NCBI GenBank assembly: GCA_903883945.1
Contig: CAISCV010000280.1
Coordinates: 1-39,375 of the forward strand
Origin: an uncultured Chitinophagaceae bacterium
Lineage (GTDB): Bacteria; Bacteroidota; Bacteroidia; Chitinophagales; Chitinophagaceae
Direction: 5' to 3'
DNA: 39,375 nucleotides
Shown: one piece after another, positions 1-39,375 of the stretch
How the letters are laid out: every line of letters begins with the position of its first letter
Numbering within the stretch: the first letter of the stretch is position 1
Program-made: the position numbers and the translations under genes
Notes under the pieces: model-generated
What the model saw: the letters and a program-made list of their open reading frames with translations, nothing else
Databases searched by the model: none
Told to the model about the DNA's origin: nothing

Positions 1-762
1 AGCATCAACCCCGCCACCAATAGGAACGGTAGCAACTATATTTCCATTGGTCACATTAGTAACAGTCATCCCTTTATTTTCTCTACATACAGAAAAGGTT
101 CTTTGGTTTGCAGCATCTAAAGCAACTCCGGTAGGGCCACCACAAGGCGATAAAGGATAGTTTGCAATAACTTTCAATAATTTGCTATCTATGACATTCA
201 AGCTACTTTTATCTTCTAGGTTATTATAAATTTTACCTTTACCATCTGCAACAGCAAACTCTGGTCCACCGCCTAGTTCAACTGTACCAATTTCTTTTAA
301 AGAACTAGCATCAATAACAGAGGCATTGTCGCTACCCCCGTTAAAAGCAAATACCCTATTAGAAAAAGCGTCATAAATAATAGCATCTGGCTTTTTGCCA
401 CTGATGGCAATTGTTGCTATTTTTTCATTGGTTTTAATATCAAAAACTACCACTGCATTGGCATTTCCATCACTGATAAAACCTTTACCCTCTTTGTTGG
501 CAATCGCAATACCGTGTACTTTTTTCATATCACCTATGGTTGCAACTAGTTTTTCGGTAGTTAAATCAATTACATGTACTGCACTACCGTGAGATACATA
601 CAACTTCTTATTTTCTTGGTCAATATATAAATAGTCATAAGCACCAGAACCAGGCAAATTGATGGTTTTATCGTAAGAGTATACTTCTTTGTCTTGAGCA
701 ATTGCTTTGATATTGAAAGTAATGCAGGCAAATAGAAGTGAATAAGCAAGTAATTTTTTCAT
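1..762 (-). CDS. YncE-like beta-propeller secreted protein, 3' end cut by window edge
   Basis: Open from ATG at 762 to base 1 with no stop, giving 254 residues of a longer protein. It starts with a signal peptide (MKKLLAYSLLFACITFNIKA, cleavage near AIAQ), so it acts outside the cytoplasm. The rest is a series of propeller blades of the YVTN/YncE type: repeated units of the kind LYVSHGSAVHVIDLTTEKLVA, followed by VVVFDIKTNEKIATI and ASVIDASSLKEIGTVELGG. Such proteins are structural beta-propellers; substrate or partner is unknown. It is third in a leftward set after a TonB-dependent receptor and a beta-helix lipoprotein, but a hairpin terminator lies in the 80-bp gap before it, so its expression may be lower or separate. 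I infer an envelope accessory role; no catalytic motif is visible. Confidence 0.85.
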   Translation of the reverse strand, partial: MKKLLAYSLLFACITFNIKAIAQDKEVYSYDKTINLPGSGAYDYLYIDQENKKLYVSHGSAVHVIDLTTEKLVATIGDMKKVHGIAIANKEGKGFISDGNANAVVVFDIKTNEKIATIAISGKKPDAIIYDAFSNRVFAFNGGSDNASVIDASSLKEIGTVELGGGPEFAVADGKGKIYNNLEDKSSLNVIDSKLLKVIANYPLSPCGGPTGVALDAANQRTFSVCRENKGMTVTNVTNGNIVATVPIGGGVDA

Positions 763-789
763 TATTAATGTAATAAATGTGTATTAAAT

Positions 790-819
790 AAAAACAAGCG
801 ACACTTGTGATGTCGCTTG
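790..819 (-). terminator. Intrinsic terminator or attenuator between the beta-helix and propeller genes
   Basis: A perfect 9-bp inverted repeat (CAAGCGACA at 795-803, TGTCGCTTG at 811-819) with a 7-nt loop. On the minus strand it is followed by TTTTT (794-790). It lies between two genes that otherwise look like one leftward operon. Confidence 0.75.
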
Positions 820-842
820 CAATGTTAGGTATAAAAAGTTAA

Positions 843-2081
843 TTAGTGTTTGTTACCAGAACCATCAGTTGGGTAAGCACCTAAATCTGTGTTTGGAGTT
901 GCAATTCCAGCATTTAACAATGTAAATGTTGTATTACCCTTTCCTTTTGCAGGAGAACTAGCAGACAAGTTGAAATTGTTGTTGTTTGCATAGCCATTTG
1001 GATGTAAAAATTGATTGTCGAAACTTACAAATAAAGGGTCAACGCCAACTAAATCAGATGCTTGTTTTTTACCAACTCCATCACCAGGATAAAAGTTAGA
1101 AGCAAGAGTGATATTTACTTTACCAGAGCCTGAAGTATCAGCTGTACCGAAGGTAGCCTGACTAGCAAAAAACAAGTTGTTGCCGTATTTAGTATTAATG
1201 GTATCTGCACCAGTAAACACTTCTAAATCCTGATAATTATTAGCGAAGATATTGTTATAGATATTAGCTACTGCATTTTTATCAACTGAAATAGCTCTAC
1301 CTGGTTCTGCTAAACCTCTTCTCCAGCCAATAGAAACTATTGTATTGTTGAATACATCAATTTTTGTTTGAGCAATACCAGCAGTTGTACTAGTTTCCAT
1401 TTTAATACCAGAACCTGCTTGATTGTAAATTACATTGTAAGCAACAACACCTGTACATCCAGATTTAATGTTGATAGCTTCACCGTCATTGCTACCAGAA
1501 GATTGAATTGTATTTCTTAAAATAGTAAGTTTAGCACCATTTTGTAGTGCTAATTGGTCATCTTGACCATTTACAATCCAAGAATCAGTAATAGTTACCG
1601 GTATAGGTGCTTTTACTTCTATTGATTTAGTTGGGCTTCCTGAAGCATCAGGACCACCTGCATTAATAATTTTAGTCCATTGAATATTTACTGATTGTGC
1701 ACTATCACAAATGAAACCATCCCAACCATTCAAAGTGTCAGACTTGCCAGACTTTGAGTTAAATACAACCGGATTTGATTGTGTTCCAACCAAATACAAA
1801 GTTCCTTGAACTAACACTTGGTGACCATCAGATACTACTACGTTTGCACCTGATTGTGCAGAAAGCGTATCACCTGGTTTAACAGTAACATCACCAGTGA
1901 TGTAATATGTTTTACCAGACAATAATGTACCCTTTACAAAACCACTAATAGTGTCTGATGTAATAGGATGAGAAGCAGGAATATTTCCTGTACTAGTTGT
2001 AGTAGAATCTTTCTTACAAGAAACTACAGTTGTTGCAAGAGCGATAGCTAATGCTGGGATTGAAAACAGATTCTTTTTCAT
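843..2081 (-). CDS. Parallel beta-helix lipoprotein
   Basis: A 412-residue protein with a lipoprotein signal: the hydrophobic stretch ends in TTVVSCKKD, with the lipid cysteine at residue 22. A Thr/Ser-rich linker follows. The body looks like a right-handed parallel beta-helix: repeated short strands and turns rich in Asn, Gly and Ser, e.g. GAKLTILRNTIQSSGSNDG, GVVAYNVIYNQAGSGIK, KIDVFNNTIVSIG and VANIYNNIFANN. That fold is used by many surface carbohydrate-active and adhesive proteins, but I see no lyase motif and name no substrate. It begins 16 nt after the TonB-dependent receptor stop, so it is almost certainly co-transcribed with it. The pairing suggests an outer-membrane lipoprotein partner of the receptor, although it is not SusD-like. 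A terminator follows it. Confidence 0.85.
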   Translation of the reverse strand: MKKNLFSIPALAIALATTVVSCKKDSTTTSTGNIPASHPITSDTISGFVKGTLLSGKTYYITGDVTVKPGDTLSAQSGANVVVSDGHQVLVQGTLYLVGTQSNPVVFNSKSGKSDTLNGWDGFICDSAQSVNIQWTKIINAGGPDASGSPTKSIEVKAPIPVTITDSWIVNGQDDQLALQNGAKLTILRNTIQSSGSNDGEAINIKSGCTGVVAYNVIYNQAGSGIKMETSTTAGIAQTKIDVFNNTIVSIGWRRGLAEPGRAISVDKNAVANIYNNIFANNYQDLEVFTGADTINTKYGNNLFFASQATFGTADTSGSGKVNITLASNFYPGDGVGKKQASDLVGVDPLFVSFDNQFLHPNGYANNNNFNLSASSPAKGKGNTTFTLLNAGIATPNTDLGAYPTDGSGNKH

Positions 2082-2097
2082 TGTTTTTTATTTATTG

Positions 2098-4899
2098 TTA
2101 AAGATTAAAACGAGCTCCTATACTATAATTTGGCAAAAAAGTATCCCCTATATAGGGAAGACCATTAATACTATTTGTGGTTTTAGAATTAAGAAGGTTA
2201 TTGAATTTGCCAAAAGCTATGAAGTGTTTAGTGATGCCCTTTTCGGCAGAAAGAGAAAGATAAGATTGTGGGCTACGATAGAAATCAGCACCATAATAAG
2301 GATAAGCATCTGTTAGCTCTTTACCTAGATATTGATAGGCTAACTGAACAAATAAACTCTTCTTAGTATTCCTATAAAGTAATGATACATTTAAAGTGTT
2401 ATCAGTTTGACCTTGTAAAGGGCGGTTCTGCATTTTTATCCCATTATTTAAATTATTTAATGGGTCTACATAGTTTTTAGGTGTTTTTACATTAGAATAG
2501 ATGTAGGTATAGTTGCCTGACAGACCAAACTTGCCATAGAATTTTGTATACGCCAATTCTCCCCCAATAACAGTTGCATCACCTCCTGCATTTTGAGGTT
2601 GAACATAATCCGAAAACCGTCCAGAAATAAGCAATACATTCTCAATAGGGTTTTGAAGCTTTTTATAAAACATACCTACCAATAATTCATCTTCATCCTT
2701 TGGAAAGAATTCATACCGAATGTCGAAATTATCTGCGATTGTATGCTTCAGATAGGGATTTCCTGTTTGAGACGTAGTAGAAGTTTGAGATGGTATTCCA
2801 TAGGGTACCAACTCATAATAATTTGGTCTGGCCAAAGACTTGAAATAGGAGACCCTCAAATTATTTCTAGAATCTATTTTATATTTCAGCAATACACTAG
2901 GTAAAAGATCGGTATAAACAATTGCGTCACTATTAATTTGTGTCAGACTAGGAACATTAATATTAAATCCTTCATCTGTATTTTCTATACGCAATCCCCC
3001 AAAAATGTCTAACCGATGTAACATTATTTTTATTTGGGCATATCCTGCAATAATATTCTCGTGAGCAGTATAATTGTTAGGATTATAGTTTCCACTACCA
3101 CTTGGGTTGAAAACATACCACCTAGCTGTATAGATATTTGTAAAGAAAGGTTTAGACCCATCTGCATTTGGAGAAGGTTTCAGGTTATAATCATCTTGAT
3201 GATTTGCTCTATCCTTTTGTCTGTACAAACCTCCAACCTTTATTTCCCATGGATTTTCATTTACCTTCAATTTATAAGTAAGGTTAATGATTCCATTATA
3301 ATCCTTGTCTTCATTATGTTGCCAAGAACGGGTAATACCATCAAAATACCAAGGCGTTTGTCTGAAGGTATAAGGCCCATTGATGTTGTTTGTAGAATGA
3401 ATAGAATCTATTTTAGAATTAATAGATAAATCTGCTCTGTCTGGAGACTTTCTTGTAGAACTAGAATATACACCAGCCCAATCTAGATAGAAGTGCTTAT
3501 TAAGAATGTGCTTACCACTTATCTTTAAATTCTCTAACCATTCAAAATTTGTTATAGAGGTATGATCATTTGTAACTGGCCCGGTTCCAGGAACTGTTCT
3601 TCCTCCATTTCCTCCTACATAAGCGGTATCAATGTCTACCCTTGCCTGAGCCAAAAAACTATATAATAAGACATTGGTAACTACTATTTTATTTTTGTCA
3701 TTAATAATATAATCCATGTTTGTACTCAAGCCATTATTCAATTGCTGGGTAGAAAAAGTTCTATTGTGCGCTTCATCAATTTCAGGTACACTAGTAGTTG
3801 GGTTGGGATTTATCTGGTTATAAGGTGAGTTGCTTCCGAAATATTGATTCTGATAGTTGTCAGCTATTATAATTCCTAACTTATTCTTTAAGAATCTACT
3901 TCCAAAGGTAATACCTGCTGTACAAGTAACAGGAGCATTCACCTCTTTAAAATCTAAGTTAGACCTGCTAAAATCTGTTCCTGAAGCAACAGCTCCCGAA
4001 CCGTGAGACTCGAAATAGCTTTTCTTCTGTATATCGCTTTTAGAAAAGGTAGTAAATTTTCTGTCAAAGAATATTTGCGGATATCCAATAGAACCAGTTG
4101 CCTTTAATAATAAAGAATCTGGCGCCTCTTTCATAATCAGATTAACGGTGCCACCAATAGCATCTCCTTCCATTTCGGGTAACAATGTTTTACTGATTTC
4201 TATCTTTTGTAACAAATCTGAAGGAATAATATCTAAAGAAACATACCTAGCTTTATCATCTGGGCTGGTTATTTTAACCCCATTAATCAAGGTATTATTG
4301 TAACGAGGTTCCAAACCTCTAATGATTGCATAAGCCTCATCTGCACTACTACTTTTTTGAAGGGTTACACCACTGATACGTTGTAATACATTGGCTGCAT
4401 TAATATCTGGAGAACGTTCCATTGCCTTGGCAGAAACGACATTGATGATGTTGGTAGCATTCTTTTCATTAAGGCGTGAAGCCCTATCAGATTCTTGGTT
4501 TAATTTACTGAAAACAGATACATCTTCTAAATTAGTAACTATTTCTGTAAGTACAATTTCAATTGTCTGTGTTTCAGATCCTTTTAATTCAATATGTTTT
4601 TCATATTCATTATAGCCAATACACTTTGTTTTTAGCTTATACTCACCAACAGAAATGTTTTTGAAATTATATTCACCCTTAATGTCAGAAACAGTAGTAA
4701 GTGTTTTCCCATTTTGCTTAGTGGATAATTTAATGAGTACTCCTTCAATCGGTTGCTTTGATTTTGTAGATACAGTCTTCCCTTTTAAAGTTATAGTCTG
4801 ACCAATACCAATAGATTGAAAAACAATTAGAATTAGAAGAGTTGTAAATGCTGAAATTATTTTCACTTTACTAAAAATGTTTATATGAGTTAGGTACAT
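2098..4899 (-). CDS. TonB-dependent outer-membrane receptor with carboxypeptidase-like N-terminal domain
   Basis: A 933-residue outer-membrane transporter. Order: signal peptide (to about residue 34, ending IGIGQ); CarboxypepD_reg-like beta-sandwich (about 35-115, with GKTVSTKSKQPIEGVLIKL and GEYNFKNISVGEYKLK); plug (about 140-260, with NVLQRISGVTL, AYAIIRGLEPRYNNTLING and GDAIGGTVNL); then a 22-strand-type barrel with many aromatic-ended strands. It lacks the SusC VVVIGYG signature and has no SusD neighbour, so it is a FecA/TIGR01782-like rather than SusC-like receptor. It heads a leftward set with a beta-helix lipoprotein and a propeller protein. It diverges from a purple-acid-phosphatase gene across 230 bp that holds an 11-bp-phased repeat. 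The substrate cannot be read from sequence; phosphate-bearing compounds are an inference from context. Confidence 0.93.
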   Translation of the reverse strand: MYLTHINIFSKVKIISAFTTLLILIVFQSIGIGQTITLKGKTVSTKSKQPIEGVLIKLSTKQNGKTLTTVSDIKGEYNFKNISVGEYKLKTKCIGYNEYEKHIELKGSETQTIEIVLTEIVTNLEDVSVFSKLNQESDRASRLNEKNATNIINVVSAKAMERSPDINAANVLQRISGVTLQKSSSADEAYAIIRGLEPRYNNTLINGVKITSPDDKARYVSLDIIPSDLLQKIEISKTLLPEMEGDAIGGTVNLIMKEAPDSLLLKATGSIGYPQIFFDRKFTTFSKSDIQKKSYFESHGSGAVASGTDFSRSNLDFKEVNAPVTCTAGITFGSRFLKNKLGIIIADNYQNQYFGSNSPYNQINPNPTTSVPEIDEAHNRTFSTQQLNNGLSTNMDYIINDKNKIVVTNVLLYSFLAQARVDIDTAYVGGNGGRTVPGTGPVTNDHTSITNFEWLENLKISGKHILNKHFYLDWAGVYSSSTRKSPDRADLSINSKIDSIHSTNNINGPYTFRQTPWYFDGITRSWQHNEDKDYNGIINLTYKLKVNENPWEIKVGGLYRQKDRANHQDDYNLKPSPNADGSKPFFTNIYTARWYVFNPSGSGNYNPNNYTAHENIIAGYAQIKIMLHRLDIFGGLRIENTDEGFNINVPSLTQINSDAIVYTDLLPSVLLKYKIDSRNNLRVSYFKSLARPNYYELVPYGIPSQTSTTSQTGNPYLKHTIADNFDIRYEFFPKDEDELLVGMFYKKLQNPIENVLLISGRFSDYVQPQNAGGDATVIGGELAYTKFYGKFGLSGNYTYIYSNVKTPKNYVDPLNNLNNGIKMQNRPLQGQTDNTLNVSLLYRNTKKSLFVQLAYQYLGKELTDAYPYYGADFYRSPQSYLSLSAEKGITKHFIAFGKFNNLLNSKTTNSINGLPYIGDTFLPNYSIGARFNL

Positions 4900-4932
4900 C
4901 CCTTTTAATCGTGCAAAGCTGAAGTGGTCATG

Positions 4933-4971
4933 TTAAAATATTATTAACTGACTATTATCAAATTGTAACAT
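4933..4971. promoter_or_regulatory. Candidate Pho-box-like direct repeat in the divergent TonB receptor / phosphatase region
   Basis: Hexamers TTAAAA (4933), TTAACT (4944), TTATCA (4955) and the shifted TAACAT (4966) start at exact 11-bp intervals. PhoP boxes of Bacillus are TTAACA-like hexamers with 5-bp spacers at this same 11-bp period. A further TTAACA lies at 5062-5067. The repeats sit 34-72 bp upstream of the receptor ATG. The pattern is seen directly; the phosphate link is inference from the adjoining acid phosphatase. Confidence 0.4.
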
Positions 4972-5129
4972 TGTCGAAAACGTTTTCTAGGTGATCATCT
5001 AAAGAACTAGTGCAATCATTGTTTATAAACCATGAACAAATATTTCCATCTGATAACGTACTTAACAATTTGGTAATAAAGCAGTATTTATCAAGATGAT
5101 AATTTCGTTGATAAATTAAAATAGCAAAG

Positions 5130-6086
5130 ATGTTTAAGAAAGGAATTTTTAGTATTGGATTAATCGGGTTTTGTTTCAACCTATTTGCACAATCTGATAA
5201 CACCAGTCAGTTGACACTTAATACCAAAGCACTTAACTTTATTGCTATGGGCGATTGGGGTAGGCAAGGTGCCAATAATCAAAAAGAAGTAGCGGTACAA
5301 ATGGGTAAAACAGGGGATGCTATGGGTGCCCAGTTTTATATGATATTGGGTGATAACTTTTATGAAAGTGGTGTAACTAGTATAAATGACAAACTCTGGA
5401 AGGCTTCTTTTGAAGATGTTTATACTGCCCCGGCTTTGAAAAAAGATTGGTATGTTGTTTTAGGAAATCACGATTACAAAGGCAACCCACAAGCAGAAAT
5501 AGACTATCACCAGGTAGATAATCGTTGGAATATGCCGTCAAGATATTATACCAAGCAAGTAGCTATCAACAACGACACTACCCAACAAGCATTATTTATC
5601 TTCCTAGATACTTCCCCTTTGATTGCAGAATATTACGGTAAAAATGAATACAGCAATGTAAAAGGAGTGGATACAGCCGCACAAATAAAGTGGCTACAAA
5701 ATGTATTAAGTGACCCATCTCCAAACATTAAATGGAGGATTGTTTGTGGACATCACCCACTTTATACTGGTGGAAAAAGATTTAAAGCACCAGAAACAAA
5801 AGAACTTAACGAGTTACTAAAGCCAATATTCGATAAATACAATGTGGATATCTATGTATGTGGTCATGAACATAACCTTCAATATATTAAACCAGAAGGT
5901 AAAACCCATTATTTTATTTCAGGTGCAGGAAGTGAATTGACTGATACAAAAGTGTACCCTAAAATCGGGAAGTTTGGATTATCTGAGAATGGATTTATGG
6001 CTTTTTCTGTTACCCCATCAACCACTACTGTTCAGATAATCAGCTATAAAGGAGATGTTTTGTATAAAGACAAAATTGAAAAATAA
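5130..6086 (+). CDS. Purple acid phosphatase-like (TRAP/ACP5-type) secreted metallophosphoesterase
   Basis: A 318-residue exported calcineurin-like enzyme that hydrolyses phosphate monoesters. The signal peptide covers about residues 1-21 (ends NLFAQ). All metal-binding blocks are present: GDWG (D42), GDNFYESG (D75, Y78), GNHD (N113, H114), CGHHPLY (H208) and CGHEHN (H246, H248). The tyrosine in GDNFY is the purple-acid-phosphatase charge-transfer ligand, which sets this apart from generic metallophosphoesterases. The length fits single-domain mammalian-type TRAP enzymes. A weak -7 box TAATTTCG is at 5100-5107. It diverges from a TonB-dependent receptor with a Pho-box-like repeat between them, so a role in phosphate scavenging in the periplasm or at the surface is likely. 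A terminator follows. Confidence 0.9.
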   Translation: MFKKGIFSIGLIGFCFNLFAQSDNTSQLTLNTKALNFIAMGDWGRQGANNQKEVAVQMGKTGDAMGAQFYMILGDNFYESGVTSINDKLWKASFEDVYTAPALKKDWYVVLGNHDYKGNPQAEIDYHQVDNRWNMPSRYYTKQVAINNDTTQQALFIFLDTSPLIAEYYGKNEYSNVKGVDTAAQIKWLQNVLSDPSPNIKWRIVCGHHPLYTGGKRFKAPETKELNELLKPIFDKYNVDIYVCGHEHNLQYIKPEGKTHYFISGAGSELTDTKVYPKIGKFGLSENGFMAFSVTPSTTTVQIISYKGDVLYKDKIEK

Positions 6087-6108
6087 AAGCTTTTTTTTAC
6101 TTATAACT

Positions 6109-6140
6109 AAAAGGCCGCCCCAAGTTTGGAACAGCCTTTT
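6109..6140. terminator. Bidirectional terminator between phosphatase and msrB
   Basis: AAAAGGC (6109-6115) pairs with GCCTTTT (6134-6140); an inner CCAA/TTGG pair extends the stem. Runs of T and A on the two flanks let it act on both converging genes. Confidence 0.65.
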
Positions 6141-6159
6141 CTTAAATATTTACATTGCT

Positions 6160-6720
6160 TTATTTCTTGTGTTCTGAATTATAATGCTTCTCTGCTTCTT
6201 TGGCTTTTTCAAAATCTAGTACGACCCCGTTTATACAAAAGCGCAGGCCTGTTGGAGGCGGACCATCATTAAACACATGGCCCAGGTGTGCTTTACACCT
6301 GCCACATTGCGTTTCGGTTCTACTCATTCCATACGTGTTGTCTGGAGTGTAGATGATGGCACTCTTACTGATGGGTTCATAAAAGCTAGGCCATCCACAA
6401 CCACTTTCAAACTTTGCATCACTTTTAAACAAAGGGTTTCCACAAGCGGCACAATAGAAGGTTCCTTTCTCCTTAAAATCTTCAAACTTGCTGGTGTAAG
6501 GACGTTCGGTACCTTTTTCCCGGGCAATATGATATACTTCGGGACTCAAAATTTTCTTCCACTCTTCTTCTTTCAAGGTTACTTTACTACTATCAGTTTT
6601 TGAATAAGCAGGATTTGCTGGCTTAGAATTGTCCATATTATTTACTTTATTTTTATTTGTTTGAGAATAACAACTTTGTAAAAGCAAAGTTGCGGCTATT
6701 AAAATCAATGATACTTTCAT
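6160..6720 (-). CDS. msrB: Peptide-methionine (R)-S-oxide reductase MsrB, lipoprotein form
   Basis: A 186-residue enzyme that reduces methionine-R-sulfoxide in proteins. The start is ATG at 6720 (MKVSLILIAATLLLQSC), which gives a clean lipoprotein signal with lipid Cys17; a longer frame upstream adds an unlikely Cys-rich leader. After a Ser/Lys linker the MsrB domain runs from about 50 to 175. Zinc cysteines are C90/C93 (CAAC) and C139/C142 (CGRC). The catalytic cysteine is C162 (RFCING). C108, in SGCGWPSF, is the likely recycling cysteine. The lipid anchor places it at the cell envelope, repairing oxidised periplasmic or surface proteins, unlike the usual cytosolic MsrB. It converges on the acid phosphatase gene and diverges from adk. 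Identification is firm; the location follows from the signal. Confidence 0.93.
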   Translation of the reverse strand: MKVSLILIAATLLLQSCYSQTNKNKVNNMDNSKPANPAYSKTDSSKVTLKEEEWKKILSPEVYHIAREKGTERPYTSKFEDFKEKGTFYCAACGNPLFKSDAKFESGCGWPSFYEPISKSAIIYTPDNTYGMSRTETQCGRCKAHLGHVFNDGPPPTGLRFCINGVVLDFEKAKEAEKHYNSEHKK

Positions 6721-6830
6721 GTTGTGATAATTTGTTTGTTTTTGCTCTAGACGCCTACATCCGCACATCCTTACAAATAAACGTAAGTATTCCTGTTTAA
6801 GTTTTGTTAAACCAATTTTGATAGCATTTC

Positions 6831-6838
6831 CTATATTC
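6831..6838 (+). promoter_or_regulatory. Possible -7 box for adk
   Basis: TATATTCG is one mismatch from the Bacteroidota consensus TAnnTTTG and lies 25 nt before the adk ATG. No well-spaced -33 TTTG is visible. Confidence 0.35.
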
Positions 6839-6863
6839 GCCGCTCAAAATTCGCGTCTCGCAA

Positions 6864-7442
6864 ATGTTCAACATTATATTGTTTGGCCCTCCGGGCAGTG
6901 GCAAAGGCACCCAAAGTGAAAAACTGATTGCTAAATACAACCTCAAACATCTTTCTACCGGTGATTTATTAAGAAGTGAAATTGCTGCCTCTACCCCACT
7001 AGGATTGGAAGCCAAAAAACTGATGGATGCTGGTCAATTGGTGCCCGATGAAGTGGTAGTAGGAATGATTAGCAGTGCATTGGACGCAAACCCACAAGTA
7101 AATGGCTTTTTGTTTGATGGTTTCCCACGTACTACTGCCCAGGCTGAAGCATTGGATAAGTTGTTGAAGCTAAAAGGAACCGAAATTGGTATTGTGCTGG
7201 CATTGGAAGTGAGCGAAGAAGAGTTGGTGAAAAGATTGCTAAACAGAGGGCTCACCAGTGGACGAAGCGATGACACCAATGAAGCTGTTGTAAGAAACAG
7301 AATTGTAGAGTATAAAAATAAAACATCGATAGTTGCCGATTATTACAAACCCCTCAACAAGGTAAAAAGCATTAAGGGAGAAGGGACGTTGGAGGAAATA
7401 TTCGAGCTATTGAGTAAAGAGATAGATAGCAAACTTGCTTAA
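6864..7442 (+). CDS. adk: Adenylate kinase, short-LID type
   Basis: A 192-residue cytosolic enzyme catalysing ATP + AMP to 2 ADP. It opens with the P-loop GPPGSGKGTQ (about residues 8-17), followed by the AMP-binding segment HLSTGDLLRSEI and the FDGFPRT motif. The LID region is short (LLNRGLTSGRSDDTNEAVVRNRI) and has no zinc-finger cysteines. It is therefore the short form, as in eukaryotic AK1 and other Bacteroidota, rather than the 214-residue E. coli type. The ATG at 6864 directly precedes the P-loop strand, so the start is secure. It is monocistronic: msrB diverges upstream and a strong terminator follows within 35 nt. Confidence 0.97.
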   Translation: MFNIILFGPPGSGKGTQSEKLIAKYNLKHLSTGDLLRSEIAASTPLGLEAKKLMDAGQLVPDEVVVGMISSALDANPQVNGFLFDGFPRTTAQAEALDKLLKLKGTEIGIVLALEVSEEELVKRLLNRGLTSGRSDDTNEAVVRNRIVEYKNKTSIVADYYKPLNKVKSIKGEGTLEEIFELLSKEIDSKLA

Positions 7443-7475
7443 ACTAGCTACCAAAACAAACTGCAAATTAAGGAG

Positions 7476-7510
7476 CCCCCTACCGAAACATCAGGTTGGG
7501 GGTTTTTTAT
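7476..7510 (+). terminator. Rho-independent terminator of adk
   Basis: CCCCCTACC (7476-7484) pairs with GGTTGGGGG (7494-7502) around a 9-nt loop and is followed by TTTTTT. One position is a T·T/A mismatch; the five G-C pairs at the base are perfect. Confidence 0.85.
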
Positions 7511-7664
7511 TTAATGCAATGAAAGCAGGCTAATTGCAGTTAAAAGCTTCTTGCCTACAAGGTTTTTAATCTATTAATCAAAATAAACAGTACTGTTTTT
7601 ACTTTAAACAGATGTGTCAGAGAAATAAACAGATGTGTTTAAAGAATAAACAGATGAATAAATA

Positions 7665-7692
7665 AAATAAACAGATGTGTTTTAGAAATAAA
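7665..7692. repeat. Left arm of a perfect 28-bp inverted repeat inside the 21-bp array
   Basis: Bases 7665-7692 are the exact reverse complement of 7785-7812, with a 92-bp loop. The arms span units 4-6 and 10-11 of the array and read across unit boundaries. Confidence 0.9.
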
Positions 7693-7784
7693 TAGATCTG
7701 TTTTTACTTTAAACACACCTATTTAAAGAATAAACAGATGTATCAGAAAAATAAACACATCTATTTAAAGAATAAATAGGCTTG

Positions 7785-7812
7785 TTTATTTCTAAAACAC
7801 ATCTGTTTATTT
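7785..7812. repeat. Right arm of the perfect 28-bp inverted repeat
   Basis: Exact reverse complement of 7665-7692 (28 of 28 bases). The pair could fold into a long stem in single-stranded DNA or RNA. Confidence 0.9.
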
Positions 7813-7855
7813 GGGGATTAGGGCAGTTTTACGATGGGAGAAGCGGCAAAAACCC

Positions 7856-7876
7856 GTCAGGTCTCAAAGACCTGAC
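7856..7876. repeat. REP-like hairpin 1
   Basis: GTCAGGTCT and AGACCTGAC form a perfect 9-bp stem around CAA. No T-run follows, so it does not look like a terminator. It is followed by a TTTAAA-containing linker and the 16-mer GAAAGAAAGTAGATTT at 7900-7915. Confidence 0.8.
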
Positions 7877-7940
7877 AGCTTTAAACCATCCGACATACTG
7901 AAAGAAAGTAGATTTTTTCTATCGTTACGAGCGACTACCC

Positions 7941-7973
7941 AGATTTGGCAACTTTTAAAAAGTTGCCAAATCT
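7941..7973. repeat. REP-like hairpin 2
   Basis: Arms of 16 bp (7941-7956 and 7958-7973) are exact reverse complements separated by one base; the physical loop would be a few A/T bases. The core is TTTGGCAACTTTT. It is followed by a TTTAAA-containing linker and a second copy of GAAAGAAAGTAGATTT at 8004-8019, so hairpin plus linker occurs twice as a module. Confidence 0.85.
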
Positions 7974-8078
7974 ATTCAACGGGTTTAAAGCACAGGATAT
8001 GCCGAAAGAAAGTAGATTTGTGGGTGAGTGAAGACAGCCGACAGCTGATTATTTATTGATACATCTAAAAATAGGAAA

Positions 8079-8387
8079 ATGATTGAAAGAGAAAAAATAT
8101 CATCATACTTAAACGAACTTCTTGATGTGATAACTCTTTGTATAAACAATACTGAACATAAAAAAGATGTACGTATTTATCAGAGGGATTATCTTTTTAT
8201 TGAAAATTTTTTATCTGATATTTCAAATCCGGATATAGAAGTAGAGGATATTTTAAATCATATATTGGAAGATCAAACAGCTAAAATAATGACAGATTAC
8301 TGGCGGGAAGGTAAATATGGGGAAATGGAATGTTTTGCTTTTTACAAACTTCGTGATAAAGTACGATTATTAATAGTTAATGAATAA
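8079..8387 (+). CDS. Small acidic protein of unknown function
   Basis: A 102-residue cytosolic-looking protein (no signal or membrane segment) that I do not recognise. It appears all-helical: an amphipathic N-terminal helix (EKISSYLNELLDVITLCINN), a middle helix rich in Asp/Glu/Ile (IEVEDILNHILEDQTAK), then an aromatic stretch (MTDYWREGKYGEMECFAFYKLRDKVR). The base composition is clearly more A+T-rich than in flanking adk and gatB, and AGGAAA lies just before the ATG. It sits isolated between a repeat block and gatB. Small acidic helical proteins in such places are sometimes immunity proteins or cargo-type orphans, but nothing here proves that. The continuous frame, composition and start context argue that it is a real gene. 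Confidence 0.6.
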   Translation: MIEREKISSYLNELLDVITLCINNTEHKKDVRIYQRDYLFIENFLSDISNPDIEVEDILNHILEDQTAKIMTDYWREGKYGEMECFAFYKLRDKVRLLIVNE

Positions 8388-8467
8388 GAAGGAAATTTAT
8401 AAATCATACTCACCACCTTCTTTCTCCCCTCCCAAAAACTCCCCCTTCACCATCCACCCGTTTACAA

Positions 8468-8475
8468 TACTTTTG
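8468..8475 (+). promoter_or_regulatory. -7 promoter box of gatB
   Basis: TACTTTTG matches TAnnTTTG exactly and lies 32 nt before the gatB ATG. The region 19-21 nt upstream is C-rich and lacks a -33 TTG. Confidence 0.5.
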
Positions 8476-8507
8476 CGGCTCTCATATAAATAATTATTTT
8501 AGTCATA

Positions 8508-9950
8508 ATGGATAGTAGCGATAAATATGAAGCGGTGATTGGGTTGGAGATTCACGCACAACTACAAACGGAAAGTAAATTGTTTTGTGGCGACAGTGCC
8601 GCTTTTGGTGGTGCGCCAAACACGCATATCAGTGCCATCACCATGGGGCATCCGGGTACGCTGCCCAAAACCAACAAGAAGGCGGTGGAGTATGCCATCA
8701 AGATGGGACTTGCCTGCAACTGCGAGATTGTGAAGGACAATTACTTTGCCCGCAAAAACTATTTCTACCCCGATTTGCCGAAGGGTTACCAGACTTCGCA
8801 GCATACAACGCCCATCTGCAAAGGCGGTATTGTACCTATCACCACCAGCGAAGGGGCAAAAGATGTGGAGCTAAACAGGATTCACCTAGAGGAAGATGCA
8901 GGCAAAAGCATTCACGATTGGGATGTTGATTATACCTGTGTTGATTTGAATCGTGCCGGTGTGCCGCTGATAGAAATAGTGACTGAACCAGTGTTGCATA
9001 GCAGCGAAGAAGCCTATCAATACGTAACGGAAGTGCGGAAGCTGGTGCAATGGATTGGTGTGTGCGATGGTAATATGGAGGAAGGTAGTCTGCGTTGCGA
9101 TGCCAATGTATCGATCAGATTAAAGGGCGAAAAGAGTTTGGGTACTAAGGTGGAAGTGAAGAACCTGAACAGCATACGCAATGTGAAGAAAGCAATAGAT
9201 TATGAAATTGCACGGATGATTGCCATTGTAGAAGATGGTGGTAAGATAGTGCAACAAACACGCAGCTTTAATGCCGATAACGATACGACCTTCTCGATGC
9301 GCGACAAGGAAGAAGCAAATGACTATCGATACTTTGCTTGTCCGGATTTATCTCCTTTTCATTTAACGGATGAATTTATAAAAAGCATTGATGAGGCATT
9401 GCCGATGTTGCCGAAGCAATTAATTGCCAGTTATCAACAAGACTTTGGATTGAGTGCTTATGATGCGGCACAACTGTGTGATGAAAAGGAAACATCGGAT
9501 TTCTTTAACGCCGTAGCCGAAGAAAATACCAACTATAAAGCCATTGTAAACTGGATAACAGGCCCGATAAAACAATACTTGAATGATTGTAACCTGAGCA
9601 TTGGCGCATTGAAACTACCTGCCAAAACATTGGGGGCATTGATACAATTGATTGATGAAGGCAAAGTAAACTTCTCAGTATCGGCAACTAGGATATTCCC
9701 AGTTTTGTTGCAGGGCGATAAGCAACCGCTGCAAGTGGCAGAAGAATTGAATCTGTTGCAAGTGAGCGACACCAACGAACTGGAAGGATGGGTAGATGAG
9801 GCCATCAGCAAGATGCCCGACAAAGTAGCTGAATATAAAAAAGGCAAGAAGGGATTGATAGGCTTGTTTGTGGGTGAAGTAAAGAAACTAAGCAAAGGCA
9901 AGGCAGATCCTAAAGTGGTGACGGAGTTGTTGCAGCGAAAACTAGGATAA
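8508..9950 (+). CDS. gatB: Aspartyl/glutamyl-tRNA amidotransferase subunit B
   Basis: A 480-residue subunit of the GatCAB complex, which converts Glu-tRNA(Gln) to Gln-tRNA(Gln), and Asp-tRNA(Asn) to Asn-tRNA(Asn) where used. The N-terminal catalytic domain shows YEAVIGLEIHAQLQT, ARKNYFYPDLPKGYQ and MEEGSLRCDANVSIR, followed by KVEVKNLNS. The C-terminal tail holds the helical YqeY-like tRNA-binding region, ending in GKADPKVVTELLQRKL. Length is normal for the family (475-490). The ATG at 8508 gives the expected N-terminus. gatA and gatC are not beside it, which is common. The gene uses more G+C than the small orphan gene upstream. A foldback repeat begins within 4 nt of its stop. Confidence 0.97.
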   Translation: MDSSDKYEAVIGLEIHAQLQTESKLFCGDSAAFGGAPNTHISAITMGHPGTLPKTNKKAVEYAIKMGLACNCEIVKDNYFARKNYFYPDLPKGYQTSQHTTPICKGGIVPITTSEGAKDVELNRIHLEEDAGKSIHDWDVDYTCVDLNRAGVPLIEIVTEPVLHSSEEAYQYVTEVRKLVQWIGVCDGNMEEGSLRCDANVSIRLKGEKSLGTKVEVKNLNSIRNVKKAIDYEIARMIAIVEDGGKIVQQTRSFNADNDTTFSMRDKEEANDYRYFACPDLSPFHLTDEFIKSIDEALPMLPKQLIASYQQDFGLSAYDAAQLCDEKETSDFFNAVAEENTNYKAIVNWITGPIKQYLNDCNLSIGALKLPAKTLGALIQLIDEGKVNFSVSATRIFPVLLQGDKQPLQVAEELNLLQVSDTNELEGWVDEAISKMPDKVAEYKKGKKGLIGLFVGEVKKLSKGKADPKVVTELLQRKLG

Positions 9951-9953
9951 TAT

Positions 9954-10118
9954 TTACCACATAGACACAGAAGGCACATATTTTTTTTTAGCTTACATTA
10001 AGAAGAAATAGAAAGGAAAACCTCATAAGCTATTTTGATTTTTGCATGGTCTATGTGAACTAAAAGTGAAACGTCTTCTTCCTTACTTTTTCTATGTTCC
10101 TATGCGCCAATGTGGTAA
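9954..10118. repeat. Foldback intergenic repeat, copy A
   Basis: It is bounded by a 9-bp inverted repeat: TTACCACAT at 9954-9962 and ATGTGGTAA at 10110-10118. Inside are CTATGTGAACTAAAAGTGAA (from 10051) and TCTATGTTCCTATG (from 10091), which match the second copy at 12127-12270. It has no coding capacity and no terminal duplication I can see. It fills the gap between gatB and the TlpA-like gene. Confidence 0.7.
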
Positions 10119-10134
10119 TTTTTAAAAATAGATT

Positions 10135-11274
10135 ATGAGATATTTAGTAATAATAATTGCGATGATGGTCGCTAGTACTAGCTGTAAGAACAAAAGCAAT
10201 TACTTTGAGATAAAGGGAAAGATTCTGCATGCAAAGGGGACTAAGCTTTCCTTGAAGCAATTGGTGATAGGTAACCAGAATCCTGTTTTGCTGGATACTG
10301 CATTAATCAAAAAGGATGGCAGCTTCGATTTAAAAACCTTTATGCCTTTCGACCAAGCTTTGTTTGTGCTAAGTATAGACAAAGGCCCCGATGTTTATCT
10401 GATAAATGATGTGCCCTCTATTAATTTGAATCTCGACATAGACCATTACAAACAGTATATCGTAGAAGGTTCTCCTTCCAGCAAAGAACTACATAGCTTT
10501 TTAGATGCGTATAGTACCAACTATCAAACAGTGGTAGAGAAAGTTACTGCGTATGATTCCATACAGAAAACGGAAGCATCGGATAGCATAGTACAGTTAT
10601 ATAAAGACGACAAAGATCGGGCGCTTAAGACGGTAAATGATTTGATTTCAGCTAATGTTCAAGCATCGCTCAATCCGGCATTGAAGTCCTATTTGCTGGC
10701 AAAAGCTTTTGCTACCATGGATAAAGAAAGCATCGCCAAACTGCTGACAGCTACCAAAGAACAATATAAAAACTATACCCCTTTCATTTTTTTGGATAAG
10801 ATAATTACACAGCAGTTAAAAGAAATACCTGCACCTTATTCCTTATTAAACAAGCAAGCACCCTCTTTTTCTATGACGGATAATTATAACAGACCGTTTG
10901 TTTTAGATAGCTTGAAAGGGAAGTATGTGTTATTAGATTTCTGGGCTAGCTGGTGTAAGCCTTGCAGGGAAGAAAATCCGAATGTAGAAAAGGCGTATCG
11001 GTTGTATAGAAAAAGAGACTTTACCATTATCAGTGTTTCGCTAGATTCTAATGCGCACCAATGGAAGAAAGCTTTAGATGATGATAACCTGTACTGGCAA
11101 AACGTTGCTGACTTTAAAGAATGGAAAAGTCCTGTTGTTGACAAATATAAAATTACGGAATTGCCCTTTAATGTATTGCTAGATACAACAGGTAAAATAA
11201 TAGCTGCCGACTTGAGAGGAAGAGATTTAACAATGAAACTGAATGAAGTGCTACCGAAGGTTACTAGTTACTAG
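10135..11274 (+). CDS. TlpA/ResA-like thioredoxin-fold lipoprotein with DUF4369-like N-terminal domain
   Basis: A 379-residue envelope disulfide oxidoreductase. The lipoprotein signal ends MMVASTSCKN (lipid Cys18). Residues about 25-120 form a beta-rich domain of the DUF4369 type (FEIKGKILHAKGTKLSLKQL). A helical linker follows, and the thioredoxin/AhpC-TSA-like domain runs from about 240 to 379. The active site is WASWCKPC (C274, C277), and the cis-proline segment is seen in TELPFNVLLD. Proteins of this layout are numerous in Bacteroidota and keep periplasmic cysteines reduced, for example in cytochrome maturation; the exact partner is unknown. It stands between two foldback repeats and is probably transcribed alone or with the downstream nitrilase, 60 nt away. 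Confidence 0.9.
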   Translation: MRYLVIIIAMMVASTSCKNKSNYFEIKGKILHAKGTKLSLKQLVIGNQNPVLLDTALIKKDGSFDLKTFMPFDQALFVLSIDKGPDVYLINDVPSINLNLDIDHYKQYIVEGSPSSKELHSFLDAYSTNYQTVVEKVTAYDSIQKTEASDSIVQLYKDDKDRALKTVNDLISANVQASLNPALKSYLLAKAFATMDKESIAKLLTATKEQYKNYTPFIFLDKIITQQLKEIPAPYSLLNKQAPSFSMTDNYNRPFVLDSLKGKYVLLDFWASWCKPCREENPNVEKAYRLYRKRDFTIISVSLDSNAHQWKKALDDDNLYWQNVADFKEWKSPVVDKYKITELPFNVLLDTTGKIIAADLRGRDLTMKLNEVLPKVTSY

Positions 11275-11334
11275 TTACAAGTATCCTGCAACTTGCATCT
11301 TAGAACCATTACCTTTTAAAAATAAATAAAAGAC

Positions 11335-12135
11335 ATGTCTCTCACCTTCACACTCATACAAACTGATCTGGTTTGGGAAGATATAGATGCCAATCTTTCT
11401 TTATTGGAGGAGAAGATTAATGCAATTTCTGAGAAAACAGAAGTCATTGTACTGCCCGAAATGTTTAGTACGGGTTTCTCCATGAACCCTGAGAAGGTGG
11501 CAGAGACCATGGAAGGAAAGGCTTTGCAATGGATGAAGCGAGTTGCAATAGGCAAGAGAGTCATTCTGACTGGAAGCTTAGCCATCAAAGAAAAGGAGTA
11601 CTACTATAACCGATTAATCTGGATGCTTCCCAATGGGCAGTATAGCTATTACGACAAACGACACCTCTTTGCTTTTGCAGGAGAAGATAATCACTACACG
11701 CCTGGCAGCAAACGTCTGATTGCACAAGTAAAGGGCTGGAAGATCAACCTACAAATTTGTTATGACCTTCGCTTTCCTGTGTGGGCAAGACAACAACCGA
11801 CTGATGAACTAGAGGCTGAATATGATATACTGTTGTATGTAGCCAACTGGCCCGAAAGGAGAAGTCTGGCGTGGAAGACCTTACTCACCGCAAGGGCTAT
11901 CGAGAACCAATGTGTTGTAATTGGGGTTAACAGAGTAGGCAATGATGGTAATAACATTTACCACAGTGGGGATAGTATGCTCATCAATCCATTGGGTGAA
12001 ACTATCTATACCAAAGCCAATGAAGCGGATACTTATACTTTTACCCTGGAGAAAGAAAACTTGTTGTCAGTAAGAAAGCAATTGCCTTTTTTAAAAGATG
12101 CAGATGGCTTTATACTAAAGAGATTCACCACATAG
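11335..12135 (+). CDS. Nitrilase-family omega-amidase-like hydrolase
   Basis: A 266-residue cytosolic carbon-nitrogen hydrolase. The Glu-Lys-Cys triad is intact: E42 in VLPEMFSTGF, K108 in YYDKRHLF and C142 in NLQICYDLRFP. These motifs match the YafV/Nit2 branch, which hydrolyses 2-oxoglutaramate and 2-oxosuccinamate left by transaminases. The assignment to omega-amidase is by motif similarity and could also be a related amidase. The ATG at 11335 leads directly into the first beta strand (LTFTLIQTDLVWED). The last codons and the TAG stop (ACC ACA TAG) lie inside the left end of a foldback repeat, so repeat insertion may have set the C-terminus. Upstream is a TlpA-like gene; downstream the E1 gene converges. 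Confidence 0.9.
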   Translation: MSLTFTLIQTDLVWEDIDANLSLLEEKINAISEKTEVIVLPEMFSTGFSMNPEKVAETMEGKALQWMKRVAIGKRVILTGSLAIKEKEYYYNRLIWMLPNGQYSYYDKRHLFAFAGEDNHYTPGSKRLIAQVKGWKINLQICYDLRFPVWARQQPTDELEAEYDILLYVANWPERRSLAWKTLLTARAIENQCVVIGVNRVGNDGNNIYHSGDSMLINPLGETIYTKANEADTYTFTLEKENLLSVRKQLPFLKDADGFILKRFTT

Positions 12136-12270
12136 TTACAATAGTCACACAGTTGCTGTGGTTGTCTTAAATGAGAGGGTATAGACAAAATAGTACGCTA
12201 TGTGAACTTTAAGTAAAACGCAATACTATTCTTTTTCTTCTTCTATGCTCCTACTGTGTCTATGTGTTAA
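12127..12270. repeat. Foldback intergenic repeat, copy B
   Basis: Left end ACCACATAG (12127-12135) and right end CTATGTG (12260-12266) are inverted; the 7-bp core CACATAG/CTATGTG is exact. Internal GCTATGTGAACTTTAAGTAAAA (here shortened to CTATGTGAAC at 12198-12207) and the TTCTATGCTCCTA block align with copy A at 9954-10118. The left end overlaps the nitrilase stop codon. Confidence 0.65.
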
Positions 12271-12276
12271 AGCCAA

Positions 12277-14283
12277 TTAGAAGCTGAGCAGCTTCGTAAT
12301 GCTTTCATGCAATCTACTCTTAGCTAAGAATTGTTTTTCTAATTCTGAATTAAAAGGAACAGGGGTTTCCAGACTTGCACAACGCAATACCGGTGCATCC
12401 AACATGGCAAAACAATGTTCACCAATCCATGCAGCTATCTCACCACCAATGCCACCCGTAAGGGTGTCTTCATGCAAGATTAAAACCCTACCAGTCTTTT
12501 CCACCGCATAACTAATGCTGGTATAGTCCAACGGAAGTAATGTTCTTAAATCGAGAATGTTCAGTGATGTTTCAGGATGTAACTTCTGGTACTCCAATGC
12601 CCAATGTACGCCTGCACCATACGTGATGATTGTAATGTCATCACCTTTATTTACCAGGTTGGCCTTGCCTATTTCTACTTCATAGTATTCATTGGGTACA
12701 TTTCCCGAGATACTTCTGTACAGTGCTTTATGCTCGAAGAACAGTACTGGATTGGGGTCGTTTATTGCTGCAATCAGTAATCCTTTTGCATCGAAGGAGC
12801 TTGAGGGATAGACCACTTTCAATCCGGGTACATGTGTAAACCAAGCTTCATTACTCTGACTATGAAAAGGACCTGCACCCAAGCCTGCACCTGTTGGCAT
12901 CCGTATAACAACTTCCGCCTTTTGTCCCCAACGGTAATGTATTTTAGCTAGGTTATTCACTATCTGGCTAAATCCTTCCGATACAAAATCTGCAAACTGC
13001 ATTTCTACCACGCTCTTATATCCTTCCAAACTTAAACCCAATGCAGCACCTACAATAGCACTTTCGCAAAGAGGCGTATCTCGCACTCTTTCCTTTCCAA
13101 ACTCAGCCTGCAAGCCTTCTGTTACTTTAAACACCCCACCATACGCCCCAATATCCTGACCCATCAATACCAGATTGGGATGTTTCTTTAGTGATTGCTG
13201 CAACCCTTGTTTTATCGCATCAATAAAACGGGTTTGGGTGGTTGGTTTACCCGCTAATTGCGTTTCGCTGGCAATGATTGGCCAATCTTCCTTACCCGAA
13301 TGTTTCTCTGCATATACATCATTTACTTCTTCAGATACAGAGTAAACAAAGCCTTTAGGTTTATCTGCAATAGCCCATTCACTATCTATATAGTTCTTTA
13401 TTTCTTTTCTGATTTGTGCAATCTGGCTCTCCGTCAATGCCTGTTCTTTTACTAAGAAGGCTTCTAAATTGGTAATAGGATCTTTCAATGCCCACGCTTC
13501 CAACAACTCTTTAGGGATATTTTTGTCGATACTCGACTCTTCATGCCCACCCATCCTAAAAGTCTTAAACTCCACCAAATAAGGCTTTCCGTCTCTAAGG
13601 CAAGCCTCTCTTACTCCTTTTATGGCATCATAAACCTGTATTACATTATTGCCATCCACATACGCGGATTCTACCCCATACCCCTTTGCTTTATCAATTA
13701 AGTCTTCGCAACGATATTGCTCTTTTATGGTGGTGCTAAGGGCATACCCATTGTTTTCTATCGCAAATATTACCGGCAATCCCCACACAGCAGCCACATT
13801 CAGGGCTTCGTGAAAGTCACCTTCACTCGTTCCGCCATCTCCAATAAATGTAAGGGAAGCTTTGTTTTGTTTTTTTAATTGATGCGCCAATGCAACGCCG
13901 TCTGCAACGGATAGGGTGGCACCAAGGTGAGAAATCATGCCACAGATATGATAGTCGGGGCTACCAAAATGAAAGCTGCGTTCGCGTCCTTTGCTGTAGC
14001 CATCTTTGCCGCCTTGCCATTGAATAAATAGTTTGTGGAGGGGAAGGTGGCGGGTGGTAAATACGCCTAGGTTTCTATGTTGAGGCATTATCCATTCATC
14101 GGGTTCCATGGCCAAAGTGGCACCTACGCTGATAGCTTCTTGCCCCAATCCGCTAAACCATTTGCTTACTTTACCTTGCTTGTAAAGCACCAACATCTTT
14201 TCTTCTATCAGTCTAGGGAGTAATAAATGCTTGTATATATCTATCAATTCCTGATCGTAGAAACCCAACCGATTTAAATACAT
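12277..14283 (-). CDS. Fused alpha-beta E1 of a branched-chain-type 2-oxoacid dehydrogenase
   Basis: A 668-residue thiamine-diphosphate enzyme that decarboxylates a 2-oxoacid and passes the acyl group to E2. The alpha half (about 1-330) shows GLGQEAISVG, the ThDP motif GDGGTSEGDFHEALN...NNGYALST, and HEESSID. The beta half (about 345-668) shows GQDIGAYGGVFKVTEGL, LCESAIVGAALG and GAGVHWALEY. In many bacteria these are two genes; the fused form is usual in Bacteroidota. It resembles the 2-oxoisovalerate (branched-chain) class, but substrate cannot be fixed from sequence. The start is ATG at 14283 (MYLNRLGFYDQEL); a longer frame runs through the terminator hairpin of the upstream gene and is unlikely. 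E2 and E3 genes are not in view. Confidence 0.92.
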   Translation of the reverse strand: MYLNRLGFYDQELIDIYKHLLLPRLIEEKMLVLYKQGKVSKWFSGLGQEAISVGATLAMEPDEWIMPQHRNLGVFTTRHLPLHKLFIQWQGGKDGYSKGRERSFHFGSPDYHICGMISHLGATLSVADGVALAHQLKKQNKASLTFIGDGGTSEGDFHEALNVAAVWGLPVIFAIENNGYALSTTIKEQYRCEDLIDKAKGYGVESAYVDGNNVIQVYDAIKGVREACLRDGKPYLVEFKTFRMGGHEESSIDKNIPKELLEAWALKDPITNLEAFLVKEQALTESQIAQIRKEIKNYIDSEWAIADKPKGFVYSVSEEVNDVYAEKHSGKEDWPIIASETQLAGKPTTQTRFIDAIKQGLQQSLKKHPNLVLMGQDIGAYGGVFKVTEGLQAEFGKERVRDTPLCESAIVGAALGLSLEGYKSVVEMQFADFVSEGFSQIVNNLAKIHYRWGQKAEVVIRMPTGAGLGAGPFHSQSNEAWFTHVPGLKVVYPSSSFDAKGLLIAAINDPNPVLFFEHKALYRSISGNVPNEYYEVEIGKANLVNKGDDITIITYGAGVHWALEYQKLHPETSLNILDLRTLLPLDYTSISYAVEKTGRVLILHEDTLTGGIGGEIAAWIGEHCFAMLDAPVLRCASLETPVPFNSELEKQFLAKSRLHESITKLLSF

Positions 14284-14350
14284 AGCAACCAATTTTATAA
14301 TTGCCACCAAATTAGGAGTATTTATCGAAGAAATGATAGTACCCACCATA

Positions 14351-14385
14351 AAAACGCCGAATTGTTTTACACAATTCGGCGTTTT
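14351..14385 (-). terminator. Terminator of the Bax inhibitor-1 family gene
   Basis: A perfect 15-bp inverted repeat (14351-14365 and 14371-14385) with a 5-nt loop, ending in a T-run on the minus strand. It separates the Bax inhibitor-1 family gene from the E1 gene. Confidence 0.9.
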
Positions 14386-14406
14386 ACACATTTTTATGTT
14401 AATTAC

Positions 14407-15174
14407 TTAGTCCCTTTTAGCAAAACGGCTCAATAATTTCAAGATTTCTATATATAACCAAACGATGGTTACCAACAATCCGAATGCGCCATACCACTCC
14501 ATATATTGGGGAGCACCTTGTTCTGCACCACGTTCTATCATATCAAAATCCATCAACAGATTCAGGGCAGCAATGGCTACTACGAACAAACTGATACCAA
14601 TACCCAACAGGCTGCTGTCGTACATAAACGGCATATTCACATGAAACATTCCAAGGACCATACTTAACATATAAAAAACACCAATACCTGCTGTTGCTGT
14701 AAAAAGAATACTTCTAAACTTGTCGGTAACCTTGATAATCCTGAAGTTATACAGTAAGAACATGGCAATGGCAACGCCGAATGTTAATCCCACAGCCTGC
14801 ATTACCAATCCTGGATATGTTTTTTGGAACATCGCATTCATAACAGCAGAGATTCCTCCCAAAAAGAACCCTTCGAGGATACCATATAAAGGTGCAATGT
14901 ATTGTGCCCAATGTGGTTTGAATATCATAGCGAAAGCACAAATCACTCCACCAAAAATACCCGTCATCATCAAAATGCCCATCAATACACGACTTGAATC
15001 CTGATATAAATGCCAGGTGTATGCTGCTCCGCCAATAACCATTAAAAGCAGGAAGCCAAACTTGTTCATGGTGCCTTTGATGGTCATGGTGCCTTGTATA
15101 GATGCCTCAGCATTGGCACTATTGTCAAATATTTTTTCTGTTAGCGTGGGGTTACCCGATTTAAATAATTCCAT
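14407..15174 (-). CDS. Bax inhibitor-1/YccA family membrane protein
   Basis: A 255-residue inner-membrane protein with seven hydrophobic segments after a polar N-terminus of about 35 residues. The segments include FGFLLLMVIGGAAYTWHLY, IYPLYGILEGFFLGGISAVM-type helices, VGLTFGVAIAMFLLYNF and GIGISLFVVAIAALNLLMDF. The conserved acidic end of the family is visible in LLMDFDMIERGAEQGAPQYMEWYGAFGL. Family members (YccA, YbhL, BsYetJ) are calcium-leak or protease-regulating proteins; the role here is not determined. The ATG at 15174 is preceded by a -7 box TATATTTG at 15198-15205. A strong terminator follows 22 nt after the stop, so the gene is monocistronic. Confidence 0.93.
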   Translation of the reverse strand: MELFKSGNPTLTEKIFDNSANAEASIQGTMTIKGTMNKFGFLLLMVIGGAAYTWHLYQDSSRVLMGILMMTGIFGGVICAFAMIFKPHWAQYIAPLYGILEGFFLGGISAVMNAMFQKTYPGLVMQAVGLTFGVAIAMFLLYNFRIIKVTDKFRSILFTATAGIGVFYMLSMVLGMFHVNMPFMYDSSLLGIGISLFVVAIAALNLLMDFDMIERGAEQGAPQYMEWYGAFGLLVTIVWLYIEILKLLSRFAKRD

Positions 15175-15197
15175 GATTGTTTACTTTTTTAGTCTGA

Positions 15198-15225
15198 CAA
15201 ATATAAATAGGCTCTTTTGAAACAA
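15198..15225 (-). promoter_or_regulatory. Promoter of the Bax inhibitor-1 family gene
   Basis: Minus strand TTG (15225-15223), 17 nt, then TATATTTG (15205-15198), an exact TAnnTTTG -7 box. It lies 23 nt upstream of the ATG. Confidence 0.6.
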
Positions 15226-15571
15226 TCGTTAAAATTTGTTGAGTGGTATAATCTGGTTAATCAAAAAGCTTGTAACGAAAGTTTGCCCGTTAATCATCGC
15301 TTTGATTAAGGCAACACGTTACATCCAATCAATCATAATGTCACTTACAAAATGAATGAAAGCCATCATCAACCGATGAATCCTCTCTGTTGCGCTCAAC
15401 CTGTCTACTGTAACCAATTCGCTATCCCTGCCCAAGATTACAGGCATCTTCTCCTTATAGTAAGGCGCGTTTAGTCGTTATTTTCAATTAACATACCCCT
15501 TTCTTGTGCTGAAAATAGCAATTGCGGGAACACGGAGCGAATACTTTTTATCAGCTTAAAAACCTTATTTT
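15226..15571. other. Intergenic stretch with no recognised feature
   Basis: About 345 bases between the divergent Bax inhibitor-1 and alpha-2-macroglobulin promoters. I see no coding region, strong hairpin or repeat here. It is longer than most spacers in the window and could hold regulatory sites for the large gene to the right. Confidence 0.5.
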
Positions 15572-15588
15572 TACTTTTAAATAGGAGA
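15572..15588 (+). promoter_or_regulatory. -7 box and Shine-Dalgarno-like site of the alpha-2-macroglobulin gene
   Basis: TACTTTTA (15572-15579) is one base from TAnnTTTG. AGGAGA (15583-15588) lies 2 nt before ATG, one of very few purine-rich SD-like sites in the window. The predicted leader would be very short. Confidence 0.45.
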
Positions 15589-15590
15589 CC

Positions 15591-18500
15591 ATGATAATTA
15601 AACGATTCTTCCCTTGTATAGTCCTTGTTTTTATTGCCACTATTGGGCTTGCACAACCATCAGATACGACCTTCAACAAGCAATGGAAGGAAATTGATTC
15701 GTTAATTAATCAACAAAATTTGCCTCAGAGCGCTTTGCAAAAGCTAAATGTTATCTATCAGGAAGCTACGAAGAAAAAGCTGTCGTCACAACAGATAAAA
15801 TGTCTGGTATATCGTATTAATCTCGAAGCAAGTACGGCTGAAAATGACCCAAGTAAAAGTATCGGCATACTAGACTCTGTACTACAAAAAACAACAGATA
15901 TAGCCATTCATAGCCTGTTGGAAGGGTTGATTGCTTTTGAATATAAGACCTATTTTAACCAGAACAGGTGGCGTTACTATAACCGGAGCAATACCATTAA
16001 CTTCAAAAAGGAAGACATCAACACCTGGACTTCCGACGATTTTAATGCGGCTATTTCTCAGCACTACCTCTTGTCGCTTCAAGCCCCTGCTATTTTGCAG
16101 CAAATGAGTCTGGCTCGGTTCGATGCCATCATCACAAAAGGAAATACGAGGGAATTACGACCCACTTTATATGATTTATTGGCACACGAGGCGTTAGATT
16201 ATTTCAAATCGGGCGAGGCCTATGTTACCAAGCCCACTTATGCTTTTGTTTTGGATGATAGCAAGGCTTTATTGCCTGCTACCGATTTTACCAATGCGGT
16301 CTTTACGTCGGAAGATACAGCTTCCCATCAGTTGATAACCCTTCATATTTTTCAACAACTCGTTGCCTTTCACCAGTCCAAAAACAATAATCCAGCCTTG
16401 GTAGATGTTAATCTAGAAAGGATTGAATGGGTGAACCAAAATGGTGTTTTCGGTACCAAAAGTGTATTGTATCAGGCTGCCTTAGAAGCCATCACTACCC
16501 AATATCCCCATCAAAAGGAAACCCTGCAAGCGTGGTATCTACTAGCCAAGATAGAATCAGATAAGGCCGCTAGTTACAAGCCCTTTGAGGATACGACTAA
16601 TAGATATGGCTATGTAAGGGCTATCACAATGATAGAAAAAGTATTGCCCGACACGAGTATAAAATGTGAAGGTGCTGCCAACTTGCGGACACTTCTGGCA
16701 ACTATTAAACAGAAAAGCACTAGCATACAAATCGAACAGGTAAATGTAATTGGCAAGCCTTTCAGGGCATTGGTAAAGTATAAAAACACAGATACCTTGT
16801 ATTGTAAACTAATAGATATTACCAATGACAACAATATTTGGAATTTGAATACCTACGATAACAGCCTGTGGAGCTATATAAAGGGTCTAAACCCTGTAAG
16901 AACCATCAACCAATGGTTGCCACCAACCAGCGATTATCAACAACACTCAACAGAGATTAAGATAGATGCCTTACCAGTTGGGGCTTATGCCTTGGTAACA
17001 AGCACTGGCAAAAACTTTAATCATTTCGCCCATGAAATGACGGTTACTTATTTCTATGTATCCAATATAAGTTACATAAAAGGGCATAATAACGACTACT
17101 ATGTGCTGGATAGAGAAAGTGGCGCCCCAAAGGAAAAGGTAGAGGTGAAAGTATTGGAACGAAATGATGGCTCAAATGGAGACAGAACAAAGTACCATAC
17201 ACTAGCCACAAGGGTCTCCGATAGTAAGGGCTATTTTTCTTTAAACAATGTAAACTCAAAATACAAATACTATAACTATGAACTGTCTTTTAAATCGGCT
17301 ACGGACGAACTTCATATAAGAACCTCCCAATACAACTACGAATATAACCAGCGGGATAGAAGACAAAAAACCCATACTGCTACCTTCTTTACCGACAAGG
17401 GCATTTATCGCCCAAGCCAGACCGTATATTTTAAAGCTATTATCTTCACCAAAGAAAAGTCTGATGAACAACACCTGTATCAATCAAAAGATAGTATTAC
17501 CCTCTTTTTGAAGGATGTAAACCGTGTGGTATTGGATAGTTTAAAGTGTTTGGTTAATGATTATGGGTCTATTAATGGAAAGTTTGTATTGCCCCAAAAC
17601 CTATTAACGGGTAACTGTAGCATCTCACTAGGCAAGGGCATCTATGGTACTGCATTTTTTAAAATAGAGGAGTATAAACGCCCTACTTATGCGGTATCGA
17701 TAAATAAACCAAAGGGTAGTTACCGATTGAATAATACCATCACCGTTATCGGAACTGCCAAGGCTTTTGCTGGAAATACAATTGACAACGCAAAAGTTGT
17801 CTTTAACGTCATACGAAGGACAAGGTACCAGTATGATTATTATGGTTGGTGGAGTAGAAGCAGACCTTCTAACGAAATGGAGATTAGCCACGGCACTATT
17901 ACGACCGATGCTGCCGGCAAGTTTACCATCTCCTTTGCTGCAATTCCTGATAAGGCTATTGCAAAAGAAACCAATCCCACTTTCGACTATTCTATTGAAG
18001 CGACCGTTACCGACGGTGGGGGTGAAACCCGGAGAGCAAATGCCAATGTAAGCGTAAGCTATCAGTCGTTGCAGTTGGAGGTAACGGTTCCTTCTATTTC
18101 TTTGAAGGAAGATTTTAAGGCTATAGAAATTAATACAACCAACTTATCGGGCGAAAACGAAGCTGCGACTGTTGGTGTAAACATCTATCCATTGAAGAGT
18201 CCGTTGAAGATTGTTCGCGAGCGATTATGGGAAAGAGCAGATGTTTTTGTGATGGATAGAAAAAGCTATGAGACCGCTTTCCCCGATGATGATTATAACG
18301 ATGATAATAATGTTATAAATTGGCAGGTAGGCAATGCAGTACTTAAAGAACAAATAAATACTGCTACCGAAACCAATTTGTCGGTAAAGAATAAACTAAA
18401 GGCAGGGTATTATAAGATAGAAACCAAGGTGACGGACAAATACGGAGAGCCGCTGACCGTAGTAAAATATGTGCAGGTTTTTGATGGAAAAGAGTTGTCG

Positions 18501-21500
18501 TATCCGCAGAACAATTTTAATTATGCTATAAAAACAACAGTAGAACCCGGAGAGACTGCCAAGTATCTGGCGGGTACTTCTCACAAAGAAATAACGGTAT
18601 TGCAACAAACCATCCGTCAAAAAATGTATGGCGAGTATGCCTATGATTCCCTAAAAATATTGACCCGTAAAAAAGGGCTACAAACCATTGCCTACACCGC
18701 TTCGGAGTCAGACAGAGGCGGGCTAAGTATTCAGGAAGTATTTGTACAAAACAATCGGGTTTATATCAATAACTATCCTGTTTATGTACCTTGGACAAAC
18801 AAGGAATTGACGGTGAACTATGCTACTTATCGGAACAAAACAGAACCGGGCAGTAAAGAAAAATGGACGGTAACTATTAAGGATAAAAAGGGAGATAAGG
18901 TAGCAGCAGAATTATTAGCTACCATGTATGATGCTTCGTTGGATCAGTTTGAAGCACATTGGCTGAATAATCCTTATATCTGGCAAACGCATTATTATAG
19001 TCAAACTTGGACAAAGGGGCAAGGATTCGAAATGAGTACAGGCTCGGGCAATTATTTAAGCGCACCGTCTTATTCTTTTTCAAAAAGCTATGATAAGTTA
19101 TTAGCCACAGATAATACTTGGGGTGGTAGACTATACAACAGCTCACCGTTGATACGCAGTATGTCTAGAAATAACATGGATGAGGTGGTAGTAATAGGGT
19201 ATGGTGCGGTAAAAAAGAAAGATTTAACAGGGTCGGTAAGTATTATGAAACAAGAGTTAATGTCGGCATCGCCAAACAATTCAATTGACCAAGCTTTGGC
19301 TGGAAAAGTTGCAGGTGTTTATGTTTCAAGTCCAGGTTCAGGTAGTAATATTAAAATTAGGGGAAGCGCTACTTCGTCTAATTCTAAACCGTTATACATA
19401 GTTGATGGAATCGAAATGGCAGATATTGGAAGCATTAATAAAGATGATATTGAATCTTTCGATGTACTTAAAGATGTTACTGAACTTGTAAAGTATGGGG
19501 CAAAGGGAGCTAACGGCGTAATCATCATTACTACAAAGAAGGGAAATCAAAATAATAAACCCATCCCTACCCGCACCAACTTCAATGAAACAGCGTTCTT
19601 CTTTCCAGAGTTGCACGCAGATACAGGCGGTAACTACACGGTTAGCTTTACCATGCCCGATGCGTTAACCCAATGGAAATGGCTAAGTTTTGCCCATACC
19701 AAAGACTTACAATTTGGCTCACAAAAAGCATTGATCACTAGTCAGAAGACCCTGATGGTACAAAGTAATGCCCCACGGTTTATGCGGGAGGGGGATCAAC
19801 TCGATTTCAGCACCAAGATTAGTAACCTGAGTACGACCCTATTAACAGGCAAAGTGTGTCTCGAATTGGTAGATGCGCTTACCGATAAGCCCTTAGATGG
19901 CTTGTTTCACAATGTAAACCCTTCACAATCCTTTACAGTAAATGCAGGGCAAAGTACTTCCTTCAAGTTCCCACTAAACATCCCGTACAACTACAACAAA
20001 CCGCTTTTGTGGAAGGTAGTGGCAAGGGCAGGTGACTATAGCGATGGGGAGGAAAAGATAATTCCTGTAGTTACCAACAGGCAATTGGTTACCGAGAGTA
20101 TGCCTATCCTAGTAAAAGGAGATACGACGGTACACTTTGTCTTCGATAAGTTGTTGTCGGGCAATAAGGGGAGTCAGACTTTAAGTAACGAATCGGTAAC
20201 GGTAGAGTGTACGCCTAATCCTGTTTGGTATGCCGTACAAGGGTTGCCTTACTTGATGGAGTATCCTTATGAATGTGCCGAACAAACATTCAATCGGTTT
20301 TATGCCAATGCTTTGGCGGCATTTATTGTGGCTAAACATCCACGGATAAAGGCAGTATTTGCTGAATGGATGAAAGATTCATCCTCACTGAAAAGTAACC
20401 TGTATAAGAACCAGGAACTAAAACAGATATTGCTAGAAGAAACGCCGTGGGTGTTTGATGCTCAAAACGAAACCAAGCAACAACACAATATTGCCCTGTT
20501 GTTTGATATGGTAAGGATGGCAAACAGTACCGAATCGGCCCTTGATAAACTAAAGGGAATGCAATTGGATAATGGTGGCTTTGCGTGGTTTAAAGGGGGG
20601 TATGAGGACCGTTATATTACCAATTACATCTTGACAGGTATTGGCAAATTGAAAAAAGCAGGGGCGTTAACGCCTGAATTGAATGATAAACTACAAGCAA
20701 TCATCAGTAAGGCATTGGGTTTTATGGATGCTAAAATAGGAGAGGATTATCAGTGGCTAATTGCCCATCACATCGAAATGGAGCAAATGCATATTGGGTC
20801 TACAGAGATACAATACCTTTTCATGCGCAGCTTTTGGACTGATAATCTGCTAAGCGATAAAGTGGCTTATAACTACTATTACAATCAAGGCAAAAAATAT
20901 TGGGTGAAACAGAGTCTCTACAATCAGGCTTTGTTAGGTATTGCCTTCGGCCGAAATGGGGAAGCAGATTTTAGCCTGAAAAACATCTTTCCTTCCATCA
21001 GTGAAAATGCCATCCATAATAAGTTGGGAATGTATTGGAAAGAAACTTCTACTTGTTTCTGGTATCAGAACCCTGTGGAATATGAAAGTGCCATGATTGC
21101 CTTTTATAATGAGATGCTTGGATATAAGAGTGATGCAAAAATAAGTCAGGATATCAGCGATATGAAAACATGGCTCATATTGAATAAGCAAACCAACAAC
21201 TGGAAAACAACCGTTGCCACTGCCGATGCGTGTTATGCGTTGCTGATGGGAGAAGATGATTTACTAGATAAGAATAAGACGATGAATATCAGTTTGGGAA
21301 GCCTGCAATTGAGTTCTGCCACAGAGAAAAGTGCTGCTGGCACGGATTATATTAAAGAACGCATTGGTGGTGAAAACATAAATACATCAATGGGAGACAT
21401 CACAGTAACCACCAAAACGTATGGTTTAAATAATCAGCCTGTTGCCAAACCTGATAGGGGCATCAGTTATGGGGCAGTCTATTGGCAGTATTTTGAAGAC

Positions 21501-21950
21501 ATGGATAAGATTACGCCTGCTGCCACACCTCTATCCATAAAGAAGCAATTGTTTATAGAAAAGAATACCAATAAGGGCAAGGTTATAACGCCTGTTAATA
21601 ATAATGATGTATTGAAAGTAGGCGATAAAGTAGTCATACGATTAGAGTTGCGCAGCGATAGGGACATGGAATACCTCCACTTGAAAGATATGCGTGCCGC
21701 AACAATGGAACCAGAAAATGTATTGAGTAGTTATAAATGGCAGGATGGATTGGGTTACTATGAAGCCACTAAAGATGCAAGTACCAACTTCTTCATCAGC
21801 TACTTACAAAAGGGAACGTATGTTTTTGAGTATCCTGTTTACATAACCCATACTGGCAATTTCAGTACAGGCACCGCTAATATACAATGTATGTATGCAC
21901 CCGAATTCACTAGCCACAGCGAAGGGATGAAGGTGAGTGTGCTGCCATAG
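15591..21950 (+). CDS. Alpha-2-macroglobulin-like protein with thioester and embedded SusC-type plug domain
   Basis: A 2119-residue exported protein (signal peptide MIIKRFFPCIVLVFIATIGLAQ). After a helical N-terminal region, MG-type domains appear, with the MG2 signature FTDKGIYRPSQTVYFKAI near 596-615. Residues about 1197-1318 are a different module: DEVVVIGYGAVKKKDLTGSV, LAGKVAGVYV, NIKIRGSATSSNSKPLYIVDG and GVIIITTKKG, the N-terminal plug of SusC/RagA receptors. No barrel follows. The A2M domain resumes at NFNETAFFFPELHADTGG. The thioester motif CAEQ is intact at 1562-1565 (YECAEQTFNRF), with the helical thioester-domain toroid after it. Bacterial A2Ms trap proteases in the periplasm. pbpC, a frequent A2M neighbour, is absent. 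The plug lies close to where a bait region would be expected. Base composition across the plug (about 37% G+C by hand over 19261-19500) does not differ clearly from upstream sequence. Confidence 0.93.
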   Translation: MIIKRFFPCIVLVFIATIGLAQPSDTTFNKQWKEIDSLINQQNLPQSALQKLNVIYQEATKKKLSSQQIKCLVYRINLEASTAENDPSKSIGILDSVLQKTTDIAIHSLLEGLIAFEYKTYFNQNRWRYYNRSNTINFKKEDINTWTSDDFNAAISQHYLLSLQAPAILQQMSLARFDAIITKGNTRELRPTLYDLLAHEALDYFKSGEAYVTKPTYAFVLDDSKALLPATDFTNAVFTSEDTASHQLITLHIFQQLVAFHQSKNNNPALVDVNLERIEWVNQNGVFGTKSVLYQAALEAITTQYPHQKETLQAWYLLAKIESDKAASYKPFEDTTNRYGYVRAITMIEKVLPDTSIKCEGAANLRTLLATIKQKSTSIQIEQVNVIGKPFRALVKYKNTDTLYCKLIDITNDNNIWNLNTYDNSLWSYIKGLNPVRTINQWLPPTSDYQQHSTEIKIDALPVGAYALVTSTGKNFNHFAHEMTVTYFYVSNISYIKGHNNDYYVLDRESGAPKEKVEVKVLERNDGSNGDRTKYHTLATRVSDSKGYFSLNNVNSKYKYYNYELSFKSATDELHIRTSQYNYEYNQRDRRQKTHTATFFTDKGIYRPSQTVYFKAIIFTKEKSDEQHLYQSKDSITLFLKDVNRVVLDSLKCLVNDYGSINGKFVLPQNLLTGNCSISLGKGIYGTAFFKIEEYKRPTYAVSINKPKGSYRLNNTITVIGTAKAFAGNTIDNAKVVFNVIRRTRYQYDYYGWWSRSRPSNEMEISHGTITTDAAGKFTISFAAIPDKAIAKETNPTFDYSIEATVTDGGGETRRANANVSVSYQSLQLEVTVPSISLKEDFKAIEINTTNLSGENEAATVGVNIYPLKSPLKIVRERLWERADVFVMDRKSYETAFPDDDYNDDNNVINWQVGNAVLKEQINTATETNLSVKNKLKAGYYKIETKVTDKYGEPLTVVKYVQVFDGKELSYPQNNFNYAIKTTVEPGETAKYLAGTSHKEITVLQQTIRQKMYGEYAYDSLKILTRKKGLQTIAYTASESDRGGLSIQEVFVQNNRVYINNYPVYVPWTNKELTVNYATYRNKTEPGSKEKWTVTIKDKKGDKVAAELLATMYDASLDQFEAHWLNNPYIWQTHYYSQTWTKGQGFEMSTGSGNYLSAPSYSFSKSYDKLLATDNTWGGRLYNSSPLIRSMSRNNMDEVVVIGYGAVKKKDLTGSVSIMKQELMSASPNNSIDQALAGKVAGVYVSSPGSGSNIKIRGSATSSNSKPLYIVDGIEMADIGSINKDDIESFDVLKDVTELVKYGAKGANGVIIITTKKGNQNNKPIPTRTNFNETAFFFPELHADTGGNYTVSFTMPDALTQWKWLSFAHTKDLQFGSQKALITSQKTLMVQSNAPRFMREGDQLDFSTKISNLSTTLLTGKVCLELVDALTDKPLDGLFHNVNPSQSFTVNAGQSTSFKFPLNIPYNYNKPLLWKVVARAGDYSDGEEKIIPVVTNRQLVTESMPILVKGDTTVHFVFDKLLSGNKGSQTLSNESVTVECTPNPVWYAVQGLPYLMEYPYECAEQTFNRFYANALAAFIVAKHPRIKAVFAEWMKDSSSLKSNLYKNQELKQILLEETPWVFDAQNETKQQHNIALLFDMVRMANSTESALDKLKGMQLDNGGFAWFKGGYEDRYITNYILTGIGKLKKAGALTPELNDKLQAIISKALGFMDAKIGEDYQWLIAHHIEMEQMHIGSTEIQYLFMRSFWTDNLLSDKVAYNYYYNQGKKYWVKQSLYNQALLGIAFGRNGEADFSLKNIFPSISENAIHNKLGMYWKETSTCFWYQNPVEYESAMIAFYNEMLGYKSDAKISQDISDMKTWLILNKQTNNWKTTVATADACYALLMGEDDLLDKNKTMNISLGSLQLSSATEKSAAGTDYIKERIGGENINTSMGDITVTTKTYGLNNQPVAKPDRGISYGAVYWQYFEDMDKITPAATPLSIKKQLFIEKNTNKGKVITPVNNNDVLKVGDKVVIRLELRSDRDMEYLHLKDMRAATMEPENVLSSYKWQDGLGYYEATKDASTNFFISYLQKGTYVFEYPVYITHTGNFSTGTANIQCMYAPEFTSHSEGMKVSVLP

Positions 21951-22106
21951 TTGGATATACAAAAAAGACTTTATCCAGTGTTTGGGTTGAACATTAGTAT
22001 ATTGATCTTCACCTTTTTACTATCAATTTAATGGTGTTCAAATTAAAAAATGTTAAATCCGGCTATTCCCTAATCGAGAAAATAATGCTTGTTATTCAAA
22101 TGCCGT

Positions 22107-22114
22107 TATTTTTA
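22107..22114 (+). promoter_or_regulatory. -7 box directly before the rlmD GTG start
   Basis: TATTTTTA fits TAnnTTTG at seven of eight positions and ends 4 nt before the GTG at 22119. This predicts a leaderless transcript and supports GTG as the start. Confidence 0.45.
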
Positions 22115-22118
22115 CCCC

Positions 22119-23564
22119 GTGAGAAAATTTAAGAAACCTGTTGTTTTAGAGAATGTATTAGTAGAAAATTATGCTGCTGAAGGCAAGAGCCTCGCACGTG
22201 TAGAGGGCAAAGTGATATTTATAGAAGGAACCGTGCCTGGCGATATCGTAGATATTCAACTAACAAAAAGCAAAAAGGACTGGGCTGAAGCCTATCCTTT
22301 GGCGTTTAAAGAATACGCTGCAAACAGGGTAACGCCTTTCTGCAAACACTTTGGGGTATGCGGTGGCTGCCAATGGCAAATGCTTCCTTACAAAGAACAA
22401 CTCATTTACAAACAACAACAGGTAGCCGATAACTTGGGCAGAATAGGCAAGGTGGCCTTGCCCGAAATGTTGCCAATAGTGGGGGCAGACGCTACAACGG
22501 GCTACCGCAACAAATTGGAATATACATTTGCTACCAGAAGATATATACCAAAGGAGGAGTTTCAGCAATTGCGTGCCGAGGATAAGATCACCGAAGCTAT
22601 AGAAGGAACGATAGGCGCAGCGGGTTTTCATGCAAAGGGTCAGTTCGATAAAGTGGTAGAGATAGATGTTTGTCACCTGCAAGAAGAACCTACCAACCTG
22701 ATGCGTAAGGCCATTGTAACCTATGCCAAAGAAAATGGGTTACGCTTTTGGGACATCAGAAACCACGAGGGTATGCTGCGCAATATGATGGTGCGTATTG
22801 CAACTACTGGAGAGATAATGGTGAACATTGTTTTGGGATTGGAAGATAAGAAACTGCAAAAAGGGTTGTTCGATTTTCTGTTGAAACAGTTTCCTGCTAT
22901 CACCACGTTGTTGTATATCATCAACCGAAAGTTTAATGATAGCATCTACGATCTCGAGCCTGTTGCCTATTATGGCAATGGTTACATTACAGAGAAGCTG
23001 GAGGATTTTCAGTTTAAGATTAGTCCGAAGTCTTTCTTTCAAACCAATACTAGGCAAGGCGAGAAGTTATATGAAATAACCAGAGACTTTGCTGAACTGG
23101 ATGGCACACAAACTGTTTATGATTTATATTGTGGCACTGGTAGCATCGGGATATTTTGTAGCAAAGGGGCAAAAAAGATTGTAGGCGTAGAATTGATTGA
23201 GGATGCCATTAAAGATGCGAAGGAAAATGCAGCGTTAAACGGTATAGACCACTCTTTTTTTACAGCTGGCGATGTAATTGCCATTTGTGATGATGCTTTC
23301 TTTGAAACCCATGGCAAGCCAGATGTTATCATCACCGACCCTCCCCGTGCCGGAATGCACGAAAAACTGGTGAAGAAACTGTTGGATATTGCAGCCCCAT
23401 TGGTAGTGTATGTAAGTTGTAACCCTGCCACGCAGGCAAGAGACTTAGCGTTGCTAGACGATAAATATGTGGTTACCAAGATACAGCCGGTGGATATGTT
23501 CCCACACACGCATCATATAGAAAACGTGGTTCAGTTGAAGTTGAGGGGGAAGGGAGAAAGATAG
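22119..23564 (+). CDS. rlmD: 23S rRNA (uracil-5-)-methyltransferase, RlmD/RumA family
   Basis: A 481-residue SAM-dependent enzyme that methylates C5 of a uridine, U1939 of 23S rRNA in the E. coli RlmD case. An N-terminal TRAM domain (about 5-60: VLENVLVENYAAEGKSLARV) is followed by a 4Fe-4S site with C75, C81 and C84 (FCKHFGVCGGC) and a fourth cysteine in EIDVCHLQ. The SAM motif is YDLYCGTGSIGIF. The catalytic loop is DPPRAGMH and the nucleophile lies in VYVSCNPATQARDL. The GTG start at 22119 is chosen because no ATG is in frame nearby and a -7 box ends 4 nt before it; an upstream TTG would add a 10-residue leader. The exact target could also be that of the paralogous RlmCD or TrmA group, but the Fe-S cysteines favour RlmD. 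Confidence 0.9.
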   Translation: MRKFKKPVVLENVLVENYAAEGKSLARVEGKVIFIEGTVPGDIVDIQLTKSKKDWAEAYPLAFKEYAANRVTPFCKHFGVCGGCQWQMLPYKEQLIYKQQQVADNLGRIGKVALPEMLPIVGADATTGYRNKLEYTFATRRYIPKEEFQQLRAEDKITEAIEGTIGAAGFHAKGQFDKVVEIDVCHLQEEPTNLMRKAIVTYAKENGLRFWDIRNHEGMLRNMMVRIATTGEIMVNIVLGLEDKKLQKGLFDFLLKQFPAITTLLYIINRKFNDSIYDLEPVAYYGNGYITEKLEDFQFKISPKSFFQTNTRQGEKLYEITRDFAELDGTQTVYDLYCGTGSIGIFCSKGAKKIVGVELIEDAIKDAKENAALNGIDHSFFTAGDVIAICDDAFFETHGKPDVIITDPPRAGMHEKLVKKLLDIAAPLVVYVSCNPATQARDLALLDDKYVVTKIQPVDMFPHTHHIENVVQLKLRGKGER

Positions 23565-23624
23565 GCAAGGAGGAGATAGGCAGATAGAGGACGAGAAAAT
23601 TAGATATTTTTTAGAATAGATATT

Positions 23625-24458
23625 ATGAATGAATTTAGACCGGGTAGATTTGAGGTTTTACCTCCAATAATTAAAAACTTACTCATTATAAATGTGTTGG
23701 TTTTTATTGCACAAAATACGGTTGCCAAACAGTTTAGTCTTCCGATGGATAATTTGTTTGCCTTGCATACATGGAAGAGTACGCTTTTTCAACCGTGGCA
23801 ATTGATTACGCACATGTTCCTGCATGGAAGTATCGGACACATCTTTGGAAATATGTTTGCTTTATGGATGTTTGGTGCGGTGCTAGAAAATCTATGGGGA
23901 CCAAAACGATTTATTACCTTTTACATCATCTGCGGGTTGGGTGCGGCTTTGTTACACCTGCTTTTCTTAAATTATGAAGTTAGCCAGTTAACAAATCAGT
24001 ATGCCGATTTAGTTGCCATGCACCTAGGCAACAAATCAGGGGCTACCGAGGCGATGATGAACTATGCCAAACAACACCATATACCTTTAAATCCAGAGTT
24101 TGTAACCTATATCATTGATAATCCCAACGACCATGAAGCAGCAGGAAGATTGTTAGAAGGGCTTGCTGATAGTTACAAAGAGACACTAAATACACCCACC
24201 ATTGGTGCAAGCGGTGCCATATTTGGCGTACTAGCTGCATTTGTTTATTTATTTCCCAATACCTATTTATATCTGTATTTCTTTTTTCCCATCAAGGCAA
24301 AATGGGCGGGATTAGCCTACTTTGGGTATGAACTGTTCTTTGCTGTCAAAAACTCTGCTGGTGACAATGTAGCAAGATGGGCGCATGTAGGCGGTGCTAT
24401 TGTTGGTTTATTAATAGTAATGACATGGAACAAAACAAACAAAAAGACGTTCTATTAA
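23625..24458 (+). CDS. Rhomboid intramembrane serine protease, catalytically complete
   Basis: A 277-residue polytopic membrane protease that cleaves transmembrane helices. The dyad is intact: S196 in TIGASGAIFG and H254 in RWAHVGGAIVG. The oxyanion pair H72/N76 is present in SIGHIFGNMFALWMFG. About 70 extra residues (117-190, polar and helical: YADLVAMHLGNKSGATEAMMNYAKQ and on) are inserted between the third and fourth membrane segments, larger than the loop in GlpG. Substrates are unknown. The gene is first of four in a row: active rhomboid, inactive rhomboid, then two membrane EEP-fold proteins. The second rhomboid starts 69 nt downstream. The ATG at 23625 gives a short cytosolic N-terminus, as usual. 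Confidence 0.94.
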   Translation: MNEFRPGRFEVLPPIIKNLLIINVLVFIAQNTVAKQFSLPMDNLFALHTWKSTLFQPWQLITHMFLHGSIGHIFGNMFALWMFGAVLENLWGPKRFITFYIICGLGAALLHLLFLNYEVSQLTNQYADLVAMHLGNKSGATEAMMNYAKQHHIPLNPEFVTYIIDNPNDHEAAGRLLEGLADSYKETLNTPTIGASGAIFGVLAAFVYLFPNTYLYLYFFFPIKAKWAGLAYFGYELFFAVKNSAGDNVARWAHVGGAIVGLLIVMTWNKTNKKTFY

Positions 24459-24503
24459 TTAGCACTGGAACCGATTTTAATTAATCAGTAACAGAACAGC
24501 TTT

Positions 24504-24511
24504 TATCTTTA
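24504..24511 (+). promoter_or_regulatory. Possible -7 box for the second rhomboid
   Basis: TATCTTTA is one base from TAnnTTTG and lies 16 nt before the GTG start at 24528. The same octamer precedes the second EEP gene. Confidence 0.35.
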
Positions 24512-24527
24512 CACAAATTATTTTACA

Positions 24528-25451
24528 GTGAGTACCCGAGATTATAGCAATAAAAGAATACCCTTATTAGGAGCTGAAAACAATGCGCTAACCTGGTTGA
24601 TCATTATCAATGGCACTGTGTTTATCCTGTTGAACTTTATTCATGTGATCTATTACTTCTCAGAAATATCTGCGGATTTCTTTCAACGTCAGATACTCGA
24701 TTGGTTTTGTTTATCCCCTTCTTTAGAAAAACTAAGTACTAGGCCTTGGGTTTTACTTACCTATATGTTTAGTCATCTTGGGGTATGGCAACTGATAAGT
24801 AGCTTGTTGTGGCTTTGGAGCTTTGGTTATATCCTACAAGATTTAACGGGTAATCGCAAATTAATTCCCATCTATTTGTATGGTGGCTTTGTTGGAGCAG
24901 TATTCTTTTTATTAACTAATAATATTTTCCCTGTTCTGTATCAACAATTAGAGGTATTGCCTCCTATGATGGGAGCAGGTGCGGCATTGATGGCGGTTGC
25001 TGTGGCTACCACAACCCTTGCCCCAGACTACCGCATATTTCCTATGATTAATGGAGGTATTCCTCTTTGGGTTTTGACACTCATTTTTGCTGCCATAGAC
25101 TATGCAACAATCGCTAGTTCTAGTGCAGGAATGGCTGTAGCACACCTTGCCGGTGGAGCAATGGGCTTTATATTTATTAAACAACTGGGCAAAGGCAATG
25201 ATCTTGGACAATGGATGATTGATTTATTGGAGTGGTGTGATAACCTTTTTAATCCTGAGAAGAAGAACTTTAATAAACCACAAAAAGATAAGCTATATTA
25301 TACCAGTAAAGAAGCCCCTTACAAAAAAGTACCGAATATAACACAACAAAAGCTTGATGATATACTTGATAAGATAAACCAGGAAGGGTATCACATGCTT
25401 ACAGACGAAGAGAAATCTTTTTTAAAAAAAGCAAGTAAAGAAGAATTGTAA
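24528..25451 (+). CDS. Rhomboid pseudoprotease with C-terminal tail (DUF6576-like)
   Basis: A 307-residue six-helix rhomboid-fold protein that has lost its catalytic residues. The GxSG motif reads MGAGAAL, with G151 at the serine position, and the HxxxN oxyanion motif reads QLISS (Q88, S92). The sixth-helix histidine remains (H206, AHLAGGAMG), as does the overall helix pattern (FSHLGVWQLISSLLWLWSFG). A soluble tail follows (about 225-307), ending in a helical motif, LDDILDKINQEGYHMLTDEE, that resembles the DUF6576 tail of Bacteroidota rhomboids. The start is GTG at 24528; no ATG is near. It lies between an active rhomboid and two EEP enzymes, the next ATG being only 6 nt after its stop. By analogy with iRhoms it may bind and regulate substrates or the active partner (inference). 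Confidence 0.85.
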   Translation: MSTRDYSNKRIPLLGAENNALTWLIIINGTVFILLNFIHVIYYFSEISADFFQRQILDWFCLSPSLEKLSTRPWVLLTYMFSHLGVWQLISSLLWLWSFGYILQDLTGNRKLIPIYLYGGFVGAVFFLLTNNIFPVLYQQLEVLPPMMGAGAALMAVAVATTTLAPDYRIFPMINGGIPLWVLTLIFAAIDYATIASSSAGMAVAHLAGGAMGFIFIKQLGKGNDLGQWMIDLLEWCDNLFNPEKKNFNKPQKDKLYYTSKEAPYKKVPNITQQKLDDILDKINQEGYHMLTDEEKSFLKKASKEEL

Positions 25452-25457
25452 CCATCG

Positions 25458-26585
25458 ATGTCTACCTCACACCCTTTTATTAAATACCCCTCAATTGCAA
25501 TATTTTCTGTTGTAACATTGCTCTATTTTCTTGGAAGCCTGACGCCTTACATCAACTCGCTACATTTTAAGGGATTCACATATCTGGCGTTATTTTTCCC
25601 TTTCCTCTTTATCGCCATGATAACCATTCTATTAGTTAGTTTACTTCTTTTTAGGAAGTATAGCCTCCTTCTTTTTTTCGTTTTATTGATTGGGTACAAG
25701 AATATCTTCTCAACAATAGGCTTTCATTACCCTAAAGAATTTGTGCAACAGAAAGAACCCAATACCTTCCGACTGTTGTCTTGGAATGTAGACAATTTTG
25801 TAAATTGTGAAAAAAGATATGATAGCCCAAAAGCGTTTAGAAGAAATATAGTTGCCTTTATTAAATCTTCTAATGCAGATATTTTGTGCCTTCAAGACTT
25901 TATGAATATCGATGAATCAAAAAGTCTAATTTCCAACTTAATGTGCTTAAAAGACACCCTAAATTATCCTTATTATTACTTTCCTGTAGATAATCAAATG
26001 GATAAACCAAATTACAATTATGGCACAATCATTCTTTCTAGATACCCGATAACAGACTCAGGCAGATTTGCTTATCAAAGGAAACACTGCCCAGAACATT
26101 TAATATTTGCAACCATAAAAATAAATAGAAGGCTGGTTCGATTCTATAATACACACTTAGCGTCTATGTATTTGCATAAATTTGGCAAACAAAATTATGG
26201 AAATGAGTCTTTCTTACAAGATGACACAGCTATTATATATAGGGGTCATCGCTATCAGAAGTTGGTTTACTTTGATTCAGTACATATTGCTCAGGCAAAA
26301 CTTGTGAAAGAGACATTAAATAAATGCACAATACCCTACTTTTTTTGTGCAGACCTCAATTCTGTTCCTTCTAGTTTTGTCTATCAGCACATTAGTCAGG
26401 GATTAAATGATGCGTTTGTTCAACAGGGTTTTGGTTGGGGTGGTACATACCACGAATTGTCACCCACGCTTCGAATTGATGTGGTCTTGATGAGTAAAGA
26501 CTTGAAGGCTACTCAATATTACTCCCCAAAACTACAAAAAGCTTCCGACCATTACCCAATCATCACTGATGTAGCATTACACTAA
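25458..26585 (+). CDS. Membrane-anchored endonuclease/exonuclease/phosphatase (EEP) family protein 1
   Basis: A 375-residue protein with three N-terminal membrane helices (about 12-30, 41-64 and 68-82) and an EEP/DNase I-like domain outside the membrane (about 100-375). EEP landmarks: FRLLSWNVDNF, DILCLQDF, RFYNTHLAS, CADLNSVPSS and SDHYPIITDV. The metal-binding glutamate of the LQE motif is aspartate here (D147), while the paralogue next door keeps glutamate. The catalytic histidines and the DxN motif are intact, so activity is likely but may be altered. Substrate is unknown: the superfamily includes nucleases, sphingomyelinases and inositol phosphatases. It starts 6 nt after the inactive rhomboid stop, i.e. 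translationally coupled or nearly so. Confidence 0.88.
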   Translation: MSTSHPFIKYPSIAIFSVVTLLYFLGSLTPYINSLHFKGFTYLALFFPFLFIAMITILLVSLLLFRKYSLLLFFVLLIGYKNIFSTIGFHYPKEFVQQKEPNTFRLLSWNVDNFVNCEKRYDSPKAFRRNIVAFIKSSNADILCLQDFMNIDESKSLISNLMCLKDTLNYPYYYFPVDNQMDKPNYNYGTIILSRYPITDSGRFAYQRKHCPEHLIFATIKINRRLVRFYNTHLASMYLHKFGKQNYGNESFLQDDTAIIYRGHRYQKLVYFDSVHIAQAKLVKETLNKCTIPYFFCADLNSVPSSFVYQHISQGLNDAFVQQGFGWGGTYHELSPTLRIDVVLMSKDLKATQYYSPKLQKASDHYPIITDVALH

Positions 26586-26595
26586 ACAAAACTGC

Positions 26596-26603
26596 TATCT
26601 TTA
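26596..26603 (+). promoter_or_regulatory. -7 box directly before the second EEP gene
   Basis: TATCTTTA ends 4 nt before the GTG at 26608, inside the 22-nt gap after the first EEP gene. It could give the second EEP gene its own leaderless transcript. Confidence 0.4.
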
Positions 26604-26607
26604 TTGC

Positions 26608-27732
26608 GTGGCCAACAAAAGCATTTCACATAACATTATCAAATTTATTATACAGATACTTACTATTTGTATATGCTTTGGTTTTGGGGCAATGTGCTTG
26701 GTTCCATATCTTAGTCCCGAAAAGTTTTGGTGGGTAGGATTTGCAGGTTTGGCCTCACCTTATATTATTATTCTACTCCTGTTTTCTATTCTATTCTGGC
26801 TTATAGCAAAACCAATGTGGGCAATTATACTACTATTTGTATTATTACTTGGTTATAGGCAAGTAGCCGTTGTTTTTGCATTTCATTACAAGACTTCATT
26901 CTCAGAAAAAAAAGATAGTAGCACTATTCGCATTATCGATTGGAACCTACGAGGTTTTAATGGGATTGATCAAAACAGAAATACTAAAAAAATGGTTCGG
27001 ACTGAATTAGTCCAAAGTATTCTGAAACTCAATCCAGACATCATCTGCCTGCAAGAATTCAATCACTCATACAACACTACTTCACATCCACACAATCAAG
27101 CCAATAACATTGAATTGTTTACGCCTACACACCCCTTTTATTACTTTTCAAAAGACTACAGAACTACAAATGGTTATGCAGCAGGTAGTATAATTTTTTC
27201 TAGATACCCCATCATTGATAGCGGTAGAATTAGGTTTCCAAAGGGAGAAAGTGCCTTGTATATAGATGTAAGAAAAAACACTGATACCATTCGTATATAC
27301 ACTACACACCTTCAATCTTTTAAATTTAAAAAGAATGACTACGAGAATATAGATAAAGTCGAAAACAATGATAGTGCTGCATTAACGGCATCGAAGAATG
27401 TATTCGAAAAAATGATACCTAGCTTTAAAAAGAGGGCAATACAAGCGAATGTTTTAAAGGACTGGCTTAGTAAAAGCACTCATCCAAGTATATTAACCGG
27501 TGATTTTAATGATGTGCCCAACAGTTATACCTATTTCGCCATCAGAGGAAACAGACAAGATGCATTTCTACAGAAATCTTTTGGTATTGGCCGCACATTC
27601 GTCTCACTTGCTCCTACGCTTAGAATTGATTATATCTTACCAGACAAATCTTTTATCGTAAAGCAATTTGAACTAGAAGATGAAGGATTGAGCGATCACT
27701 TTATGTTAGTGGCAGACGTGAAGAAGTTGTAA
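26608..27732 (+). CDS. Membrane-anchored EEP family protein 2, paralogue of the preceding gene
   Basis: A 374-residue protein with the same plan as its neighbour: three membrane helices (about 10-33, 41-65 and 70-90), then an EEP domain. Motifs are IRIIDWNLRGF, PDIICLQEFN (metal-binding E150), IYTTHLQSF, LTGDFNDVPNS and LSDHFMLVADV. The full set of catalytic residues is present. The helices and motif spacing match the preceding gene closely, so this is a tandem duplication that has since diverged. The start is GTG at 26608; the first residues (MANKSISHNIIKF) lead directly into helix 1. The gene ends the rhomboid-rhomboid-EEP-EEP set and converges on pheS. The function is inferred only at the superfamily level. 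Confidence 0.88.
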   Translation: MANKSISHNIIKFIIQILTICICFGFGAMCLVPYLSPEKFWWVGFAGLASPYIIILLLFSILFWLIAKPMWAIILLFVLLLGYRQVAVVFAFHYKTSFSEKKDSSTIRIIDWNLRGFNGIDQNRNTKKMVRTELVQSILKLNPDIICLQEFNHSYNTTSHPHNQANNIELFTPTHPFYYFSKDYRTTNGYAAGSIIFSRYPIIDSGRIRFPKGESALYIDVRKNTDTIRIYTTHLQSFKFKKNDYENIDKVENNDSAALTASKNVFEKMIPSFKKRAIQANVLKDWLSKSTHPSILTGDFNDVPNSYTYFAIRGNRQDAFLQKSFGIGRTFVSLAPTLRIDYILPDKSFIVKQFELEDEGLSDHFMLVADVKKL

Positions 27733-27745
27733 GATAGTAATTATT

Positions 27746-27777
27746 AGATATTAGTTAAATACCCTGAACTAATATCT
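27746..27777. terminator. A+T-rich hairpin between converging EEP and pheS genes
   Basis: AGATATTAGTT (27746-27756) pairs exactly with AACTAATATCT (27767-27777) around a 10-nt loop. The stem is weak and lacks a clean T-run. It is built from the repeated words TTAGATA and TACTATCT. Confidence 0.4.
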
Positions 27778-27801
27778 ACTATCTAATAACTACTAACTTG
27801 C

Positions 27802-28836
27802 CTACATTACTCCTGTAAATTGTTTCAAAAAGCGAACATCATTCTGGCTATATAAGCGTAGGTCGTTTACCTGATACTTTAGTTGACAGATTCTTTCTAC
27901 CCCCAACCCAAAAGCAAAGCCTGTATATTTATTACTATCAATGCTAAAGTTCTCCAACACATTAGGATGTACCATTCCGCTTCCCAAAATTTCAACCCAG
28001 CCGGTATGCTTGCATACATTACAACCTTTACTGTCACAAATCAAACAACTGATATCCATCTCGGCACTTGGCTCGGTAAAAGGAAAGTACGAAGGGCGAA
28101 ATCTTACACGCACGTCTTTGCCAAACATCTCTTGAACGAAAAAGTAAAGTGTTTGTTTCAAATCAGCGAAGCTCACATTCTCATCAATGTACAAACCTTC
28201 TATCTGATGAAAAAAACAATGCGCCCTTGCACTGATGGTTTCATTGCGATAAACCCTCCCCGGGCAAATTACGCGAATCGGAGGCTTCTGTGATTCCATT
28301 ACTCTAGCTTGTGTGCTACTAGTATGTGTACGCAATAGCCACGCTGGGTTTTGACTGATGTAAAAGGTATCTTGCATATCTCTGGCAGGGTGATCTTCAG
28401 GCAGATTCATCGCACCAAAGTTGTGCCAGTCATCCTCTATCTCTGGACCTTCTGCAATTGCGAAACCTAATGTTTTAAAAATGGAAACAATTTGGTTTCT
28501 TACCACAGTAAGTGGGTGGCGCGTTCCAACAGGAACAAAACTGCCAGGCAAGCTCCAATCAAAGTTATTGTCTTTAGCGTTATCAGTACCACCGCCTGCA
28601 GCTTGTTGTATCAATTCAAATTTAGCTTCAACAAATTGTTTAAACTCATTTAGCACTTGCCCAAAGGCTCTTTTATGTTCGTTGGGAACGTTTTTCATTT
28701 CGCCCATCACTGTCTTCAACAACCCTTTACTACCAAGGTATTGAATACGAAACGATTCTACTGCTTCAAGTGTGCTTGCTTCTACAGCCGCTATTTCTTG
28801 TTTATAATTTTCTATCTGTTGCAACAATGCTTCCAT
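27802..28836 (-). CDS. pheS: Phenylalanyl-tRNA synthetase alpha subunit
   Basis: A 344-residue class II aminoacyl-tRNA synthetase subunit that, with PheT, charges tRNA(Phe). An N-terminal coiled-coil arm (about 1-85) precedes the catalytic core. Motif 2 is seen in VICPGRVYRNE with the following HCFFHQIEGL; motif 3 in GFAFGLGVERI. HPARDMQDTFY and LRTHTSSTQARVM are typical of the family. Length matches other bacterial PheS (about 330-350). The start is ATG at 28836 (MEALLQQIENY); a longer frame adds 15 residues that would overlap the promoter, since a -7-like TATCTTCG ends exactly 4 nt upstream. pheT is not adjacent, as is common in this phylum. Confidence 0.95.
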   Translation of the reverse strand: MEALLQQIENYKQEIAAVEASTLEAVESFRIQYLGSKGLLKTVMGEMKNVPNEHKRAFGQVLNEFKQFVEAKFELIQQAAGGGTDNAKDNNFDWSLPGSFVPVGTRHPLTVVRNQIVSIFKTLGFAIAEGPEIEDDWHNFGAMNLPEDHPARDMQDTFYISQNPAWLLRTHTSSTQARVMESQKPPIRVICPGRVYRNETISARAHCFFHQIEGLYIDENVSFADLKQTLYFFVQEMFGKDVRVRFRPSYFPFTEPSAEMDISCLICDSKGCNVCKHTGWVEILGSGMVHPNVLENFSIDSNKYTGFAFGLGVERICQLKYQVNDLRLYSQNDVRFLKQFTGVM

Positions 28837-28840
28837 CTGG

Positions 28841-28848
28841 CGAAGATA
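28841..28848 (-). promoter_or_regulatory. -7 box directly before pheS
   Basis: Minus-strand TATCTTCG, one base from TAnnTTTG, ends 4 nt before the ATG at 28836. It predicts a leaderless transcript. No good -33 is visible. Confidence 0.4.
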
Positions 28849-29089
28849 AATGATTAGCGCAATAATTTTAGTAGGGCTCAAAATTGGATGGATTCAATGT
28901 TTGCTTGGCTGCTGCCAATACCTAGACTACCTCAATTTAATGCTACATTCCAAATGAAAAAACAAGCAATTGCTGCTTCAATCGTTTTCGTAGAAAAATA
29001 ATTGAATAGGCAGCATTTGTTGGGCAAATACAATCTCAGCAAAAAACTTAGGTATTTGGTGTTACAAAGTTGTATTCATTTAGCACACA

Positions 29090-29107
29090 TTCCGAAAGGT
29101 TTCGGAA
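29090..29107. promoter_or_regulatory. Operator-like palindrome upstream of the T9SS cargo gene
   Basis: TTCCGAAAGGTTTCGGAA: perfect 8-bp arms around GG. It ends 23 bp before the -7 box at 29131, so it overlaps the position expected for a -33 element. There is no T-run, and the loop is too short for an RNA hairpin terminator, which favours a dimeric repressor or activator site. Confidence 0.55.
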
Positions 29108-29130
29108 CAAGTAATAATTAACTCAGGGGC

Positions 29131-29138
29131 TATATTTG
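29131..29138 (+). promoter_or_regulatory. -7 promoter box of the T9SS cargo gene
   Basis: TATATTTG matches TAnnTTTG exactly and lies 49 nt before the ATG. The region 19-21 nt upstream lacks TTG, consistent with control by the palindrome at 29090-29107. Confidence 0.6.
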
Positions 29139-29187
29139 GCTTTTACATTTTTTATCATAACACAGTTTAACCACAAAAAAAACAACA

Positions 29188-31857
29188 ATGACAACAATGA
29201 TTACAAAAAAAGCTATCAAACAGATAGCAAAAGTTATCCTTGCTGTAATGGCAATGTGGCTGATGCCTAAAGTGGGGTCGGCACAAACTACTTTTTATTA
29301 TTTTGATGGTAAAGGTGCACCCGATGCGCTTACTAGCTGGGGCACCAACCCTGATGGTACAGGTACCAACCCAGCAAATTTTACAACTGCAGGTTGTGTG
29401 TTTTATTTCTCTGGTAACAATGGTTCAAAAATTGTTACCTTACCTAGCAAATTTGCTGTCACAGGAGCTAAAAAAGGAGCATTGGCTGCTAGTAAAGTGG
29501 TGGACACGCTTGGTGTAAATGTAATTGTACCAGTAGGCGGTTTAGCCAAAGCAACTACTTTTGGATTAAGTGATAGTTCTTGGTTGACATTGCAAGACAC
29601 AATGAATGTAAAGTTGACTACTATGAAACCAACTAGTGGAGTGATTTATGATGGGAATGCTACTATGAATATCCTTGCAGGTACTTACGGTAGTATTCTT
29701 AGCACAAATGATTCTGGTGCAACCCGTATTATTTCAAACAAAAGAGTAATTACTGTTTATGGAATGTTTCAGCCTGGTATTTCTTCTTATCTAGATAGCG
29801 GCACAATTACATATAGAGGAACTGCAACCGCAGGTTCTGTCCAACATCTTACGCCATTTACTTACAACAACTTAACAATCACCAATACAAATGGTGTTTA
29901 TCTAGATTCGGGTGTGGTAACAGTTAATGGGAAATTGACCATAAGTAAAGGAGATTCCTTGATTGTGGATACTTCTGGTACAATTGTATTTTCTCCTACT
30001 GCAACTGCCCCAACACTTACAGGTGTTTTTCACGTTTTTGGAACCATACAGATACTCGGTAACCTTGCAAAAATACCCGGAACCGCAAACACAATGTACG
30101 ATACTACAGCCATGATTATTGTTGGAGATGGTAGTTCTAGTGTAACTTCTTTGCCAAAGCTTACACTTAATGCTACTCCAAATGACATTACTATCAATGC
30201 CCCAGCCGTTACGTCACACAGTGCAGGTTTGTTGATTGATACTGTTGGAGCATTTAGCATTGGAAACGATTTAATAATACTAGCCGGCAATGTAAACGGA
30301 AGTTACGGTTCAGGCAATAGTAGTCTTACCATTGGTGGTGATTTAGATGTATTAGGTGGTTCCTACACCGTTTGTGATTCAACGAACTCTAATGATACTT
30401 TATATACTCAAGGCGTTTTAAATGTAAAAAACAATGGCGCTTTCTTCCTCTCAAATAATCCTACACTTATTGGTTCAGGTTCTTTATATGCGTCTACTGA
30501 CATCATTGACTCTGCTGGCGTAAATTCATTTGGTACGGCTACAGGATCAAAAGTTGGTGGTAGTATTTATTTTATAGCAACGGATACTGCGGGTCAGGTT
30601 TTTCAGGTACCCGATTTAAATAACAATGTCGCAGGTCCAACAACTTTGCACGCTGCAGGTGGAAACGAGGTAGAAATATTCTCTAACATCACCTTAAATT
30701 CTCCGTTGTATTGCGATACGGGTTCTTATACGGTAGATGCAGGCTATCATTTAACCTTAAACAAAGGATTTGGAAATTATTGGAAACACAGCTTTGTTAT
30801 TACCGATGCACTTGTTGGTAGCGACGGACAAGGATTACTTACCGTAAATAATATTCCTAAAAATGCGTGGTACACTATTCCATTAGGATATGACAGCGCT
30901 AGCGCTTATTCACCCATGGCGGTTAAATCTGCAGATGATAACTTATCTGTTACAGTTACCAATTATGAGATGCTGAGTTCAAACGGAAATGTTACGGGTA
31001 ACTTTGTTTTTGATACAGCAGAAATATTAAACGTAGTACAGAGTACCTGGAATTTCACGAGAAATGATTCTGGCACTAGCCCTATCTTCTTCAAGATTGG
31101 TTGGTATGATTCAGTTGCCAATGGTGGCTTTAATGCTGATATGAATAATAACGACTTTACTGTTTATGCAAACATTAATGGTGCAGGATACTTTTCCGAA
31201 TATCCCGCTTTAAGTGTTGACCGTAAAGCTGATTCTGTTGTGATTGAATTGCCTGGTACATTCAAAACTGGTTACTTCATGATTGGTAAGAAAGGAATTG
31301 CGCTTCTTCCACTTCATTTTACAAGTGTTCAGGCTAGCCTAAATAACCAAGTTGCAAACATTAGCTGGCAAACTACAAGTGAACAAAATATGAAGAACTA
31401 TACAGTAGAAAGGTCTTTAGATGGTGCTACATTTACTTCTGTAGGTACTTTAGCTGCAAAAAACAAGAATACCAATAGTTACGCTTTCACTGACGCTTCT
31501 TGCTCAGAAGGGGTTAACTATTATCGCATCAAAGCATTAGATAATACAGGAAAGGCCTCCTATAGTAGTGTTGTTAAGGTTGCTAATTTGATGAGTGCGG
31601 CTAAATCAATCAGCATTTATCCTAACCCTGTTATCAATAAAACCATCAATGTTGTATTAAACAATCAAGCTGCAGGTATCTATTCTGTAAAAGTAATTAC
31701 AGCAGGTGGGCAGATATTGGCTAGCAAACAAATCAATCATTTGGGTGGTAACAGTGTTAATTCAATTGACTTAACTGCTGCAACTGCAAAAGGACTTTGC
31801 TTTGTAAGTATTACCTCAAAAGATGGTCAGACAACAAAGACAGTTATAATAAGGTAA
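29188..31857 (+). CDS. Large secreted beta-rich protein with type IX secretion C-terminal sorting domain
   Basis: An 889-residue surface or secreted protein. The signal peptide spans about 1-32 (ends VGSAQ). The body is Thr/Ser/Asn/Gly-rich with strand-turn repeats that look like a beta-helix or stacked beta-sandwich adhesin (LTITNTNGVYLDSGVVTVNG, LTISKGDSLIVDTSGTIVF). From about 700 a fibronectin-like segment follows (NISWQTTSEQNMKNYTVERS), a common spacer in T9SS cargo. The last 80 residues are the type A sorting domain: ISIYPNPVINKTINV, GIYSVKVITAGGQILASKQI and TTKTVIIR. No catalytic motif is visible; adhesion or matrix function is inference. It has its own promoter with a palindrome and a strong terminator, so it is transcribed alone. 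Confidence 0.9.
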   Translation: MTTMITKKAIKQIAKVILAVMAMWLMPKVGSAQTTFYYFDGKGAPDALTSWGTNPDGTGTNPANFTTAGCVFYFSGNNGSKIVTLPSKFAVTGAKKGALAASKVVDTLGVNVIVPVGGLAKATTFGLSDSSWLTLQDTMNVKLTTMKPTSGVIYDGNATMNILAGTYGSILSTNDSGATRIISNKRVITVYGMFQPGISSYLDSGTITYRGTATAGSVQHLTPFTYNNLTITNTNGVYLDSGVVTVNGKLTISKGDSLIVDTSGTIVFSPTATAPTLTGVFHVFGTIQILGNLAKIPGTANTMYDTTAMIIVGDGSSSVTSLPKLTLNATPNDITINAPAVTSHSAGLLIDTVGAFSIGNDLIILAGNVNGSYGSGNSSLTIGGDLDVLGGSYTVCDSTNSNDTLYTQGVLNVKNNGAFFLSNNPTLIGSGSLYASTDIIDSAGVNSFGTATGSKVGGSIYFIATDTAGQVFQVPDLNNNVAGPTTLHAAGGNEVEIFSNITLNSPLYCDTGSYTVDAGYHLTLNKGFGNYWKHSFVITDALVGSDGQGLLTVNNIPKNAWYTIPLGYDSASAYSPMAVKSADDNLSVTVTNYEMLSSNGNVTGNFVFDTAEILNVVQSTWNFTRNDSGTSPIFFKIGWYDSVANGGFNADMNNNDFTVYANINGAGYFSEYPALSVDRKADSVVIELPGTFKTGYFMIGKKGIALLPLHFTSVQASLNNQVANISWQTTSEQNMKNYTVERSLDGATFTSVGTLAAKNKNTNSYAFTDASCSEGVNYYRIKALDNTGKASYSSVVKVANLMSAAKSISIYPNPVINKTINVVLNNQAAGIYSVKVITAGGQILASKQINHLGGNSVNSIDLTAATAKGLCFVSITSKDGQTTKTVIIR

Positions 31858-31882
31858 GATTTAATATCATAAACTATAGAAC

Positions 31883-31920
31883 AAAGCGGATGTGCCAGTT
31901 GGTGCATCCGCTTTTGTTTT
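31883..31920 (+). terminator. Terminator of the T9SS cargo gene
   Basis: AAAGCGGATG (31883-31892) pairs with CATCCGCTTT (31905-31914), a 10-bp perfect stem with a 12-nt loop, followed by a T-rich tail. Confidence 0.85.
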
Positions 31921-32002
31921 TATTATCCCTATTTTTGACGCAACCCGATATTGTACTAATTTTTCGTGAACCTACTATCTCAAAACCTGTTAGTTAAATA
32001 AT

Positions 32003-32797
32003 ATGAGCAACAAAACAAAATATAATGTAGCAACAAATATTGACTTGGGAAATGAAGGCTTTAAGATAATCCCGTTGTCGGAAGGCTCTTTTACAATCGA
32101 TAAAACCAAGATTTTTGTTCCCTTCAATCATGCAGAGGATGATTTGTACCAACGCCCAATTGGTAGTTTATTGGTAGAGGTACAACCCTTTTGTATTGTT
32201 ACTGAAAAGGATATTATTTTGATTGATGCCGGACTAGGTTTTAGTAGTAACAAGCAATTACAGATACATGCCAATCTGTTAAGCAATGGCATCAACCCTC
32301 AATGTGTAACAAAAGTATTAATGAGCCACTTGCATAAAGACCATGCGGGTGGGATAAGCAAAAGAGACAATTTTGGCAACTATCATTTGGCGTTCTCCAA
32401 TGCTATTTATTACGTGCAGAAAAAAGAGTTTGCCTTTGCCATGGAAACTGGGTTTCCTTCTTTTATGAGCGAAGAAATAGGTGTTCTGGAAAACAACCCT
32501 CAAGTGCAATGGCTGGATGGTGATGGTATAATTGATGGCTTTATTAAGCATGAAATTACGGGGGGGCATAGCCCTTTTCATCAAGTATTTTGGTTAACAA
32601 TCGGTGGACGTACTTTATTCTTTGGCGCAGATGATGCTCCTCAATTGCAACAAATGAAAAGTAAGTTTGTAGCTAAATATGATTTTGATGGAAAGAAATG
32701 TATGGAGCTTCGTCAGAAATGGTGGCAAGAAGGACAAGTAGAGAATTGGACATTTCTTTTTTACCATGATATCAAAACACCTGTTTATTCATTTTGA
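32003..32797 (+). CDS. MBL-fold metallo-hydrolase
   Basis: A 264-residue cytosolic metallo-beta-lactamase-fold hydrolase with no signal peptide. The dinuclear zinc motif is MSHLHKDHAGG (HxHxDH), and later ligands are seen in GGHSPFHQVF and FFGADDAPQ. Strand IILIDAGLGF precedes the motif, as is typical. The layout matches the quorum-quenching lactonase / AttM-like branch, but the substrate is not determinable; glyoxalase II or RNase Z can be excluded by the lack of their extra domains and motifs. The ATG at 32003 was chosen because a methionine-led polar N-terminus follows a stop-rich spacer. It is monocistronic, flanked by the T9SS terminator upstream and a bidirectional terminator downstream. 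Confidence 0.88.
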   Translation: MSNKTKYNVATNIDLGNEGFKIIPLSEGSFTIDKTKIFVPFNHAEDDLYQRPIGSLLVEVQPFCIVTEKDIILIDAGLGFSSNKQLQIHANLLSNGINPQCVTKVLMSHLHKDHAGGISKRDNFGNYHLAFSNAIYYVQKKEFAFAMETGFPSFMSEEIGVLENNPQVQWLDGDGIIDGFIKHEITGGHSPFHQVFWLTIGGRTLFFGADDAPQLQQMKSKFVAKYDFDGKKCMELRQKWWQEGQVENWTFLFYHDIKTPVYSF

Positions 32798-32803
32798 CGG
32801 ATA

Positions 32804-32841
32804 AAAAAAGGTTGATTGCATTGGTACAATCAACCTTTTTT
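32804..32841. terminator. Bidirectional terminator between the MBL gene and iscA
   Basis: Perfect 15-bp arms (32804-32818 and 32827-32841) with an 8-nt loop. A-run and T-run at the two ends let it end both converging transcripts. Confidence 0.92.
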
Positions 32842-32858
32842 ATAAATTTATATTTATT

Positions 32859-33209
32859 CTAAACTGCGAAACTATCTCCACATCCACAACTTCTACTTGC
32901 ATTGGGGTTGTTGAAATGAAAACCTTTACCATTCAATCCATCACTAAAATCAAGTTCTGTATTTACAAGGTACAAAAAGCTCTTTAAGTCTGTTACTACT
33001 TTCACGCCGTTGTCTTCAAAAACCTGATCCATTGGTTTTGATTCGTTATCAAAGTCTAGTTTATAACTCAATCCACTACAACCTCCACCTACTACACCCA
33101 CACGCAAAAAGTAACTTGGGTCATCTGCAACACCAGCATCTTCCATCAGTTTTACAACCTTGGCTTTTGCTTTATCGCTTACATAAATTGCATTATCTGT
33201 TGCTACCAT
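32859..33209 (-). CDS. iscA: Iron-sulfur assembly A-type carrier IscA/HesB
   Basis: A 116-residue carrier that receives or delivers Fe-S clusters or iron. The three conserved cysteines are present: C44 (GGGCSGLSYKL) and C108/C110 (SCGCGDSF). FHFNNPNASRSCGCG is the family C-terminal signature. The start is ATG at 33209 (MVATDNAIYVSDKAK); the codon before it is TTG, which adds only one residue. The gene is last of iscS-iscU-iscA, 75 nt after iscU, and is followed by a bidirectional terminator. SufA is very similar, so the name rests on the iscSU context. Confidence 0.95.
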   Translation of the reverse strand: MVATDNAIYVSDKAKAKVVKLMEDAGVADDPSYFLRVGVVGGGCSGLSYKLDFDNESKPMDQVFEDNGVKVVTDLKSFLYLVNTELDFSDGLNGKGFHFNNPNASRSCGCGDSFAV

Positions 33210-33284
33210 CAATTATCTATTTTAAAGTTTGAATTTTATGTTTTAAGTTCATTTAAAATTCAAAACACAAAATTCAAAATAATT

Positions 33285-33704
33285 CTAGTGTACTCCTTTT
33301 TCTTCAAATACCAATTCTTCCAAACCATTCTTCACACGGTAGTCGTTAATAGCTGCTTTAATAGCGTCTTCTGCTAATACAGAACAGTGAATCTTTACTG
33401 GAGGAAGATTTAATTCTTCAACCAAATCCATGTTGTCTATGGTCATTGCTTGGTCCACAGTCTTACCCTTTAGCCATTCTGTTGCCAACGAAGAAGAAGC
33501 GATTGCTGAACCACAACCAAAGGTCTTAAACTTAGCATCAGTGATAACGCCTGTTGCATCATCTACCTGAATTTGAAGGCGCATTACGTCTCCACACTCC
33601 GGGGCACCTACTAATCCTGTACCTACACTTTTACTTCCTTTATCGAGTGTACCCACATTCTTTGGGTTACTATAATGATCGATTACTTTTTCTGAATATG
33701 CCAT
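33285..33704 (-). CDS. iscU: Iron-sulfur cluster scaffold IscU
   Basis: A 139-residue scaffold on which IscS sulfur and iron build [2Fe-2S] clusters. Cluster ligands C37 (GAPECGDVM, with D39), C64 (FGCGSAIASSS) and C107 (KIHCSVLAEDA) are all present. The LPPVK motif at 100-104, recognised by the Hsp70 HscA, is intact, although hscA and hscB are not in the window. The gene lies 102 nt after iscS and 75 nt before iscA; both spacers are A+T-rich with repeated AAATTCAAAA-like words. Length and N-terminus (MAYSEKVIDHYSNPKNVG) are standard, so the ATG at 33704 is secure. Confidence 0.97.
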   Translation of the reverse strand: MAYSEKVIDHYSNPKNVGTLDKGSKSVGTGLVGAPECGDVMRLQIQVDDATGVITDAKFKTFGCGSAIASSSLATEWLKGKTVDQAMTIDNMDLVEELNLPPVKIHCSVLAEDAIKAAINDYRVKNGLEELVFEEKGVH

Positions 33705-33806
33705 GACTAATTATTATTTATAAATGATGAATTTTGAATTTTAAATTACTTGTTTCAAGAACATGTTTTTTGCTTACTTAAAACCTACAACTTACTACGT
33801 ATAACT

Positions 33807-35024
33807 CTAGTGGTGCGCCCACTCAATACTGTTTAAATCAATTCCCTCCTTGTACATTTCCCAAAGCGGACTCATATCTCTCAACTTAAGTACCGTGCTA
33901 CTTATTTGCTCTATGGTATAATCAATTTGTTCTTCTGTTGTAAAACGTCCTAAACCAAAACGCAAAGAACTATGTGCTAGGTCATCACCCAAACCCAATG
34001 CCTTTAAAACGTAACTAGGTTCTAAAGAGGCAGATGTACAAGCAGAGCCCGAACTTAATGCTATATTCTTATTAAAGCCCATCAATAACCCTTCTCCTTC
34101 TACATGTTTAAAAGAAATATTGGCTACATGTGGTAAACGATGGTCGCGATTGCCATTTACATAAGATTCTTCTATTTGCAACAAGGCATTTTCTAGCTTA
34201 TCTCTTAGTTTACTTAATCTTGCAGCATCCTCCGCCATTTCTAGGCGAGCTAGTTCACAAGCTTTACCAAATCCTACAATACCCGGAACATTCAAAGTGC
34301 CACTACGCATGCCTCTTTCGTGACCACCGCCATCCATTTGGGCAGTTACTTTTACACGAGGGTTTTTGCGGCGTACATACAAAGCACCGATACCCTTAGG
34401 ACCATACATTTTATGCGCTGTAAAGGCCATAATGTCTATACCATCCTTGTTTACATCTACCGGAATCTTACCTACTGCTTGTACAGCATCTGAGAAAAGC
34501 AAAACACCATGCTTTTTCGCAATCGTGCTTATTTCTTTCATGGGTTGTACAACGCCTATTTCATTGTTGGCGTACATGATAGCAATTAAAATGGTGGTTG
34601 GTCTGATGGCAGCCTCCAACTCAGCTAAATCTATCAATCCATCATCTTTTACTTGAAGATAGGTTACTTCGCCACCCGCCTTTTCTACGTGTTTACAGGT
34701 ATCTAATACTGCTTTATGTTCTGTGGTAGCGGTGATGATATGGTTTCCTTTGCTCGCATACATTTCATACACGCCTTTTATAGCCAGGTTATCTCCTTCG
34801 GTTGCACCACTTGTAAAAATTATCTCTTTTGGATCCGCGCCAATCAATTGAGCCACTTGTTCTCTCGCATAATCTACGGCTTCTTCTGCTTCCCAACCAA
34901 AAGGATGGTTACGGCTTGCAGCATTTCCAAAGTGCTCTGTAAAATATGGAATCATAGTCTCTAAAACCCTTGGATCCATCGGGGTTGTAGCATTGTTATC
35001 TAAGTAAATAGGAAACTTCAACAT
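33807..35024 (-). CDS. iscS: Cysteine desulfurase IscS
   Basis: A 405-residue PLP enzyme that takes sulfur from cysteine, yielding alanine and an enzyme persulfide for IscU and tRNA thiolation. The PLP lysine is K205 ([11 protein letters not shown]) and the persulfide cysteine is C329 in the mobile loop [28 protein letters not shown] and [14 protein letters not shown] are class signatures. The start is ATG at 35024 ([11 protein letters not shown]); a longer frame adds 27 unlikely residues over the promoter, where TAAGTTTG sits at 35057-35064. It is the first gene of iscSUA. No iscR-like regulator is adjacent, so control must differ from that in E. coli. Confidence 0.97.
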
Positions 35025-35056
35025 TATATTTTTTGCTTTATTTAATAATTCAAACA

Positions 35057-35064
35057 CAAACTTA
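35057..35064 (-). promoter_or_regulatory. -7 promoter box of the isc operon
   Basis: Minus-strand TAAGTTTG is an exact TAnnTTTG, 32 nt before the iscS ATG. The -33 region is T-rich without a clear TTG. Confidence 0.5.
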
Positions 35065-35202
35065 GTGTAAAGGGTTTTAGGTTTTAAAAAACTAGCCCTA
35101 TTCAATGTCTAATTTTTCATATATCGTAATCAAACAAGAGAAAGTAGCAGATGGTTCGAAAGGAATTCAGTTAAAACTAAGGAGCACTTGTTTTTCTTAT
35201 TC

Positions 35203-35985
35203 TTAATCCTTTTTCTTTCCAAAAGATGGCTTCCTTTTTTCGAGAAAAGCGTCTATCCCTTCCATAGTATCTGCGGTGTCGAAGCACTTGCCAAAGGCCT
35301 CTAACTCAACTTCAAAGCCATTAACTGTAGTATCTAAAGAGGCATTTACAGCAACAATAGCTGCTTCGATGGCCCTTTGGGCTTTGGCGTTAACTATTTT
35401 CAACAATTCCTTTGCCTTTCCCAACAAATTGTCCGGGGTTACCACATAATTCACTAGTCCATATTGGAGTGCTGTAGACGCATCAATCATATTACCTGTC
35501 AGTATCAGTTCCAATGTACGCCCTTTACCAATTAGCTGAACCATCCTTTGGGTACCGCCATAACCTGGAATTAATCCAAGGTTAATTTCTGGCTGACCAA
35601 ACTTTGCATTTTCACTAGCTATCCTAAAATGACAACTCATTGCCAACTCACAGCCGCCACCTAAAGCAAAGCCGTTTACACAGGCAACAATTGGCTTATT
35701 GCTGTTCTCTATTCTGAAAAAAGTGTCCTGTCCTTCTTTTGCAATTGCTTTTCCTTGTTCAATAGTCAGACCCTTCAGCTCGGTAATGTCTGCACCTGCA
35801 ACAAAAGCCTTACTACCGCTGCCGGTAATGATGGCAGATTGAATAGAAACATTGTCTCTAATCTCATTCAATACTAAATTTAACTCACTAAATACTTCTT
35901 TATTGAGGGCATTTAGCTTCTCTGTGCGATGGATGGTAACGATTAAAGTACCTTCCTCCAACGAAGTAAGTAGTGTATTGTACAT
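35203..35985 (-). CDS. Enoyl-CoA hydratase/isomerase (crotonase) family protein
   Basis: A 260-residue crotonase-fold enzyme. Oxyanion-hole and CoA motifs are seen in KAFVAGADITEL and NGFALGGGCELAMSCHFRIA. Both catalytic glutamates of true hydratases are in place: E113 (GGGCELAM) and E133 (GQPEINLGLIPGYGGTQR), so hydration of 2-trans-enoyl-CoA is likely. The acyl-chain preference is unknown; short-chain acyl or 3-hydroxybutyryl-CoA pathways are possible. The start is ATG at 35985. A TACTTTTG -7 box ends 8 nt upstream, so the leader would be nearly absent. The gene stands alone, without other beta-oxidation genes nearby. Confidence 0.92.
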   Translation of the reverse strand: MYNTLLTSLEEGTLIVTIHRTEKLNALNKEVFSELNLVLNEIRDNVSIQSAIITGSGSKAFVAGADITELKGLTIEQGKAIAKEGQDTFFRIENSNKPIVACVNGFALGGGCELAMSCHFRIASENAKFGQPEINLGLIPGYGGTQRMVQLIGKGRTLELILTGNMIDASTALQYGLVNYVVTPDNLLGKAKELLKIVNAKAQRAIEAAIVAVNASLDTTVNGFEVELEAFGKCFDTADTMEGIDAFLEKRKPSFGKKKD

Positions 35986-35993
35986 AAAATTGG

Positions 35994-36001
35994 CAAAAGT
36001 A
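35994..36001 (-). promoter_or_regulatory. -7 promoter box of the enoyl-CoA hydratase gene
   Basis: Minus-strand TACTTTTG matches TAnnTTTG exactly and ends 8 nt before the ATG. Confidence 0.5.
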
Positions 36002-36140
36002 GTAAGTAATAAGTAGTAAGTAAAGCGTATTGTGTGGTAGGTTATAAGTAGGAAGTTTCTGCTTGCAGGTTACTGGTTGATGGTTACTGGTATTTAATAA
36101 CTTGAAACCTGAATCCTGCATCCAGTAACCTGAAACTTGC
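36002..36140. repeat. Word-repeat spacer with inverted repeat
   Basis: Built from recurring short words: AGTAAGTA/AGTAGTAAGTAA near 36001-36021, GGTTACTGG at 36068-36076 and 36082-36090, and the inverted CCAGTAACC. CAGGTTACTGG (36066-36076) and CCAGTAACCTG (36122-36132) are exact reverse complements. TCCTGCA and AACTTGC also occur in the spacer at 11285-11300. Confidence 0.5.
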
Positions 36141-36161
36141 TTCTCGCTCTCCCTTCAAAAG

Positions 36162-36198
36162 AAAAAGAGAGACAACTACTAGGTGCTGCCTCTCTTTT
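36162..36198 (-). terminator. Terminator of the DUF2795-like gene
   Basis: AAAAGAGAG (36163-36171 on the plus strand) pairs with CTCTCTTTT (36190-36198), with partial inner pairing, and a T-run follows on the minus strand. It lies 24 nt after the stop codon. Confidence 0.75.
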
Positions 36199-36221
36199 AT
36201 ATTTTTTGATAGCGTTATAAT

Positions 36222-36443
36222 CTAATATTCGTCTTCGTTAAACATAAAGTCTTCCTGACTCGGATAGTCGGGCCAGATGTCTTCTATACTTTCATAGATT
36301 TCTCCTTCATCTTCCAATTCTTGCAAGTTTTCTATAACTTCCAACGGAGCACCACTTCTAATTGAGTAGTCAATCAATTCATCTCTTGTAGCTGGCCAAG
36401 GAGCTTCTTCTAAATAACTGGCTAATTCTAAGGTCCAAAACAT
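36222..36443 (-). CDS. Small acidic DUF2795-like protein
   Basis: A 73-residue acidic protein (MFWTLELASYLEEAPWPATRDELIDYSIRSG at the start, here only named). It matches the pattern I associate with DUF2795: an LxxLxExxPWPATKxELxxYA-like motif followed by a helix (APLEVIENLQELEDEGE) and an acidic tail (NEDEY). The fold is probably a small helical bundle; function is unknown and the protein is widely kept in Bacteroidota. The start at 36443 is fixed by a full promoter just upstream: the 13 extra residues of the longer frame would overlap its -7 box. It has its own promoter and terminator, so it is a stand-alone transcription unit diverging from lolD. Confidence 0.8.
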   Translation of the reverse strand: MFWTLELASYLEEAPWPATRDELIDYSIRSGAPLEVIENLQELEDEGEIYESIEDIWPDYPSQEDFMFNEDEY

Positions 36444-36460
36444 AGCTGTAAAAATTTGCG

Positions 36461-36491
36461 CAAATGTAAACGTATAAATCAAATTACCAAA
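36461..36491 (-). promoter_or_regulatory. Consensus Bacteroidota promoter of the DUF2795-like gene
   Basis: Minus-strand TTTG (36491-36488), exactly 19 nt, then TACATTTG (36468-36461): a full match to TTTG-N19-TAnnTTTG. The leader before the ATG at 36443 would be about 10 nt. Confidence 0.75.
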
Positions 36492-36580
36492 TCTTAGTTT
36501 TTCAGGACAAAAAAAAACACTTCTAAAACCATTAGTATCAACCCAAATAACTTTTTAATTTTCATTACAACACTATTTTC

Positions 36581-36612
36581 TTGCCAATATTTACTTCTCC
36601 ATACTAAGTTTG
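36581..36612 (+). promoter_or_regulatory. Promoter of lolD, predicted leaderless
   Basis: TTG (36581-36583), 21 nt, then TAAGTTTG (36605-36612), an exact -7 box. Only 4 nt separate it from the lolD ATG, so transcription should begin at or beside the start codon. Confidence 0.65.
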
Positions 36613-36616
36613 TAAA

Positions 36617-37270
36617 ATGTTACAGGCAAAAGGCATCAAAAAGAAGTATGGCTCGCTAGAAGTATTAAAGGGGGTTGATCTGAATGTAGAAAAAGGCGAA
36701 ATTGTATCTATTGTAGGCAGTTCGGGGGCTGGCAAAAGCACGTTGCTACATATTCTGGGCTCTTTAGACACGCCTGATGCAGGAACAATCTTTATTAATA
36801 ACGAGCCGGTACATTTATTAAAAGGAAGAAAGCTTGCGGCATTCAGAAATAAAAAGATAGGCTTCGTTTTTCAGTTTCATCACCTGTTGCCAGAATTTAA
36901 TGCCATAGAAAATGTATCTATCCCGGGTTGGATTGCAGGAACGAGTAAAGGAAAGGTAAAAGAAGAAGCGACCAGACTGCTAAACCTACTGGGTTTGGGA
37001 GAGCGGCTAGACAATAAACCCAACCAGTTAAGTGGTGGCGAGCAACAACGGGTGGCTGTGGCAAGGGCATTGATTAATAACCCTAGTATTGTATTTGCCG
37101 ATGAACCAACTGGAAACCTGGATAGCGCTAATGCTGAAGGACTGCATCATTTGTTTGTAGAACTAAGAGATACACTCCTACAAACCTTTTTGATTGTGAC
37201 GCATAACGAAGAACTGGCTGCCATGAGCAACCGAACTATTTACATGAAAGATGGGAGAATCATTCAGTGA
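36617..37270 (+). CDS. lolD: ABC transporter ATP-binding protein, LolD family
   Basis: A 217-residue ATPase that powers LolCE-type release of lipoproteins from the inner membrane. Walker A is GSSGAGKST (about 34-42), the Q-loop is FVFQFHHLLPEF, the ABC signature is LSGGEQQRVAVARAL, Walker B is SIVFADEPTGNLDS and the switch histidine is in IVTHNEEL. The FQFHHLLPEF and DEPTGNLD forms are typical of the LolD/MacB group (MJ0796-like). The MacB-like relatives cannot be fully excluded because the permease is not adjacent, but length without extra domains fits LolD. It has its own promoter and converges on the S41 peptidase gene across an 85-bp spacer. Confidence 0.88.
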   Translation: MLQAKGIKKKYGSLEVLKGVDLNVEKGEIVSIVGSSGAGKSTLLHILGSLDTPDAGTIFINNEPVHLLKGRKLAAFRNKKIGFVFQFHHLLPEFNAIENVSIPGWIAGTSKGKVKEEATRLLNLLGLGERLDNKPNQLSGGEQQRVAVARALINNPSIVFADEPTGNLDSANAEGLHHLFVELRDTLLQTFLIVTHNEELAAMSNRTIYMKDGRIIQ

Positions 37271-37355
37271 TGAATCATTAGTGATGAATGATTAATCTAG
37301 GAAATGAAGCAACTCCTTATTTAACACTAAATGTTAAACACTAATCATTAAATAA

Positions 37356-38948
37356 CTACCGTAGCACTTCCAACGCCTTCTTCACCGTACTGTCCGATTG
37401 ATTTTCTACTTCGTAATACCCTTCTGTTTGGGCTACCTGTCTGGCCATTAAGGCTTGCATCCGTTGTAGGATGGTTGCTTTTTCGGCAGGGGTTACTTCC
37501 GAAATATTTATCCCATCTCTTTGTAAAGTCATTGCTTTCAAAGCCGCCCATTCTGTTTCACCGGGTTTAAATTGCTGTGCTAATTGCGCCACATTGGTTA
37601 CTTTTTGAAACTTTGCTTTGTTGGCAATGAAATATTTGTAAACAAAAATGTGTAAAGTATTCCTGAAATAGAACCTGGTATAAGCTATAGTAGATTTAGT
37701 AGTATCTATCGGTACAAAAATGTCAGGCGTAATGCCGCCACCACCATATACCGTGTGCCCACCGGGGGTTTTGTAGGCTTTCCCCTTTGTGTTACTACTG
37801 TCTGCTTTCAACATCTCGCCATCATGGTAACGGTTCAATAATTCATCTTCATAATCCTTTCTGCTTTTATTGGAATATGGCTTCTGAATGTTCCTTCCCA
37901 AAGGGGTAAAATACCTTGCTACGGTAAGTCGTACTGCGCTTCCGTCGCTTAGTTGAAACTGTTGTTGTACCAGTCCCTTGCCAAAACTTCTTCTTCCAAT
38001 AATGGTTGCCCTATCCCAATCTTGCAGGGCGCCACTTAGTATTTCGCTCGCACTAGCCGAGGATTCATCAATTAATACTGCCAAAGGGCCTTTCTCAAAA
38101 AGACCTTCTTTCTTACTTTTATATTCGTTTCTTGGCGATTCGTTGCCTTCGGTATATACAATCATCTTATCCTCGTCCAGAAACTCATCCGCAATAGCAG
38201 TTGCTTCGGTAACAAGACCGCCCCCATTACCCCGAAGGTCTAAGATGAGCTTTTTCATCCCTTGTTTCTGTAGTTTTTCCAGGTTCTGCATAAACTCCTC
38301 ATAGGTTCTGTCGCCAAATTTGTTCAACTTTATGTAGCCCGTTTGTGGCGCAATAATATACGCTGCATCGATGGTGGGTACCGGAATATTTCCTCTGATA
38401 ACGGTGATGTTCATCACTTTGCCATCTCTTAGAAGGGTTATTTTAACGGACGATTCAGCAGGACCTCTCAGGTTTCTTCTGATTTCTTCGGGATTCATCT
38501 TTTTTCCCGTAAGGTTCGTGGTATCATTTGCTTTCAACAGCATATCGCCCACCTGTAAACCTGCTTTTTCGCCGGGGCCATCCTTAATAACGTTCATTAC
38601 GTTTACCGTGTCATTAAATATTTGATACTCTACCCCGATGCCCTGAAAGCTTCCCATCAGGTCGTCGTTCACATCATTCAGGTATTTTGAAGGGATATAG
38701 GCAGAGTGTGGATCGAGGTGCGAAAGCAGGTTATCAATCACCAATTGACTGATGCTATCGGTCTTTTCGGGATCCACATATCGTTCTTTAATCAGGTCTA
38801 GCACTTCTTGCACCGAATTCTTTTTGCCGCTGCCCATAAAGAAGGCACTATTAGTTTTGTCGTGCAGTTGATAGCCAATAATCATCCCAACAACCATCAG
38901 CGCCGATAAAAGAAGGGGCAACCAGACCTGTAATTTTTTATTAGCCAT
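37356..38948 (-). CDS. S41 family C-terminal processing peptidase
   Basis: A 530-residue periplasmic protease tethered by one N-terminal membrane helix (about 8-26: VWLPLLLSALMVVGMIIGY). Then come an N-terminal helical segment, a PDZ domain (about 100-185: GIGVEYQIF, GPGEKAGLQVGDMLL) and the peptidase core. The catalytic serine lies in DESSASASEIL (about 295-303) and the lysine is K324 in RSFGKGLVQQ. A long C-terminal helical tail ends the protein. Such CtpA/Prc-like enzymes trim or degrade envelope proteins from the C-terminus. The start is ATG at 38948, after a TATATTTG promoter; the longer frame begins within the 21-bp array and is rejected. It converges on lolD. Confidence 0.92.
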   Translation of the reverse strand: MANKKLQVWLPLLLSALMVVGMIIGYQLHDKTNSAFFMGSGKKNSVQEVLDLIKERYVDPEKTDSISQLVIDNLLSHLDPHSAYIPSKYLNDVNDDLMGSFQGIGVEYQIFNDTVNVMNVIKDGPGEKAGLQVGDMLLKANDTTNLTGKKMNPEEIRRNLRGPAESSVKITLLRDGKVMNITVIRGNIPVPTIDAAYIIAPQTGYIKLNKFGDRTYEEFMQNLEKLQKQGMKKLILDLRGNGGGLVTEATAIADEFLDEDKMIVYTEGNESPRNEYKSKKEGLFEKGPLAVLIDESSASASEILSGALQDWDRATIIGRRSFGKGLVQQQFQLSDGSAVRLTVARYFTPLGRNIQKPYSNKSRKDYEDELLNRYHDGEMLKADSSNTKGKAYKTPGGHTVYGGGGITPDIFVPIDTTKSTIAYTRFYFRNTLHIFVYKYFIANKAKFQKVTNVAQLAQQFKPGETEWAALKAMTLQRDGINISEVTPAEKATILQRMQALMARQVAQTEGYYEVENQSDSTVKKALEVLR

Positions 38949-38981
38949 AAGTGTGCTTGTTCTAACCTTTGATAAAGTCGG

Positions 38982-39010
38982 CAAATATATCTGTAATCCC
39001 GCATTGGCAA
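38982..39010 (-). promoter_or_regulatory. Promoter of the S41 peptidase gene
   Basis: Minus-strand TTG (39010-39008), 18 nt, then TATATTTG (38989-38982), an exact -7 box, 33 nt before the ATG at 38948. The 21-bp array begins 28 bp upstream of the -33 element. Confidence 0.65.
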
Positions 39011-39038
39011 TAGGGATAGTAGTAGTACACATTGGCGT

Positions 39039-39290
39039 TTTAGGGATAACTTTTGTTGTAACCGAGGTCTCGGTAGTCGTTTCCGAGGTCACGTTTGTCG
39101 CATCCGAGGTCTAGTTTGTTACATCCGAGGTCTCGGATGTCGCATAAGTTCAAGCTTTTGTCATGTAAGTTCAAGCTTTTGTCGCATAAGTTCAAGCTTT
39201 TGTCGCAAAAGTTCAAGCTTTTGTCACATAAGTTATAGCTTTTGTCGCATAAGCTATAGCATTTATCACTAAAGTTCAAGCAAATGCAGT
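39039..39290. repeat. Tandem array of twelve 21-bp units, two subfamilies
   Basis: Units start at 39039, 39060, 39081, 39102, 39123, 39144, 39165, 39186, 39207, 39228, 39249 and 39270 with no slip. Units 2-5 carry CCGAGGTC-type cores; in 39060 and 39123 the core is the palindrome-like CCGAGGTCTCGG (5-bp arms). Units 6-9 carry AGTTCAAGCTTTT and units 10-11 have TATAGC cores. Nearly all end in TGTCGC or TGTCAC. An open frame with a DKSLNLC-like heptad arises because 21 is a multiple of 3, but it has no start context or length expected of a gene. The array is directly upstream of the S41 promoter. Sequence is unrelated to the array at 7584-7814, yet the period, palindromic cores and modular tails are alike. 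Confidence 0.93.
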
Positions 39291-39375
39291 ATTACTATGG
39301 TTAAAAATAGAGATTGAGAATAATTATGATGAATCAATTGGAAACAAATACTATATTTAAACCTTAATTAGCATA
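39291..39375. other. Window end, no feature seen
   Basis: A+T-rich sequence after the array with no recognisable repeat unit, hairpin or coding start. The 21-bp periodicity fades after 39290. Confidence 0.4.

Follow-up and report, generated by a model that had tools for sequence, protein, structure and literature searches.

The Array at the adk Locus

The window, by which we mean the whole 39,375-nucleotide stretch analysed here, is contig C280 of genome G000 (4.09 Mb in 314 contigs), whose nearest named Adk records come from Chitinophagaceae MAGs, the top record, isolate Jr-28aug17-252, being 100% identical in Adk. At 7584..7814, with no strand assigned, lie 11 tandem units of 21 bp, the unit being TAAACA-N4-TGTTT followed by a 6-bp tail. 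The neighbors are adk (Pfam ADK) on one side and a 102-aa ORF with no Pfam match on the other, beyond which lies a gene that is presumably gatB. Ten of the 11 units begin with TAA, and the register is exact, with zero slip. At lags of 21, 42, and 84 the array matches itself at 0.63, 0.66, and 0.68, whereas 300 dinucleotide-preserving shuffles of the stretch never exceed 0.47 for lags of 10 to 84, which bears out the slip-free array of 11 units described in an earlier, sequence-only reading.

The core occurs in both orientations, as that reading had it: AAACAGATGTGTTT is present twice, at 7627 and 7669, and a reverse-complement copy starts at 7795. The non-adjacent recurrence of tails also holds as originally stated: units 1 and 6 share TTTTTACTT, units 2 and 8 carry CAGAGAAA/CAGAAAAA, and units 3, 7, and 9 share TTTAAAGAA. 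An exact 28-bp inverted repeat (left arm 7665..7692, plus strand; right arm 7785..7812, minus strand) joins units 4–6 to units 10–11. Adjoining the array is a tail, GGATTAGGGCAGTTTTACGATG (7815..7836, plus strand), that recurs beside same-family arrays on contigs C67, C89, and C78 of the same-genus genome G007; a stretch resembling it on C11 of G006 is known as a listed match only.

All six frames of the array contain stops (3–12 per frame in 76–77 codons), and self-match at lags 7 and 14 (0.25 and 0.24) is not raised; coding and heptamer origins are refuted for this array, in agreement with the earlier judgment that it is noncoding. It is also, as judged then, not a CRISPR, since its units are contiguous and its tails recur in place of a constant repeat with unique spacers. 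With 11 units of 21 bp it qualifies as a prokaryotic satellite, a class defined by four or more tandem units, each 10–200 nt long. Searched against G000, it matches only itself, and it has no plasmid or phage match at E ≤ 1e-5.

Repeats of other kinds are found elsewhere in the window. A REP-like palindrome, AGATTTGGCAACTTTTAAAAAGTTGCCAAATCT, at 7941–7973 is listed many times across the genus, and a nearby block, GATATGCCGAAAGAAAGTAGATTTGT, likewise recurs. Tandem repeats of 7 and 14 bp, of the heptamer kind, lie at 35997–36023, 37257–37294, and 37319–37352, and are also found in more distant relatives. A second block of 21-bp arrays (39031..39303, no strand assigned) consists of TCCGAGGTCTCGGA-type and then AAGTTCAAGCTTTTGTCGCAT-type units, and is unlike the first array in sequence. 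It overlaps the start of an S41 peptidase ORF (37356–39092, minus strand), whose first residues come from array units. DNA similar to this block is present on G000 contigs C162, C67, C173, C96, and C288; on C162 the array is 88% similar over 180 bp to that at the window end, and the flank is similar as well.

Arrays of Unrelated Sequence across the Genus

The sequence-only reading had proposed a search of the genome for further arrays, and these are present, with different sequences. TRF applied to 20 other contig stretches yielded very different sequences with periods of 21, 42, 63, 84, or 126 bp, and one of 22/44. A fixed-lag detector written for the survey was run on sampled stretches rather than whole genomes. 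It found 23 arrays in 431,945 bp of the array's own genome, 52 in 663,320 bp of the genus, and 11 in 1,588,309 bp of more distant relatives, with two more in a further 277,359 bp. A few genus stretches were chosen for earlier matches on their contigs (contig C2 of G001, for instance, contributes an adk array), and the 73 named loci L070–L142 were classed as outside the genus solely by an Adk identity of at most 82%.

With arrays inside ORFs left out (3/23 in the own genome, 13/52 in the genus), the 1.1 Mb sampled from G000 and 12 same-genus genomes contains 46 noncoding arrays of the 21-bp class, with one family counted separately at two G007 loci (L149 and L211). The 1.87 Mb of more distant relatives contains none by the same detector, because both outside arrays with a period of 21 bp or a multiple (L072 and L114) sit in ORFs; the single outside noncoding array that TRF places at 21 bp (L090) is a heptamer array. 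Within these samples the noncoding class is restricted to the genus. The three best sampled genomes (15 arrays in 432 kb of G000, 12 in 240 kb of G006, and 9 in 186 kb of G007) have 35–50 such arrays per Mb, which extrapolates to the order of 140–230 per genome; the small samples (14–40 kb) of G005, G010, and G012 have none.

Several individual loci stand out. A dispersed family with a 42-bp period (AATAAACCCCACCCGACTGAC) occurs at L032 (7148–7389), L051 (441–669), and L190 (899–1136), and its homology extends ~30 bp past the array, beginning near GTGCCAAATA. In a more distant relative, whose Adk is 83% identical, positions 8207–9018 of L069 form an 800-bp mosaic of successive 22–24 bp repeat families. 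Positions 373–643 of L068 carry GTATG-N2-CATAC palindromes, one unit of which reads GTTTG...CAAAC, changed on both sides; this stretch is open in one frame. The motif TATTTGGG was found at array ends at eight loci against 0.3 expected, but these reduce by eye to about five families and all 8-mers had been tested, and we make no claim for a common end motif.

A Pitch of Two Helical Turns

The period varies far less than the sequence. Setting aside ten of the 59 noncoding own and genus arrays that have periods of 7–14 bp, 45 of the 49 with a best period of at least 19 bp have 20.4–21.6 bp per unit, where a uniform distribution would place 23% of them; the other four have periods of 20, 44, 122, and 130 bp. 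Phasing at two turns of B-DNA, first suggested for the window array, is supported, and the genus band includes periods that are not multiples of three (41, three times; 62; 82, twice; 83; and 85). No array of the 49 has a period within 1 bp of 31.5, 52.5, 73.5, 94.5, or 115.5. TRF places 15/18 own-genome arrays and 24/26 genus arrays in the band on the same samples, and among these two groups it lists one 32-bp and one 28-bp array; outside the genus it places 3/11, namely one heptamer array and two long-period repeats.

This band fits a helical ruler better than it fits codons or heptads. That 21 is 3 × 7 invites an origin in seven-residue coding repeats or in tripled heptamer arrays; seven of the 53 arrays of the period class do lie inside ORFs, and heptamer arrays exist both within the genus and outside it. 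But periods of 41, 62, 82, 83, and 85 are divisible neither by 3 nor by 7, and as an account of the class such an origin seems to us close to untenable.

Slips of register are few: three phase jumps were found across the 46 arrays, and 44 arrays are free of them. In noncoding DNA aligned between G000 and G001, 14 indels accompany 122 substitutions. Simulation yielded 0.17–0.9 jumps for each detected array under neutrality and 0.03–0.12 when the arrays were free of slips, compared with 0.065 seen, a difference that we treat as a depletion of uncertain size, since the simulation shows the count to be biased for diverged arrays.

Dyad Symmetry, Folding, and Covariation

When each array was folded on its own period and its columns permuted, dyad symmetry exceeded the permutations (p ≤ 0.05) in 30 of 46 noncoding arrays, against two of seven in ORFs; for a 14-bp core the figures are 21/46 and 3/7. 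Consensus cores include GACTC-AGGT-GAGTC, AAAATGGCCATTTC, AACCTCTAGAGGTT, and AATTCAATTGAATT. A dyad in a tandem array implies another at each half period, so that a period of 21 bp has one dyad per turn and a period of 42 bp one per two turns. The window family can be followed through 58 unit rows from six arrays (one in G000, four in G007, and one in G002). TAAACA is well kept in these rows, TGTTT less so (its G in 62% and its last two T in 71%), and the four central bases are freer.

Single strands of 25 of the 46 arrays fold better than their column-permuted copies (plus strand, z < −2), an excess that the dyads and inverted copies would give. Folding of this kind, together with palindromes in both orientations, mosaic tails, and the dispersal of some families with shared ends, is what one might expect of REP/BIME-like hairpin DNA, mobile or amplified through single-strand copying by a tyrosine transposase. 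Within arrays of the window family, the palindromes do stand both ways round. But the consensus sequences differ from array to array and the window array matches only itself in G000, unlike the REP/BIME pattern of a single palindrome repeated many times over in a genome, and matches to Y1_Tnp (PF01797) are few: one weak match in G000, 0–7 in the other 12 genomes, and up to nine in order-level relatives, with no enrichment in the genus. We consider this origin unlikely.

The window array also folds strongly as RNA (z −10.6), and the arrays might be transcribed as structured RNAs acting as decoys, stabilizers, or terminators. The fold is, though, equally strong with DNA parameters (z −10.8), and six Rfam matches at E ≤ 1 are all far below gathering scores. 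Compensation within units is absent from the 17 of 29 period-21 arrays that have a clear dyad (573 complementary pairs versus 573.3 expected), and the window array itself falls below expectation (38 versus 42.9). The block at 39031, which lies outside this 17-array cut, does have an excess of pairs (41 versus 29.8, z 4.2) in line with an RNA, which perhaps stems from the mixing of two unit kinds. A role as RNA, against which the lack of orientation preference described below also counts, appears very improbable.

Covariation in the window family, counted with four of the 58 unit rows left out, is confined to the central pair, complementary in 36 of 45 distinct units against a shuffled mean of 19.9, and could stem from the presence of two variants of the core, in two orientations; the pair just outside it is under expectation (14/45 versus 19.0). 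Inversion of cores in register was sought in 48 dyad-bearing arrays, drawn from a set of loci to which 13 had been added by hand. For 10-bp cores differing at two or more positions, 21 pairs were found versus 8.7 with permuted halves (reached in 0/200), but at four or more positions the excess fades (six pairs versus 3.3; 28/200) and is reversed for 4-bp centers (three versus 6.4) and 6-bp centers (two versus 4.6). We do not claim such inversion as a finding. In most arrays the longest exact direct repeat exceeds the longest inverted one.

Two enzymatic causes were considered and set aside. Loss of SbcD does not sort with the arrays, an SbcD match above cut-off being missing from G000–G007 and G012, present in G008–G011, and missing from 17 of 22 other-genus genomes. 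Repeats made by a reverse transcriptase would call for such a gene in array-bearing genomes, and PF00078 has no match in the draft genomes G000, G001, G003, G004, G006, G007, and G011, all of which bear noncoding arrays of the 21-bp type in their sampled stretches.

Turnover at a Single Locus

The adk locus of G001 aligns with the window on both flanks (91% on the adk side, 87% just past the array), and between these same flanks, downstream of adk, it carries a different 21-bp array of GGTGTAACAAATAAATTAAATGATACACC-like units. The two arrays are no more alike than chance would give (86 of 500 controls with permuted columns reach the score), and across the 13 genus genomes the G001 array finds only weak or short matches, in G002 and G007. 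At one locus, an array can be replaced by an unrelated array of the same pitch. Turnover is not universal: at L038 the listed match to G001 is 99% identical over a stretch that takes in the array; the G007 match to this locus ends before the array, and none was detected there.

The window array does have a clear relative in G007 (score 163 versus a null maximum of 37). Window positions 7577–7847, comprising array and tail, align with C67 of that genome in 271 gap-free columns, 66 of which differ, where the yardstick of 14 indels to 122 substitutions predicts ~7.6 gaps. That G007 array lies upstream of what is presumably gatB, with what we take to be a recA-like ORF on its far side, and there is no adk within the 6-kb stretch.

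With genes counted as ORFs of at least 100 codons, 18 arrays lie between tandem genes, 14 between divergent and five between convergent ones, and nine at contig edges; array-free gaps of at least 300 bp number 58, 44, and 22, respectively, so arrays show no orientation preference. This lack of preference speaks against a single dedicated segregation or operator site, a segregation site being one of the roles offered for the window array from its letters, and the presence of unrelated noncoding arrays of the same type at 35–50 per Mb in the three best sampled genomes leaves such a role unsupported. A repeat-building process, also offered there, may be involved.

Much of this would also be expected of neutral minisatellites, formed by slippage and unequal exchange in a duplication-prone lineage, with palindromes as by-products of hairpins or inverted copying and with no function. 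Replacement at one locus, the local nature of the sequences, direct repeats that outrun inverted ones, the indifference to gene orientation, and the lack of within-unit compensation over 17 arrays all agree with it. It is the main rival, but slippage offers no reason known to us for 20.4–21.6 bp in 45 of 49 arrays, nor does it account for the gap-free G000–G007 alignment or for the detector's finding no such arrays outside the genus, and on balance we regard it as doubtful.

A Ruler for DNA?

Slippage or coding repeats are the usual explanations for satellites in bacteria. We tentatively favor, at somewhat less than even confidence, the reading that the window array belongs to a lineage-specific class of intergenic minisatellites whose two-turn pitch is kept by a dimeric protein or enzyme. 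Members of the class differ in sequence; common to them are a repeat length close to two B-DNA turns (21 bp, in some cases 20 or 22) and, for roughly two thirds, dyad symmetry. They would grow, we infer, by tandem copying with some in-register inverted copies. The constant pitch would come from a putative homodimeric DNA-binding protein, or from an enzyme that builds repeats by way of such a dimer; the dimer would load on dyads two turns apart, and slipped arrays would be lost or not made. Any benefit to the cell would be as conjectural as the identity of the protein.

In favor of this dimer-based reading are the narrow period band by both methods, the excess of dyads, the steady register with its gap-free G000–G007 alignment, the replacement at the adk locus, and the well-kept first arm of the window family. 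The 16 of 46 arrays with no significant dyad count against it, as do the less-kept second arm of that family, the lack of compensation within units, the partial bias of the slip count, the 28- and 32-bp arrays listed by TRF, and the indifference to gene orientation. The unrelated sequences argue against one sequence-specific binder, and the factor predicted here would accordingly read shape or symmetry more than sequence. A further possibility, which we hold less probable than the dimer, is that a sequence-indifferent, helix-measuring activity or a protein lattice builds and keeps palindromic arrays at well over 100 places per genome, the geometry being inherited and the sequence free; such a lattice might set one dyad per two turns, or one per turn.

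Unrelated arrays at one two-turn pitch across a genus suggest a physical ruler in the cell, and the genus offers dozens of natural replicates for finding what measures the DNA. The swap at the adk locus, between arrays that agree in pitch but are unrelated in sequence, recalls the turnover of eukaryotic satellites.

Comparison with Known Systems

We found no description of a genus-wide 21-bp dyad plan in the literature searched, whose coverage excluded most subscription journals. ParMRC plasmid centromeres consist of 20-bp direct repeats, with one site per plasmid. Like the arrays, they place sites in tandem at a spacing of about two turns, which suits binding by a dimer; unlike them, they are single, and the extrapolated ~140–230 arrays per genome disfavor a plasmid centromere of the parC/ParR type.

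The TAACTGA heptamer direct repeats, also found in five Bacteroidetes, are like our arrays abundant, intergenic, and tandem, but have a 7-bp unit and a single sequence, according to the portion of the source available (PMC4679880). REPs, in the available part of their description, are alike in sequence throughout a genome and accompany a RAYT gene (PMC2817692). Like the arrays, BIMEs and REPs lie outside genes, change quickly, and contain palindromic units facing either way, with segments between them that recur; the arrays differ in that their consensus sequences are not shared and Y1 transposases are not enriched.

The BrickBuilt minisatellite-MITE of Porphyromonas gingivalis has one 23-nt sequence, 19 copies, and inverted-repeat ends, as set out in the accessible part of its report (PMC4596501). 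It belongs to the same phylum, is intergenic, and joins tandem units to a tail subunit, much as the window family carries its tail at several loci, although that shared tail is seen on one side of the array only. Here, in contrast, the pitch is fixed while the sequences are many and unrelated, and dyads are frequent. Among the closest known kinds, with BrickBuilt and the BIMEs, are prokaryotic satellites such as those of Methanosarcina, whose short tandem arrays are numerous, in many cases bear no relation to one another, and in Methanosarcina vacuolata reach 89 per Mb; a fixed two-turn pitch or a dyad plan is not described in the available part of that account (PMC6749651). By unit number and length the window array is likewise a satellite, and the lack of a sequence shared among arrays sets it apart from REPs and BIMEs.
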